Made by a program: the position numbers and the translations under genes
In this document: piece after piece, positions 1 to 64,000 of the stretch
Layout of the letters: each line of letters starts with the position of its first letter
Position numbering within the stretch: position 1 is the stretch's first letter
Assembly: GCA_963082975.1 (NCBI GenBank)
Contig: OY720349.1
Location: forward strand, 48,155,962-48,219,961
Source of the DNA: Labia minor
Lineage: Eukaryota; Arthropoda; Insecta; Dermaptera; Spongiphoridae
DNA: 64,000 nt
Reading direction: 5' to 3'
The notes under the pieces: generated by a model
Database searches by the model: none
Seen by the model: the letters and a program-made list of their open reading frames with translations, nothing else
Told to the model about the DNA's origin: nothing

Positions 1-70
1 ATTTTTCTTTTTTAGAGATAAACTATTTAATTAAAAAAAAATTTAATTTACTGATTAAAATGTATGTAAA

Positions 71-187
71 GGGACGGAAAAATATAAAAGCCATGAAGGC
101 GCTGTTGTCGGGCAATAGCAATGGCTCTTCTAAACTGGATGATTGTCCGACAATATCGCCCCTATGGCGTTTACATTTTTCCGTCAC
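71..187. repeat. 117-bp inverted repeat, MITE-like or hairpin-forming
   Basis: The left arm at 71-116 and the right arm at 142-187 are imperfect reverse complements over about 46 bases, separated by a 25-base loop. Both ends carry the motif GTGACGG or GGGACGG followed by AAAAAT, and the inner stem is TGTCGG(G/A)CAAT. The two arms and short loop suggest a foldback MITE; a long imperfect hairpin RNA is an alternative. No clear target duplication is visible. Confidence 0.6.
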
Positions 188-729
188 TATATATATTTGA
201 TTATAAATAATTTGTATCAATTTCTTTAGATAGAAATTCTTTTTTTGTTGCATATTATTTTTCAGACTGCATTATAATTAATTTAAAATTATAATTACTT
301 TTATGAGCCAAAAATAGTTTGATTTAATTAAAAAACATTTCTATTTTGTCAATTTGCCAGAAAAAAATATGAATTTTTTATAATGTAGTTCATGTTTTTA
401 GGGAGGATTTTAGAATTGGCACCCATTCAATGGCTAACTCTTTAGACAAAAGAAGCCTTTGTTTATAGGGACAATGGAAAGCCTTTAATTGTTCATATTT
501 TAAGAGGATATGAGAATTCTAAAAGTAAATGATAATACTTAGGTACATAGGTTCAATATTTGCATGAATATTGAATACGCCACTAGAAAGATCAAATATA
601 AGCGAAATGTTAATATTTGATTAGAATAGTAACTTTTGTATTTTATCAATGAATTCTATTTATTTAGTTTGAAAAAAAGTGAAAAATGTTTGATTTCTTT
701 AGAAATTCGAAAAAAAATGTTGACGAGCA

Positions 730-930
730 ACGTTGATGAGGAAGTGCTCTGCTTGTCGATTTTAATCGGCATGGTCCATATTTAATTCGAATGTCCTTTT
801 AAGTTGAGATCGGAGAGTGGTTTGCGGTGGGCAGCGGGCGTGGGCCCCGCCTCGCACTCGTGAACTGGGCGCGTGGGATCCCGACCAGGGCGCAACTTTC
901 CAACACACCTGGCCGGTGATTGCCATTTAT
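730..930. other. GC-rich island in AT-rich intron
   Basis: About 200 bases, richest at 815-915, are clearly GC-rich while the flanks are strongly AT-rich. Short open frames exist on both strands (plus from 817, minus ending near 770), but neither resembles a protein I know and no splice-site pair brackets them convincingly. It could be a regulatory island inside kindlin intron 1, an unannotated small exon or a foreign fragment. Confidence 0.35.
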
Positions 931-3266
931 TTCTTATCTACTTCATATTCATTATTTGCAAATTTAATTCAATCTATTAGAATACAAATAATTAAACGAA
1001 AAGTTGCTTCTAAAATTTATTAAATAAACAATCCTAAATCAATAATGAATACAAAGTATGGGATTGCATGTTCATTTTATAGATTTTGTAAAAAATATTT
1101 TTTGTATATAATATATACTTATATATATATAATATATACTTAATATACTATATTATAGATAACAAAATTAATAAAAGTTAATTCTGTTTGAATATAGGTA
1201 AAAAAAAATAAAAATAAATTAGACAAAATAAAAATTTAAAAAAAAAAATATTTATATTCTAAAAATAAAAACAAATTCATTCAGTTTATCAAAAATAGAT
1301 AAACCTTTTGAATTGAAATCTTTACAATTTGACAAGGGTCAAATGAATTATTATTTTGTTTTGAATTCATTCATTATAAAATTGATAATTGGTAAATTTA
1401 TTTATATATATATTGTTTACACTTATAAAATAAATGAATTCATTCATTAAAATAATGAAATATTTGTATTACTAAATAAATAATAAAATGAGTTCTTGAA
1501 TAAAGATATTTTGTTGTAGTCATGAATTTATAAATAAATTGAATTATTTAGTGAAATTATTTATAATAAATTATTTTATATATATTTTGAATGAATAATT
1601 TCATTTTTATTTACAAAACTTGCAAAAAAAAAAATAATTAAATTATTTTAGTTTGCGAACAAATATTTGAAATATAATGATGTAAAATAAACAAGTCTAA
1701 AATTAAATGCATGACATAATCTATCTCTAAGCTAAAATGTTTGATAGTTCAATAAACATATTTCAAAGAATGATTGGAAATAATTTTAAGTGGTGATCCA
1801 AAATGCATTCTTGGCAAAAGACGAACATGGATAAAGGATGTGGCCAGGGTTTTAGGATGCGGTGAAAACCTCAGAATGGAAATTTACAGAAGGAAATGGT
1901 TAATGGATAAAACACTCGCGTTGTTTTGTTTGTTTTTTGTCTTTCGGTCTCTTCTTGCTCCTCCCTTTCTCCTTCATCTCTTGTGATTTTAAATAAATAA
2001 CTTGCCATTTCAAATGTAAAGAGGATGAATGATGCCAAGAGTGTGACGTCACCCTTGCCCAAGTATAGTCATGATGCAAGAAAACAAAAACAAAAAATAT
2101 TCATAGAAAAATGCATATCCAAGAGATTAGGGAAAATAATATTAAATGTATAATTCATTAGATCATTTCATGAGATTTGCATTTTAAATAAATTATATTG
2201 TCATTTTTTTTTTATTTTAATGGACAGAAAAAAATTTAAATATGATTATTCTTCATTTTATTCAATTAATTTGAAATATTTTTTAAATTATGTTAAGTTA
2301 AAGTGATGAGAAATCAGCACACAACCATCCAACCTCTACCCTCCTCACACATGCGTAGGAAGAATATTTATTTTCTAAATTGAAATTTAAAACAATAACG
2401 AGATACAATATTCGATTGTCCTTTAAAAAAGATCACAAGATACATTTTTAAAGATAATCATGTGTTTTTCATTAGCAAACATGAAGCTTCTTTTTTTTCT
2501 TATTTTTTATTTAATGATATTATTAACATTTAAATAATTAAAAGATTCATTTCTAATGAAAAAATTGTATAAAAATAAATTAATATTTTGAAGGTGTAGA
2601 TTTCTTCTTCAAATGAGTTTAAACATAAAATTGATATATATATATCACAACTTCTCTTATAAGGAAATGATACTTTCTTTAGTTAATGCCTATGAATAAA
2701 TAAATCTACCACTATCAGTCAAATCATTATTTTTATTTATTTATTATAATCATAATTTATTTGAAAATAAAAAGTCTTATTTATAAATTAGATTTTTGTG
2801 ATTTATATTCATCATTATAACCAAACTATAAGAATCTTTTTTTATGTTAATTATTCTATATATGGCATAGTCATTCTTAAAATTAAAAAAAATATTTGTA
2901 AATAGTTACTTTGTTTACTTATTAGATATACCTACAAATAATATAATATTCAAAATATTATTAAGAAAAAAAAAAGTAAAATATTATTTCAATAATCACT
3001 AAATAATCACTAAATATAGAATATATAGAATGTTTTGGAATGTTTTCTCTCGATTCATAATAGAGTGGGAGTGATTAAAAGTTGATACTATTAATAAAAG
3101 TGAAATAACAAAAAAAAAGACAAAGTAAAAAATTGTCAGTATTTTTTAATTATTAATTCCCATTTCATCTGAAGTGCATCGAATGCATGTTTCAAGGTCT
3201 GATGCCTGTTATGTAAGTAGCAGAAGTAGGGAGCTGATAAAGAGACCACGTGGAACTTATAGTTAC

Positions 3267-3408
3267 CTAGGTCCTCGACCAATTTAAGCATGACTCCGCC
3301 GATATGCAGGTCGCCCTTGACCCTGAGCGTGCGGTCCACCTGTAGGTCTGTCACGTACACTTTCAGGTTCCATGACCCGTCTCCGACCAGGTACCCGTCG
3401 GCCATCAT
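3267..3408 (-). CDS. FERMT2: Kindlin/fermitin family homolog, first coding exon (partial)
   Basis: Kindlins are FERM-domain adaptors that bind the integrin beta tail and activate integrins at focal adhesions and muscle attachments. This exon encodes 47 codons plus one base: it starts [19 protein letters not shown] and ends [13 protein letters not shown], matching the conserved kindlin N-terminus (F0 domain) with its TDL...TLRVKGD...[11 protein letters not shown] pattern. The minus-strand start has an A-rich context (CAAAAATG). The exon closes on a phase-1 donor (CTAG followed by GTAACT at 3266-3261). Kindlins are about 700 residues, so only some 7 percent is present; the rest must lie to the left, beyond a long first intron. 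The family is recognised from memory; which kindlin paralogue it is (Fit1/Fit2/UNC-112 class) cannot be decided. Confidence 0.85.
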
Positions 3409-3720
3409 TTTTGCGTCTAGTCTTTGATATTATTTACAAGAACAGAAAAAGAAATCACAAGAAGAAAGATTCCATGTTCAATAAGGAATCAAATCACTGA
3501 ATGACACTGGAAGCTCACTTCGAAAGACAAACCGAGACCGGTTGAATTCTTCGAATATAAGCTTTGCTCTCAAAGTCCACGGCACAACTGAAGTGCAGAA
3601 GGAGCGGTAAGCGCGCTTGAAGCCAAAGCCTCCCCACCATTGCGCGCATCCCTCCTTCATCCCCTCCACCTTTTTCAAAGGCAGCCGAAGACGCAAACCA
3701 TGCTGGTTTACTATCAATGT
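3409..3720 (-). promoter_or_regulatory. Kindlin 5' UTR and probable promoter region
   Basis: Immediately upstream (minus strand) of the kindlin start codon, bases 3480-3720 are noticeably less AT-rich than their surroundings, as expected of a 5' exon or promoter. An open frame on the minus strand (79 codons) crosses it, but its translation resembles nothing known and is probably incidental. A pyrimidine-rich stretch just upstream of the ATG may hold a 5' UTR splice acceptor. No TATA box or initiator can be fixed. Confidence 0.4.
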
Positions 3721-5708
3721 TGCTGTATCTCTAAAGCATATTTATTCATAAATTCTAAGGAAATTTGAAAACAAATTATAAAAAAAAAAAAATCAATATC
3801 TATCTAAAGATAAGATGTTTATTTACTTATTATAAAAATAACTATTTTGTTTAGTTATTATCATAATAATAAAATCAAAACTTTAAAGGAAATCTTCTTA
3901 AATCAAGTAATAATATCATTTATAATAAACAAGATACAATATTAGCATATTAATTAATTTATTTATTTTAAAAAGAATATGTCATATTGTAAAGAAAAAG
4001 TTTTCAAAATATTAAGAAATTAACAATTTTCGGAATAATTCATAAAGGAAATGATGTTATTGTAAATAAACTATTATAATATATTTATTTTATACTGATA
4101 TAAACAAATTAAATGTTATTCAGAATACTTTATGTTATACTTTTGATTTGAAAAAAATAAGTTTTTTATGTTTTTTTTTAGTTCTATGCCCTTACTGAAC
4201 TCGAAAATTCTTGGTTGAAACAACCATATTTCTCTAACCCTCAATATATTTATTGTGTAAAATAAATCAATTTTATATCTAGAATAATTTATCTATTTTA
4301 TAAAGAGAAAAAATTACTAATTTCAATCTTCATTTCAATTAAAAAATTAATAACAATAAAAACAATCTTAACCAAATCTCTCTATTTTATATAATAATGA
4401 TGTAAAACTAAAGAAATTTTTTGAGCCAAAATTTTATTTTGGTATTAATTATAATAAATTAATAACCTCTTTATAGACTTTTACAAATTTGACTCAATTT
4501 TTTATTTCCCTAATATTTATGTTTATAATATATGGTAGATAGCATTTTTCCTTTAAGAAGAATAACAATTGAAATTGAACAAGATACAAATAAAATAAAA
4601 ACTCATGTTAAACAATTATAATTAATTAGAAAAAATAATTTATATTTTTTTTAATTTTAAAAATAAAAATTATTATTCTGCCCTATATTTGGTAACGCCT
4701 GTAACAATCTGTGATCTCTTACTTAAATTGTCAATATGGTTGCAGTATTGACAGGCGTTTTAATCTCATTATAGTATCATAATTATTCATTGGTATAAGT
4801 TTTATATAAGTTTTTTTTTACTTGACTGATATTATCATTAATAATTTAGAGAACTATTCAAAGATTTCAGGAATAATCAAAATTATAAATGTATTACTAT
4901 AAATGGAAACGTTTAGAGATTTAAATTCAATTTGCTTAGTGAATTTCGTAGAAAATTTTAATAATTTGCCCGACTATCACTTTTATATATGTATTTTGAA
5001 AGAACCATCCCTAAGTGTTTTTTTATAAAAATTTTAATTATTGGATTTTAAATAGTTTAAATCTAAACCCACAATAGAAATATTTGAAATAAAAATTTTT
5101 ATTATTTTTATTATTTGAAGTTTGATGCACCTCAGCAACTAAAGCCATTTGTGCCTTAATTAAATCATGCATCATATATGATTAATCTCATTCTTCTCAT
5201 CCCTTCATGGAGAATTTCAACCTCTTCGCAGGGGCACAGCCAAACAAACAGTAAATTACTGAATCCTGACCCTGATTCCATTGTGTCAGACTCAACGCTC
5301 CCCAGATCACTTAGAAAAAATAAATTTTTTTATTTTAGCCCAAAATCTATCTATTCAATAAATAACTAATTAATAAATACAATATACAATAAATAAATAA
5401 ATTGTTGAATTGAATAAATAATAAAAAAATATTACCGCTCAAATAAGAGACTGTAAAGGGGTCCCCATTGAACATGACTAGAATATAATAAATAAATAAT
5501 AATAACAAAAACAACAATTTATATTTACAAATAAATAGTTAATAAATAAATAATTTAAATAAATAATTAAATAATATATTTTGTATAACTATTTAATCTT
5601 GTCCAGAAACTTAAACAAATTCTCAAAAATTTCAATTTTACATGACCTTCTTGTCGATGCAAGAACATGATCCACTGTGACTCTTATATCGCATATTTAT
5701 TTTTGATA
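3721..5708. other. AT-rich intergenic region, no gene seen
   Basis: Between the kindlin promoter and the transposon at 5711 there is AT-rich DNA with homopolymer runs. A 9-bp inverted repeat (AACGCCTGT ... ACAGGCGTT) brackets 4693-4758. A slightly less AT-rich patch at 5110-5310 has a 63-codon plus-strand frame without recognisable content. Confidence 0.5.
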
Positions 5709-5710
5709 TA

Positions 5711-6617
5711 GGGTAAAGTATACAGTCGTTGGCCCCGAGGCAGTCATTGGCCCCCTATCACTGAAACACAAATAATAAGAGATTTTTATTTTAAAAATTG
5801 TGCTATTAACTATGTTATGTAATCGTTTGTTGTATGGTTGTATAATCACTATAGAATACCTAGACCAGGAATGGCGAACCTATGGCACGTTTTAAAAATT
5901 TCATGGCACGCATAAAGACAAAATTATTTTTTTAATAATTATAACTTTTTTCAATAGAATTGAATTAAAATTGAACCATTCACATTAAAATTACAAATTA
6001 TGAAATATGAAGTACTGAATATTTATTTATCTATCTTAGTTGAGATTAAACTAGCAAATTGTATATTTTATTACTGAAATATTCCGTTGTAGTATAAAAA
6101 TATTCATAATAGATTCAGTGTAGGCAGCTTGGGCTTCTATTAATGTCATTGCGTGTTGTTGCTGTACAAATCGCATTGTTCAGGATTTAAAATTTTTTGC
6201 AAATCTTCACTCTTGGTGACCTGGAGAATCCAAATATGACTTTTGTATGTTATATGTCTGTCTGTGTTTGTTTGGGAAGTTATAAACTCAAAATTGATGG
6301 AGGTGATGAAATATTACCAGAATAGTCTTATATCCTCTTATTTTTAATATATGCTGTAAATTTTATCAATATTAATTAAAAAAAATTAAAATTAATTTTT
6401 TCAAATTTATATCAAGTTTAGCAAAGCTTTACTTTCCCCATTGGACGGTTGGAGAATAGTGCCAGGATCGCAATCTTTTTCTAGAATTTAACATCAAAAT
6501 GCTCATAGTATCTAGTATGTTCTGCAAACCTAATTTGACAAGATTGTTCCGCAATTTGCCCAGATATGCATTAAAGACTGCTAGGAATTGCTTAAGGGGG
6601 CCAACGACTGTATTCTT

Positions 6618-6622
<5 letters not shown>
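5711..6622. mobile_element. TA-flanked DNA transposon with 26-bp terminal inverted repeats, non-autonomous
   Basis: The left end (5711-5736) begins GGGTAAAGTATACAGTCG and the right end (6597-6622) is its reverse complement with one mismatch in 26 bases. The element is flanked on both sides by TA (5709-5710 and 6623-6624), the target duplication of Tc1/mariner-type transposons. At 912 bp it has no transposase frame. Inside, near 5875, is a CAGGAATGGCGAACC motif that resembles a hAT terminus. Near 6170-6400 there is a diverged relative of the GTCT-microsatellite Helitron head described at 11172, so older repeats sit inside it. Superfamily assignment rests on the TA duplication only. Confidence 0.75.

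Positions 6623-6654
<32 letters not shown>
6623..6654. repeat. (TA)n microsatellite
   Basis: About sixteen TA dinucleotides start exactly at the right target duplication of the preceding transposon, so slippage has expanded the TA insertion site or the element landed in a TA run. Confidence 0.85.
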
Positions 6655-6657
<3 letters not shown>

Positions 6658-7056
6658 AGAACAGAAAGAAAAGAAATATAACATTTTGTTAAGTATAGTA
6701 TTAATATAGATAATATTTCTATACATTTTTTGTTGGAACTAAATTGAATTTGAATATCGTAGCAAATTTGATATGGCTGTATGATCCAGAGAGCGCTGTT
6801 TGAACAGATAAATAGAGACAAAAAATAAATAAATGAGAAAGATAGAAAATAACCTGTAATTTTATTTTATCATACGAAATTAAAAACCAATCTATTTTAG
6901 ATAAATTATCAAGTAATTGAAATCACAATAACCAATAAAAATACATTTAAATTAAATAATATACCTTTCATTAAGTAAGTATTAATTTTTTATTTTTTAG
7001 ACATTTAGATTTGTAGCAATAAGACATTATAATTTTGATTATAGGTAAATTTAAAA

Positions 7057-8091
7057 ATGCAGTTTATCAAATTCAACGTTTTAAAGATAAATTCTAGTTA
7101 TTTAAAGCGCTGCTCATTAAATATATCCACATCTTCAATAAGAAGATCATATTTATTAGAAAAATTGTCAAATAGAGCTTTAATTCGAGTATCTGGCAAT
7201 GAAAGCGAAAATTATCTCCAAGGTTTAATCACAAATGATATGAGGCATTTAAAAACATCCTCTTGTATATTCTCACTATTTTTAAATAATAAAGGAAGAA
7301 TTCTTTATGATACATTGATCTATAATGATCCAAAAAATAGTAATACTTATTTTATCGAATGTGATAATCAGATTGTAGATGATTTTAATAAATATTTAAA
7401 GATTTTTCGAGTTAGAAAAAAAATTGATATTATAAAAAATGATGATATTAATATATGGGCTATTGTAGATTCTAATTTACTTAATTTTAATGAAACAATT
7501 CCATTTTCATTAGATATTTCGCAATTGAAAATTAATAAAGAAATTTTATATTGTCGAGATCCTCGATTAGCTGAATTAGGTATTCGATTGTTAATTCCTA
7601 AAGAAATAAATCCTTTAGATATTATAGAAGAACCAACTCTTGAACTCAGTACGTTAGATTATTACAAAAAATTAAGGTATAAATTAGGGGTGGGAGAAGG
7701 AATTAATGAATTAACACCAGGAAAAGCGTTGCCATTAGAATCGAATGGGGATTATTTGCATGGAGTTAGTTTTCATAAAGGATGTTATATTGGTCAAGAA
7801 TTAACTGCTAGAACTCATCATACTGGTGTAATTCGAAAAAGATTAATGCCTTTACTTTTAAAAGATGAATCGCCAGATCTATCTTTAAAAACGGATGATT
7901 CTATTGAAACGGATGAATCCAAAAAACCAATAGGAAAATTAAAGGGTGTTTACAAAAATGTAGGATTGGCTTTATTAAGAATTAATGAAGCCTTGAATGC
8001 AAAAGAATTAAAGTTGTCAAGTGTGGAAGTTTCCACTTTCAGACCCACTTGGTGGCCTATTGAATCACCAAAAGAAATAAAAAAGAATTAA
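7057..8091 (+). CDS. IBA57: IBA57 homolog, mitochondrial iron-sulfur cluster assembly factor
   Basis: IBA57 acts late in mitochondrial Fe-S biogenesis with ISCA1/ISCA2 to build 4Fe-4S clusters for enzymes such as aconitase and lipoate synthase. The single uninterrupted frame gives 344 residues, close to the usual family length. The hallmark KGCYIGQE motif, the folate-binding GcvT-like family signature with its conserved cysteine, is at residues 241-248 and is followed by LTART. Upstream, residues 35-62 carry NRALIRVSGNESENYLQGL and ITND, the typical YgfZ/IBA57 amino-terminal block, and LNNKGRILYDTLIY follows. The first 30 residues are basic and hydroxylated (SSYLKRCSLNISTSSIRR), consistent with a mitochondrial targeting sequence, which supports the start at 7057. 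It has no intron, unlike VPS8 and CARMIL. CDPF1 starts 132 bp downstream on the same strand. A polyadenylation signal is at 8142-8147. Confidence 0.95.
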   Translation: MQFIKFNVLKINSSYLKRCSLNISTSSIRRSYLLEKLSNRALIRVSGNESENYLQGLITNDMRHLKTSSCIFSLFLNNKGRILYDTLIYNDPKNSNTYFIECDNQIVDDFNKYLKIFRVRKKIDIIKNDDINIWAIVDSNLLNFNETIPFSLDISQLKINKEILYCRDPRLAELGIRLLIPKEINPLDIIEEPTLELSTLDYYKKLRYKLGVGEGINELTPGKALPLESNGDYLHGVSFHKGCYIGQELTARTHHTGVIRKRLMPLLLKDESPDLSLKTDDSIETDESKKPIGKLKGVYKNVGLALLRINEALNAKELKLSSVEVSTFRPTWWPIESPKEIKKN

Positions 8092-8141
8092 TCTGTTAAT
8101 CTGTAACATATTATTAATTAGTTGCATTGTAATATTTGGAA

Positions 8142-8205
8142 AATAAAATTTTTGTTTTTATTTATAATCTTTGTTTTTAATTTTTAATTTTTGTTTTTAT
8201 TCCAG
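8142..8205 (+). promoter_or_regulatory. Intercistronic signals between IBA57 and CDPF1: AATAAA and a 3' splice acceptor
   Basis: Fifty bases after the IBA57 stop is AATAAA (8142-8147), followed by a T-rich tract. The tract ends TTTTTATTCCAG, with AG at 8204-8205, a textbook 3' splice acceptor 18 bases before the CDPF1 ATG. No donor is obvious in the short gap, so the acceptor would have to pair with an upstream 5' UTR exon or, more speculatively, a spliced leader. This could equally be an ordinary 3' UTR followed by a T-rich promoter. Confidence 0.45.
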
Positions 8206-8223
8206 AATACATAATTATCAATA

Positions 8224-8607
8224 ATGAAAGAACCAACTACCCCTCCAAAAGAGAATGAATGTGAAAGTGAAAGTGAAAGTGAAAATGAAAAAAAATATTT
8301 TCAATGTAGTATATGCGATCTGAAAGAAACTTATGATTATAAAGGAAAACAACCACCATTTGTAAAATTAATTAAATTCAAACAAGATAGTTATGTAAAA
8401 AGAGATCCTTTTGATCCTCCAAAAAAAGCATTATTTTTAATATTAGGCTCGGATTGTAGTGCATGTAATAAGCCTGTGTGTCAATATTCTAACTGTAGCT
8501 TTTTCTATAAAAAAACTTATTGTTCTATATGTGCTCAACAACATGTAGATAAATTTCCAGATGATGTTCAAGCAAAATTAAAAAAAAAACTTTCGCAAAA
8601 AACATGA
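8224..8607 (+). CDS. CDPF1: Cysteine-rich DPF motif domain-containing protein 1 homolog
   Basis: This 127-residue intron-less frame is a small Cys-rich protein of the CDPF1 family, whose biochemical role is unknown to me. The family pattern is plain: FQCSICDL near residue 27, YDYKGKQPPFVKLI, then YVKRDPFDPP (the DPF motif), LILGSDCSACNKPVC, and CSFFYKKTYCSICAQQ. At least eight cysteines occur as CxxC-like pairs, suggesting zinc binding (inference). The N-terminus adds an acidic ESESESEN run, encoded by a GAAAGT repeat, which is probably lineage-specific. The C-terminus is lysine-rich. Length agrees with the roughly 120-residue family. It lies 132 bp after IBA57 on the same strand; co-transcription is possible but unproven. 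Confidence 0.92.
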   Translation: MKEPTTPPKENECESESESENEKKYFQCSICDLKETYDYKGKQPPFVKLIKFKQDSYVKRDPFDPPKKALFLILGSDCSACNKPVCQYSNCSFFYKKTYCSICAQQHVDKFPDDVQAKLKKKLSQKT

Positions 8608-10163
8608 AATGATTAATATAAATTAATAAAAAATAATTACTTATTTATCAAATTGATTATAAAATGTTCATTTCATTTGAAGTTTAATTTTGATATAGTT
8701 TTTTTATTTTATTTTTTATTAATTATAATATGTTCTATTGAGGTTAACAATGTTAAAGATATATCACAGTGTTGAAATTAATAATTTTCAAATTGAATTA
8801 TTCTAACAAGAATTTCAATTTTATTTATAATTCATATATAATATAAAGGAATTTAATTTTTATGAATGCAAATATTGTAACATTAAATAATTATACAATT
8901 TTATTTTATTTATTTATTTGTTTTTTTTTTTGTACTTTAAGTATTTTCTTCTTATCTTAGGACTACGTCAATTCAATTGTCATTTCTCTCCAGCCCTATT
9001 ATACACCTAGTATAATTGATTCGTTTTTGATATTTCCATTTTTTTTATTTAATCCATTCTTTATCTATTTTAATATTCATAATTTAAAACAATTTTTCTG
9101 TCATTAATCTATTTTCATACATATTTATTAAAAATCAAACTAATTATCAATAGCGATTTTACACTTTAAAATTTTAGTTTCTAGAAAAAGAATGAAATTT
9201 ACCTTAATTTAATTTTTTGTAATAAAAATAATTTTCATAATTTACTTGATCTTTTATTAAAATATTTGACCAAATGATCTAATACAAGATGAAAAGTTGA
9301 AAAAAGGTATTGATAAACAAGGACTGTTGGAGACTGTAGACCTGCAAAGTCAGAGATAATGAAATGGCATTTAATTTACATGCCTAGGGATAGAATAAAC
9401 GATTTAAAAGATTCCAAATTAACAGGAAACCAAAGATAAGGCAATCTGCAAGTGTAATCTTTATTTCTAAACTTTATTAAATCTGGGATATATATACATA
9501 CATGTTCTCACAAATTCTTCGATAGTAATTAAATATCAATATTTTGTTACTAAATAAAACAAAATTTAACAAGAATTAAATCGGTGTAAATTAAATTAAA
9601 TCTTTTTTGCCGCCCGTTTTTGAAAATCCTATTATCATAAGAAATGCTTATGGTTATTGGCCATCTAACGGTGATGATTTACACTCCATTGGACCTTTTT
9701 TTGGTTGAAAATATTCAAAATTAAAATTATGAGATTTATAATGTGTTTTCTAAGTGTTTTTATTTTGAAAATATATTACTTTCTTATTATGAATCTAAGT
9801 TTTTGCAATGAACAAAAATAAAAACATTTTTATTAATTAAGTAATTAAAAATAAATTTTATTTGCAATTTTTATAACAATTAATTTATTGTATTAACCCA
9901 TTAACGCCCAATTTAGTTTTTTTTTAAAAAAATAATAAATCTCGTTTATAATACCTTAAAATAAAATAAAATGTACTTAAAAATATTTTATTATTTTTAT
10001 GAAGTTTGAAAATATGAGCTGTCCTCGGACGCTGGGCATTATAATTAATTTGTAGTTTAATTTTGTTGTCCAAAAAATGATTAATTATTTTTTGTTGTTT
10101 GATATCAAAAATTTTAAGAATTTACTGGAAGGGATATTCTATATTTCTTTGGGTTATTCATTA
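8608..10163. other. AT-rich intergenic region, no gene seen
   Basis: No coding frame is credible here. Around 9894-10045 there is a weak pair of inverted ends (TTAACCCATTAACGCCCA against a right end whose complement reads TTAATTATAATGCCCAG), vaguely like a decayed piggyBac-type MITE. A plus-strand frame at 10099-10302 overlaps the start of repeat family R and is not a gene. Confidence 0.5.
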
Positions 10164-10596
10164 CTATCTCGCAAGAGATGTCGAGATTTTGATGTTTTTA
10201 TACGTTTTGAAAGTCCCTGAGTCATTTTCACTAATGTTGAGAAAAATGTCTGTGAGTGTGAATGTAGACAAGATTACACAAAAACGGTTTGAGCTAGAAT
10301 AACGAAATTTGGGATACGGGCATTATTCAAAATTCGTAGTTTTCTATCAACTTTTGAGAAATGTAGCTCAACCGGAAGAGGGTCATATAGAATTTCAGCT
10401 TAATTGAATGGTTGAAAGTAACAGAATTAATTTTAATTTTCTAACACGTTGACTGTCAATCACGCGCCAACACGTGACGTGGTGTCATCAACAGAGCCAA
10501 ACACGCGCTGGTTTAATAAATATTATATTTATCAATTTTAATTTATAATTTAATTTATTAAATTTAATTTAAATATAATATATGTTTAATTAATCC
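10164..10596. mobile_element. Repeat family R, copy 1, left part (interrupted by the hAT element)
   Basis: Starts CTATCTCGCAAGAGATG and runs to the hAT insertion site. It is about 85-90 percent identical by eye to copies at 52377-52839 and 54791-55354. This copy lacks an internal segment of about 130 bp (after GAGGGTCAT) that the other two contain. The family ends CTATCTCGC and GCGAGATAG form short terminal inverted repeats, suggesting a non-autonomous DNA transposon. The right end resumes at 21384 after the target duplication. Confidence 0.75.
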
Positions 10597-11171
10597 CAGT
10601 GGCGTACCTAGTAGGGGGGAGCGGTGGGTGCGGTCCGCACCGGGCGGCACTTATCTTGGGGCGGCATTTTTTATATTTAGTTATAGTTGTAAAAAGCAAC
10701 TTATTCATTTCATATTTATTTTTTTTTCTTTCTTGAATAATAAATGATTATTATGATTATTATAAGTTTACTATTTGATTTATATAAATTATGATTAACT
10801 ATATGATTTCGAATATTATTCCTCGATGTATATAAATGCAATTTAGTGTAAATTTTGAATTCTAATTCCAAGAACAAACAGGGTAATAATTTTATTTTAT
10901 TGTATTCATTAAAATTCGTTGAATTCGTAAACGCATCTTTGCGATTTTGTTCGGCAATTTTTCCTAACTAAAATTTTTTCATATCAGTTTATAAATGTCA
11001 TTTCTTTTGAAAAGTTTATATGATTAGATGATTACTTTGAAGTGATATACTAATATTTTTTTAAATCATCGATTTTTCTTTTGAAAAGCAGGGCCGGCGG
11101 AAAAAATATAAATATAAATTTTGAGAGCATTATACACGATTTTTCTAGGATGAAAGCTAGAAGAGTAAATC

Positions 11172-11283
11172 TATATATATAAAAAAAGGTTTTTGTCTGC
11201 ACATTGCTCAGAATTTAAAAATTTTTGCATATCTTCGCGTTTCATGACCTCTAGAATCCAAAAGTGACTTTAGAATTTTTCAC

Positions 11284-11350
<67 letters not shown>

Positions 11351-11773
11351 CGGAAAATTACTATTTTATAGACTCAGAATTGGCTGAACCGATTTCTTTG
11401 AAATTACATCACAATATTCTTATATACCTCTAGAGTAACATAGGCTATAAATTTTATTAATATCTTATCAATAACCGCAGAAATTAATTTTTTAAAGTTT
11501 ATATAATTCTCCGTGTTGTTCATTCAAGAGCAGCTCGCGGCTCACTGTCGGCCTAGCGGAATCATTTCAAACAATGAATTATCATAGAGATTCCCAATCG
11601 AAGAATTATTATAATATTTCCCTTTTTATTTTAAATTCTAATATACAAATATCAATTCAATTAAATAATTTATTCTAAAAGTTCTCAATTTAATTAAAAT
11701 ATTTATTAGATCATATTTTTATCTTAAATTATTTTTTATTTAATTGAATATTTCTTCTTTTCTATAATATATA
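11172..11773 (+). mobile_element. Helitron head, copy 1 (5' part, interrupted by LTR retrotransposon)
   Basis: Begins TCTATATATATAAAAAAAGG after a host A, as Helitrons do. It contains a (GTCT)n microsatellite at 11284-11350, then CCGGAAAATTAC and GGCTGAACCGATTTC. Apart from microsatellite length it matches 17876-18494 at every base I compared. The LTR retrotransposon interrupts it after 11773, and about 45 bp more of it follow at 17831-17875. The copy then stops where the second head starts. Confidence 0.7.
11284..11350 (+). repeat. (GTCT)n microsatellite in Helitron head 1
   Basis: About 16 tandem GTCT units, bounded by TTTTTCAC on the left and CCGGAAAATT on the right. The twin copy at 17990-18072 has a few more units, which is the main difference seen between the two heads. 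Confidence 0.95.
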
Positions 11774-13510
11774 TGTAATATAGTGGAGATATATTGTCTT
11801 GGTGTGATGGAGATGTATTATATTTGATATATTGAAAATATATTATCTTAGTGTAATGGAAATATATTATTATGTTATCTTTAGAATGTGTAGAAATAGA
11901 TTATATAAAATACATTATGTCATAGAGTAAGAATGTGTTAAGCCCTGGGAATATATAATATATAGAATAAGAAGAAGGAAGGCCTTAGCTGGCATTCCTA
12001 GTGGAATGATAATTCCGTGAGAATAAAATATGATAATAGTTATATAAGTAAAGAAGGATTGTAGTGGGTGGGAGTGAGACGGAGGTATGTTGATAATGGA
12101 TTATCGCTGGCCGCCCGTTCAAGGCTGCTGGGGGGTAATGGAATTCGCATAGGTAGCGTCTGCTAGAAAATAAGAAATGATTAAGTCGAGAGGATGTACG
12201 TGGGTGGGAGTGAGATAGAGACAGGATGGAGACAGAGGAGTCAGCAAGTGAAATGGCTCAAGGTGATGGGAAAGAAATAAGAAATGCGTAGGTGAAATAG
12301 GAACCGCGTGGGACGCCCGTTATGAGTCGAAACCATAATGTGCAGATTTTTGCATTACAGAGAAGAGAGATGGGTGCCTAGGGAAGGAGAAGGGAATGGA
12401 GAGGAGAAGGGGGAGAAGACTTAGAAAAGAAACAGCGCGGACAGGCCTGGAGTCAGAAAGTGAGAAAGTTACAAGGGTCGTAAGATGTGATACACGGAGG
12501 CCCCCCGGCAGGGGAAGAGAGGGGGTAGGATGGAAAGTGTGCAGTGTATGATGTATTATAAGGGGATGAATTATTGTTAAGTGATTGTGAGTGTTTGTGT
12601 TAATATTTTTAATTATATCAAGTGTTAATATTTTTAGTTATATCCATAGTAAGTGTTCGGCCGACACGACAACTAATTGTAAGTCTAATACATGTATTTT
12701 AAATAAATTAAGTAAATTGTTTTCAAAAGATATCAATATCAAATTGACTAAAGTAATATACATTTGAATAAGTAACTTATAATTAAATTTTGTAAATTAT
12801 AATTAAATGAATTTCTGATTTGAAATAAATTAAATGAAATGTTTTCAAAAGTTATCAATATCAAATTGAATAAAGTAATATACATTTGAATAAGTAACTT
12901 ATAATTAAACTTTGTAAATTACAATTGAATGAATTCAGAATATGAAATAAATCAAATGAAATATTTGTAGATGAATTATAATTAAATGGATTAAAATAAA
13001 ATTAATTAAATAAACAAGTTAAATTAAATAAATTATATTTAAAAGAATTAATGTAGAATTGATTGAATAAATAAATTAAATAATATAAATTAGGATTAAA
13101 TGGATTAATATAAAATTAATTAAATAAACAAGTTAAATTATGTGAATTATAATTAAATGGATTAATGTAAAATTAATTAAATAACAAGTTAAATTAAATA
13201 AATTATATCTAAAAGAATTAATGTAAAACTGATTGAGTAAATAAATTAAATAAATTATAATTAACTGGATTAATGTAACCTTATTAAATGAACAAGTTAA
13301 ATAAATTGTAATTTGAAGAGACTAATAATTTGAACTCGATCAATAATTGTATCTTGATTAAATAAACAAATTAACTTAAGTTAAAGGATGTTAATAATAA
13401 CCAATTTGACCCGCTCGTCGCATACAGGTGGCATAATCTTGTTCCTTCCCTTCTAGTATTATGTAAAGTAAATGCTCGGCTTTAAAGTAAGTACTCGGCT
13501 CTATGTTACA
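11774..13510 (+). repeat. 5' LTR (1737 bp)
   Basis: Runs from TGTAATATAG to TATGTTACA. The first 1.2 kb is roughly 80-85 percent identical to the 3' LTR, while 13021-13510 differs from 17341-17830 at one base only. The AT-rich tail consists of diverged blocks with the motif ATTAAATGGATTAAT, and the number of blocks differs between the LTRs. Fragments with GGCATTCCTAGTGGAATG near 11990 are shared with the 3' LTR. Confidence 0.85.
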
Positions 13511-13512
13511 AC

Positions 13513-13531
13513 TGGTGTCAGGTGTGGGGTT
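13513..13531 (+). other. Primer-binding site, tRNA-Leu-like
   Basis: Two bases after the 5' LTR the sequence reads TGGTGTCAGGTGTGGGGTT. From memory of eukaryotic leucine tRNAs (3' end CCCACTCCTGACACCA), this is complementary to a tRNA-Leu 3' end with about two mismatches in 19. Position and leading TGG are as expected of a minus-strand primer site. Confidence 0.65.
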
Positions 13532-13701
13532 GAGGGTTTAGGGTTGGAGGGTTAACTAATGAAGCTCGGGATAATTATTGGACGCTATCGGCTAACTGGG
13601 GGATAACAGATTTTCTTTCTTAGGTGAGGGAGAGTACGGAAAAATTAAACCCTAGACCTGGTGTTTGCTCAATATCAAAGTTGAAAACACCCCCCACGAG
13701 A

Positions 13702-13812
13702 AATGGAGGAACAGATACATAATGATGAATAACAAGATACACAAAGATCGATAACTCCCAGCTATATGTTAAGTCAGCTATTAGAAAATTGGGATGGAAA
13801 TGAGGATATCAG

Positions 13813-13843
<31 letters not shown>

Positions 13844-15000
13844 GCAACAGTTAAAAGATATGGCCACTTTAGGAAATTGGACAGAAGAAGGGGCGAAAAT
13901 TATTTTGAAAGATTATTTTGTTAGATGTTTTCATACAGGGATTACGGGGAGAGACTGGTAGGAATGTAAGAGTAGCAGTTCCAAGGGATAGGAATAAAGC
14001 GCTGGAGATAGGCGAAACATGGGAAATAGAGGAGCGAGATAAGCAGGAAGGCAGGACAAGGGAATAGTGGAGGGGATGTCGCCCTGGGCGGGGATGGGGC
14101 AAATGGACCTATTCTTCAATAAGTTTGAGCAGCTGGCCAAAATGGGTAACATACCCGACGACCAGAGGAAGGAGGTCGTGGAGTGGAAGATGGAGGGAAC
14201 GGCGTTGAGGGTCGTCCGAAGATACCCAACGATAACACTTAGGAATGGGTGAAGAAACAACCAAGAGCGAGGTTCAAACTGGAAGACACGGCTCACGAGT
14301 AACCCTGCGATTAGGGGCAGGTGATACAATGGTAAACGGGAAGGACACAAGGCTCGGAGGTGAGAGAAAGGAGGAAGAAATGCAAGAGGAGGTCGCGAGA
14401 GCACGAATCGTTAGCCCTGAATAAGAGGACGCGGAATTTGGAGCCATTAGTGGCATTCCGGCGGTCACTGAGATAGAGGAAGGGCAAGAGGATGTCGTGA
14501 GAGCGAGAATAGTTGGCCCTGAACATGCTGACACGAAATTTGGAGCCATTAGTGGCATTTCGTCGGTCACCGAGAGAGAAGAAGGGCAAGAGGAGGTCGT
14601 GGGAGAAGGAGTCGTAGCACTGAACACGATGACACGGAATTTGGAGCCATTAGTGGCATTCCGTCGGTCACCGTGGTAGAAGAGGTGCAAGAGGAAGTTG
14701 TGAAAGCGAGAGCACTTAGCACTGAACGAGATGACACGGAATTTGGAGCCATTAGTGGCATTCCGTCTGTCACCGAGAGAGAAGAAGTGCAAGTGGAGAG
14801 CGAGCCAGAAGGGGAGGAGGAATCCCTCAGGATTGATGGAGGAGATTCGGAGTCTCGGCGACAGGAGACCGAGACTGGTGAGCAAATTAGTCAAGGGGAA
14901 ACAGGACAAGCCTCGCGGGTAGAAAGAAGGAACAACGGGACTACGAAGCCATTGACGACCCTCACGAAGAAAGACCAGAAGTTCCAATATGGATGCCACG
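13702..15000 (+). pseudogene. Degenerate gag-like frame of the LTR retrotransposon
   Basis: From ATG at 13702 a broken frame encodes MLSQLLENWDGNEDIRKFF, then after a T-run QQLKDMATLGNWTEEGAK, and near 14100 FFNKFEQLAKMGNIPDD followed by RKEVVEWKMEGTALRVV. These short helical blocks ending in a G-x-A motif resemble retrotransposon Gag capsid. In-frame stops and frame shifts (for example after GITGRDW near 13955) break it. A T homopolymer of 27 bases at 13817-13843 disrupts the frame. Downstream the frame passes into a 34-residue acidic tandem repeat. Not functional as read. Confidence 0.6.
14434..14800 (+). repeat. 101-102-bp tandem repeat, 34-residue acidic units, about 3.6 copies
   Basis: Units begin at 14434, 14536, 14637 and 14739, each starting (G/A)AATTTGGAGCCATTAG. 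Three intervals are 102, 101 and 102 bp. Translated, a unit reads EFGAISGIPSVTEREEGQEE and continues acidic; the single 101-bp unit shifts the frame, so the array was once coding and has since decayed. A partial unit precedes it at 14371-14433. The long antisense frame at 14274-15053 is a shadow of this array. Confidence 0.85.
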
Positions 15001-15890
15001 GTTAGGGGTGGCATGGAGGCCCAGCTCAACACCGGAAGCCCGAGAACAAGCACTTCCCCAACAGCTGGGGCGACAGGGAATACTAGTAGTCGTAAACCAC
15101 CCGTTGAGGTCCCACCAAAGGGAAAGGGGAGGGCGATCGGAAAAGAGAACCATTAGGAAGTTTCACGAAAACGGGAGTAAGGTATCTTTGTTCCTTCTCT
15201 AGCAGGTTAGACTATCGCTACGATGGGAAAATAGGCAAGGGAGAGGGAAGAGGTAATGCCACTGGGAATTTATTTTGAACAAGTCGACGTATAATAAATT
15301 AATCTTTCTTTATTCATATATTAAAGAGAAGGTATCGGTCATCAGGGAGTCTCGGGAGAAATTACAGGATGACCGATACGCTCTCTTCGAACGGGAACCG
15401 TTGAGGTTGATAGATTTTAAGGAGGATATGCCATATGTTAAACCAGTTTCGAGATGACGGAGGGGATTATTTCACATTTGAGTGAGACGCTACCCCCGGC
15501 GCGAAGTCGACGTGGTTTGGTAGACGCGGGGGGCACGATTTAAAAATTCGTTTGTTTTTGAAACTCTAGATAATGAAGATCTGGTGGAATTGAATGCCAG
15601 AGTATAAAATTTAAAGGAAGTTAATGACCAAAACACGACGCCTGGGGCAAGCAGTAACGTCAGTTCGAAACTGGTTAGAGGATGTCCTCGAGATTGTTCA
15701 ATGTTACTAGGATTAATTATAGGTATAAGTAGGGAACTCCTTGAAGGAAGGGAAAAGCTGACCCGCTGGAACTACGATCTGTTTGGAAGAAGCGTGCACG
15801 GAAGAAGAAGGAGGACGGGAAGCTGCAGAGTCCACTGAGGAGTGATGGTGCTGTGACCAGGGACAAAACAGAGGAGGGGACGAACTGTTG

Positions 15891-15935
15891 AAAAGGATTG
15901 TTTCGTGAAAAATCTTTATCCCGAAACAATCTTTT
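15891..15935 (+). other. Hairpin immediately upstream of the polypurine tract
   Basis: The arm AAAAGGATTGTTTCG (15891-15905) is nearly the reverse complement of CGAAACAATCTTTT (15922-15935), with one bulged base and a 16-base loop. It ends three bases before the polypurine tract. Confidence 0.6.
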
Positions 15936-15937
15936 TT

Positions 15938-15951
15938 AAAAGGTGGTGGAG
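15938..15951 (+). other. Polypurine tract
   Basis: AAAAGGTGGTGGAG directly precedes the TG of the 3' LTR. It is mostly purine and correctly placed to prime plus-strand synthesis. Confidence 0.7.
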
Positions 15952-17830
15952 TGTAATATATTGGAAATATATTATATTAGTGTAATGGAAATAAATTATC
16001 TTTAGAATATGTTGGAATAGATTATATAATATACATTATGTCATGTATTGAGAATATGTTAGAATAAGAAGAAGAAAGATTAGCTGGCATTCCTAGTGGA
16101 ATGATAATTCCGTGAGAATAAAATAAGATAATAGTTATATAAGTTAAGAAAGATTATAATAAGTGGAAGTGAGATGAACGATGCTGGAGGGGTGAAGGGG
16201 GTGGGCCGCGACAGGAAGGAGGCGGCCGGTGTAATGAGAATGGTGTGGGAAGATATGATTACCGTTGTCCACACGTCTGGTCGAGAATGGAATTCGCAAA
16301 CGTTGGCGTTTCATAGAAAATAAGTTAATAATTAAGTTAAGATAATGTATGTAAGTGTAAGTGAGATAGCCGATAAGGGATAGAGGAGGGGGTGAGGAGA
16401 GACAGGATGGAGACAGAGGAGACAGCCAGTGAAATAGCTCAAGGTGATGAGAAAGAAGGCATAGGGGTGAAATATGAATCGCGTGGGACCCCCGTTCAAG
16501 GCTATGAGTCGAGACCATAATTTGCGAATATTTGCATTAGAGAGAAGAGGGATGGGGGCCTAGGGAAGGAGGAAGGAATGTAGGCGAGAAGGGTCAGAGG
16601 GAGAGCGGGGGAACAATAGCGAGCTCTCGGCATTGGAGAGCCTCTGGCAGTAGGTGACTGGGAGATGTAAGATGTAGTCACACATAGAGACAGAAAGATA
16701 CGGAGGGCGTAAGATGTGACACACTGAGGCCCTGGGAGGGGAGAGAGGGGTAGGATGGAAAGCGTGAAGTGTATGATATAGTATAAGGGGATGAATTATT
16801 GTTAAGTGATTGTGAATGTTTGTGTTAATGTTTTTAATTATATCAAGTGTTAATATTTTTAATTATATCAATAGTAAGTGTTCGGCCGACACGACAAATT
16901 GTAAGTCAAATAACATGTATTTTAAATAGATTAAATAAAATATTTTCAAAAGATATTAATATCACATTGAAAAGTAATATAAATTTCTTAAGTAATTTGT
17001 AATTAAATTGTGTAAATTATAATTGTATGAATTTCTGATTTTAAATAAATTAAATAAAATATTTTCAAAAGATATTGATATCAAATTGAATAAGTAATAT
17101 AAATTTGATTAAGTAACTGATAATTAAATTTTGTAAATTATAATTGAATGAATTCAGAATATGAAATAAATTAAATGAAATGTTTCTAATTAAATTACTA
17201 TACATTTTATCGGGTAACTTGTAATTGAATTGTTTAAATTATAATTAAATGGATTAATATAAAATTAATTAAATAAACAAGTTAAATTATGTGAATTATA
17301 ATTAAATGGATTAATGTAAAATTAATTAAATAAACAAGTTAAATTAAATAAATTATATTTAAAAGAATTAATGTAGAATTGATTGAATAAATAAATTAAA
17401 TAATATAAATTAGGATTAAATGGATTAATATAAAATTAATTAAATAGACAAGTTAAATTATGTGAATTATAATTAAATGGATTAATGTAAAATTAATTAA
17501 ATAACAAGTTAAATTAAATAAATTATATCTAAAAGAATTAATGTAAAACTGATTGAGTAAATAAATTAAATAAATTATAATTAACTGGATTAATGTAACC
17601 TTATTAAATGAACAAGTTAAATAAATTGTAATTTGAAGAGACTAATAATTTGAACTCGATCAATAATTGTATCTTGATTAAATAAACAAATTAACTTAAG
17701 TTAAAGGATGTTAATAATAACCAATTTGACCCGCTCGTCGCATACAGGTGGCATAATCTTGTTCCTTCCCTTCTAGTATTATGTAAAGTAAATGCTCGGC
17801 TTTAAAGTAAGTACTCGGCTCTATGTTACA
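15952..17830 (+). repeat. 3' LTR (1879 bp)
   Basis: Starts TGTAATATATTGG and ends TATGTTACA, then TATA. It is longer than the 5' LTR mainly because of extra copies of an AT-rich block near 17200-17340. The last 490 bp is almost identical to the 5' LTR tail, while the upstream part has diverged strongly. Confidence 0.85.
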
Positions 17831-17989
17831 TATATATAATAATATATAAATTTTATCATTGAATAATAATCTTAATCTATATATATAAAAAAAGGTTTTT
17901 GTCTGCACATTGCTCAGAATTTAAAAATTTTTGCATATCTTCGCGTTTCATGACCTCTAGAATCCAAAAGTGACTTTAGAATTTTTCAC

Positions 17990-18072
<83 letters not shown>
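17990..18072 (+). repeat. (GTCT)n microsatellite in Helitron head 2
   Basis: About 20 GTCT units, longer than the twin array in head 1, flanked by the same unique sequence. Confidence 0.95.
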
Positions 18073-19949
18073 CGGAAAATTACTATTTTATAGACTCAGA
18101 ATTGGCTGAACCGATTTCTTTGAAATTACATCACAATATTCTTATATACCTCTAGAGTAACATAGGCTATAAATTTTATTAATATCTTATCAATAACCGC
18201 AGAAATTAATTTTTTAAAGTTTATATAATTCTCCGTGTTGTTCATTCAAGAGCAGCTCGCGGCTCACTGTCGGCCTAGCGGAATCATTTCAAACAATGAA
18301 TTATCATAGAGATTCCCAATCGAAGAATTATTATAATATTTCCCTTTTTATTTTAAATTCTAATATACAAATATCAATTCAATTAAATAATTTATTCTAA
18401 AAGTTCTCAATTTAATTAAAATATTTATTAGATCATATTTTTATCTTAAATTATTTTTTATTTAATTGAATATTTCTTCTTTTCTATAATATATATATAA
18501 TAATATATAAATTTTATCATTGAATAATAAAAAAAAATATTATTTAACCTGAATTAAAATGACTGAATTATATTATCTTTGTTTTTTATTTTAATTTAAT
18601 TACTCTATTATTAATTAACTATATATATATATATATATTATATAAAAATTAAAATATGATGATATAAAGTTGTTTTAAATTTTTGACATTTTTAAATTGG
18701 GTATATTTTTTAAATTTATTAAAATGTCTTTTTTATTTATTATGTTTAAAAGATTCATTTTTATTATGTGATATTAATAAAAAATAACGATGCTCTGTGC
18801 AAGTCGAATCATGTTGCACATAATTAAATAACAATTGCCAAACAAAGAATATAATATTTTTTTAAATTCTTATATTTAAATATCATTTCAATTAAATAAT
18901 TTATTCTAAAAGGTCTCATTTTAATTAATTTAATAAAATATTTAAATCACCATTCAATTTTTTATTAATAGGCTTCTTTTTTTATTTTTAATTTTTAATA
19001 AATTCTCTTTTTTTGATATGATATTAATAAAAAATAATATTAAATTGTATATATAAATATAAAAATTAGAATATTTGAATTTTTTTAAATTTTAACACAT
19101 GTAATCAATCATATGCATTAAGAATGGAAAATTTTTAAAATCAACTTGCTATTAAATTCAGAAAAAAAATACTGATATATAGAATATATAGACTATTCGA
19201 ATATAATTTAAAACTCTTTCTCTCCTTCTATTTTAAATTAAAAAAACGGAGTTTTAAGAAATTTAGATGCCATATGCAACATGGGTGGGTAAATGAATTG
19301 GGCTGGAAGAGGAGGCAATTTATAATTTTCTTCTAATTCAGATTTAGGACTCAAATCTCGCTAAGAACATTCAATATTTTTGTACACAAAATATTCAGAG
19401 TATTGGCTAAGCGTATCACTCACAATCAGTGTAAATTGAAATTTATATAAATTAACAAAGTGAAAATTTTTATTTGTTTAAATTTTATTATAATGAATCA
19501 AAAAAAATTAAATATATAGATCACATGATTAAGAGAAGCAAAAAATTTAACAGAAAATAACTGTTGGATGGAGGTCGGACATGACAGAAACTGTAAGCGA
19601 AATCTTCATATTGCGACGAATAATTTTCAAATCCCCTAGCACCACAGAATTTAAGTTTCTTTTAAGGAAAATAACTATGATCTAAAAAAATTAATAAATG
19701 AACTTAATAATAAAAAAAACAAATAAATCAATTAATTTAAATTAATACTATTAATGAATGTATATATTGGTCATTTATCTATAGTTTTATACCGTTAATT
19801 TTTATAAATTGTCTCAAGTCTCTATTTTTGCATTTTCTCAAGTTTCATTATAATTAAAAATATTCAATAATAATCTAGCAATGAAAATAAAATACCAAAA
19901 TGTAATGATCAAGAAATATTATACTCTATTATAACATATACAATACTTA

Positions 19950-20945
19950 TAAACTATAGGCGGAGGAAATATTAGGAGATATCATTGCGGGTTCAGGCCA
20001 AATCGACCAACATTAATTAAGATATTTTCATTATGACAGATATTAGGAACAAAACCGCGAATTCAATATTTCTGTTCACTAATTTTAGTTTAGTAAAACA
20101 TACGCATAACTCAATAGATCCGGATAAACTTTTTCAAATTTTCAATCTTCAAATTTCTCTTGAAGGTAGTAAAGAAAGAATAAGATGCGGAAATCAATTG
20201 TAAAATATTAGGTTACTCAGACGACTTAAATATAATAGGAGATTCGGCAATTGCAATTACAGATAGCGAGGAAAATTTAATGGAGGTTTGAAATTAATAG
20301 TGATAAGAAAAAATATTTAGTAACAATGAGGAAGAGTATTAACATACAAAATCTTAAGATACAAAATGTAGAATTTGAATATGTAGAAAAATTGAATGTA
20401 ATCACGAAGGATAATAATATTTGAGAAGAATTTAAATCTGGGTTGCAATCGGGAAACGCCTGTTATCTGCAATAAAGAGGCTTATCTCTTCAAAATTATT
20501 ATCAAAGGGAATATATAAAAAGATTATTTTGCCTGTTGCATTATATGGGTGGGAGGCATGGTCTATGACCCTTGGAGATGAGAGTAGATTCAGAGTATTT
20601 GAGAATAGGATTCTTCCCTGCATTTATTGGCCAAAGAAAGATGAGGTCACCGGGTATGAGGGAGACTGTATAACAAGAAATTGCATGGCCTCTCTGCATC
20701 TTCAGAAATAGTTAGGGTTATAAAAGGGAAAAAGCTGCGATAGGCAGGGCACGTGGCAAGAATGGGAAAGGAAAAAGATATTGGTGGGAAGACCGATTGG
20801 AAAACGTCCGCTTGGAAAACCAATGACGCGTAGGAAGGGACGTAAGAGAGATGGAATAAGGGCTCAGGATAGGGACACTTGGAGAAATGTGGTTGTTGCG
20901 GCTAAGAACTTTAGAGTATCTTTGAGCCACATAGGTAGATAGATA
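19950..20945 (+). pseudogene. LINE (non-LTR retrotransposon) reverse transcriptase relic, C-terminal part
   Basis: Broken plus-strand frames spell recognisable LINE blocks in order: HCGFRPNR near 19985, GYSDDLNIIGDS at 20211 (the catalytic YADD box with A changed to S), then SKLLSKGIYKKIILPVALYG and WEAWSMTLGDESRFRVFENR at 20490-20610, and LR-AGHVARMGK near 20735. The gene is broken by stops and frame shifts. The upstream N-terminus and endonuclease are absent. The family looks RTE/Jockey-like, common in arthropods. The same 3' part occurs in inverse orientation at 62820-63165, each time joined to the same Helitron-like tail. Confidence 0.75.
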
Positions 20946-21148
20946 TAACATATACAATAATAATATATATAATTAATATAGTGATTAAATTAAAATATAT
21001 TTTTTAAATAAGAACACAAAAAGAAATGAATGTTTTATGTAATATACTGATTGAAACAAAATGGATGAAAACCTTTTAATACTTTCAACCACCAAATACT
21101 ATGTACAACTCGGGGGTACAGGGGGCGGAGCCCCCGTCTAGGTGTGAA

Positions 21149-21176
21149 GAGCGCCGAAGGCGCTCTGAGCAGCTAG
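21149..21176 (+). other. Helitron 3' terminus: hairpin plus CTAG
   Basis: A 7-bp stem with a 3-base loop, seven bases, then CTAG before a host T. A second GC-rich hairpin GGGGGC-GGA-GCCCCC precedes it at 21121-21135. These are the rolling-circle termination signals of the Helitron. Confidence 0.75.
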
Positions 21177-21375
21177 TATTATATAAATATGTATACGAGT
21201 GTATACAAATATGTGTAAAAAAATTTACTCTGTATATTAATTAATATTGATTAAATAACTTAATAATTTATTTATGTGTATTAATTTATAAAAACAACTA
21301 TTTGATTGACTTATAATAAAAAGGGCGGCTAACTGGAGATCGCCCCGGGCGGCAAAAGTTCTAGGTACGCCACTG

Positions 21376-21397
21376 ATTAATCCAATTCAAATTTGTG
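21376..21397. mobile_element. Repeat family R, copy 1, right end after the hAT element
   Basis: The second ATTAATCC duplication is followed by AATTCAAATTTGTGATAG, matching the right ends of R copies 2 and 3. The shared similarity runs on for about 25 more bases (TCGAGTGGACACACTCCAG and a T run). Confidence 0.75.
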
Positions 21398-22436
21398 ATA
21401 GTCGAGTGGACACACTCCAGATTTTTTTATGTTTCTCGATGTATATATATGCTTTATAAATTTTATATTTATATGTTAAAACTTGATATTTTTGTTTTCT
21501 TAAATATTTTAAAAATAAAAGAGATATAACAACAATGTGAATTTCCTTTTTTTTGTAATAATAAAATTCAATAAATGAGCCACTCAGAAGCCAACCGATT
21601 AACTCCAATTTTTAAAATTTTGCTAGTAATGTAATATAATGTAATGTAATCTGCAACATATGAAATTAATATTCAACTTGATAATCTTAATATTGCAATG
21701 CAATATACATTTTACTGTAATCGATAACCCTGTATTTACTACAAACTGTGAACTTTGGGCTTCATTTTCTCAGTTTGTTTCTATGTTTCTGTTTCTTTGT
21801 TTATATGTGGAGTTAAACGGTTTGGCATCTCACAGTTGCTCAAATATTAACGAAAAATTTAATCAATGCCGGCTAATTTATTGAGATAACTTAAGTCATA
21901 AATAAAGTCAATTATATTGGAAACTAATTTTTCTTTACTCAATATTTAATTAATAAAAGATTTTAAAATTATTATCAAAATTTCTTATTAATAGTTAAAT
22001 AATTAAAACTAGTTAATCAATCCTGAACTACAACTTTCAATTTCTAGAATCATTACATTAAAATTTAAACAACATTCTATATTCCATTATTTCAAAATAG
22101 TAATAATTCCTTTCTATAGATAAAATTTTTAATTTTTAAATTATTTATTCAAATAATTTTTATAATAGAGTAGATCGATTGAAGAAGAAAGTTTAACAAC
22201 TTGTTAATGAAGCATGACGTCATGCCTGTAACTGTCATTTCTATGTTTTTCTCATGATATTCCAATATATTTGACTTTTAAATTTTAATTAAAATTATAA
22301 AAAATACATAATCGCAAATTGATTTTTTTAAATTATATCATCATCTTTATGATGACTGAAAATAAATAGATTTTTCAGAGAAAAAAATAAATATAAAATG
22401 TTCAAAAATTATAGAAATTAATCTAAAAACTAAAAA
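21398..22436 (+). promoter_or_regulatory. Region upstream of VPS8, probable promoter
   Basis: AT-rich, with a perfect 14-bp palindrome GCATGACGTCATGC at 22212-22225 containing a consensus CRE/ATF site 212 bp before the VPS8 ATG. A seven-codon upstream frame starts at 22398 and ends before the main ATG. The 74-codon frame at 21660-21884 begins with a hydrophobic stretch but shows no known domain. The transcription start cannot be placed. Confidence 0.4.
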
Positions 22437-25400
22437 ATGGCAAGTGCTGAAAATTTTCAAGAGGATTCATGTGATTCTCTTCTTATAGAAACTTTAAATT
22501 TAGATTTGGAAGGTGTAAGTATTCAGTATAATGCGGTCCAAAATTTTTTAAACACTTATATTTAATTTTATATTTTCCTCCTAGTTGGACGATGCAGAAT
22601 ATGACATTCCACCAATTGATTCTCTTCCAACTTTAGAAAGTATTCTTCATGAACATGATCAAACTTCACTGAGCGAAGATGAAATGTCAAATCTTATGCT
22701 TCCAATTGGAGAAGTATATTTATTTTTTATTGTATTTATTTATATTTGATATGTTTTGATTTTTATAGATATATAGATTTTATTTCCATAATTAAGTTTA
22801 GTCTTTTTGTATTTTTCCCGGTGTTTTTTTTATATTAGATCCTGTAGATAAGAAATTTTTAATTATTTATTAATTTATAAATAAAAATATATTATATATA
22901 AATAAATATAATAATTATATTTAATTAATATAAATAGCCTATAAATAAATCAATTCTTTTATTCACAAATCTCAATTTCATCCACAATTTGTTAATTTAC
23001 AGAAAGAATAAAATTCTTTATTTATAAGAACTAATTTTGGTAACTTTTATTGACTTTTTAAATTAATTCTGAATAAATTTTGAATTATTTTATTCAGTAA
23101 AAAACTTCAATTGATTTTATTTTGTATAGTTATAATATTTCATAGGAAAATGTAAGATAAAGTAAAATAATTGTATTCTTTTGAAAAATGGATTTACTCG
23201 ATTATTAAATGGCCCATTTTTTTATTAATTTAATTATTTTTTAATTAATTTTTAATCTTTTAAAAAATTTTAGGGAAATTTCGAAGGAAGTGAGACTACT
23301 TCAATTGGAAGTATTGGTAATCGAAGTAGAAGTTCATCAGAAAGAAGAAATGCAACTTCAAGTAATAAAACTCCGCCGAATACATCTGTTCTTAGACATG
23401 TGATTCTTAAGAATATATCTGCACAACTCCATCATTCTTCTGTAAATATATTTTTTATTATTTTTATTTTATAAGATTGATTTAGAGTTATTATACAATA
23501 TAAATTTATCAAAATTTTAAAAATAAAAAAAATAAATATTTTTTCAGGAAAATATTAATTCAGGACTTCCTACAGCGATGGCTGCTAGTACCATGATAGG
23601 TATAGGCACATCTCATGGTTTAGTTCTCATTTTTGATTCTGGACAAAATATCCGTTGGTGTTTTGGGGATGCTCAAAAGGACCAACAAGGGTCTGTTTCA
23701 AGCCTTAGCTTTAATCATGATTGTACAAGATTACTTGTAGGATATGCAAGAGGCCAAATTCTAATGTATGATTTAACTAATGGAAAACTTTTACGTACAA
23801 TGACTGATGTACACCCCCCAGGAACTGCTGTTCTTCATGTAAAGGTATTTAAAAAAAATAATTCTCATTTGTTTGAATTTGAATTCATTTAATCTCATTA
23901 GTTTACAGATTGGCCTACGTTAGCACTTTGTTCTGATAGTGGAGGTTCTGTTTTTGAATTAAACTTTAGAAGGACTTTAGGTGTACGTGGATGTGATAGT
24001 AAATGTTTATTTAGTGGAAGTCGAGGCGAAGTTTGTACACTTGAACCACTTTTACTTCATCAATTAACATCTCATCCACTACATGGATTTGTTCTTATTG
24101 CGATGGCTACACTTTCAAAAGTAAATTTTAAAATATCTTTTAAATTTACAATAATTATTAAAATGGTTAAAAAAATTTCAGGTTATTGTTGTTAGTATTA
24201 GACCCAGGCTCCGTGTTCTTTTTACACATCCTCTACAATCTAGTCTTGCCACACTACCTCTCCTCGCTTGGCAGTTTGTGATTATTCAACTTGCTGACAC
24301 TTCAAAAGTAGTAGATCCTGTTCTTGCTTTTGCTCGTCAATCCACAGTATTTTTTTACCAGGTGAAACTATATAAATATATTAAATTATGTGTTGATTTT
24401 TTTTTTGAAAATCTTTAACTATATTTTTAATTTTTTCAAAGGTTTCTGTGGATTCCCGTAATAAAGTTCGATTTTTGCCTTTGCAAAAAGTTCAAGTGCC
24501 ATATCAATTATTAAGTTTACATTGGTTAAATGCTCGTACCTTAGCAGTAATGGATACTCTAGAACAATTGCGACTTTTAGATGTTAGAACTCAAGAAGAA
24601 TTGGAATCCGCCGATTTAGCTAAACGTGGGGTTGCTCTTGTATATGCTACTAGTCATTTTAAAGGGCTCAGTACTGGAGGAAATGTTAGTAAAGCCATGG
24701 TAAGTTAGCAACTATTTTTTATTTTTTCAAATTAATTTTATTTTATTTTTAAAATTTTTGAGATTTATATAAATTAATAATAATAAATTTTATTTATTTT
24801 TAATTTTTTCATTGAAAACCAAAAATATATTATGTTATTAATAATAGGATTATTGAAATTTAAATGTTAGAAGAAGAATTTTACGTGATTTAAGTTTTTC
24901 AAAAAATTATCCATTCATTATAGGCACTTGCAGGAGAACGCGCTTGTTATAATTCATCTGTTAGCTTTGGAAATCAGTTACTTGTTCTCGGTACAAAAAC
25001 ATTTCATGTTTTTAGTATTAGAACATGGAATGAACGTTTAAATCATCTCATAAAACAGGTTTATATAAAATCAAATATATCTTTTTAATATACTTTTATT
25101 TCAAATTACTTTAAATATATCCTTTATTCTCAAAACAGAATCGGCACCTTGATGCATTATCATTAGGAATGGCTATTTATTTGGATAAAGCAAAAGCTGT
25201 TGTGGGACTTAAGGGACCCAAGAATAAAAGAAAAGAAATAACAAAAAACAAGGTTTATTTTAATATTTTTTAAAAATATTTATTATTTACTTTATTATTA
25301 TAATATTTTTATTTAAAGGTAATTGAAATGCTAATAGGATTTATTGAAGATAAAATTACTGAATCTGCAAGCGGAGATTTTTTACAAGAAACAATTTCGC

Positions 25401-28400
25401 AATGTGTAAATCATTGTGTTGAATTAAATGCTATGTATGTATTTTTTAAATGATTTTGTAAAAATACTCACGTTTTAAAAAAATAAATAATATGTTAATG
25501 ATTATTTATTTAGAATTTCTATATATTTTTAGGGATCTTTTATTTGGAAAACTTTGGGAAACTTGTGCTTCATCTAGTGGGCGATCAATTTACCTTGAAT
25601 CTCTTGCCATTTGGATTGAATCTGCTAGAATTAGTCATGTACCCCCAGGAATTATGCAACAACTTGTTGGACATTTTGAAAAAAAAGGTAAGATCTGAAT
25701 ATATTTTTATTTTTCTTCTTTATAAACTTTATTAATCATTTTTATAATGTTTTAGAAATGTTACATGAACTTGAAGCATGTGTTGTTAATCTTGATGTTG
25801 CATCGCTAGATATAGATCAATTAGTTCGTTTAGGGAAAACTCATTGTCTTTATGATGCTCTTATCCATATCTATAATCAAGCATTAGCTGATTATATCAC
25901 CCCACTTACTGAACTAATTAATTTACTAAGAGATGCAATCTCAACAGGTAAACAATACATATTATATATATATTGTTCGATTCTTTACCTTATAAAATAT
26001 CACTATCATAAAACAAAAAAAAAACATTAAAATCTTAAATAAAATATCATTTTTCATTTGTTTAAGTGAAAAACTGAATATAATCTGGAGCTTCTTTTAC
26101 TTTTACACTTCTTTTTTTATTGTTAAATATTAAATAGTTTTCATATTTGACATTTTACATTAAACTGGTGAATTTTATTTAATATTTCTATTATGTCAAT
26201 AGGTAAACAGTTGAGCGATGAACAAATTTCCCTAGGAAACAAATTACTGGTTTATATAAGTTGTTGTCTTGCTGGACGAGCTTATCCAGCTGGAGATATT
26301 CCCTCATCCCTCGTCGATAATGTTAAACATGAAGTTTTCAAATGTCTCACTTGTTTACATAGTAAAGATGCTAATGATACAGAACCACCATATCCATATT
26401 TAAGGTGATTTATCATTTGATTTTGCTTTAATTAATGATGTATATAATACACACAAGAATGCCATATATAAAACTTGTTTAATTTATTTTTAGAGTACTT
26501 TTACACTTTGATACCAAAGAATTTGTTAATGTACTTGCTCTTGCATTTGAAGAACCTGAATTTACTTCGGAACTCGGCATCAAACAAATACAACGACTAA
26601 TTGATATTTTAGTTCTTATAATGGTTCAAGGACAAGGGTTTTCGGTAATAATTAATAATTAAATTAAATGAATTACGAAAAGGTTTAAAAGACTCAATTT
26701 TTTAAATAAATTTTTTTCTAAAATGAAACTAATAGTTTTCTAGAGGACCCTATTTTTTAGGAATTTTTAATAATATTCATTTTTGTTTCAGCCCAGTCAA
26801 ATTGGCATACTATTTACTTTCCTTGCTCGACTACTTGCTAGACCCAGTAACAATTCTGCCACAACATTACATGTCGATCGTAGTCTTTTTGAAAGAGTTG
26901 TGCATTTTTTGACTGCGGAGGATACTGATGGTGGAAGTGCATCTCTAGGTCGGCACGAGGAGCGACAACAAGCACTTCTTGAATTAATTCGAGCAGGAGG
27001 TTTAGCTAGTTATGATTATGATACTCTGCTGCTTCAAGCTAAAAAAGCCCAATTGTATATATCCTTAATTAAAGTGTAAAGTATGATGTTAACTAATTAT
27101 TTAAAAAATTCTTTAAGCTATCGGGTCTGTGAGCTCATTTACGAACAACGTCAAGAATATGATAAAATTTTGAGTTGTTATCTTCAGGATCCTCTTCGGC
27201 GGCCTCAAGTCTTTTCATATCTTGGAAATATTTTGTTAATTTATAATAATTCTCAAGATAAAGTTAAAGTTGAAGTACAAGTCATTGAAAATATAAAAGT
27301 ATGAATTTTTATTTTCCATAAGTGTTCCAGAAATAACTTCATTTTTCAAATTTATTTTATTTCTGTGACACTCGTTTACATATTTCAAAGTAATTTTTTA
27401 TTTTTTGATTATATTTTTATTTCAGGAATTATTAGATATTGATCAATTAAAAACTGGTCATATTATATATCAACATTTAACAAAATCTATACCTAAAATT
27501 ATGGATATATTAGAATCAGATCCTAAAGTTTTTTATCAATTTTTGGAAGGAATTCTACAATTTAAGTAAGCTAAAATCATTTAAAATGTAGTTTTTAAAT
27601 ATAAAATTAATTCTATTTTTATAGAGATACTGATCCTGGATTTGGAAATTTAAGGGATGAATTGATAATTGAACCTGAGATGATTGAAAAATATCTCGCT
27701 CTTATGTGCCAATTTAAAGTTGATAAAGTTGTTCCATTTCTCACATCTAATGATGCCTATCGCTTGGATAATGCAATAGAAGTATTTATTATAAAAAAAT
27801 GTTCATTTTTATTTTAAATTGTTAATTAAAATTAATATTTTAGATAACGAGAAAATATAATCATTCTGATGGCACAGCTTATCTTCTTGAAAAATCCGGA
27901 GATTATCAAGCAGCCATGCATCTTTTACTTGAATCTTTGGAAGATGTATTGGCAAATGACAATTTAAATGATAATACGCGAATATCATCACTCATTGATC
28001 GTCTTTCATGTTTATGCCAACGAGGGTCAAATACTTTAGATGAAAAGGGTCGTCAAGCGCTTTGGTTTCCACTTCTTAAAGCAATTATGAAACCACAAAG
28101 ATCAAAATTAAAAGATTATTCTGGTAGATATTTATTATTTTATCTCAATCTTTTGAAAATAATATAATATTATTTTTTTTTTAGAATTAAAAACTATTAC
28201 ACATAAATTAGTAACAACAATGAGTGGCTATGTTTCTCTCACAGCCATTATTCAACTAATACTAGAAGAACCTGCCTATGTGGGTGGAATTTTTGGAGAT
28301 ATTCGACCTCTAATTATGGGTAAACTTTCAGATATTAAATAATGAATAATTTACTAAAATTATATCAGTGATGAAAATTATAATTATATTTGTTTTCTAT

Positions 28401-29016
28401 TTATAGCAATGTTAAGTAATTCACTCTATGAAGAAACTCTTGTAGAAACTACCTTCCGTATCTTAAGCAATGATCTCCATGAAAAAATGTCTTCACTTTT
28501 AAAATCGTCATCCCGTGGAATAATGCCAAAATTATTTGGTTGCATTACATGTCGTAAAAAATGGTCTGCCACTGATTCTATTCTTCTATTCAGGTTTGCT
28601 TCTTTAATATTATTATAATCTGAATCAATTTTTTTTAATAATATTCAGTAAACCAATTATGAAAGAAATTTAAATTGAAAATTTAATGTAATGTTTGAAA
28701 TTTTAATGTTTATTATATTATTATTTTACAGATGTGGTCATGGATTTCATTTGAAATGTTTATTAGTACCTGACAAATGTAATATTTGTATGAATGTCAA
28801 TTCTGAATCTCTCAATGAAATGCCAAATTTATCAAAAGTATGAATATTTATAAATGACACTTAATTTTAAAATTATACTTCACTTTAATTTAATTTTCTT
28901 TTTAGGAAAATGAATGGTTTAATTCAATGACAGTATCTGAATTAAATCTCCAAAGTAAGGAGTTTGAACTGAAACTAGAACCCCCTCCTCCACCAGATTT
29001 AGAAGGGATTTTCTAA
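22437..29016 (+). CDS. VPS8: VPS8, CORVET complex subunit (complete, 23 exons)
   Basis: VPS8 is the CORVET-specific subunit that binds Rab5 and tethers early endosomes for fusion. Exons: 22437-22514, 22585-22713, 23274-23441, 23548-23844, 23902-24120, 24182-24361, 24442-24699, 24924-25058, 25139-25252, 25319-25434, 25533-25687, 25756-25947, 26203-26404, 26494-26644, 26792-27054, 27118-27298, 27426-27565, 27625-27781, 27844-28123, 28185-28319, 28407-28593, 28732-28837, 28906-29016. All junctions are GT-AG and phases agree, giving 1317 residues, near the family norm. After an acidic N-terminus comes a WD40-like propeller (GTSHGLVLIFD; LALCSDSGGSVFELNF with CLFSGSRGEV), then an alpha-solenoid (FYRVCELIYEQRQEYDKIL, DPLRRPQVF). 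It ends with a RING-H2 finger (about 1229-1265: GCITC, RCGHGFHLKC, CNIC) and an EPPPPPDLEGIF tail. The start follows an A-rich context. AATAAA lies at 29031. Exon boundaries were assigned by eye. Confidence 0.95.
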
Positions 29017-30470
29017 ACCTAATCATATTTAATAAATATTATAAAGAAAATTTTATTGTATTAATATAATATTAATATATTCCTTCATATATATATCTAT
29101 GTATATTGTCATAATTTGAAATACATTTATCATTATTGATATGTTAATTTTTTATTTCAGCCTATATTTTTCTTTCAAAAGAAAAATATTTAAATCACAA
29201 AATTTGTTTGAATTTTACTAAAAATATTTCCAATTTCCAAAGTTATCAGAGGGTGGGCATAAATATATATAATAAAAATAAAAATAATATTTTCCTATGT
29301 AAAATTTCAATCATGGATAATTATAAAGATTTTTAAATAGAATATAATAAATATTTTTTATTATACAAAATATTAAATTTTCAATTTTAATATTAAAAAT
29401 GTCACTTCTGCTCTTTGAATAGTTTTTAGAATTAATATCAAATATATTCATAACTTTTAAAATTTAAAATAAAGTGAGAATGGTCTCTATAAATAAAGAA
29501 ATTAAGAAATTGTCAATCGGTCATTAATATGCTATAGTGACATTACGTATCTTAAATCTTTTTTAAAAAAAAGTATATTCCTTGGTTAGAAGTTTGATTT
29601 CAATAGGTTTTTTACTGACTTCTTTGTATATTTTAACATAACGTTCATTTGTGTGAATATTAAAATGTCTTTGCTTATATTCTCAAATGAAATAAAAATA
29701 TTTCATACAAAAAAAATAAGTAATCACTGGCTGGTTGTATCATAGCAAGGATGAACTGGAGCAGCTCTATGAATATTGAGAAATTTACTAGAACTTAAAA
29801 TATATAATTTTTATTTTTATAGGCGCATTATTAAATTAAAAAAACTATGTAATCATAAAACTCACGCGCGCGTCTCCTATGTTTAATATGTTGAATTTCA
29901 ACACATTTATTCAATTTGCAACATACTAAACCACTGATAGGGAAGGTCTGTGTCACTGATTTCCAAAGTGGGCGATACAGGGGACAGTGATTTCTGGAAA
30001 ATTGTATTACCTTCCTATTCTGAGTTCAATAAATAGTTTCAACTTTTCGTTACTTAATGTTACTAATTTACACCTTTTTTACTATATTTTTCGAAAAGTA
30101 GAAAATGAAATCACAATTATATTTTGCTGTTAAAAAAAATTTAATTTCCTAATATATTTTTCTGAAAAATGGCGGTATGCCAAATAAGTTTAAATACTAA
30201 TTTAATATTATACTTTAAAATACCACTATTAAACCAAAATCATTTAATAAGTTATGGTGATATGTTTCTGTATCTTTGATAGTGACAATCGCCACGATTA
30301 GTGGAACCTTCGGTTAATCTCGTCGTTCGTATAAAGCCTTTTATTGATACATTTTTTAATAGTAAAAATCGAAAATTGTAATTTATTTATAAATTTTACA
30401 TTTTGTTATATACAATTTTATAACTTTTACTTATATGACTTCTTTTACGTGATTACTTTAATGTATATTA
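29017..30470. other. VPS8 3' flank and intergenic DNA
   Basis: Contains the VPS8 poly(A) signal at 29031 and AT-rich filler. Near 29954-29978 the motif CACTGATTTCCAAAGTGGGC resembles a hAT-type terminus, but no matching right end was found, so it may be a lone relic. No gene is visible. Confidence 0.45.
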
Positions 30471-30916
30471 CAGTAGAACCTCGATAACTCAAACCTCGGT
30501 AACTTAAAAACCTCTATAACTTAATATGTTCCCTTCCCATCAGAGCCCAAAACCTCAATAACTTAAAATACGCAACCTCTATAACTTAAATAAGTAATCT
30601 CTGTATTGGCCCTCAGAAGCTGAAATCTTGAAGAAACAAAAATCAGGAGTCTTCAATGTAAAAGACGAAAAATTGGTTCAGTGTCGAAACAAAAACATCA
30701 GTGTTAGTGGACCCATACTGAAAGAAAAAGCTGAAGAGTTCGCTAATTCGCTGAAAATCAAAAATTTTAAAGCCAGTAATGGCTGGTTAGAGTATCTTAA
30801 GAAACGACATGATTTAGCCTTTAAAAAAATGTTATTAACCTATCCCTAACATAGACCCTTGATAACTTAAAATATTTTGTGTTTCCCTTGAACTTTAACT
30901 TATCGAGGTTCTACTG
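30471..30916 (+). mobile_element. Tigger/pogo-type transposon relic
   Basis: The left end CAGTAGAACCTCGATAA (30471-30487) is the inverse of the right end (30900-30916); this is a typical Tigger terminus. Subterminal DNA repeats the motif ACCTC(T/G)ATAACTTA several times. TA precedes the left end; AA follows the right end, so one duplication base has probably mutated. The 446-bp element is internally deleted and retains a piece of transposase. Confidence 0.85.
30628..30849 (+). pseudogene. Truncated Tigger transposase, CENP-B/Tc5-type helix-turn-helix
   Basis: The 73-residue frame reads KKQKSGVFNVKDEKLVQCRN, then SGPILKEKAEEFANSLK and FKASNGWLEYLKKRHDLAFK. The SGP-x-LKEKA and S-x-GWL-x-KKRH patterns are those of the second DNA-binding helix-turn-helix of Tigger/CENP-B-like transposases. 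The DDE catalytic domain is absent, so the fragment is inactive. It lies inside the inverted-repeat element. Confidence 0.8.
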
Positions 30917-32430
30917 AATTATATATATATTATACTTAATCAATAAATTTACGATTAAACATATACATTCAAATAATATTAAAAATATTTTCAGCATTCC
31001 TAATCAAAAATTTCTCTCAATTCTATAACTAAAACTATGATATAGACCTTTAATTTTGAAAGTGAAATGAACAGATTTTTAAAAAATATAGATATTATAT
31101 AATTTATACTTAATTTACTGTAAACTTTTTATTTACAACTAATTCATATTTAACATCTTAAAAAATGCCAATGTTTTTTTTTATTGAATTTAAAATTGAT
31201 CGCTAAAAGAAATTGTATTAATTTAGTTATATTTAATTATATTCGCCCGAAAGAAATTTATAAAATCAATTTACATACTGATAAATTGATAAAAACTTGG
31301 ACAAACTTGAAATAATCAATCAATATTTTTAATTGACAAAATATGCTAACCTTTAATTTTCAATTTTTAATCAACAAAAAATGGACTTTTCTCCATTTTC
31401 AAAATAAACGGTCCATATCTGGACCACCATTATCTATAGATAATTTAACATTTTATATTTTGTTGATTATATTCATGACAAAATTTGAACAAATTTTAAA
31501 TATTTCATAAAATTTTTTTGATATTATTTTACATAAATAGAGATTATAGTGAATGGATGAACCATTTAATTGATAGATCTTAATCGGGTAACTTTTGTGA
31601 TATTGACGGGAAATTAACTCAAACAAGTTTTTTCTCGAAAAAATATTAACAAAAATGATGAAATAAGACTTAATAAATTATTGTTTAATAAAGATAATCA
31701 TCTAATTAAATTAGTTTACTTTGTAAATAATATATCTTCTTAATCAAATAATATATAGAAAGAATATTATTTTACCGTATCATGACATTTCTTTGTGATT
31801 CCATGATTAAAGCACATAGAATATTCAATTTTCATTTTTTTAAAATCTGTCTAGAAATTTTAAAATTTATAATTTTAAACTTTTGTTTAAATAAATATTT
31901 TATAAACTTATTATTTTCCAATTAATTTTTGTAGATGAAAAGGCATAAACATAAATTAAACTTAAAGTTTATAAACCATATATCAAAATTATTTTTCTTT
32001 TACTTGGATACATTTACAACTTAGAAAAATGTTTAAACTAGATTACACGATTAACTAAATTCCTCTCTTTTATTCTAATTATACTTATAAAATAAACTTT
32101 ATAGCTCAGAAAATGTATTGATTTTATTTCCACACGAACTTTTTCAGTATTAAATGAAGCGCGCATTTAGTTTTAAGAGCAGCACTGTTCTATTCTGTTT
32201 TTCTGTCGTCTTTTCAGTCTATAGATGATTTAGTCAACCTCGTCTGATTTTCACCAAAATTTTATGTTTATATATAAAGTATCTTTTTCCATGTAATGTC
32301 GAATATCTTTACTTTCTATTTCTGATAACAGCCTCAGCTATATTGAAAATGAGGTGGCTATAAGAGGCCATTAAAATGAATCCGTAGAATTAATAAAACA
32401 TAATTGACTGTGACAAAAATTTGTGATAAA
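30917..32430 (+). other. Intergenic DNA and probable CARMIL promoter/5' UTR
   Basis: AT-rich with no coding frame. A patch at 32150-32230 is slightly richer in GC and ends in a possible acceptor (TCTTTTCAG at 32211-32219), so a 5' UTR intron is possible. The CARMIL ATG follows at 32431 in the context GATAAAATG. Confidence 0.4.
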
Positions 32431-35400
32431 ATGTCCACTAAATCTCAACTCACGAAAGATTTAAATGGTGAGCTCATCTTTGTTTACATTAAAATAAATA
32501 ATAGTAACTGGGCCTAGCCTCATGTATTATTTTAATTTCATTAATTCTCAAATGATTTTTAAAGATTATTTTGAAGTGATTTTATTTTCGAGATATTTTG
32601 ACATATAAAAACTTTTCACTTCTTTTTATTCATATTAATTAAATTTATATTTACTCTTTACAAATAATTCATTCAATTTTATTTATCCATTGAAAAGTAA
32701 GAAAAAATTTATCTTACATTTAAAGAAAATGTAAATATTTATAAAATTGATTTTTTTCTTATATCAGTCAGATGAAAATTTTTAAAATGTCATTTTTAAT
32801 GTTAAAGCAAATTTAAAAAAAATTACCAAAATTAATTTCTGAATTTCATTCTAATTAAATTTACCTTTTTTTTAATTAATCATACATATAATTTTCGAAC
32901 ATTCGATATAAAAAGTATTGTTTTTAGAGTGATTCTTAATTAAAATAAACTTAATTCACCTTTAATAAATAAATTTAATTTATATGTATTTGAATTTTTA
33001 TATATATTTATTTCTAAAATTAATCGATTATGAATTTATTTGTACTTATACATGTATAGTTTTTGGTTAATTTATTTGAAATTTATTTAATTTTAGAAAG
33101 TGTAAAGACATTGCTTGGAAAACATGCCAAAATTTTGCTCAAGACTGTCGTTAAATTAGAGATCAAAAATGATAAAACTGAAAACCGAGTCTTGGTGAGT
33201 CATCCATTTCTCAATTATGACATCAGGGTGAGAGTTAAGTCAATTTAATCATTTAACTCTTATTCTTTTATTTAATCAGGTTTTTACACCATGCCGATTA
33301 TTTATTCTAACTGCCAAAGTACCTACTAGGGTAATTATTTTTTTATATAATTTTGTCAACAAATACACATAATTTTAATTTTTATTGTTATTGTAGGTTG
33401 ATTTTCATTTTCATTATCTAGAAATTCAAGCAATTGAGAGCAAAAAACAAAATCAGGTAAATTCCAAAATTGAATATGAATATATTATGAGAATATAATT
33501 TTTATCAAAATATTTTAAAATATAAATTTATAATTATATATAACAACTTATTTTTATTTGAATGATTTAACAAAATATGCATAAATAGTTAAAGAAGGTC
33601 TGAATAGCGAAATATTGTACAAAAGTAATTCAGATTAATTCAAGCTCAACATATAAGAAGGCAAAAAATTGATTGTTACGTTCAAAAACTTTCGAATTAT
33701 AGATTTAATTAAGACAATTATTTATCATTGTGAATTTTCTTTAAATACAATCTTTCTTATCAAAAACATGCAACTTCACGCATTAATGAATTTAAGACAA
33801 TTACAACTGTCAATTTCAATAACACCTTAATTGACCTCTCAATAAAAAGTTTTCTAAGTAAATTATTAATAATTTAGTTTTACTTTAATCTTTGAATATA
33901 TGATAAAAAATACTACATTATATAAAAAATTTATTATTTTATTCAAAGATAAAATTTAGATAAGTTTTATCTTTTCAATAATATCATTTGGCAAACAAAT
34001 AAAATTTCGATATTTTTTATATTTTAATTAATCATTTTTATTTCATTTCACTTTGCTTAAAAAGATTCATGCCCCTGAAATCATTTGAAGTATAAAGCTA
34101 CTGATGCCCTAATAAACTTCTTATTAATTAGTCATCAAAAAAGTTAAAGTTTAAATTTACCTTATCTATATTATTAATATCAATATTAATTCACATCGAA
34201 ACTTATCCTTTTAGAATTATTTAATTTTTAGTATATTGTTAAAAATTAATTTTTACGGAAATTAGAAATAATTTAAGTCTGATCCCACATTCTTAACTGA
34301 TAATTAATTAAAAATGTTTTTAATAAATTCCATTCATTTGGTTTAATAATTCATATTTAATTCTCAATAAAGGAATTTTACTAGAGTATGTTACGCTTGC
34401 TAAAGCTTTTCCTTGATAGTACTTAATTAGAATTTCAAGAATTAATTCATATTCATTACTATTTCTAATTAGTATTTATCTAATAAGAGATTGCAATTAA
34501 AAAGCTCATTGATTTTATCTTTTTTTTTATTTTAATTACCATAATTAATTCTTTTTTCGTTGAATAAAACACTGTTTAATTATTTATTTATTAAACATTT
34601 TTAGTTGAGTTTAACAGTTGGTGAAAAAGTCCATACCTTTTTAACATGCGACGATACTGCGATCTACGAAATAGACAAAATGATCGATGCTTTGGCGAAT
34701 GCAATTCGTGTTATTTTTCCAACTGTACCTTTACAGTATGTGATTACATTTAAATAAAATATATTTTCATTAATTTATTGCTATTTTAATGATAATATTT
34801 TATTCTAGATTTATAATACGGAAAGTAGAAATGCTTCCCGGTCGTCGAACGGAAATGTTGGAAGAATTAAATCGATCAAACGATGGCCGAGCAATTGGTC
34901 CTTGCGGAGGTTTTTCAACTCAGTATGCCTTCATGTGCGATTATCACGGGCTTCCTTATCGAGCCGAAGTTTCTTGGGTATATTTCATCATGGATTAATT
35001 AATCAAATTTAAGGGAAATTAAAATAATTGAAAGTAACTTTCTTCTGCAGGACGTGGATACAATCTACCTATCACATGATACAAGGGAATTATGTTTAAG
35101 AGATTTTGACCATTTAGATCAAAAGTAAATATGTTCTAGAAATTTTTATTTTATCCGAATATTCAACAATTTTATTTTATTTTTAATAATGTGCAATTAA
35201 TTTATTTTTAGAGATATAGTGCCAATTATTAGTGCCCTCGAATATAATACATGGTTTACTAAATTTAGAGCAAGCAATATCAAATTGACGCATGAATCCA
35301 TAGATCGAATTTTACATATAATGAAAAAATCATTAAGTATAGAAGAATTATATTTAGATAATTTAGGTGTGAAATGGTAAGTTTTTTTACATTTTATTTT

Positions 35401-35831
35401 ATTTCTTTTTCCGTTTATTTATTTGTTATTTATTTTAATAATATATTAATTAAAATAATTTTAGGGATTTCGCTCACAAATTATCACTTTCTTTGATATC
35501 AAACAATAAAACGCCTTTACATACTTTGGATCTATCGAATAATCTTATTGAAGACAAAGGTATGTATGTTTTAATACAAATTAATATAATACGGTTTGAA
35601 ATTTTTTTTAATTCAAAATTGTTATTGACGTTGTTGTGTTTGAATTAGATTTAATTTTATATGGAAAAATTTTGATGTTTAACTTTTTAAATGTAATATG
35701 TCGTATATCCCAAATTCTTTTTGCATTTCATTTGCCTTCAGGGGGTGATTTAAATCAATTTTGACTTATATTATTAAAAACTCTTTAACTTAAAAAAAAT
35801 AAATACTTATTTAAAAAATTAATTATTTAAC

Positions 35832-35863
<32 letters not shown>

Positions 35864-38800
35864 CCGAAATAGTTTATGAATATATTATTATAAATTAATA
35901 TTAAAACAAAATAGTATATCAAAATAAGATCTTTAAATTCTCCTGATTTATTTATTTATTTATTTTTTTTAAATAAACAAATTTTAGACAAAATCGAGGA
36001 ATAAATTTAACTAAGTTGATTTATAAATAACAAATGACCAGATTTTTGCACCCCTTATAGTCAAAAATGTTCTCGAATTTTGTTTTTGTATTTTTTGTCA
36101 GTAAATTGTCGTTTGAGCACATAAATTTCCAGATTTCTTACTCGCACTCATCGTAACTGTGTAGATCGTTTATTGTACTCGTGCCTTCTTTTTTATAGGT
36201 GCCAATAGTTTGTGTGGAATAGTAGCCAAAATTATGCAAGGTCTGGATCCTAAGTTTGTATTTTATTTTTCTGTTCGTCTGATGATTAACTTTCTTATTC
36301 GTTTTATGTTTAGCATGTAGTAGTTATTAAAAAAGTTCATCTTATCCCAATGAGTCAATGTCCTAAAACTAACTTATCGTTTTTTTTATTTGTATTTAAA
36401 ACTTATTTTTAGAGAAAATAATTGTTTTTGCATGAGTTTTTTGTTAATTTTAATTTTAAGAGAGCATGTAATTAGATTAATTATTATAATATAATATATA
36501 TAAAATAAATATATATATTGTTTCTATACAATTTTTAAGACGGTAAATATTTTCAATATTGACTCAATATTTTCTTTAAATTCATTGGAGAATAATTATA
36601 TTTTTTAGGTGGAAATCATTTATCAAGTCCAATTTCAAAGCTTCCAAAAGGTTTGGTTCACCTGAACCTCTCCCATTGTGGATTAAGTAGCAAAGGGGTC
36701 AATCAGCTTGCCCATGCTCTTTCTTTAAATAAACAAATGCCAAGTTCTCTCTCGTATCTCAACCTCAGTGGAAACAATCTCAAAGAAGAAATTAATGTAA
36801 GCTGATATCAATCTGAGAATAAATTCCTTTATCTATATTGTCATTTTTTTTAGAATTTGTGCAATTTCCTTGCTCAACCCAATACGATTACTCATTTAGA
36901 TATCTCTGGAACAGATACCACACTTGAATCGGTAAGATTAATAAATAAATCTAATAAATTAAATTTTATTACCAAGAAAAAAAAATATAAATATTTATTA
37001 ACATCTTTAGATCTTTGGTGCCCTACTCCGTGGATGTGCTACTAATCTAGTTCATTTAAATGTTTCAAGAAACAATTTTTGTACTAAAAAGAGTAAAGAA
37101 GTTCCACCGTCATTTAAACAATTTTTCACTAGCACACTTAGTCTCAAACATCTTAACATCTCCTCTTGTAAATTACCCTTAGAAGCGCTCAAGTAAGTAA
37201 TTAGAAAATATATACACGTTTTAAATTCTTTTTTTTATTTATTCCAATTTTTATAACGATTTCAGAAATCTTTTACTTGGATTAGCATGCAATGAATCAA
37301 CTGCTGAAATGTCTCTCGACTTATCTTGCAATAATTTAGGTGCCCAAGGAGCTCATGTGCTAGAATCTTGTGTTCATGGTGTACGCTGCATTTCAAGCTT
37401 AGACATAAGCGATAATAGTAATTAATTAAAATTTTCTATCAAAATTAAATAAAATAAAATAATAAATTTTATTACACTAAATCTATCTATTTTTTAGATA
37501 TGGATGTTGAGCTTGCATCAGTTATTACCGCGATAAGTAAAAATAAATCACTTAAGCATTTAACAATGAACAGAAATCTATTAAATATGAAAACAAAAAA
37601 TATTGGAACTGTTATGGATGCTCTAGTTCAAATGATCCAAGAGGAAGATTGTGTACTAGAAACGCTAAATATCCCTGATTCCAAACTCAAAACAGACTTA
37701 TATAATTTGATGAATGCTCTTGGAAGTAACCATTGTTTACAAACAATAGACATTAGGTATATATATATCTTTGTAAACTCTTTGTTAATATGTATATAAT
37801 TTCTTTATTTTATAACATATAATTAAAACCAATAAAATTGAATAGTATACAATATGTCTTTTGTTATTTGTAGCTTTAATATATTTAATAATTGATTTAA
37901 AATCAAATATTTGTTTTGTTAAATTTAAAATTTAGATAATATATACATTTTTCTTTCTATTATTTGATTACAATTAATTTATTCTTTCAGTGGTAATTTA
38001 ATGGGTGACACCGGTGCTCGACTTCTAGCCAAAGCACTTCAAATAAATTCACGTCTTCGTACAATTCATTACGATCGAAATAATATTTCACTACAAGGTT
38101 ATGCTGACCTAGCTTATGCATTAGAAAGGTATTTTATTTTCAACGAGAAAATTAAAATTTTAGAAAATATAGACATTAATTCGGAAATTTATAAATTTGA
38201 TTTGATTATAAAATAAAAATGTTCATTCTTTCTATTCTAAGTTAAATATAAATTGTGTTTACAGTAATTTTACTGTGCGTTATATGCCAGTCCCTGTTCA
38301 CGATCTTGTTCCCTGTATGAAAATATCTGCTGAACGAACTGACACTCTTATGCGACGAATTCAAGATCTTCTTCACAGAAATGTATCTCCAAAGAAATAT
38401 AGTAATGGCCAGGCTTTCCGATTACAACAAGTAATTTGATTTAATCTGTAAAAAAAATATAAATTATAAAAAATAATTTTATAATTAAAAATATATATTC
38501 TCAGGATTTCTTGCTTAGTTCGACTCAACAAATGGTTGATCGATTAAGAGGCCAAACTCAAGACACAATACGAACCCTCGCACAACAATCTACCGATAAT
38601 AATAATGAAATCAATTTGGCTACTGGACTTGTCCAAGATGCAGATAATTCAAAACAGGTTTATTAATATTTAAACATCATCCTGTTATAATAGAGCTAAT
38701 AATTTACAACTATTTTTAGTTATTACCAAGATTACATGAATTAGTACAGCGAAGGGAAGAAGCAGGGAATCCTATTGATAATAAACTTAAACAAGTCTCT

Positions 38801-41800
38801 GAAGAGTTACATACCGTTATAGTGAATTATTTACAAGTAAATAAAAATATAAAATAATTTTATAAGATATATAAAATATATTTATTTAATTTGTTCATTA
38901 CTAGGATACTCTTGAGGGAATGTTAAAGTGCGCTGAAGATCAATGTCCTCATGTTCTTGCAGAGGCAAATATACAAGAGGATATTAGACATAATTGTAGA
39001 GAAAAAAGTCAAGTATCACCAGAATTTGTTCAAACATGTGTTTTAGAACAGGCAGGAACTGATATTATGAATAAAGTCAAGTAAGTATTCTGATTGTTTA
39101 CGATGATTTTAATCTTTTAAAATCTTTAGTAAGATTATTATCCTCAAAATTATTTAATCCATTGCATATTTTATTAATTTCTTCATTTTTTCTATTACAT
39201 TTTCTCTATATTCTTATATTTAAATTAAATATATAATTCACGCATATTAATCCTATGAAAAAATGAAAAAATTTCCAAATATATCATCTATTTTTTATAT
39301 TTTAGTGAATTAAATTTGGCCATGGCTGCTCATGTAAGCAATCGGATTACTGATGAAGTCATCGAATCCCTTTCTCGGAGTTATAAAGCACTGGTATTCT
39401 TACTTGTCCGTTTCATTTTACGCTTTTTTCTTCCTAATCCTTGCAGGGAGTCAGGCCGCTTCAATTCGCTTCTAATTAATTCTAATTTTTTTTCTTATTT
39501 CTTATTTTATCTTAGAATTAATAACCTTTTTATCTATTTTAATTTAATATAATCCCAAAGCTTGAATAGAGATATATTTACAATACTATTTAAGTAGAAT
39601 AGAATAGTTTATTTATTATTAGAAAATAGAAATTATAGCAATTTTAATTTATAGCTTAGTATTAATTTAAAAAAAAAATGATATTTCTTTTTTCTTTTCT
39701 GGGCTTCAGTAGTTAAATGGTGGCATTTAAATATGTTTTTTTAAAAAATAAAACTTATTTTAAAATTGAATAATAAACATAAAAAATGGCATACTTCAAT
39801 AACTTTCACTAAAAAGAAATGAATTAATACTTTCAGACTAGTAATTATAGAAAATTTATATTTGAAATAAAAAAAGAATAAATCTACTCCACTAAAATTT
39901 TCTCGAAAAATATCTATAAAAATTGTATCTATTTTGCTTTTTTAAAAATTAATGAATTAGACATTGAAGTTATTGAAGAGTAGAATCCATTTTTGAATGG
40001 TTTATTTGGTGTGCGAGATACGGCCAGACTCTCTCCACACTTTATTTAAGAAATTTTAAATGATGGGGAGAATCCGGATATTCAGATGGGTGACACTTCT
40101 GGTGGCAAGAAGAGATCTTCGACTCCCGATGTTCTACGATCCCGCTCTCGAGTGAGTTCTGATTCTTCACAGTGCAACGAGAGCTGCTACTCGACGGCTG
40201 ATACTATCAGCCAGCAGTCGGATCATTCCCCTATGGTAAGCATTTCTGTAAGAGTTTATATGGAAAATTTCCAAATTATTAAATAATTCTGGCCATAATT
40301 AATAGTTCACAACTACCTAATCTAAAATTTAATAAGTTCATTCAAATATGTTTCATTTGAATAATCGTTATGTATTAATTGAATTACCCAATAATCAATT
40401 AATTTTAAAATCAATATAAAATTTTAGATGGATAACATCTAGTATACAGTTTTAAAATTCATTATTAATATTGATTCACATAGATTGTGTATTATATATT
40501 ATTTTAATTTTTTCTCCAAATTCATTTCGGTTTCTCTCATTCCTTAAAAATGCCAATACTCTAGATTTTATCTTTGTAAAAATTCCCATATTTTATGATA
40601 CGCTTTCGCGATCATTCATTTTTTATCAAAGTGTCATAATAATTCTTGAACACATCATGCTTTGTGCTAATGGCGTTTTCGTCCTGCCCCTCTGCTTCCG
40701 CTATAAGAAATTGGAATACTTGAATCTTGTAAGTAATACAAAATTATTTGAACACGGAATGTTTAAAAAATGTGTGCACCTCTATTCTAATCTAGCATGA
40801 TATTGTATATAAGTAAAAATCAAATATTGACAAAGCATGTAAATAGATAATGTTATGTACATACTATACATAATCTGAATTGAAAAAATGAATATTTTAA
40901 ATCATATAAATAAATAAATTACTTTAAATACATCAACTTTAAAATATAATAACATTAAAAAAATATGTATTGTTCTAAGTAATGACTTAATATCTTAATT
41001 GTTATGTTATGCTTTTGTAATAAACATACGTTTATTGTTTCCTATAAAGAATAACATCGAAATTATTCCATTAGGCTACACCTCATCTTTCAACCAAGCG
41101 TAAGAGTTTACATGGAAGAAAGCTGAGACCTAAATCAGTTGTAGATTCTGTTGAAGGTCTCTCAGCAGATGATATACCTGACCTTTTACCAAACTTACCA
41201 AAATCTGCGGAAGGTAAAATCCTTTTAAAAATTATTCATTAAAAAGACATTTATTAAGATTAATTATTTTTATAGAATCTTTAGATTCAGTAGCTGAACT
41301 TCCTACTTCAGTTGGTCAACAACTCCAGCATTTAGTAAAAGGAAGGCCAAGAAGAGCAAAGACCAGAGCACCTACAAGACCAATGCTTAGACCTGAGACT
41401 GGGGCAGGAACTGCCGATTTAGGGGAAGGACTTGATACATTTTTTCGGCCTGGTTCGGCTACTCCAACTGCAACCCCATTGGTTTCGCCAACATCTGATG
41501 ACAGGTTTAAAATTTATATTCATAATTAATTATCACTTTTGATTCTAATATTTATTTTTCTTTGCTTAGCAGTCATACATTTCCGTCTGATGGAAGCCCT
41601 AACCATACACCTGACTTATCTGAGTATAAATCAGCTACTAGCAGTGGCTCCGAAACACCCAAAGCCTCAACTAAACTTGGAAGAAGGTAAGTTTATTTTA
41701 AATTATTTATTTAAATAAATATATTTTCATTCCATTGATTTTTAATTTTTCAGCTCTCCTCTAATGAAAGGTTTTTTGGATCCTACTCCGCGATCTCGTT

Positions 41801-44800
41801 CTATTGATAATTTAGAAAAATTTTCTCCGTTAATTGGTAGAAGATCTCAGGGAGACTCTCCTTTGGCTAGAAGAGATATGACTGATTCAGGTATTTATAA
41901 TTTAAAAAAATTACTTTTTCAAAAATAAATAAAAAATTATGGCAACGTTGGAAATAAAATTCAACAAATATTTATTTACAATTGTTTTAGGAAATGACTT
42001 ATCTAGGGAAGATAGTAGTGCAAGTATTAATCAAGATACACCAAAGAATAGAAGTTCAGTGGTTTTTGGGAAAAAAGTAAGTTAATTCATTTTAATTTGT
42101 AAATTTTTTTAGCTTATTTAATTTATATAAATAATATATATTTAATGGCCCTTTCAAAATTTGTTTCTATTTTCTAATAGACTTAAACAAATAAATAAAC
42201 TTTGTTTTAAATAAGATATCTCTTAAACTATTCAAAAATTTATTTTAAATGAAAATTCTTTTTTCATTTTAATTTTTTAAGTACATTTTGAAATATTTTT
42301 ATTTTTAAAGGATGGTGATTCATCTGACCGCGAACGCTCCAGTTCTATAACGCTTCGATCACCAACGAATGGGTATTCTTCGGGATCAGTGCCTCCAAAA
42401 TCTCCATTACCAAAAGGAGCTGCTTCTGCATCAGCTGGTAGTAAATCAAAGCCGCCACCAATTGCTCCAAAGCCTCGGCCTTGGTCCATGGCTGCTGCAG
42501 AACGAAAATCAGGTATAAAAAGTAAACTACAACTAACTAATTCATCTTTTTCTTGTATAACAAATTATTTTTCTTATTAATATTATTTTATTCTTCTTTC
42601 TTCATTAATATATAAGACTTCTTCAAAATCATATATGAATGAAATCTTAATAGCAAATTATAATAAAAAGTATAAATACATACAAAATAATATACAATTC
42701 AATTGATTAATTTACATATTTTAAAAATATATGGTTAAATTTTTTTTAAAGAATCTTAAATTATAACATTTTATATTTTAACAAAAAAAAATGATCCCTG
42801 ATAATGGACTATTATTTTTACTCTAAGTAAAATACAAATACAAACACATTTCTTAAAATACATTTTGGGCTTATCTATTAAAAATTTGTTGAATAAAATT
42901 CCTTAATATTAATGTCAGAATGGTTAAATTCTTTATTAACTATCATGATTGATATTAATATTTTTTCTGAAAAGGAAACTTTCATTTTAAATTTGAAGGT
43001 GAATTAGACTCTCTTGTTTTATCTTTATCAGGTCTTGAGCACATTCTAATATTTGATCGATACTGTAAGTAATCTTAGAAGCTTTTCGTTATTCATCAAA
43101 CTTGATTTCATGTATATTTGTTTAACATCATTTAACCATAATATATATCATTGTATATAGATAATCATCCATTTCATCACTTTTTAAAAGTTATAATTTT
43201 TATTTCAGTGATTTCAAGAATTAAATCTTATAAATGAATAAATATATATAAATATTTTTATTAATTGAGAGAGCGAAAATTATCCAATTAATTTAATTAA
43301 ATAATAAAGTTAAAAATTTTATATTTTTGCTCGTATATGATGAATTTTTTATCATTTAAACTACTTATTATTAAAAATAAAATAATAAGTATTATTATAA
43401 ATAATTAAAAGAAATATTTTTTTTCAATATAAAATAAAAAATATATGTATTATATATATTTATTCTCTTTTAGAACTATGTTTCAGTTCAAAAGCCGTTT
43501 ATCTCTCCTTCGTCCTATTCCTTATCAAAAATGATTTATTAAAACTTATTTTAATATACTAGGAACCAATTACTTATTACTTACTAAAATTATTTTATAT
43601 TATATTTTTTGTATTTAGAAATAAAAATGTATTTCTTGTAAACTAGTTAAATAAGTACGTGTTATTATTTTGCTAAATATAAAAGTAAAATCATTTATTT
43701 GCTTTGCTTTTTAAAATTAAATTTAAATAGAAATATAAAGTAACATAAACCAAATTATCTTAATAGATTATTGTTAAGAAATTAAATTTTTGATTTCACT
43801 TACTTCCTAGAAAAATAATTAAATTTGATCGTTTGAACATTTATCATAAAAATAAAATTTTTTTGCATTTATTAACTTAGTTTTTAATAACAAAACTTGA
43901 TTATATTAAATAAACTCCAGGAAATATATCTTAAAAAATAAACAATTAATTTTTAATTCTGTTAACTTTTTTCTTAGGTGACTTTGCCGGAGAAAGTAGT
44001 GCCACTCAAAATGAAACATCTTCAGGAGATTCAGAAGATAAGCGCTCTGTACGCGATATGGCAGCATCGATTAATAAACCTAGTGGCAGTCCCGCATCAG
44101 GTATTTTAACCAATAAACCCATTATTATTTTTTCTTTTTCTTTTTTACACTTATTTAATATTAAAAATAGTTAATTTAAATTATTATAAAATATCCTAAT
44201 TATTTCTAAATATAAATTTTCATTTTCATCTCTGATTGAATTTAATTCAATTTCAACATTTCTAATTCATGGGTTCAGTTGCGGGTCTTCTCAATCTATC
44301 CAATCTTAATCTCTTTGGATTATTGTTTAATTTTAATTTTCAAAAATTGTTAGTTTCAATTTTCTACTATTGTTTTATGTATTTTGTCTTGTGCTTAAAG
44401 ATACCTAGCTTTTTATTCATTATATAAATCAATAACTGTCTTATTTTTATATATACTAGTAAAATATATAGTTATTTTAAGTGATTCCCTTGAAAATTAT
44501 GTTTAGTGAAGAATGAATGAATAGTTACTAAGTTGTTTCCAAAATCCAAACCTCTGTAGTGTAGATGTAGATGAATGAACATACTATGCAATTTTTTCAC
44601 AATCTATTCTTTAATAGTTTTAAATATTTGTTGATAGTTATCTTTAGTGCTTATATTCATTTTCTGATTAAAATATTTATTTTATTTATTTATATTGTAT
44701 AGGATTATTTATATTATTTTTTTTATCTATTCCTTTTTGATTTACATTTCTGTAGATGTAGATGTTAATGTAAACTCAACTCCTAATTTACCTGCTAAAC

Positions 44801-45072
44801 CACTGAACGCTCGTATGTCACTCCAAGAAGTTCAGGTCAGTTGCATATGATTATTTAGATGGTTGATTTTTAATGAATTTTTATTGAGATATTCCTTAGT
44901 TTATCCTTTAGTTATCCTTAATTATATAAAAAAGTTTTTAAACAATTTTAAATAAAATTTTGATTATTTTTATTTTTAGGAACGTAGGCTGAAAGTAATG
45001 GAGCGTAGCCTGAAATCATCGCCTTTGGTTCCGCTCAAAGACGACAATGAAGACGACGTTGTGAATGTTTGA
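32431..45072 (+). CDS. CARMIL1: CARMIL, F-actin-uncapping LRR protein (complete, 31 exons)
   Basis: CARMIL removes capping protein from actin barbed ends at the leading edge. Exons: 32431-32467, 33097-33194, 33280-33330, 33397-33456, 34605-34735, 34809-34977, 35051-35124, 35212-35376, 35465-35559, 36199-36240, 36609-36796, 36854-36931, 37011-37192, 37266-37417, 37498-37756, 37991-38128, 38265-38430, 38505-38657, 38720-38836, 38905-39080, 39306-39393, 40086-40235, 41075-41213, 41276-41504, 41570-41686, 41754-41890, 41991-42076, 42311-42512, 43978-44100, 44756-44835, 44980-45072; about 1324 residues. A PH-like domain ([27 protein letters not shown]) is followed by leucine-rich repeats ([30 protein letters not shown]), a helical region, the capping-protein motif LxHxVxxRPRx6P at about 986-1002, a CSI-like EGLDTFF, and a proline tail [12 protein letters not shown]. 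The exon 10 donor (GTCTGG) is weak, and coding sequence may be missing between 39394 and 40085. The paralogue number is not resolvable. Confidence 0.93.
35838..35863. repeat. (AT)n microsatellite in a CARMIL intron
   Basis: About thirteen AT units in the 639-bp intron between exons at 35465-35559 and 36199-36240. Confidence 0.9.
42513..43977 (+). other. Long CARMIL intron, nothing recognised
   Basis: A 1.46-kb intron, the largest but one in the gene, separating the proline-rich exon from the exon starting [12 protein letters not shown]. It is AT-rich throughout, with no repeat end or exon I can recognise. Similar empty introns are at 39394-40085, 40236-41074 and 44101-44755. Confidence 0.6.
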
Positions 45073-48000
45073 ACAAATGTTTGCAAGAGCAATAAGTTCC
45101 TTTTTGAGATTTAATCCAGCGCATGGCATATATTAGATGATTAATTAATCATATTAATTTAGGTAAACAATTATATGAAAAAAATGATAAAATCAAATAA
45201 TATGATATTTCAAATATATCGTATAAAATGCACTTTTTAAATATTACGATTTAAAGCCAGTATTGGCTTTTATAAAATTCTTCCCCTTTTTTCTAAAGAG
45301 GTTTTAGAAGATAAACTTAAATTGGAATTCGATTCATAGAATCAATTTAACTTATTAATAATTTATTAATTTAAATTGAGGCTTGCTTGAATTTATTTCA
45401 AATGTGATTGTGAGCCAACTTGTGTTCATTGAGGATTGAATCAAGGAAACGCTCATTTAATTTAAAGATCCAACGCGACTTGGCAGTTGGTTTCTATCGA
45501 GATCTATATGCACATTTTGATTTAAATCTATATAATCATTCTTTTAATATAACTAAGTCATGTTATTTATAATATTTGTTGACGCCACTTTAAATTTATA
45601 ATTTATATTTATTATAATTTTATTATGTTAAAATGATCTGTTATCATAGTTTTTATTTTTTATATGCATGAAGATCTCTCAAATACGCTTAACTGTCAAG
45701 TCATTAAAGTTAATATCAAATTTTTGTCGGGTATATACACAGCTTAGATCTTTCGTCCAACGAACTCTTCCTTTTTTGTAACTCGCAGAAATGGATAGAT
45801 TGATTTTCGCATGTGTAGATAGATATCATCTAATATAGAACAATTAACAAGAACTTATAATGCGATGCACCTTATCAATATTTTTTAAATAAATTAATTA
45901 AAATTAACAATTTTTTGCTAGCAACTTTTAAAATTTTTGACAATCCAAAAAGTTTGTTCAAATAAAAAAAAATATTCCTTAACTATAAAAATGTATAATC
46001 TGGGTTGTTATTTGTTTAATATTTTAGAAATTTGAATTATTTGTCATAATTTCATAATTTATTACAGCATTTAAAAAAAAATGTCGATAATGTGAGTTAA
46101 CCACACAAAAACTCGTCCTGAAAAACAATTCAATGCATTTAAAAAGATATTAAAATAACATTTTCAAATATATTATTCCATATTAACATTTAAAAATAAG
46201 TTTTTAAGGAAGAATTAAGTTTTTATAATCATCCATTTCAAAAACTTAAATAAGATTTTACATTATAATTAATTATCAAAAAAATATGAAATATTTTTTA
46301 CATATAAACAATTTTAGTAATGTTATTTAAATATCTTTTTTTTATTATTAAATTTTTGTTCTTCCATAAGTTAATATTATCAACCCAATATTTTATAGAA
46401 AATATATTTTGTAGTAAATTTCTGTTTCCATTTGTCTTCGAGTTAACGATGCTTCTACATATTTTAATTCAATGGGATATTATCTCTGGATCTCTAGAAG
46501 TTAAAAAAAATAAATGTATTTATTAAAAAATTATTTAAAATCAATATCATTGATTTTAAATATATTTTTATATAATACAATTTAAATTATTTAAAATTTT
46601 TATATTTTCTCTTTCTTTTCAAATTTTAAAATAGTATTTTAAAAACGTATCACTATTTTACTTCCTATAAATATTTATATTATTTTTTGATGTTATATAT
46701 TTATATTTTATATATGTATTTTATCTAGATTGTGCAATTATTTTAATTTAAATTATTTCTTTTTATATATTTTATCTACTTATTCGTTATTTGATATATT
46801 TTGTTAAATAATCTTACACAATCGATTGTATATTAACATATTATTTATTATTTTCCTAATCCATTAATTCAATAATTCTTATGACAAGAAGATTTATATT
46901 TAATCAAATTTTAGGTAGAAATATAAATAATTTATAAATTAATAATTTGTAATAAATTATTTTTATCTTTAGAATTAAATTTAAAAAAAAAAACTCTTGC
47001 TCAAATGAAAATTAAAAAATTTTTTGCATTTATTTATTACATAAAACAAATGAAAAAATTTATATTTAAATAACTATGATAATTAAATAACCATTTCTAG
47101 ATTTAATCTTTATATATAATTATGATTATATTATTATAATTAAAAAAAGTTGAAAGTATTTTTTATTAGATGTGATAATACAAAACGAAAACGAAATTTT
47201 GTTAATTTTTATTTTTTTGATTTATTTATATTTTTTTCTTTATATAATTTAATTTTTATAAAGAAAATGTACTATAAATTTAGTTTTAACTAATTTTTCT
47301 TTTCTAACGCCAATTATAAACCCTTCCATTTAAATATATTATTTTTATTGTAAATATAAATATAAATTAGACTTTTGATTTAGAGAAATAATGAAAAATA
47401 TGAATATATGTAAAAATCAAAAAGAAAAATAAGAGTTAAGAAAAACTTAAGTTTATATTTATATATTCAAAGGTATATACTTTACCTATTTCTCCTTATC
47501 CATATCCATTAAAAAAATCCTATTTCAATTTTTTTTTTAATAATATGGATATAAGTGAAACAAACTTTGCCAATAGTTTAATATTGATATTCAATAATTA
47601 CATTAAAAACTAAATAATTATAAATTACTTATTAATTTTAATATCAAAATTGATTGTGAATTAAATTTAAATTATTCTTTTTTTTGTTTAATGGATTTAA
47701 GCATTCTAATGCATCTCTGAATTAGTTTGAAATGTTAAATTTATTAAAAATATGTTAGTTGTTTATTTCTATTAATTTAGTTAATAAAAAAATTGAATAT
47801 TATTTTTTTTTTTAATAAATATTGAATTAAATGAATGATCTAATATAGGGATATTTTAAAATAATAATCATAAAGGAAAATGAAATTATATAGGGGAAGG
47901 GGTAAAACAAATAAAATAATTATCTGGTTTCATAAGAAAATTTTATTGTTTAATATCAGCATAGACTAAATTAAATAATTCCTATATCTCTCAGAATCGC

Positions 48001-51000
48001 CTAAGCGCTATACTATTTCCGTTTTTTTGGTTCGAAATTTCCAAAGTAATTTTTCTTCAAGTGATATGTCGATCAGTACAGAAGAATTAAATAAAAATAA
48101 TTTTATTTAAATTAATTTTTATGGTATTATTTAAAAATGAATGAAATATCTTTTTTAGAAAAGAAAAAAATGATTTCAACTCCTTCCGGATACAGCGTCA
48201 CAGGAACCATCTGGCGACTAGTTTTATATCAAGGTCCATTCCTTAAATATTGTTTTTTTTTTCTTTATATATAAATTTATATTTTTATATATATATAATT
48301 GTATTTATATGTATATATTTTCAATATTTACAAATCATTTAACATAGTAACTTGGACTATTTTACAAAACTTACAAAATTAAGTCTATATATAGTCATAG
48401 ATTTATTTTATTTTAGCGATAGCAAAAAATGTTTTAAATTATATTCATAAATTTTGAAATTAAAATTAAATTCAAAAAGTTTAAAGGAATAAATATCATT
48501 AAAATTACTTTATTTTATATAAATTCAGTGAAAGAAATATAAAAAAATTCTTTGAACAATTCAATTATTTTTGGAATAATGATTAAAGAAAATCGTATTT
48601 ACAAAAAAGTGTAGGGACCTCATTTTTTTCTATGCATAAAATTGTACATATTATTTTTTATAGGCACCTCTGAAAAAAATATTTTTTATAGTATTTATAA
48701 TTATTGATTATTCTTTTATCATTATTCATTTCTATTTTTTATAAATTTGGATTTTTAATTTAAAATAGAAAAAAAAAATAATTAATTTTAATATTTTAAG
48801 AAATTATCATGTTTTAGAATAAATATATTTAATGTAATAATTGACGGGGGATAGAGATGATAACAAATATTCAACTTTATAAGAATATTTTAAATATTTC
48901 TTTCATCTTATTTATTTAAACAATTTAACATTCCAATATTTTCAAGATTGACCAAAAGACTAAGAAAGGTTTTTTTTATTATGATAAATTCATTTTTTTT
49001 TATTAATAAAAAGTTATTAAATTCTAAATTTTTTGAAATTTAATATTATTTATATTTGAGTAGAAAGATATAATATATATGTATATATAATATTTTTTAC
49101 AGATTTATCAAATTTAAATAGCTAGAAAAATTTTATCATCACATTTTTTTTATTGAATTTAAAAATATATTCAAAAGAATGAATTAAACGAATTATTAAA
49201 ATTTTTATTTGATTCAATATATTATATAATTTGTATTATTATTATCTCAAAATTTATATATAATTAGCTAGAAGAAAAATTTTAATTTAATATTTGTCAT
49301 TATTTGCGCCTTACTATTTTATATTATTTAATTTGCGATATGATTATTTTAGGTAATAATATGGAAATGAATCGATGACTTTTTAACCTTGGGTTGAGTC
49401 TTTTGGACATTCCTATTACAAAAAAAAAATAAATAAATAAAATATGTAAACTAGTTTATAAACTGTACAGTTGTGTTCTCTTTTATAGCTAAAACTTTGC
49501 AATCACGCCAAAACCCTGCATTTTATAGTACATTAAAAAGTATAGTAAAAAGTACACTTCGAGACTCACTTAAATGTGTCCTTTTAACAATGAACGTTTT
49601 AAAAATCCTTCATTTTTTTTTTGCAGTACAAAAAGAGTTTATATTAATTTTAATTTTTTTTTATTTATTCAAGTTGTAGCCTGGCCCCTTTCGGATTCTT
49701 CATCCTAATCAAATTTAATTTTTTTTCTAGCGAAAAATATAAAATTACTAATTTTTTAATCTTGATTTTAAAATAAATAAATAAATAATGAATTTAAAAA
49801 AAAAAAAATAAAAAATAAATTAAATTTGAAATAGATGAATAAAATTCAGCAAATATTTACAAAGATATTAAAGTTTTTCCAATTGTTTTTTTTGTTTATA
49901 TTTACTTACATGAATTATTATTTATATTTTGAGAATTATTAATTAGTATAATAATTTTTCAAATAAATAGTAATTATCAATCTTAAATAGATAATTAGAT
50001 GAAGAAAATATTAACCATACAAAATGAAATTTGGATATATTAATTTAAATATTTTTTTTTAAAGCAGCCCCCATCATTTTACAATTCATTTATTTTTATT
50101 TAAAAAATCTCTTCCTCCTTTATCTATTTCAATAATTATTATAACTATTTCATTTTAAATTTAAAATAATCTTTTTTACATCTAAAATTAGTGTATTTTT
50201 ATCTTAATGAGAAATGCAATTAATTATTTATTTATATATACAAAATGTTATTTATAAAAAGGTCTGTATGTATTTAACCACATAAGGTGGATGATCTTTA
50301 CATGAGATACATCCGGGGTTTAGGGGATGGGGGTGATATTGCTATAATTTCTTTAAAGCTCATCAGATGACTTATTTTTTCATTTAAAAGAAAGTCAATA
50401 AATGATCTAATCAACTCTTTTTTTTTTAAAATATCATATTTCCTCCCTGCTATTTGATCTACTAGGTAGATTTTTCCAATCTTCACAAGTTGTTATTAGA
50501 TAACTGGAAAAACTAAAGGCATTGCGCTTTTATCGACTCGTCTCACTTATTTTCTTATTTATTTAACCGAAGATTTTTTATTTAAAATTTTAAAATTATA
50601 AAAATTTCATCTTTCAATTTCATTATTCAATTCAATATTTTTTGAATGAGTGAAATTAAAACAATTTTATTTTAATATTGCTATTTTTTTATATTTATTA
50701 CAATTTAGAAATTGTTTTCTTGTTATATTTACATATGATAGGCAAAAAATAAAAAAATACTTTTTTGCCCTTTAAAAGCTTGTTTAATAATTCACTAATA
50801 TTATATTTATTTTGTGAATAAAGATGAAAAGGTAATATATAAAATTCATATAAAAAAATCTTCAGTTAAATGAAATATTCCCACACATTTGAAAGTTAAT
50901 TTATTTCAACAATCTTGTTATCGCAAATCGATTAAAGTATTTCTTCACATATAATAGCAAACACTCACACATACATTCAACTTATACGCGCAAAAACACT

Positions 51001-51141
51001 GAGCAGACAATTCTTGAAGAATTTTAGTAGAGGGAATTGGAAGATGAATGAAGTCATCTCCATCCACACTTGAGAGATTTACTCTTTTAAAAGGCATAGA
51101 AAGTTCCCTGGTCCGTTCTTCGTGGTGTCTTTTTAGTTTTG
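45073..51141. other. Intergenic desert between convergent CARMIL and minus-strand gene
   Basis: CARMIL ends at 45072 and the next gene, on the opposite strand, ends at 51142, so the two are convergent and both 3' UTRs lie here. The DNA is extremely AT-rich with many A and T runs. Short frames (46320-46526, 49473-49679, 50298-50486, 50945-51145) are low-complexity translations without domain features. No repeat with clear ends was recognised. Confidence 0.55.
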
Positions 51142-54100
51142 TCAATGGGGAATGGGATGGGATGATCGGCCACCACTCGTGTGATTACTGTAACCAGAGT
51201 CCGAGTCCTGGGTTGGGGGTCGGAATGATGCTAACGGTGGTGCCGGTGTATTCGAGGGAGGCTGAAGTCGTGACATCACTGGCACACATTCATAGGGCGG
51301 CGTAAGCACATAAGGCAGACGCTTGGGCGTATTCGTGGGGTACAAGTGCCACAGGGCGTCCATTAGCAGTCCTTCATGGAACTGTTGCGTGGGAGGATTC
51401 GGAGGAGGTTGACTGGGTGCCTGTTTCCGACGACGCCTATCTAAACTCCGTCCTGGAGGATGCTGCCGATGCCGATGACTACCAGGAAGAGAGAGATGCC
51501 GCGGCCCTACGTAACGAGAACTTTCGTCCGGTACGGAGCTGTTGCAACAATCTCCTGCCAGAGAAAGTTCATCTTCGGCAAATTCATCTTCCGATCCTCC
51601 ACCACCACCTCCCCCTTTGGCGTGTGTACCATGACGAGTATGTGGAGGTTCTGGCTCCACATCAGAATCACCGCGATCTCCAGAACCTAAAAATCAATCA
51701 ATTCAATTATCAAATGAACCTAGGTTAGTTCATATAAAAAAAAATATATGAAAAATTGAATTTGTTTAATAGAAAATATTCAATATTTTTAGAAATTAGA
51801 AATTCTTATAGTTGATCAATATATTGTTATTTAAATTAAATTATTAAAGCTTTGGTGGTTGTTTTTATTTATAACGGAATTTTGTAAATTAAACCACATA
51901 TTGTGATATTTGTTATTGTAAATTTATTCAAAAAATACAAATATATACACAACGTTTCGATTGCAGAAGTAGCAGAAGTAGCAATCGAAACGTTGTGTAT
52001 ATGTTTGTATTTTTTGAATAAATTTACAATAACAAATATCAATATGTGGTTTAATTTACAAAATTTGTTATTTAAATGTTTTTTGAAATAATAAGTTTTA
52101 TATGTTATTGGTTATTTCATTTTAAATTTATATTGTGGTAAAAAGATTACATTTTTTAAAACAAAAAAAAACTAAGTTATGAATTTAACTAGTATTATTT
52201 TTTTATTTATTCAAGAAATACATATACACCTAATTCTGTTTTTACACGGTCTTTTTTACACGGTGTGAAAATCAAGAATTTTATTTTTTTTTACACGAAT
52301 TTATTCGATTTAGCACGGTTCAAACTATACAAAGAGGTAGCAACAATTGGCCGACACCGGCTCATAACAGAGTTCACTGTGTGTGTAGACAAGATTACCC
52401 AAAAACGGTTTGAGCTAGAATGATGAAATTTGGTACATGGGCATTATTCAAAATTCGTAGTTTTCTATCAACTTTTGAGAAATGTAGCTCAACCGGAAGA
52501 GGGTCATTACCTACAACATTTTGATTTTTTTTTCTTCTAGAGTGACCGTAAAAATAAAGATATATGTTTGATAATTTTTCACATCATTAATAATTGTATA
52601 AAACTGCTATACTTATATAGAATTTCAGCTTGATTTATTTGGTGAAAGTACCAGAATTAATTTTTTAACACAGCAAATCTCACGCGCTAACACGTGACGT
52701 GGTGCCATCAACAAAGAGCCAAACATGCGCTGGTTTAATAAATATTATTTATTAATTTTAATTTATAGTTTATAATTAATTAAATTTAATTTAAATGTAA
52801 TATATTATGTTATTTAATCCAATTCAAATTGCAAGATAGTCGAGTGGAGACACTCCAGCTTTTTTTTAAATTTATTTTTGTTTTAAAAATTGAATAATTT
52901 ATTCTTTTTACTAACAACATAGCTGTTTTGCATACAAACATTACTTTTTTTAGTTCCTGAACTTGTCATACATTTAATTTACATTACATATTTTTAAGCT
53001 CTTAGAGTGCTTATTTTTTTCCTTTAATAATTATGCTTAAATACACATTATATCTGTGATTTAATAAAATAAACCTGAATACATATTCTTAAAAAATCCT
53101 TATTTTTCTCTAATTTTAATAGGTTTTAGAGATAAGGAACCAATCACCAATTTTTGCATAAGATCAATGTCTTTTTTTGCGCGATTTTTTCTGGAACCAA
53201 TCTACCGTGTAAAAACAGAATTAGGTGTACATTCATTTGTATGTTATTTCAGTTCACCTTTTTAACTAGAAAATATAAAAGAGCATACCATTAGATAGTT
53301 CTTCATAAACTGGATTATAGAGATCCTGTGAAGCGTAGGGATCCGGAGGACAAATAAAAACGGGACCTTCTGGCCGAAACATTGCTGAGCCAGATTTTAC
53401 ATCCAACATCTAAAAAAAAAGAAAATAATTCAAATATTCTGATAAGAGAAAAATATACAATATATTTATTTATGAATAATGGGCTTGTAAAAAAAAATCA
53501 ACATAAATCACTGTATTTATTATAAAACCAATCATTATTGACTTTAATGAGTTTCTACACTCTCCCTTGTGGATAATTATAATTATTTAATCAATGATTA
53601 GCCTAACTGGTTATGTTGTTAGGCAGCATTTTGGTTAGGTAGGTGGTTAGTATTCTAGCAACAACATCAATGCAACGACTGCAATTGCATTCAAAATAGA
53701 AAGATATATCATATAATATGATGTCAGAATTTGTGGAATGGGGAGGGAGGAGGGGTGTTTTCAAATTAATAGATTGCGTGTCTGTGGGATAATGACTTTT
53801 ATTTAATTTGTCCGATCGGTGTGGCACACGAATAAAGATTAAAATGAATTTAACGAGACCCATTAGTATAATGAGTGTTTGTTTTAGTTAGCTCCAAATC
53901 CACTTCATCTGCTATTTTGATCTCTTTTTATTTTATAATAACATATACATATCAATAAATAGCATAACTATATACACATATATACATAATGTATCTCATT
54001 GATAGTCTGAGGTTTTTTGTATATTATTATTATTATTATTTTTTTTTTTTTATTAATATAGTTAAAAAATATTTTCAATTAAAATTATGATATATATTAA

Positions 54101-54701
54101 TTAAAAATTAATATAGCTAATAGATTTTGAATTATTTATCTGATCAGATTTAAAAAGAATATGATTTATGTTAATTAAATTTATATACATGATTTTAAAT
54201 GAATTACTAAATTACATGGTATGTGGTATATAAATTTTTTTTATTTATTATATTATTATCATTATATTAAATTATTAATTTGTTAAGTAGAAAATTTGAT
54301 AATTTTTTTAAGTGAGATTAAAATAAGTACATTAAATATAGAATTTAACAATATGAACAATTAGTAATATGATTAGTACATTTTTATAAAAAAAAAAAAA
54401 GTAAATGGAAGTTTATTTAAATTTGAACAAATGTAAAAATAATATTATTGCTTTTTTTTTATTTTTTACCAATTCAATTAATTAATTTCCAACTTAATTT
54501 TTATTATTTGTTTATTTTTATAATTTTAATTTTTATAGAGATTGAAATTATACCTCAATGCCGGGAGCTGAAGGCGGTGCTGTTGCCCTGGGTCTTAGGT
54601 TAGTCAGGTCCTCGTAAATGACTCCGTTGGCAGCAGACACCTCGCACCTATTTTGGGGAGACGCCTTACAAGGAAGGAAATTTTGCATTTTCCGCTTGTG
54701 C
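51142..54701 (-). CDS. Cytoplasmic tail of an unidentified transmembrane receptor-like protein, last three exons (partial)
   Basis: Exons in transcript order are 54701-54554, 53409-53289 and 51686-51142, all GT-AG with matching phases; 270 residues to the TGA. I do not recognise the family. The first exon opens with a basic cluster HKRKMQNFLPCK, as found just inside a membrane span, so a transmembrane segment is expected upstream (inference). Tyrosine motifs follow: ANGVIYEDL, then LYNPVYEEL (an NPxY signal combined with YxxL) and near the end DSDSGYSNHTSGG. Between them lie a glycine run (seven G), an acidic stretch SEDEFAEDELSL, an SH3-like PSQPPPNPPTQ, and a conserved-looking MDALWHLYPTNTPKRLPYVL. 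The coding DNA is far richer in GC than its surroundings. Upstream exons are not visible before the right edge. The introns carry a foldback and a TA transposon. Confidence 0.75.
51878..52065. repeat. 188-bp near-perfect palindrome (foldback MITE)
   Basis: The left arm (51878-51964) and right arm (51981-52065) are reverse complements with only a few mismatches over about 85 bases. The arms are separated by a 16-base loop consisting of AGAAGTAGC plus AGAAGTA. The arm ends read TTTGTAAATTAAACCACATA on the left. It lies in the last intron of the minus-strand receptor-like gene and would form a long hairpin in RNA. Confidence 0.9.
52227..53227. mobile_element. 1-kb TA-flanked transposon with perfect 24-bp inverted repeats
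   Basis: The left end CACCTAATTCTGTTTTTACA (52227-52250, 24 bases with the following CGGT) is exactly inverted at 53204-53227, and TA flanks both ends (52225-52226 and 53228-53229). Internally, TTTTTTACACGG motifs recur. The element has no transposase frame. It contains a 5'-truncated R repeat (52377-52839), which accounts for about half its length. Confidence 0.85.
52377..52839. mobile_element. Repeat family R, copy 2 (left-truncated)
   Basis: Aligned to R copy 3 from TGTAGACAAGATTAC through AACGGTTTGAGCTAGAAT, GAGAAATGTAGCTCA and CGCTGGTTTAATAAATATTA to GCAAGATAG. The first 200 bases of the family are missing. The tail AGTCGAGTGGAGACACTCC plus a T run follows, as in copy 1. Confidence 0.75.
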
Positions 54702-54790
54702 CTAAAAAAAAAAAGAAAATAATCAGGTTATTAACTTCATACTATTCAATTATTATTATATTATTCAATTTTATTAAATTTCAATTTTTA

Positions 54791-55354
54791 CTATCTCGCC
54801 AGAAATAGTATTGCGATCATGAAAATTTTCGATGTCGAGATTTTGATGTTTTTATACGTTTTGAAGGTCCCTGTGTCACTTTCACTAAGGTTGAGAAAAA
54901 TGTGTGTGTGAGAGTGAATGTAGGAAAGATTACGAAAAAACGGTTTGAACTAGAATAATGAAATTTGGTATACGAGCATTATTCAAAATTCGTAGTTTTC
55001 TATCAACTTTTGAGAAATGTAGCTCATCCGGAAGAGGGTCATTACCTACAACGTTTTGATTTTTTTTCCTCTAAAGTGACCGTAAAAATATGTTATATAT
55101 GATATATGTTTGATAGTTTTTCACATGATTAAATATGGTATAAAACTGCTATATATATAGAATTTCAGCAAGATTGAATCGCTGAAAGTACCAGAATTAA
55201 CTCTGCAAATCACGCGCCAGCCCGTGACGTTGTCCATCAACAAAGAGCCAAACACGCGCTGGTTTAATAAATATTATTTATTAATTTTAATTTATAATTT
55301 AATTAATTTAAATATGATATATGTTAATTAATCCAATTCAAATTTGCGAGATAG
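54791..55354. mobile_element. Repeat family R, copy 3 (full length, reference copy)
   Basis: From CTATCTCGCCAGAAATAG to TTTGCGAGATAG, 564 bp, with short inverted ends. It holds ATTAATCC once at the site where copy 1 was hit by the hAT element. Similarity to the other copies extends through AGCCGAGTGGAGACACTA. Directly after that a Helentron-like repeat begins at 55373. Confidence 0.8.
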
Positions 55355-55372
55355 CCGAGTGGAGACACTAAC

Positions 55373-56024
55373 TTTTTACCGACCGACGATAGTAAGGGAG
55401 GTATTGTTTTCACACCAAATTTCACATGTGGAGATTTTTACATATCTCCACGAATCGTGCATTTTCTAAACAGAAAAAAGTATTTTTAGCATGATGTCTG
55501 TCCGTCCATCTGTCCGTCTGTCCGTCTGTCCGTCCGTATAGATGTGTACAGCCTGAACGGCTCAACGGATTTTGATGAAATTTGGAATATTTACTTAATG
55601 CATCAGTGGGATGAATTGATCAACTTTTGGTGCAAATCCGGAAACCGGAAGTGGTAGTATTAACGATCGACGATAGGAAGGGAAGGGTTATTTTCACACC
55701 AAATTTCACATGAGGAGATTTTTTTATATATCACCACCAATCATGCACTTTGTATTGGTTTTATCCTCGGGAAAATCATATTTATTAGTTTTTTCTTGAT
55801 TTAAAATTATATGACGTCATCCAGCCATTCATGACGTCACAGCCTGGTCTTACATATATATTATAAATAAAATAAAATTAAAAATATGTATATGTTATAT
55901 GCCTATCTGTTTTTTATTACATTAATAGATATATTAAAATTATTGGAAATTGTTTCTGTAGCTGGAAATTAATTTACTTCAAACCGTCGGTCGGTTCGGA
56001 CCTGGCCACAGGTCAACTTATTTT
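55373..56024 (+). mobile_element. Helentron/HINE-like repeat, copy S1
   Basis: TTTTTACCGACCGACG begins the copy and CGTCGGTCGGT (55985-55995) lies near its end, forming subterminal inverted repeats. A (GTCY)n tract is at 55497-55539, and a perfect 6-bp hairpin GACCTG-GCCA-CAGGTC at 55999-56014 precedes a T-rich end. That layout (subterminal repeats, GTCY microsatellite, 3' hairpin, insertion in T-rich DNA) is the one described for DINE-1/HINE elements. Two CRE octamers TGACGTCA lie at 55812 and 55832. Non-coding. Confidence 0.7.
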
Positions 56025-57484
56025 ATTATATTATTTTATTTTTAGATGTATGGATTTATTAGAAAAAGTGATATGATATTTGAGAAAAGTATTTTAATTA
56101 ATTATTGATAAGTTGAAACATATTTTTTAAAAATAATTTACAACTTAAAGCATTTTGATGAAAAGAGAAATATATGTATAAGATACCTATACCAAAAAAA
56201 ATTTACTCAAAAGTCAAATATTTCTTTGATACACATTTTTAATATAACTTGTATAAAATATAAATAAATAATTATTATTTACTTGAAAAATAAAATATAT
56301 ATTCTTCAAAAGAATGATCTTGAAAATAAAAATCTAATCTGAAATATTATTAAAAAGTTTCCACATCTATCACCATGAATTGCTTTTGAACTTGAACATT
56401 CCACCTGGAAAATCTAGTCCAATATTATATAAATTAATTTCTACCATTTATTTTCTCTAATTTCCCCCCCTAAAAGTGTCGTAACATACGTTTGAGTTCC
56501 CTCTTTTGGTTGTCACCCTAAATTACTTTGGATAAACCCCAGTTGCCTCCCTTGGGGTGACTTAATATGTGAACTACCCTTAATGGCAATAGTTAGGCGA
56601 ATTAAATAAATGCCAGAGAAATTTTTCATTAAAGTCCGATTCGAATTTTCACATTTACGAGAAATGCTTTTCGTATCTGAGCCACTATTTGTAAATATGA
56701 TTCAATTTGATATTATATGAACATTCAAATATACTACATGGAATTACATATATGCATTAACGGTGCATCCGAATTGATATAGCCGTTGGCAAGAAAAAAA
56801 TATGTATACAACAAAATGTAAAATTTCCATATAAATGATTAAAATCTATTACATACATATATTATTTACGAATATATAATTTAGTAAATATTATATATAT
56901 TTTCAGATATACAATATAAATTTAAATAATATTTAAGTCCATTTAGATAGGATATAAAAAACAATTAAAAATTTTCACTCTATCATTTAATATTTTATAT
57001 CATTTAAAAAAATTATAAATTTTAATAACGTATTTATTATAATATTAATATATGGTACTTAGTTTTCTTGTTGGAATTAAATTATATCTATTTTTTATGT
57101 AATTCTTATATGTCCAATTAATTAATTAATTATTAATTTTAGAATGATATACATAAATTATTCATGTTTTTTTTTCAATTTAATTAATAATTATATAAGA
57201 ATTTTAAAAAATAGTTAATATAACTTCCCTTTATAATTCCATAATATATATGTATCTACTCATTACACGTTAGAATCAAATTAATAACCCTCTTATCGGC
57301 TTATATTAAGTTTATAAGCTATAATGCATTAATAATATATTTATAAGAATTTCATAAATTTATAGACTTGGAAAATTTGACTATTTATATTTTATAATAA
57401 GAGAGCAAAAAATAAAAATCACTCTGTTAAAATAAGAATAGTTTTGTAACAAAAATTTTAATTTTTGATTAAAATTTTAATTGT
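56025..57484. other. AT-rich intergenic or intronic DNA
   Basis: AT-rich apart from a patch at 56460-56700 with CCCCAGTTGCCTCCCTTGGG and similar words. I tested that patch on both strands for an exon of the receptor-like gene and found stops and no splice pair. Otherwise nothing is seen. Confidence 0.4.
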
Positions 57485-58165
57485 CTTTTTACCGAATGAC
57501 AGTAGGAAGGGAAGGTATTGTTTTCACACCAAATTTCCCATGTGGAGATTATTACATATCTCCACGAATCATGCATTTTGTTAACAGAAAAAAGTATTTT
57601 TAGCATGATGTCTGTCCGTCCATCCGGCTTAACGGATTTTGATAAAATTTGAAGCATGAATTCATCAACTTTTGGTGTATATCCGGAAACCGGAAGTGGT
57701 AGTTTATAAAGTATTTTTTTTATACTTTCTACAAAAAAATAATTTTTACTAAAAAATCGATATATGTAATATTTCCAATTACACTCATAGAATACTAGCG
57801 CTCAGCGTTAAATCAATTCAGAGAGAGAAAAAAAAATAAAGAATTCAAAAATTTTAAACTCGCGCAAAATACTTAATTCTCCCAGCCTAAAAAATGCAGC
57901 CAGCGTGCGAGCTGCGACTATGTACCTGGCGCTCGCTTCCCACGAGTTCAGTCGGGGCTTAAATATAGTTTATAGTTGATACAGTTTCTAAATTTTCTAA
58001 ATCCATATAAATGTTTTAAGATTTTTAAAAATGCATGACAAAATAACCGCAGAAATTTGTTTTAAATTATCTTATCGTTATTTGATATTTTTTATTTGTT
58101 AGGTAGCTGGAAATTAATTTATTTCAAATCTTTTCTGTACCTGGTCACAGCTCATTTTTTTTAAT
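57485..58165 (+). mobile_element. Helentron/HINE-like repeat, copy S2 (diverged, with inserted middle)
   Basis: The left part (57485-57705) matches S1 from TTTTTACCGA through TTTTCACACCAAATTT and GATGTCTGTCCGTCCATC to CCGGAAACCGGAAGTGGTAG. The right part (58090-58150) matches its GTAGCTGGAAATTAATTT and CTGGTCACAG end with more changes. Between them, 57720-58085 does not match S1; its last part shares ATAACCGCAGAAATT with the Helitron heads at 11172 and 17876, and a GC-richer patch at 57890-57960 is unexplained. Confidence 0.6.
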
Positions 58166-60741
58166 TAATACAAATAAAACAATAAATAAAAATATTAAAT
58201 TGTATCATATTTACATGGGAAATAAAATAAAAAAAAAATGTTATCTTACAATATATTTAAATAAAAAAGTTGATTTAATTGTCATTAATTATTATAGATT
58301 TGCATTATTTTAATATTAAAACTAATGGAATTTTACAATATAAAATATATATCAAGTATTTATTTGAAAAATTTCAACTACAATAATTAAAGAGATAACG
58401 AGGCATATATATTTTGTATTTAACGAACAATAAGTATATTTAACTAACAACATTATACCGGTCCCACCAAAACCAAATTCTAGGGCCTCACTAAATATAC
58501 ATATTTAATATACAATTCATAAAATACAAATAATACCTATATATATAATTTGCTTGAAATATCTGATTTATCTTTTTCATCAAAATTTTATTTAAGTAAT
58601 AAACAAATCATTTTTTCATGTATTGTAACTCAAAAATTATTATTTTTTTTTTATAAAAAATTGAGAAGGTTAAAAATATTCATTCCTCCATGAGAATTCG
58701 TTGAAAATGGGGGAAAAAAAAATTGTTCATTTTTTAGTCTTTCCAAGAACCTTTTAACAAAATACACTTGAAACTCTTTAAAATAATGAAATTTATAAAA
58801 ATCAAATAAATAATTAAATCTTTTTAAATTTATAATTAAGAGGATTACAAAAAGATTAAAGAATCTCATACATTTTCATTCGAATTCTATTATGTTAAAT
58901 ATATTTTAGTTGTTCTTTTTCTGTAAAGAAAATCGGTGATTTATCTTTTTTTGCTCCCTTCTTTAATTAACAGTTACTACACATTCCTTGATTTTTCTTT
59001 TGTTTGATCTTTTAAAATTTTGTTAACCCTCAGCACGTAAAAAAATGATCTCCTGCAATGAGAATACTTGGGTCCATAATTACAACCGTCTCAGGCCCCT
59101 TTTACTTCTAAAATTAATGGCGTGTATAATTAAGTAGCCTAGTCGTTTACGCTGGCAATAAAAGACCCCTATTCGGTGAATAATATAAGTTTTAAAATTA
59201 ACAAGAGTGAGAATCGGGAACATTTTGGATAATAATCAGGCAATTGTATATCTAGCATAATCTTCATTGTCTGTTTTATATAATACCCTTTAAAAGGATG
59301 GATAGATTCTTTACACAATTTCTAACCTTATCTTTTAATATAATCTCGAGTGAAAGAAATAACTTATTATAATTTCTTAATAACTAATCAATTTTATAAA
59401 TAAAATATTAACAAATTATTTTTAAATTGAGTTAAAGTTCAAATAAAAATAATATTATACTATAATTTTTTATTTGATCTTATTTGGTTATGAAACAAAT
59501 ATTCAATTATAGTTAATTTATTTATTTATTTATTTATTTTTTTGAAAATAATAAAGAACAAAACCTATTTTATCACTTTTGACAAATTAAATGAAACATG
59601 TTGTTGTTGAAAAGGAATAATGAAGAATTTATTCAACTAATAACAAAATCATTTACAAAAATATAAAAATCAATTTTTTTTTTTCGTTATTGTCAAAGTA
59701 AATTAGAATTTTGTTCTGTTTTGTTTCTGTCAATATAAATTAGAATAAGAGAAACAACGAAATATTTGAATAACTTATTTTTTTCTAATTTATAAATATT
59801 AATTAAAATAATAATTTTGTATTTTGTATTTTATGTTATAGATAGAATGGAAAATTGAGAATATTATGATGATTTAGAAGAAGTGACTAGTGCAGATTGA
59901 GAGAGTGGTGGGGAGTAGTATGAAGGTGATCCAACGATATTGGAATATTAATTAAAATTTTAAATTATTGTAAAAAAAAAATAAAAATATTTAAAGATGT
60001 TCAATTAAAGAGATTATCTATTTTTTATACAAAGTTGGTTGCTATTAATTGTTTCTTAATGTTGGTGTGTTGTGTATAGGAGGAGAGGATTGTAGTGGAT
60101 GATCAAATTCAAACAAACCAGACCGCCCCATGAGATATTTTCCTCCTCTCGTGATCTCTAATTTAGATGAGAGCAAGAAGTAACAAGAGAAGAGAAACAG
60201 GACTCTAATTGCGTTCTCTTTGAGGGTCAGCAAGGACCCGGGTCCAGACACCCCTTCTAATAAAACAACACCAACTTGTAATCAAATTTCTTGTCAGGCC
60301 ACCGCCTGTTATATATAAAGTATATTGTCATATTGAATAGGTTCAATGGCAGCCGGACAACTAAGCAAAAACTTTTCAACGGTGGCGGTGACGTTCAATG
60401 TTTATGCTCGAGATACGACGTTAATGGATGCCATTAAATATATTAAATTTTAATATAAAAGACATATTTCTTATCCTGGTTATAAAACAATTTCTAATAT
60501 CGGAAATAGACATTTTTTTTTAAATCTATTGAAATAAACGACATACCTAACACAATTTTGTTAAAAAAAAATAATTGAAAATAATTGATTTACTTTTTTT
60601 TATTTTAATTATAATAAAACAATTTGGAAATTCAACTTTAAATTTTTAACAATTTTCAATTTATTAAAACAGCTGAAAATATTAAAAATAAATAATAAAA
60701 TCATTAGGTTAAGGTAAGTTATTAAAAACACACAGTTTTAA
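58166..60741. other. AT-rich region without recognised gene
   Basis: Less AT-rich patches occur at 59035-59170 and 60045-60260. The second supports a 68-codon minus-strand frame with a hydrophobic stretch, but no splice context or family resemblance. TATT(T)n-type low-complexity DNA surrounds them. If the receptor-like gene extends through here, its exons are too short for me to see. Confidence 0.4.
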
Positions 60742-61266
60742 TTTTTACCGACCGACGATAGTAAGGGAGGTATTGTTTTCACACCAAATTTGAACGGCTC
60801 AACCGATTTTGATGAAATTTGGTATATTTACTTAATGCATCAGTGGGATGAATTGATCAACTTTTGGTGCAATTCCGGAAACCGGAAGTGGTAGTATTAG
60901 CGATCGACGATAGGAAGGAAAGGGTTATTTTCACACCAAAGGAGATTTTTTTATATATCACCACGAATCATGCACTTTGTATTGGTTTTATTCTCGAGAA
61001 AAATCATATTTATTAGTTTTTTCTTGATTTAAAATTAAATGACGTCATCCAGCCATTCATGACGTCACAGCCTGGTCTTGCATATATATTACAAATAAAC
61101 ATAAAATACAATTAAAAATGTTTATATTTATTATTTATGTATCCATATCTGTTTTTTATTACATTAATAGATATATGAAAATTATTTGAAATTGTTTCTG
61201 TAGCTGGAAATTAATTTATTTCAAACCGTCGGTCGGTTCGGACCTGGCCACAGGTCAACTTATTTT
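60742..61266 (+). mobile_element. Helentron/HINE-like repeat, copy S3
   Basis: Begins TTTTTACCGACCGACG and ends with CGTCGGTCGGT (61227-61237) and the same hairpin GACCTG-GCCA-CAGGTC (61241-61256). Relative to S1 it lacks about 130 bases including the GTCY tract. Otherwise it is highly similar, including the paired CRE octamers at 61040 and 61060. Confidence 0.7.
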
Positions 61267-62606
61267 AAATTTATATTGAAACTTAAAACCGAATATAATA
61301 ATAATTATGTGTTATAATAATTAATAACTTACATTCAACCTAATGATTTTTTGTTTATTTTTAATTTTTTTAGTTTATTTAATAAATTGAAAATAGTTAT
61401 ATATAAAAATTTAAAAGTTGAATTTGCAAATAGATACAATGTTAAAACGAGAGCTGACAGTTCAATCCTTAAAACTAAATAGAAATATTGTATGATATTA
61501 TAAATAAAAAAATGTATACAAGGTTTTACAATAAAGCTCTGGAGATGTTACCTATTAAAAAAGAAACTTTGGAAATTAAGGAGATACTAGTAAGTTTTTT
61601 GAACAAACAATATGTATTTATGTATTGTAAAATAAAATTTTCCAAACGAGGAAATTTTACATTATTTGGAATTTTATTTTTTTATTTTATTATATGATAT
61701 AAGATCTGATATGATATTAAATTATATGGTATGATAAGATATATGATATTATTTTATTATATATAAACTATATTATATTATATAAAATTAGTATATATTA
61801 TTATAGTATATTATTATAATTAAATAATTGGTTAAAAAAATTTCATTATTTTAATTCATGTTTAAAGGTTCCTAAGATTAAACTTTTTTTTTTTAATTTA
61901 AAAAATTTTCCCTCGTTGTTTTACATAATAGAATTTCTTGTAAAATTGTACAATCAGCTATAAAAAATCCAGCACATTTATTAATTTTTTAATAAAAAAT
62001 TTACCAACAAGAAGAGCGTGTAAAAAATTCATTTCTTTTAAATTATTTTTATCAATGGGATCAAACATAAATTATCTTTATATGTATATATTTTCAAAAT
62101 ATTATATCTTTTTAAAAATAACAACTAGTAGTCCTTTTTGAAACTATTGTTTCATCATAAACTTTGTTAAAAATTCATCATAACCTGGTTGATTTCCCTA
62201 AATTATTATTTTTACTTTTGAAAATACTTCATAAATATATTTTTACTTACTATAATTTTTATAAATTAATTATTCTCTCTCTAAAATTTAATTTCAATGA
62301 TATATTTAAATTAGAATATAAATTATAGTAGGTTCAAAGACTTTTCCTTTTCAAATATAATATTGAGATTTGTAGTTAAATTTTAATGTTTAAAACAAGC
62401 AAAACGTCTTGAGGAAAAGAGGGACGCCAAGTTAAGGGGGAATAAAAAATATTTAAAAAAAAGCAAGAGGAAAAGTATTACAGTCAAAGATTAAACTTTA
62501 TTTTTACGATTTCACATTTCACCCAGAAATAAAATTTAATATAGAATTCTATGTTTCTTTACATTCTCACCCTTTCAATATTTATTGAATTATTTATTTA
62601 TTTTTC
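61267..62606. other. AT-rich region, nothing recognised
   Basis: Very AT-rich with TATGATAT-type tandem words near 61690-61800. The frame at 61488-61697 has no domain resemblance. A purine-rich patch at 62395-62480 is unexplained. Confidence 0.45.
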
Positions 62607-63165
62607 TCACCTAGACGGGGGATCCGCCCCCTGTACCCCCGAAGTAATACATAGTATTTCGTTGAAAGTAAAAGGTAAAAGGTATGTAAAAGGTTTTCAT
62701 CCATTTTGTTTCAATCAGTATATTACATTATATTATCATTTCTTTTCGTGTTCTTATTTAAAAGATATTTTAATTTAATCAGTAAATTAATTATATATTA
62801 CTATTGTAATTGTTATATCAATCCCTGTGGCTCTACGGATCTCGAAAGTAACCCCCAAGTCTGAGCTATAACCATCTAACTCCTACCCTGTCCCATCTGT
62901 CCCACGTCCCTTCCTATATTGTCCACTCACCGAGTTCTTGGTCTTCCAATCCCACAGGACGTTTTCCAATCGGTTTTTCCAAATATTTTTCGCCGATCTT
63001 TAATCTACCATTCTAGCCATGACCCCTTCCCATCCCAGCCTTCTCTATTTTATAACCTTAAGTATATCTGGAGATGCAATTCCTCGTTATGCCATCTCCG
63101 CCATACTCCGGTGATCTCATCTTTCTTTGGTCCTTAAATGCTGCGAACAATCCTAATATCAAATT
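62607..63165 (-). mobile_element. Second LINE 3' end plus Helitron-like tail, inverted and truncated
   Basis: Read on the minus strand, 63165-62607 parallels 20615-21142 of the first copy: a broken LINE end (GPKKDE-type block near 63125, GKRP-type block near 62965), then the 3' region AAACAAAATGGATGAAAACC and GGGGGTACAGGGGGCGG, and CCCCCGTCTAGGT. Here the sequence stops before the terminal hairpin and CTAG of the Helitron, so it is truncated or belongs to a related element. Similarity by eye is 75-85 percent. The plus-strand frame at 62919-63137 is a shadow. Confidence 0.7.
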
Positions 63166-64000
63166 CTCTATAAATTTACTTTCGTCTCCCAAAAACATCG
63201 ACCACCCATATAATACAACAGGCAAAATAATTGTTTAAAATATTTAAATTTTCATCCATTTTGATAAAAGTTTTGATGAGATGGTGTCGGAAAATGTGTA
63301 TGGATTGTATCATATATGTGAGCCCTAAAACTTTTTTATAAAACAAAATTCGAGAAAATATTTCAGGATATTTATTTGACTTTTTGATCAATTTTGGAAG
63401 AATCTAAAGTTATTAATAACAATGGTGGTCCAATCCTTCGGGTCTCATTGATTGACTAAATAAATAAGGACAAAATTTGTCGCCCTGTAAGGCGACAACA
63501 CAGACTATAAATCCTCAAGCAACGACTCCCTCGGGATTTGTGTCTTTCTGTCTCTCTCTCTCTTTCTCTCTCTCTCCAAGGGACTTTTGTTTAATTATTC
63601 AGTAGAGTCTTAGCCAGGTCAATTTTAATGCAAACCTAAACCTTTCCTTTGGCTTGAATTCGAATTAATTGGGTTTTAATTAGAATTAGTAAATGGAAAA
63701 GGACGAGAGGGAATGATTTATATAATTTATTTTTAGAAATTTATAAAGGTGAGCAAGGTAAAATATGCCAATCCCTTTAAACGAGGAATTTCTACATTTA
63801 AAGAAATTAGAAAAAGGGGGTATTTTTTACCAAAAATTAATTAGAAAAATTTCAATTTTCTTTTACATATTTTAGGGAAATTGAAAAAAATAAATTTTCC
63901 ACATCAAATATCTAAAGATGATTACAGAAATTCATAAATGTAGGTTTTACAGAAATAAAATTATATATAATCTTATATATATATATATTTAATCATAATT
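63166..64000. other. Right edge of window, non-coding as far as seen
   Basis: Contains an 8-bp perfect hairpin TTGTCGCC-CTGTAA-GGCGACAA (63477-63498), a TC-rich microsatellite (63546-63576), and AT-rich filler. No exon of the minus-strand receptor-like gene was recognised here. Confidence 0.45.
63546..63576. repeat. (TC)n-rich microsatellite
   Basis: TCTGTCTCTCTCTCTCTTTC followed by more TC units; imperfect dinucleotide repeat. Confidence 0.85.

Follow-up and report, generated by a model that had tools for sequence, protein, structure and literature searches.

Studies of nested LTR retrotransposons in fifteen plant species, as given in part of PMC7251063, yielded a statistic in which the LTRs of the nested element were less similar than those of its host element in 1042 of 4126 pairs, an outcome that was ascribed to gene conversion. 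The locus described here resembles those nested elements in that an inner, necessarily younger, element may appear older by LTR similarity; it differs in being a single case in which related segments were identified and age was checked independently by empty sites. Members of one LTR family recombine here as they do during bursts of Onsen (passages of PMC5668417), but the Onsen mosaic lies within an LTR whereas in the present insertion one LTR is unlike the other, and those passages do not describe a single new insertion whose LTRs are of two kinds. Chimeric LTR elements with target-site duplications (TSDs), which the present element also resembles, have been described in the Triticeae and explained by abnormal template switching among RNAs packaged together (PMC1950507); those complexes have three LTRs, the outer two alike, whereas the present element has two, which are unlike.

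Two further systems bear on the surrounding repeats. Helitrons with multiple 5' termini, as described in sections of PMC5148889, likewise combine two 5' termini with one common 3' terminus. In that system one element lies 2 bp upstream of another element's partial 5' terminal sequence, and self-insertion was proposed, whereas here a canonical Helitron (TC/CTAG, A^T) is involved and the order is a partial head, six bases and a full element. DINE-1/HINE elements, in the portion of PMC4067079 that describes them, resemble our repeat R, which has subterminal inverted repeats, a 3' stem-loop and T-rich borders that vary between copies. One literature search for precedents returned nothing, which is weak evidence.

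We analysed a window of 64,000 nucleotides of Labia minor DNA; coordinates are those of the window, and features lie on the + strand. The window contains a genuine nest of transposons whose insertion sequence is legible as R, hAT, Helitron and LTR element, the last of which, judged from its sequence, is a young hybrid whose 5' LTR differs for the most part in origin from its interior and 3' LTR. We are highly confident of the order and the hybrid nature taken jointly.

Results

R, a HINE-like rolling-circle repeat and the earliest occupant of the site, was delimited more closely than in the initial annotation, to about 10163–10596 and 21376–21420. Its 5' part starts with ACTATCTCGC and is interrupted by the hAT element after a target-site copy, ATTAATCC, which forms its final 8 bases (10589–10596). 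The 3' part begins with the second ATTAATCC (21376–21383) and has a variant stem-loop stretch (GAGTGGACACACTC) at its end. The hAT element between them (10597–21375) comprises a left part (10597–11169) with the terminal inverted repeat CAGTGGCGTACCTAG and a right part (21177–21375) with CTAGGTACGCCACTG; its 15-bp inverted ends are exact and ATTAATCC flanks both sides. The annotated insertion of a hAT element into R, with an 8-bp duplication and exact inverted ends, was thus borne out, and the continuation of R on both sides together with these features excludes a chance pattern.

Class features of R were compared in seven copies (L003–L007 and the window copies at 10 kb and 54.8 kb). Exact ACTATCTCGC was found in 4/7, exact GCGAGATAG in 5/7 and exact GAGTGGAGACACTC in 3/7, with variants in the others, and a T run directly precedes the start of R in five. 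R therefore has the subterminal inverted repeats, 3' stem-loop and T-rich borders by which HINE/Helentron elements are recognized in the relevant part of PMC4067079.

The hAT element, about 772 bp in length and apparently non-autonomous, entered R with the 8-bp duplication. Its own 772 bp contain no open reading frame (ORF) of at least 110 amino acids and, at a cut-off of 80, only one, of 83 amino acids. The same terminal inverted ends are present at two other loci, L002 and L055; the duplication in L055 is again ATTAATCC, and that in L002 reads TTCAATTC/TCCAATTC, with one difference. In three R copies that contain hAT the element lies within one 13-bp stretch and in one orientation, at the same 8 bp in the window and L055 and shifted by 5 bp in L002. 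The right hAT/R junction is also matched at a fourth place, C6:19861303, whose left junction was absent from the 40 places scored of 852. This shared position may reflect joint travel of R and hAT or a hAT hotspot at the AATTAATCCAATTC stretch of R. Between L055 and the window, R has diverged more than hAT, which leads us to lean towards separate hAT insertions, with the caveat that this R stretch is AT-rich and R in L055 is incomplete.

The third layer is a Helitron, non-autonomous, with a LINE-like relic as cargo and an additional truncated head in front; it entered hAT at an A^T dinucleotide without duplication. The full element, X2 (17876–21176), runs from TC at 17876 to CTAG at 21173–21176, with the hairpin GAGCGCCGAAGGCGCTC near its 3' end and the host T at 21177; it thus has the 5'-TC and CTRR-3' termini and 3' hairpin that define Helitrons in the pertinent passages of PMC4778049. 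The same TC/CTAG ends and hairpin are present in L053 and L054, and the 3' end also in L005. L002 and L055 both read AGTAAA^TATTATAT across the exact insertion point, showing insertion between A and T with no duplication. The flanks are A...T in L053 and L054, and in four other 5' flanks the base before TC is A (L049 and L050), G (L051) or T (L052). Since no ORF of at least 110 amino acids is present in 17876–21176, this copy is non-autonomous.

The truncated head, X1, has a 5'-TC terminus after A and occupies 11170–11773, where its final four bases are the target-site copy TATA, and 17831–17869, which begins with the second TATA (17831–17834). Six bases, TCTTAA (17870–17875, unstranded), separate the X1 stub from X2. 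Outside a GTCT microsatellite array of 16 units in X1 vs 20 in X2, the two heads are the same at 575/575 bases. Both heads annotated within hAT are therefore present, the first split by the LTR element, but they need not be two separate Helitron insertions.

The relic (20480–20940) is presumably LINE-derived, an assignment based on C-terminal motifs including HNEELH and GHVARM; Pfam searches in three frames returned 0 families. It is present in 40/40 of the best-scored Helitron tails (window included) and in diverged relatives, which rules out a separate insertion into this Helitron. The annotated LINE relic thus does lie inside X2, at about 20.5–20.94 kb, but it is inherited cargo of the Helitron family and not a layer of the nest.

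The fourth layer is an LTR element (11774–17830) inserted into the additional Helitron head with a 4-bp TATA duplication. Its flanks, joined with one TATA removed, rebuild X2, with equality over 426 bases to the left and 35 to the right, in agreement with the annotated retrotransposon in the first head. It consists of a mosaic 5' LTR (LTR1, 1737 bp, 11774–13510) with segments like L041/L031, L044 and the 3' LTR; an interior, Z (13511–15951), with 102-bp tandem repeats at 14374–14798 and no Pfam match in the frames tested, which covered parts of Z; and a 3' LTR (LTR2, 1879 bp, 15952–17830) of the type found in the L032 and L033 LTRs and the 3' LTR of L029. TG...CA LTRs around an interior and a short TSD of fixed length identify it as an LTR retrotransposon; a 4-bp TSD, read by eye, fits the flanks in 14/14 simple elements including that of the window, and three of these 14 (window, L041 and L043) have TA-rich surroundings.

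A misassembly in which near-identical Helitrons and LTR elements were joined wrongly could also yield a double head or unequal LTRs. In favour of such an error, the best 40 scored Helitron tails, window included, are about 100% identical, and Z and the 3' LTR are nearly identical to those of the sibling L029. Against it, the two TSD copies bordering the LTR element agree, X2 is rebuilt exactly when the flanks are joined, and the assembly comprises 71 contigs for 604 Mb, which suggests that long reads were used. We consider such an error very unlikely.

Paralogous unfilled copies of every level were found in the same genome, with the best 40 candidates scored in each search. R without hAT is present in the window at 52.4 kb (5'-truncated) and 54.8 kb and at L003, L004, L005, L007 and L008; hAT without the Helitron at L002 and L055; and the Helitron without the LTR element in X2, L053 (3 mismatches and 6 gaps relative to the window in 3307 aligned) and L054 (31 mismatches and 44 gaps). 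These empty sites confirm the proposed order of R, hAT, Helitron and LTR element. hAT copies do not always contain the same interior, and movement of hAT with its full interior always as a single unit is ruled out by the Helitron-free copies in L002 and L055.

The remaining nestings proposed in the window also held. The elements at 52227 and 5711 each have matching inverted ends, the former containing an R fragment and the latter a 92-bp relative of the Helitron head (79%), and R adjoins S1 near 55372–55377. Nesting as such is ordinary.

LTR1 and LTR2 differ by 173 mismatches and 360 gap columns, at an identity of 0.894 (~89%), whereas the LTR pairs of the other simple copies show 0–1 mismatch in 13/13. 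A matching pair is expected of recent copies, though it does not strictly define the class. Among the 20 LTR-element loci fetched, seven were left out of this count as being tandem, inverted or truncated at the end of a contig: L029, L030 and L039, with unlike LTRs; L047 and L048, with LTRs alike; and L038 and L040, whose LTR pairs were not measurable. LTR1 is one mismatch from L041 over 11774–12519, three from L044 over 12538–13034 and one from LTR2 over 12997–13510. LTR2 is, over 1879 bases, 99.9% identical to the L032 LTR and 99.8% to the L033 LTR. Z differs from L029, whose interior is closest to that of the window, by 0 substitutions and 5 gaps.

The identity of X1 and X2 indicates that the LTR insertion is recent, and this recency, together with the near-identical pairs elsewhere, attributes the LTR mismatch to recombination rather than age. 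An old insertion as the source of the difference is ruled out by the X1/X2 identity, the match of Z to L029 and the matches of the LTR1 segments.

Discussion

On balance, we favour the view, taken as a whole, that the four-layer nest is the product of ordinary transposition and that the LTR element is a young hybrid formed before integration. The hybrid would have been generated by strand transfers among differing element RNAs that shared a particle, and would then have integrated normally. As to how it arose, reverse transcription is our leading but tentative choice, with gene conversion as the main rival. The L041|L044 junction within LTR1 may, from the sequences compared, be new, and would then fit several switches within one round of reverse transcription; among the best 40 places scored for the first 1227 bases of LTR1, nothing except the window exceeded 98%.

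Some observations run against an origin in reverse transcription. A different U3 in each LTR is abnormal and needs a second intermolecular transfer or later conversion; the switch points of other members (L031 and L030) lie at different positions, with no fixed R-region boundary seen within the LTRs; and the unlike LTRs of the complex loci L029, L030 and L039 are explicable by recombination of integrated copies.

With the same order of nesting, a normal element with matching LTRs might instead have inserted into X1 and later undergone ectopic gene conversion or crossover with another copy, so that either a stretch of about 1.2 kb in the 5' LTR or else all the sequence downstream of it came to be that of another member. 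LTR–LTR conversion is common, being predicted in 25% of LTR pairs in the relevant part of PMC7251063, donor-like copies are many here among the best 40 scored, and complex copies with unlike LTRs exist (L029, L030 and L039). However, the 5' LTR is already of the A type inside its initial ~10 bases (tgtaatatag at 11774 vs tgtaatatat at 15952), so that a tract replacing it would have to reach the limit of homology; LTR1 would require either a pair of donors or a single mosaic one, and no such mosaic was seen among the best 40 places scored; and the 575/575 identity leaves little time. We regard later conversion as possible but doubtful.

A further route starts from a solo A-type LTR in X1 that recombined with a one-LTR B-type circle to leave unequal LTRs around a B interior. 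It accounts for the A-to-B switch within LTR1 and the kept TSD, and the tandem copies seen are a possible product of such recombination; yet the tail of LTR2 should then be A-type, whereas LTR2 matches the L032 LTR throughout, and the L031 tail departs from LTR1 at two positions at which LTR2 agrees with LTR1. This route is improbable, with room for it if the tail of the solo LTR happened to be B-like.

Returning to transfer during reverse transcription, hybrids might be born recurrently in this non-autonomous LTR family by intermolecular plus-strand DNA transfer between co-packaged different RNAs, giving LTRs from different parents, although we think this unlikely. In 17/21 LTR1-type loci a partner LTR scores equally or nearly so; at C4:69152597 and C5:72796345 one such LTR lies beside an interior and no partner appears among the best 40 places scored, a pattern that would look no different if the partner scored below the cut, were truncated or did not exist.

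Relative ages are read from nests and absolute ages from LTR pairs, and at this locus the two clocks are both present and in conflict: the LTRs of the newest layer are 89% identical, as against 0/575 changes in the surrounding host copies. LTR dating would misjudge the nest, making its newest insertion seem old. Because the related segments are recognizable, the case shows how age can be mimicked by recombination, and the locus offers a means of asking what number of insertions taken as old are young hybrids. If hybrids were indeed born recurrently, LTR-pair dating would be systematically in error, and recombinants rather than converted copies would make up part of the excess of seemingly too old nested elements that has been reported.

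Order of the nested elements

The window lies at C6:48155962-48219961 of the genome assembly (G000; 604 Mb, 71 contigs), has an A+T content of 74%, and contains open frames near the nest that match the Pfam models CAF17 C-terminal, CDPF1, and VPS8, which suggests an animal host. The best 40 candidates were scored in each genome search. The initial annotation described nested mobile elements inserted in the order R, hAT element, Helitron, and LTR element; both the nesting and this order were borne out, with unfilled copies of R, the hAT element, and the Helitron read elsewhere in the genome.

The HINE-like repeat R (approximately 10163-10596 and 21376-21420) is split by the hAT element, and its relatives were numerous (best 40 scored of 5289 first-look candidates). 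In a comparison of the ends of seven copies, the start ACTATCTCGC was exact in four, GCGAGATAG near the end in five, and the stem-loop stretch GAGTGGAGACACTC in three, the remainder being variants, and a run of T immediately preceded the start in five. These features agree with the HINE/DINE-1 description in PMC4067079. Copies of R without the hAT element were found in the window at 52.4 kb (5'-truncated) and 54.8 kb, as well as at loci L003, L004, L005, L007, and L008. At 51878-52065, the window also contains an imperfect palindrome of 188 bp (89% match to its own reverse complement), which adjoins open frames (51142-51728) without a Pfam match.

The non-autonomous hAT element (10597-21375) has exact 15-bp inverted ends, is flanked on the left and right by ATTAATCC, and comprises only about 772 bp of its own sequence when insertions are excluded. 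Two further copies, L002 (760 bp) and L055 (701 bp), retain both ends, lack the Helitron, and are located in R or incomplete R. Identity to the window copy was 93.6-94.3% for L002 and 92-93% for L055 in aligned parts, and that between L002 and L055 was 89%. The target in R was the identical 8 bp (10589-10596 and 21376-21383 in the window) for L055 and was shifted 5 bp onward for L002. Among the best 40 of 1302 candidates scored for the right hAT/R junction, three places spanned it almost fully (the window, C6:19861303-19861482, and L055) and one partly (C9:42813733), with the other 36 ending at or just beyond the hAT end at 96-99% identity. Because the query itself favours such junctions, these matches are a lead for a hotspot and not a rate. 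The presence of the same element near one spot of R in three read copies and a fourth place at the right junction suggests that the 3' part of the HINE may be a hotspot for insertion.

Helitron and second head

The full non-autonomous Helitron X2 starts with TC at 17876 and ends in CTAG at 21176. It has a hairpin ahead of its 3' end and lies between A and T; the exact unfilled site, AGTAAA followed by TATTATAT, is present in L002 and L055. Two full siblings that were read differ from X2 by 3 bases and 6 gaps over 3307 aligned positions (L053) and by 31 bases and 44 gaps (L054). The final 780 bases were approximately 100% identical in all 40 scored places (best 40 of 2421 candidates, window included), and the Helitron family therefore spread very recently. 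A LINE-like relic inside these 780 bases, putatively assigned by its motifs and with no Pfam match, therefore moves along with the family; it is also found in diverged Helitron relatives at L005 and at 62.6-63.2 kb of the window.

The truncated head X1 begins with TC at 11170, preceded by A, and ends at 17869, 35 bases past the second TATA of the LTR element; TCTTAA and then X2 follow. X1 is identical to X2 at 575 of 575 bases outside a GTCT array, which contains 16 units in X1 and 20 in X2. A second head of the X1 type was absent from the upstream flanks of four other Helitron copies, one of which (L052) has a head-like stretch of 75-78% similarity about 100-320 bp upstream. An extra head piece adjoined five of the 40 scored heads, in the same orientation at C1:50470098 and C4:32582397 and inverted at C4:82845309, C5:49497203, and C5:9701706. 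The double head resembles Fusarium Helitrons with two 5' ends and one 3' end, attributed to self-insertion in PMC5148889. The two heads may represent one double-headed insertion or two events.

A hybrid LTR pair in the innermost element

The LTR element (11774-17830; TG...CA) has a 5' LTR (LTR1) of 1737 bp and a 3' LTR (LTR2) of 1879 bp and is flanked by TATA at both ends; its flanks, joined minus one TATA, give the X2 sequence. For its interior, 28 complete or almost complete relatives other than the window copy were among the 40 places scored (best 40 of 317 candidates). The interior includes 102-bp tandem repeats (14374-14798), at which a minus-strand open frame of 292 amino acids lacks a Pfam match. 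Of 20 loci fetched, 13 were simple two-LTR elements, all with flanks that fit a 4-bp TSD and LTR pairs 0 or 1 base apart. The window element also fits a 4-bp TSD, yet LTR1 and LTR2 differ by 173 mismatches and 360 gap columns (0.894). The other seven loci, L038 and L040 among them, are tandem, inverted, or cut; in the five whose LTRs could be measured, these were unlike in L029, L030, and L039 and alike in L047 and L048. L047 (C1:15590272-15599443) and L048 (C9:30442666-30452063) are tandem LTR-interior-LTR-interior arrays, and L030 and L038 (C10:22264095-22275866) are two inverted copies with an LTR region in common, no TSD being found around L030 as delimited. In L029 (C1:101974664-101982109), whose interior is nearest that of the window element, part of another, deletion-bearing interior lies 5' of the unlike 5' LTR.

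Age does not account for the difference between the LTRs, given that LTR1 matches young members almost exactly at 11774-12519 (1 mismatch to L041) and 12538-13034 (3 mismatches to L044), the interior has 0 substitutions and 5 gaps relative to L029, and LTR2 shares 99.9% identity with the L032 LTR. LTR1 at 12997-13510 has 1 mismatch to LTR2; LTR1 therefore switches at 12997-13034 from A-type sequence, like L041 and L031, to B-type, like LTR2 and L032, and is B-type thereafter. The best match to the first 1227 bases of LTR1, window aside, was at most 98% (best 40 of 208 candidates). Those 40 places correspond to 21 loci. In 17 of these, two or three LTRs score equally or almost so and are spaced about 4 kb from one another; in the other four (the window, C4:69152597, C5:72796345, and C6:41169698), the matching LTR stands alone; C4:69152597 and C5:72796345 adjoin an interior matching that of the window element (among the best 40 of 317).

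We favour an origin of the hybrid during reverse transcription, in which strand transfer between different element RNAs would generate a hybrid LTR element. Recombinant LTRs are frequent in Onsen bursts (PMC5668417), and chimeric elements with TSDs have been ascribed, as a proposal, to co-packaged RNAs (PMC1950507). Given that normal reverse transcription yields identical LTRs (PMC1950507 and PMC5668417), a second intermolecular transfer would be needed, a step that we assume. The main rival is that gene conversion or crossover after insertion made the LTRs unlike. L029, L030, and L039, complex loci whose LTRs are also unlike, show that the family does produce copies of this sort through one or other of these two routes. 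Conversion was blamed for nested plant pairs in which inner LTRs were less similar than those of the outer element (1042 of 4126; PMC7251063); the window nest bears the same sign as the cases described there, and recombination between members is visible in it. Nesting of this kind is ordinary; what is new is the unlike, hybrid LTR pair together with an independent check of age.
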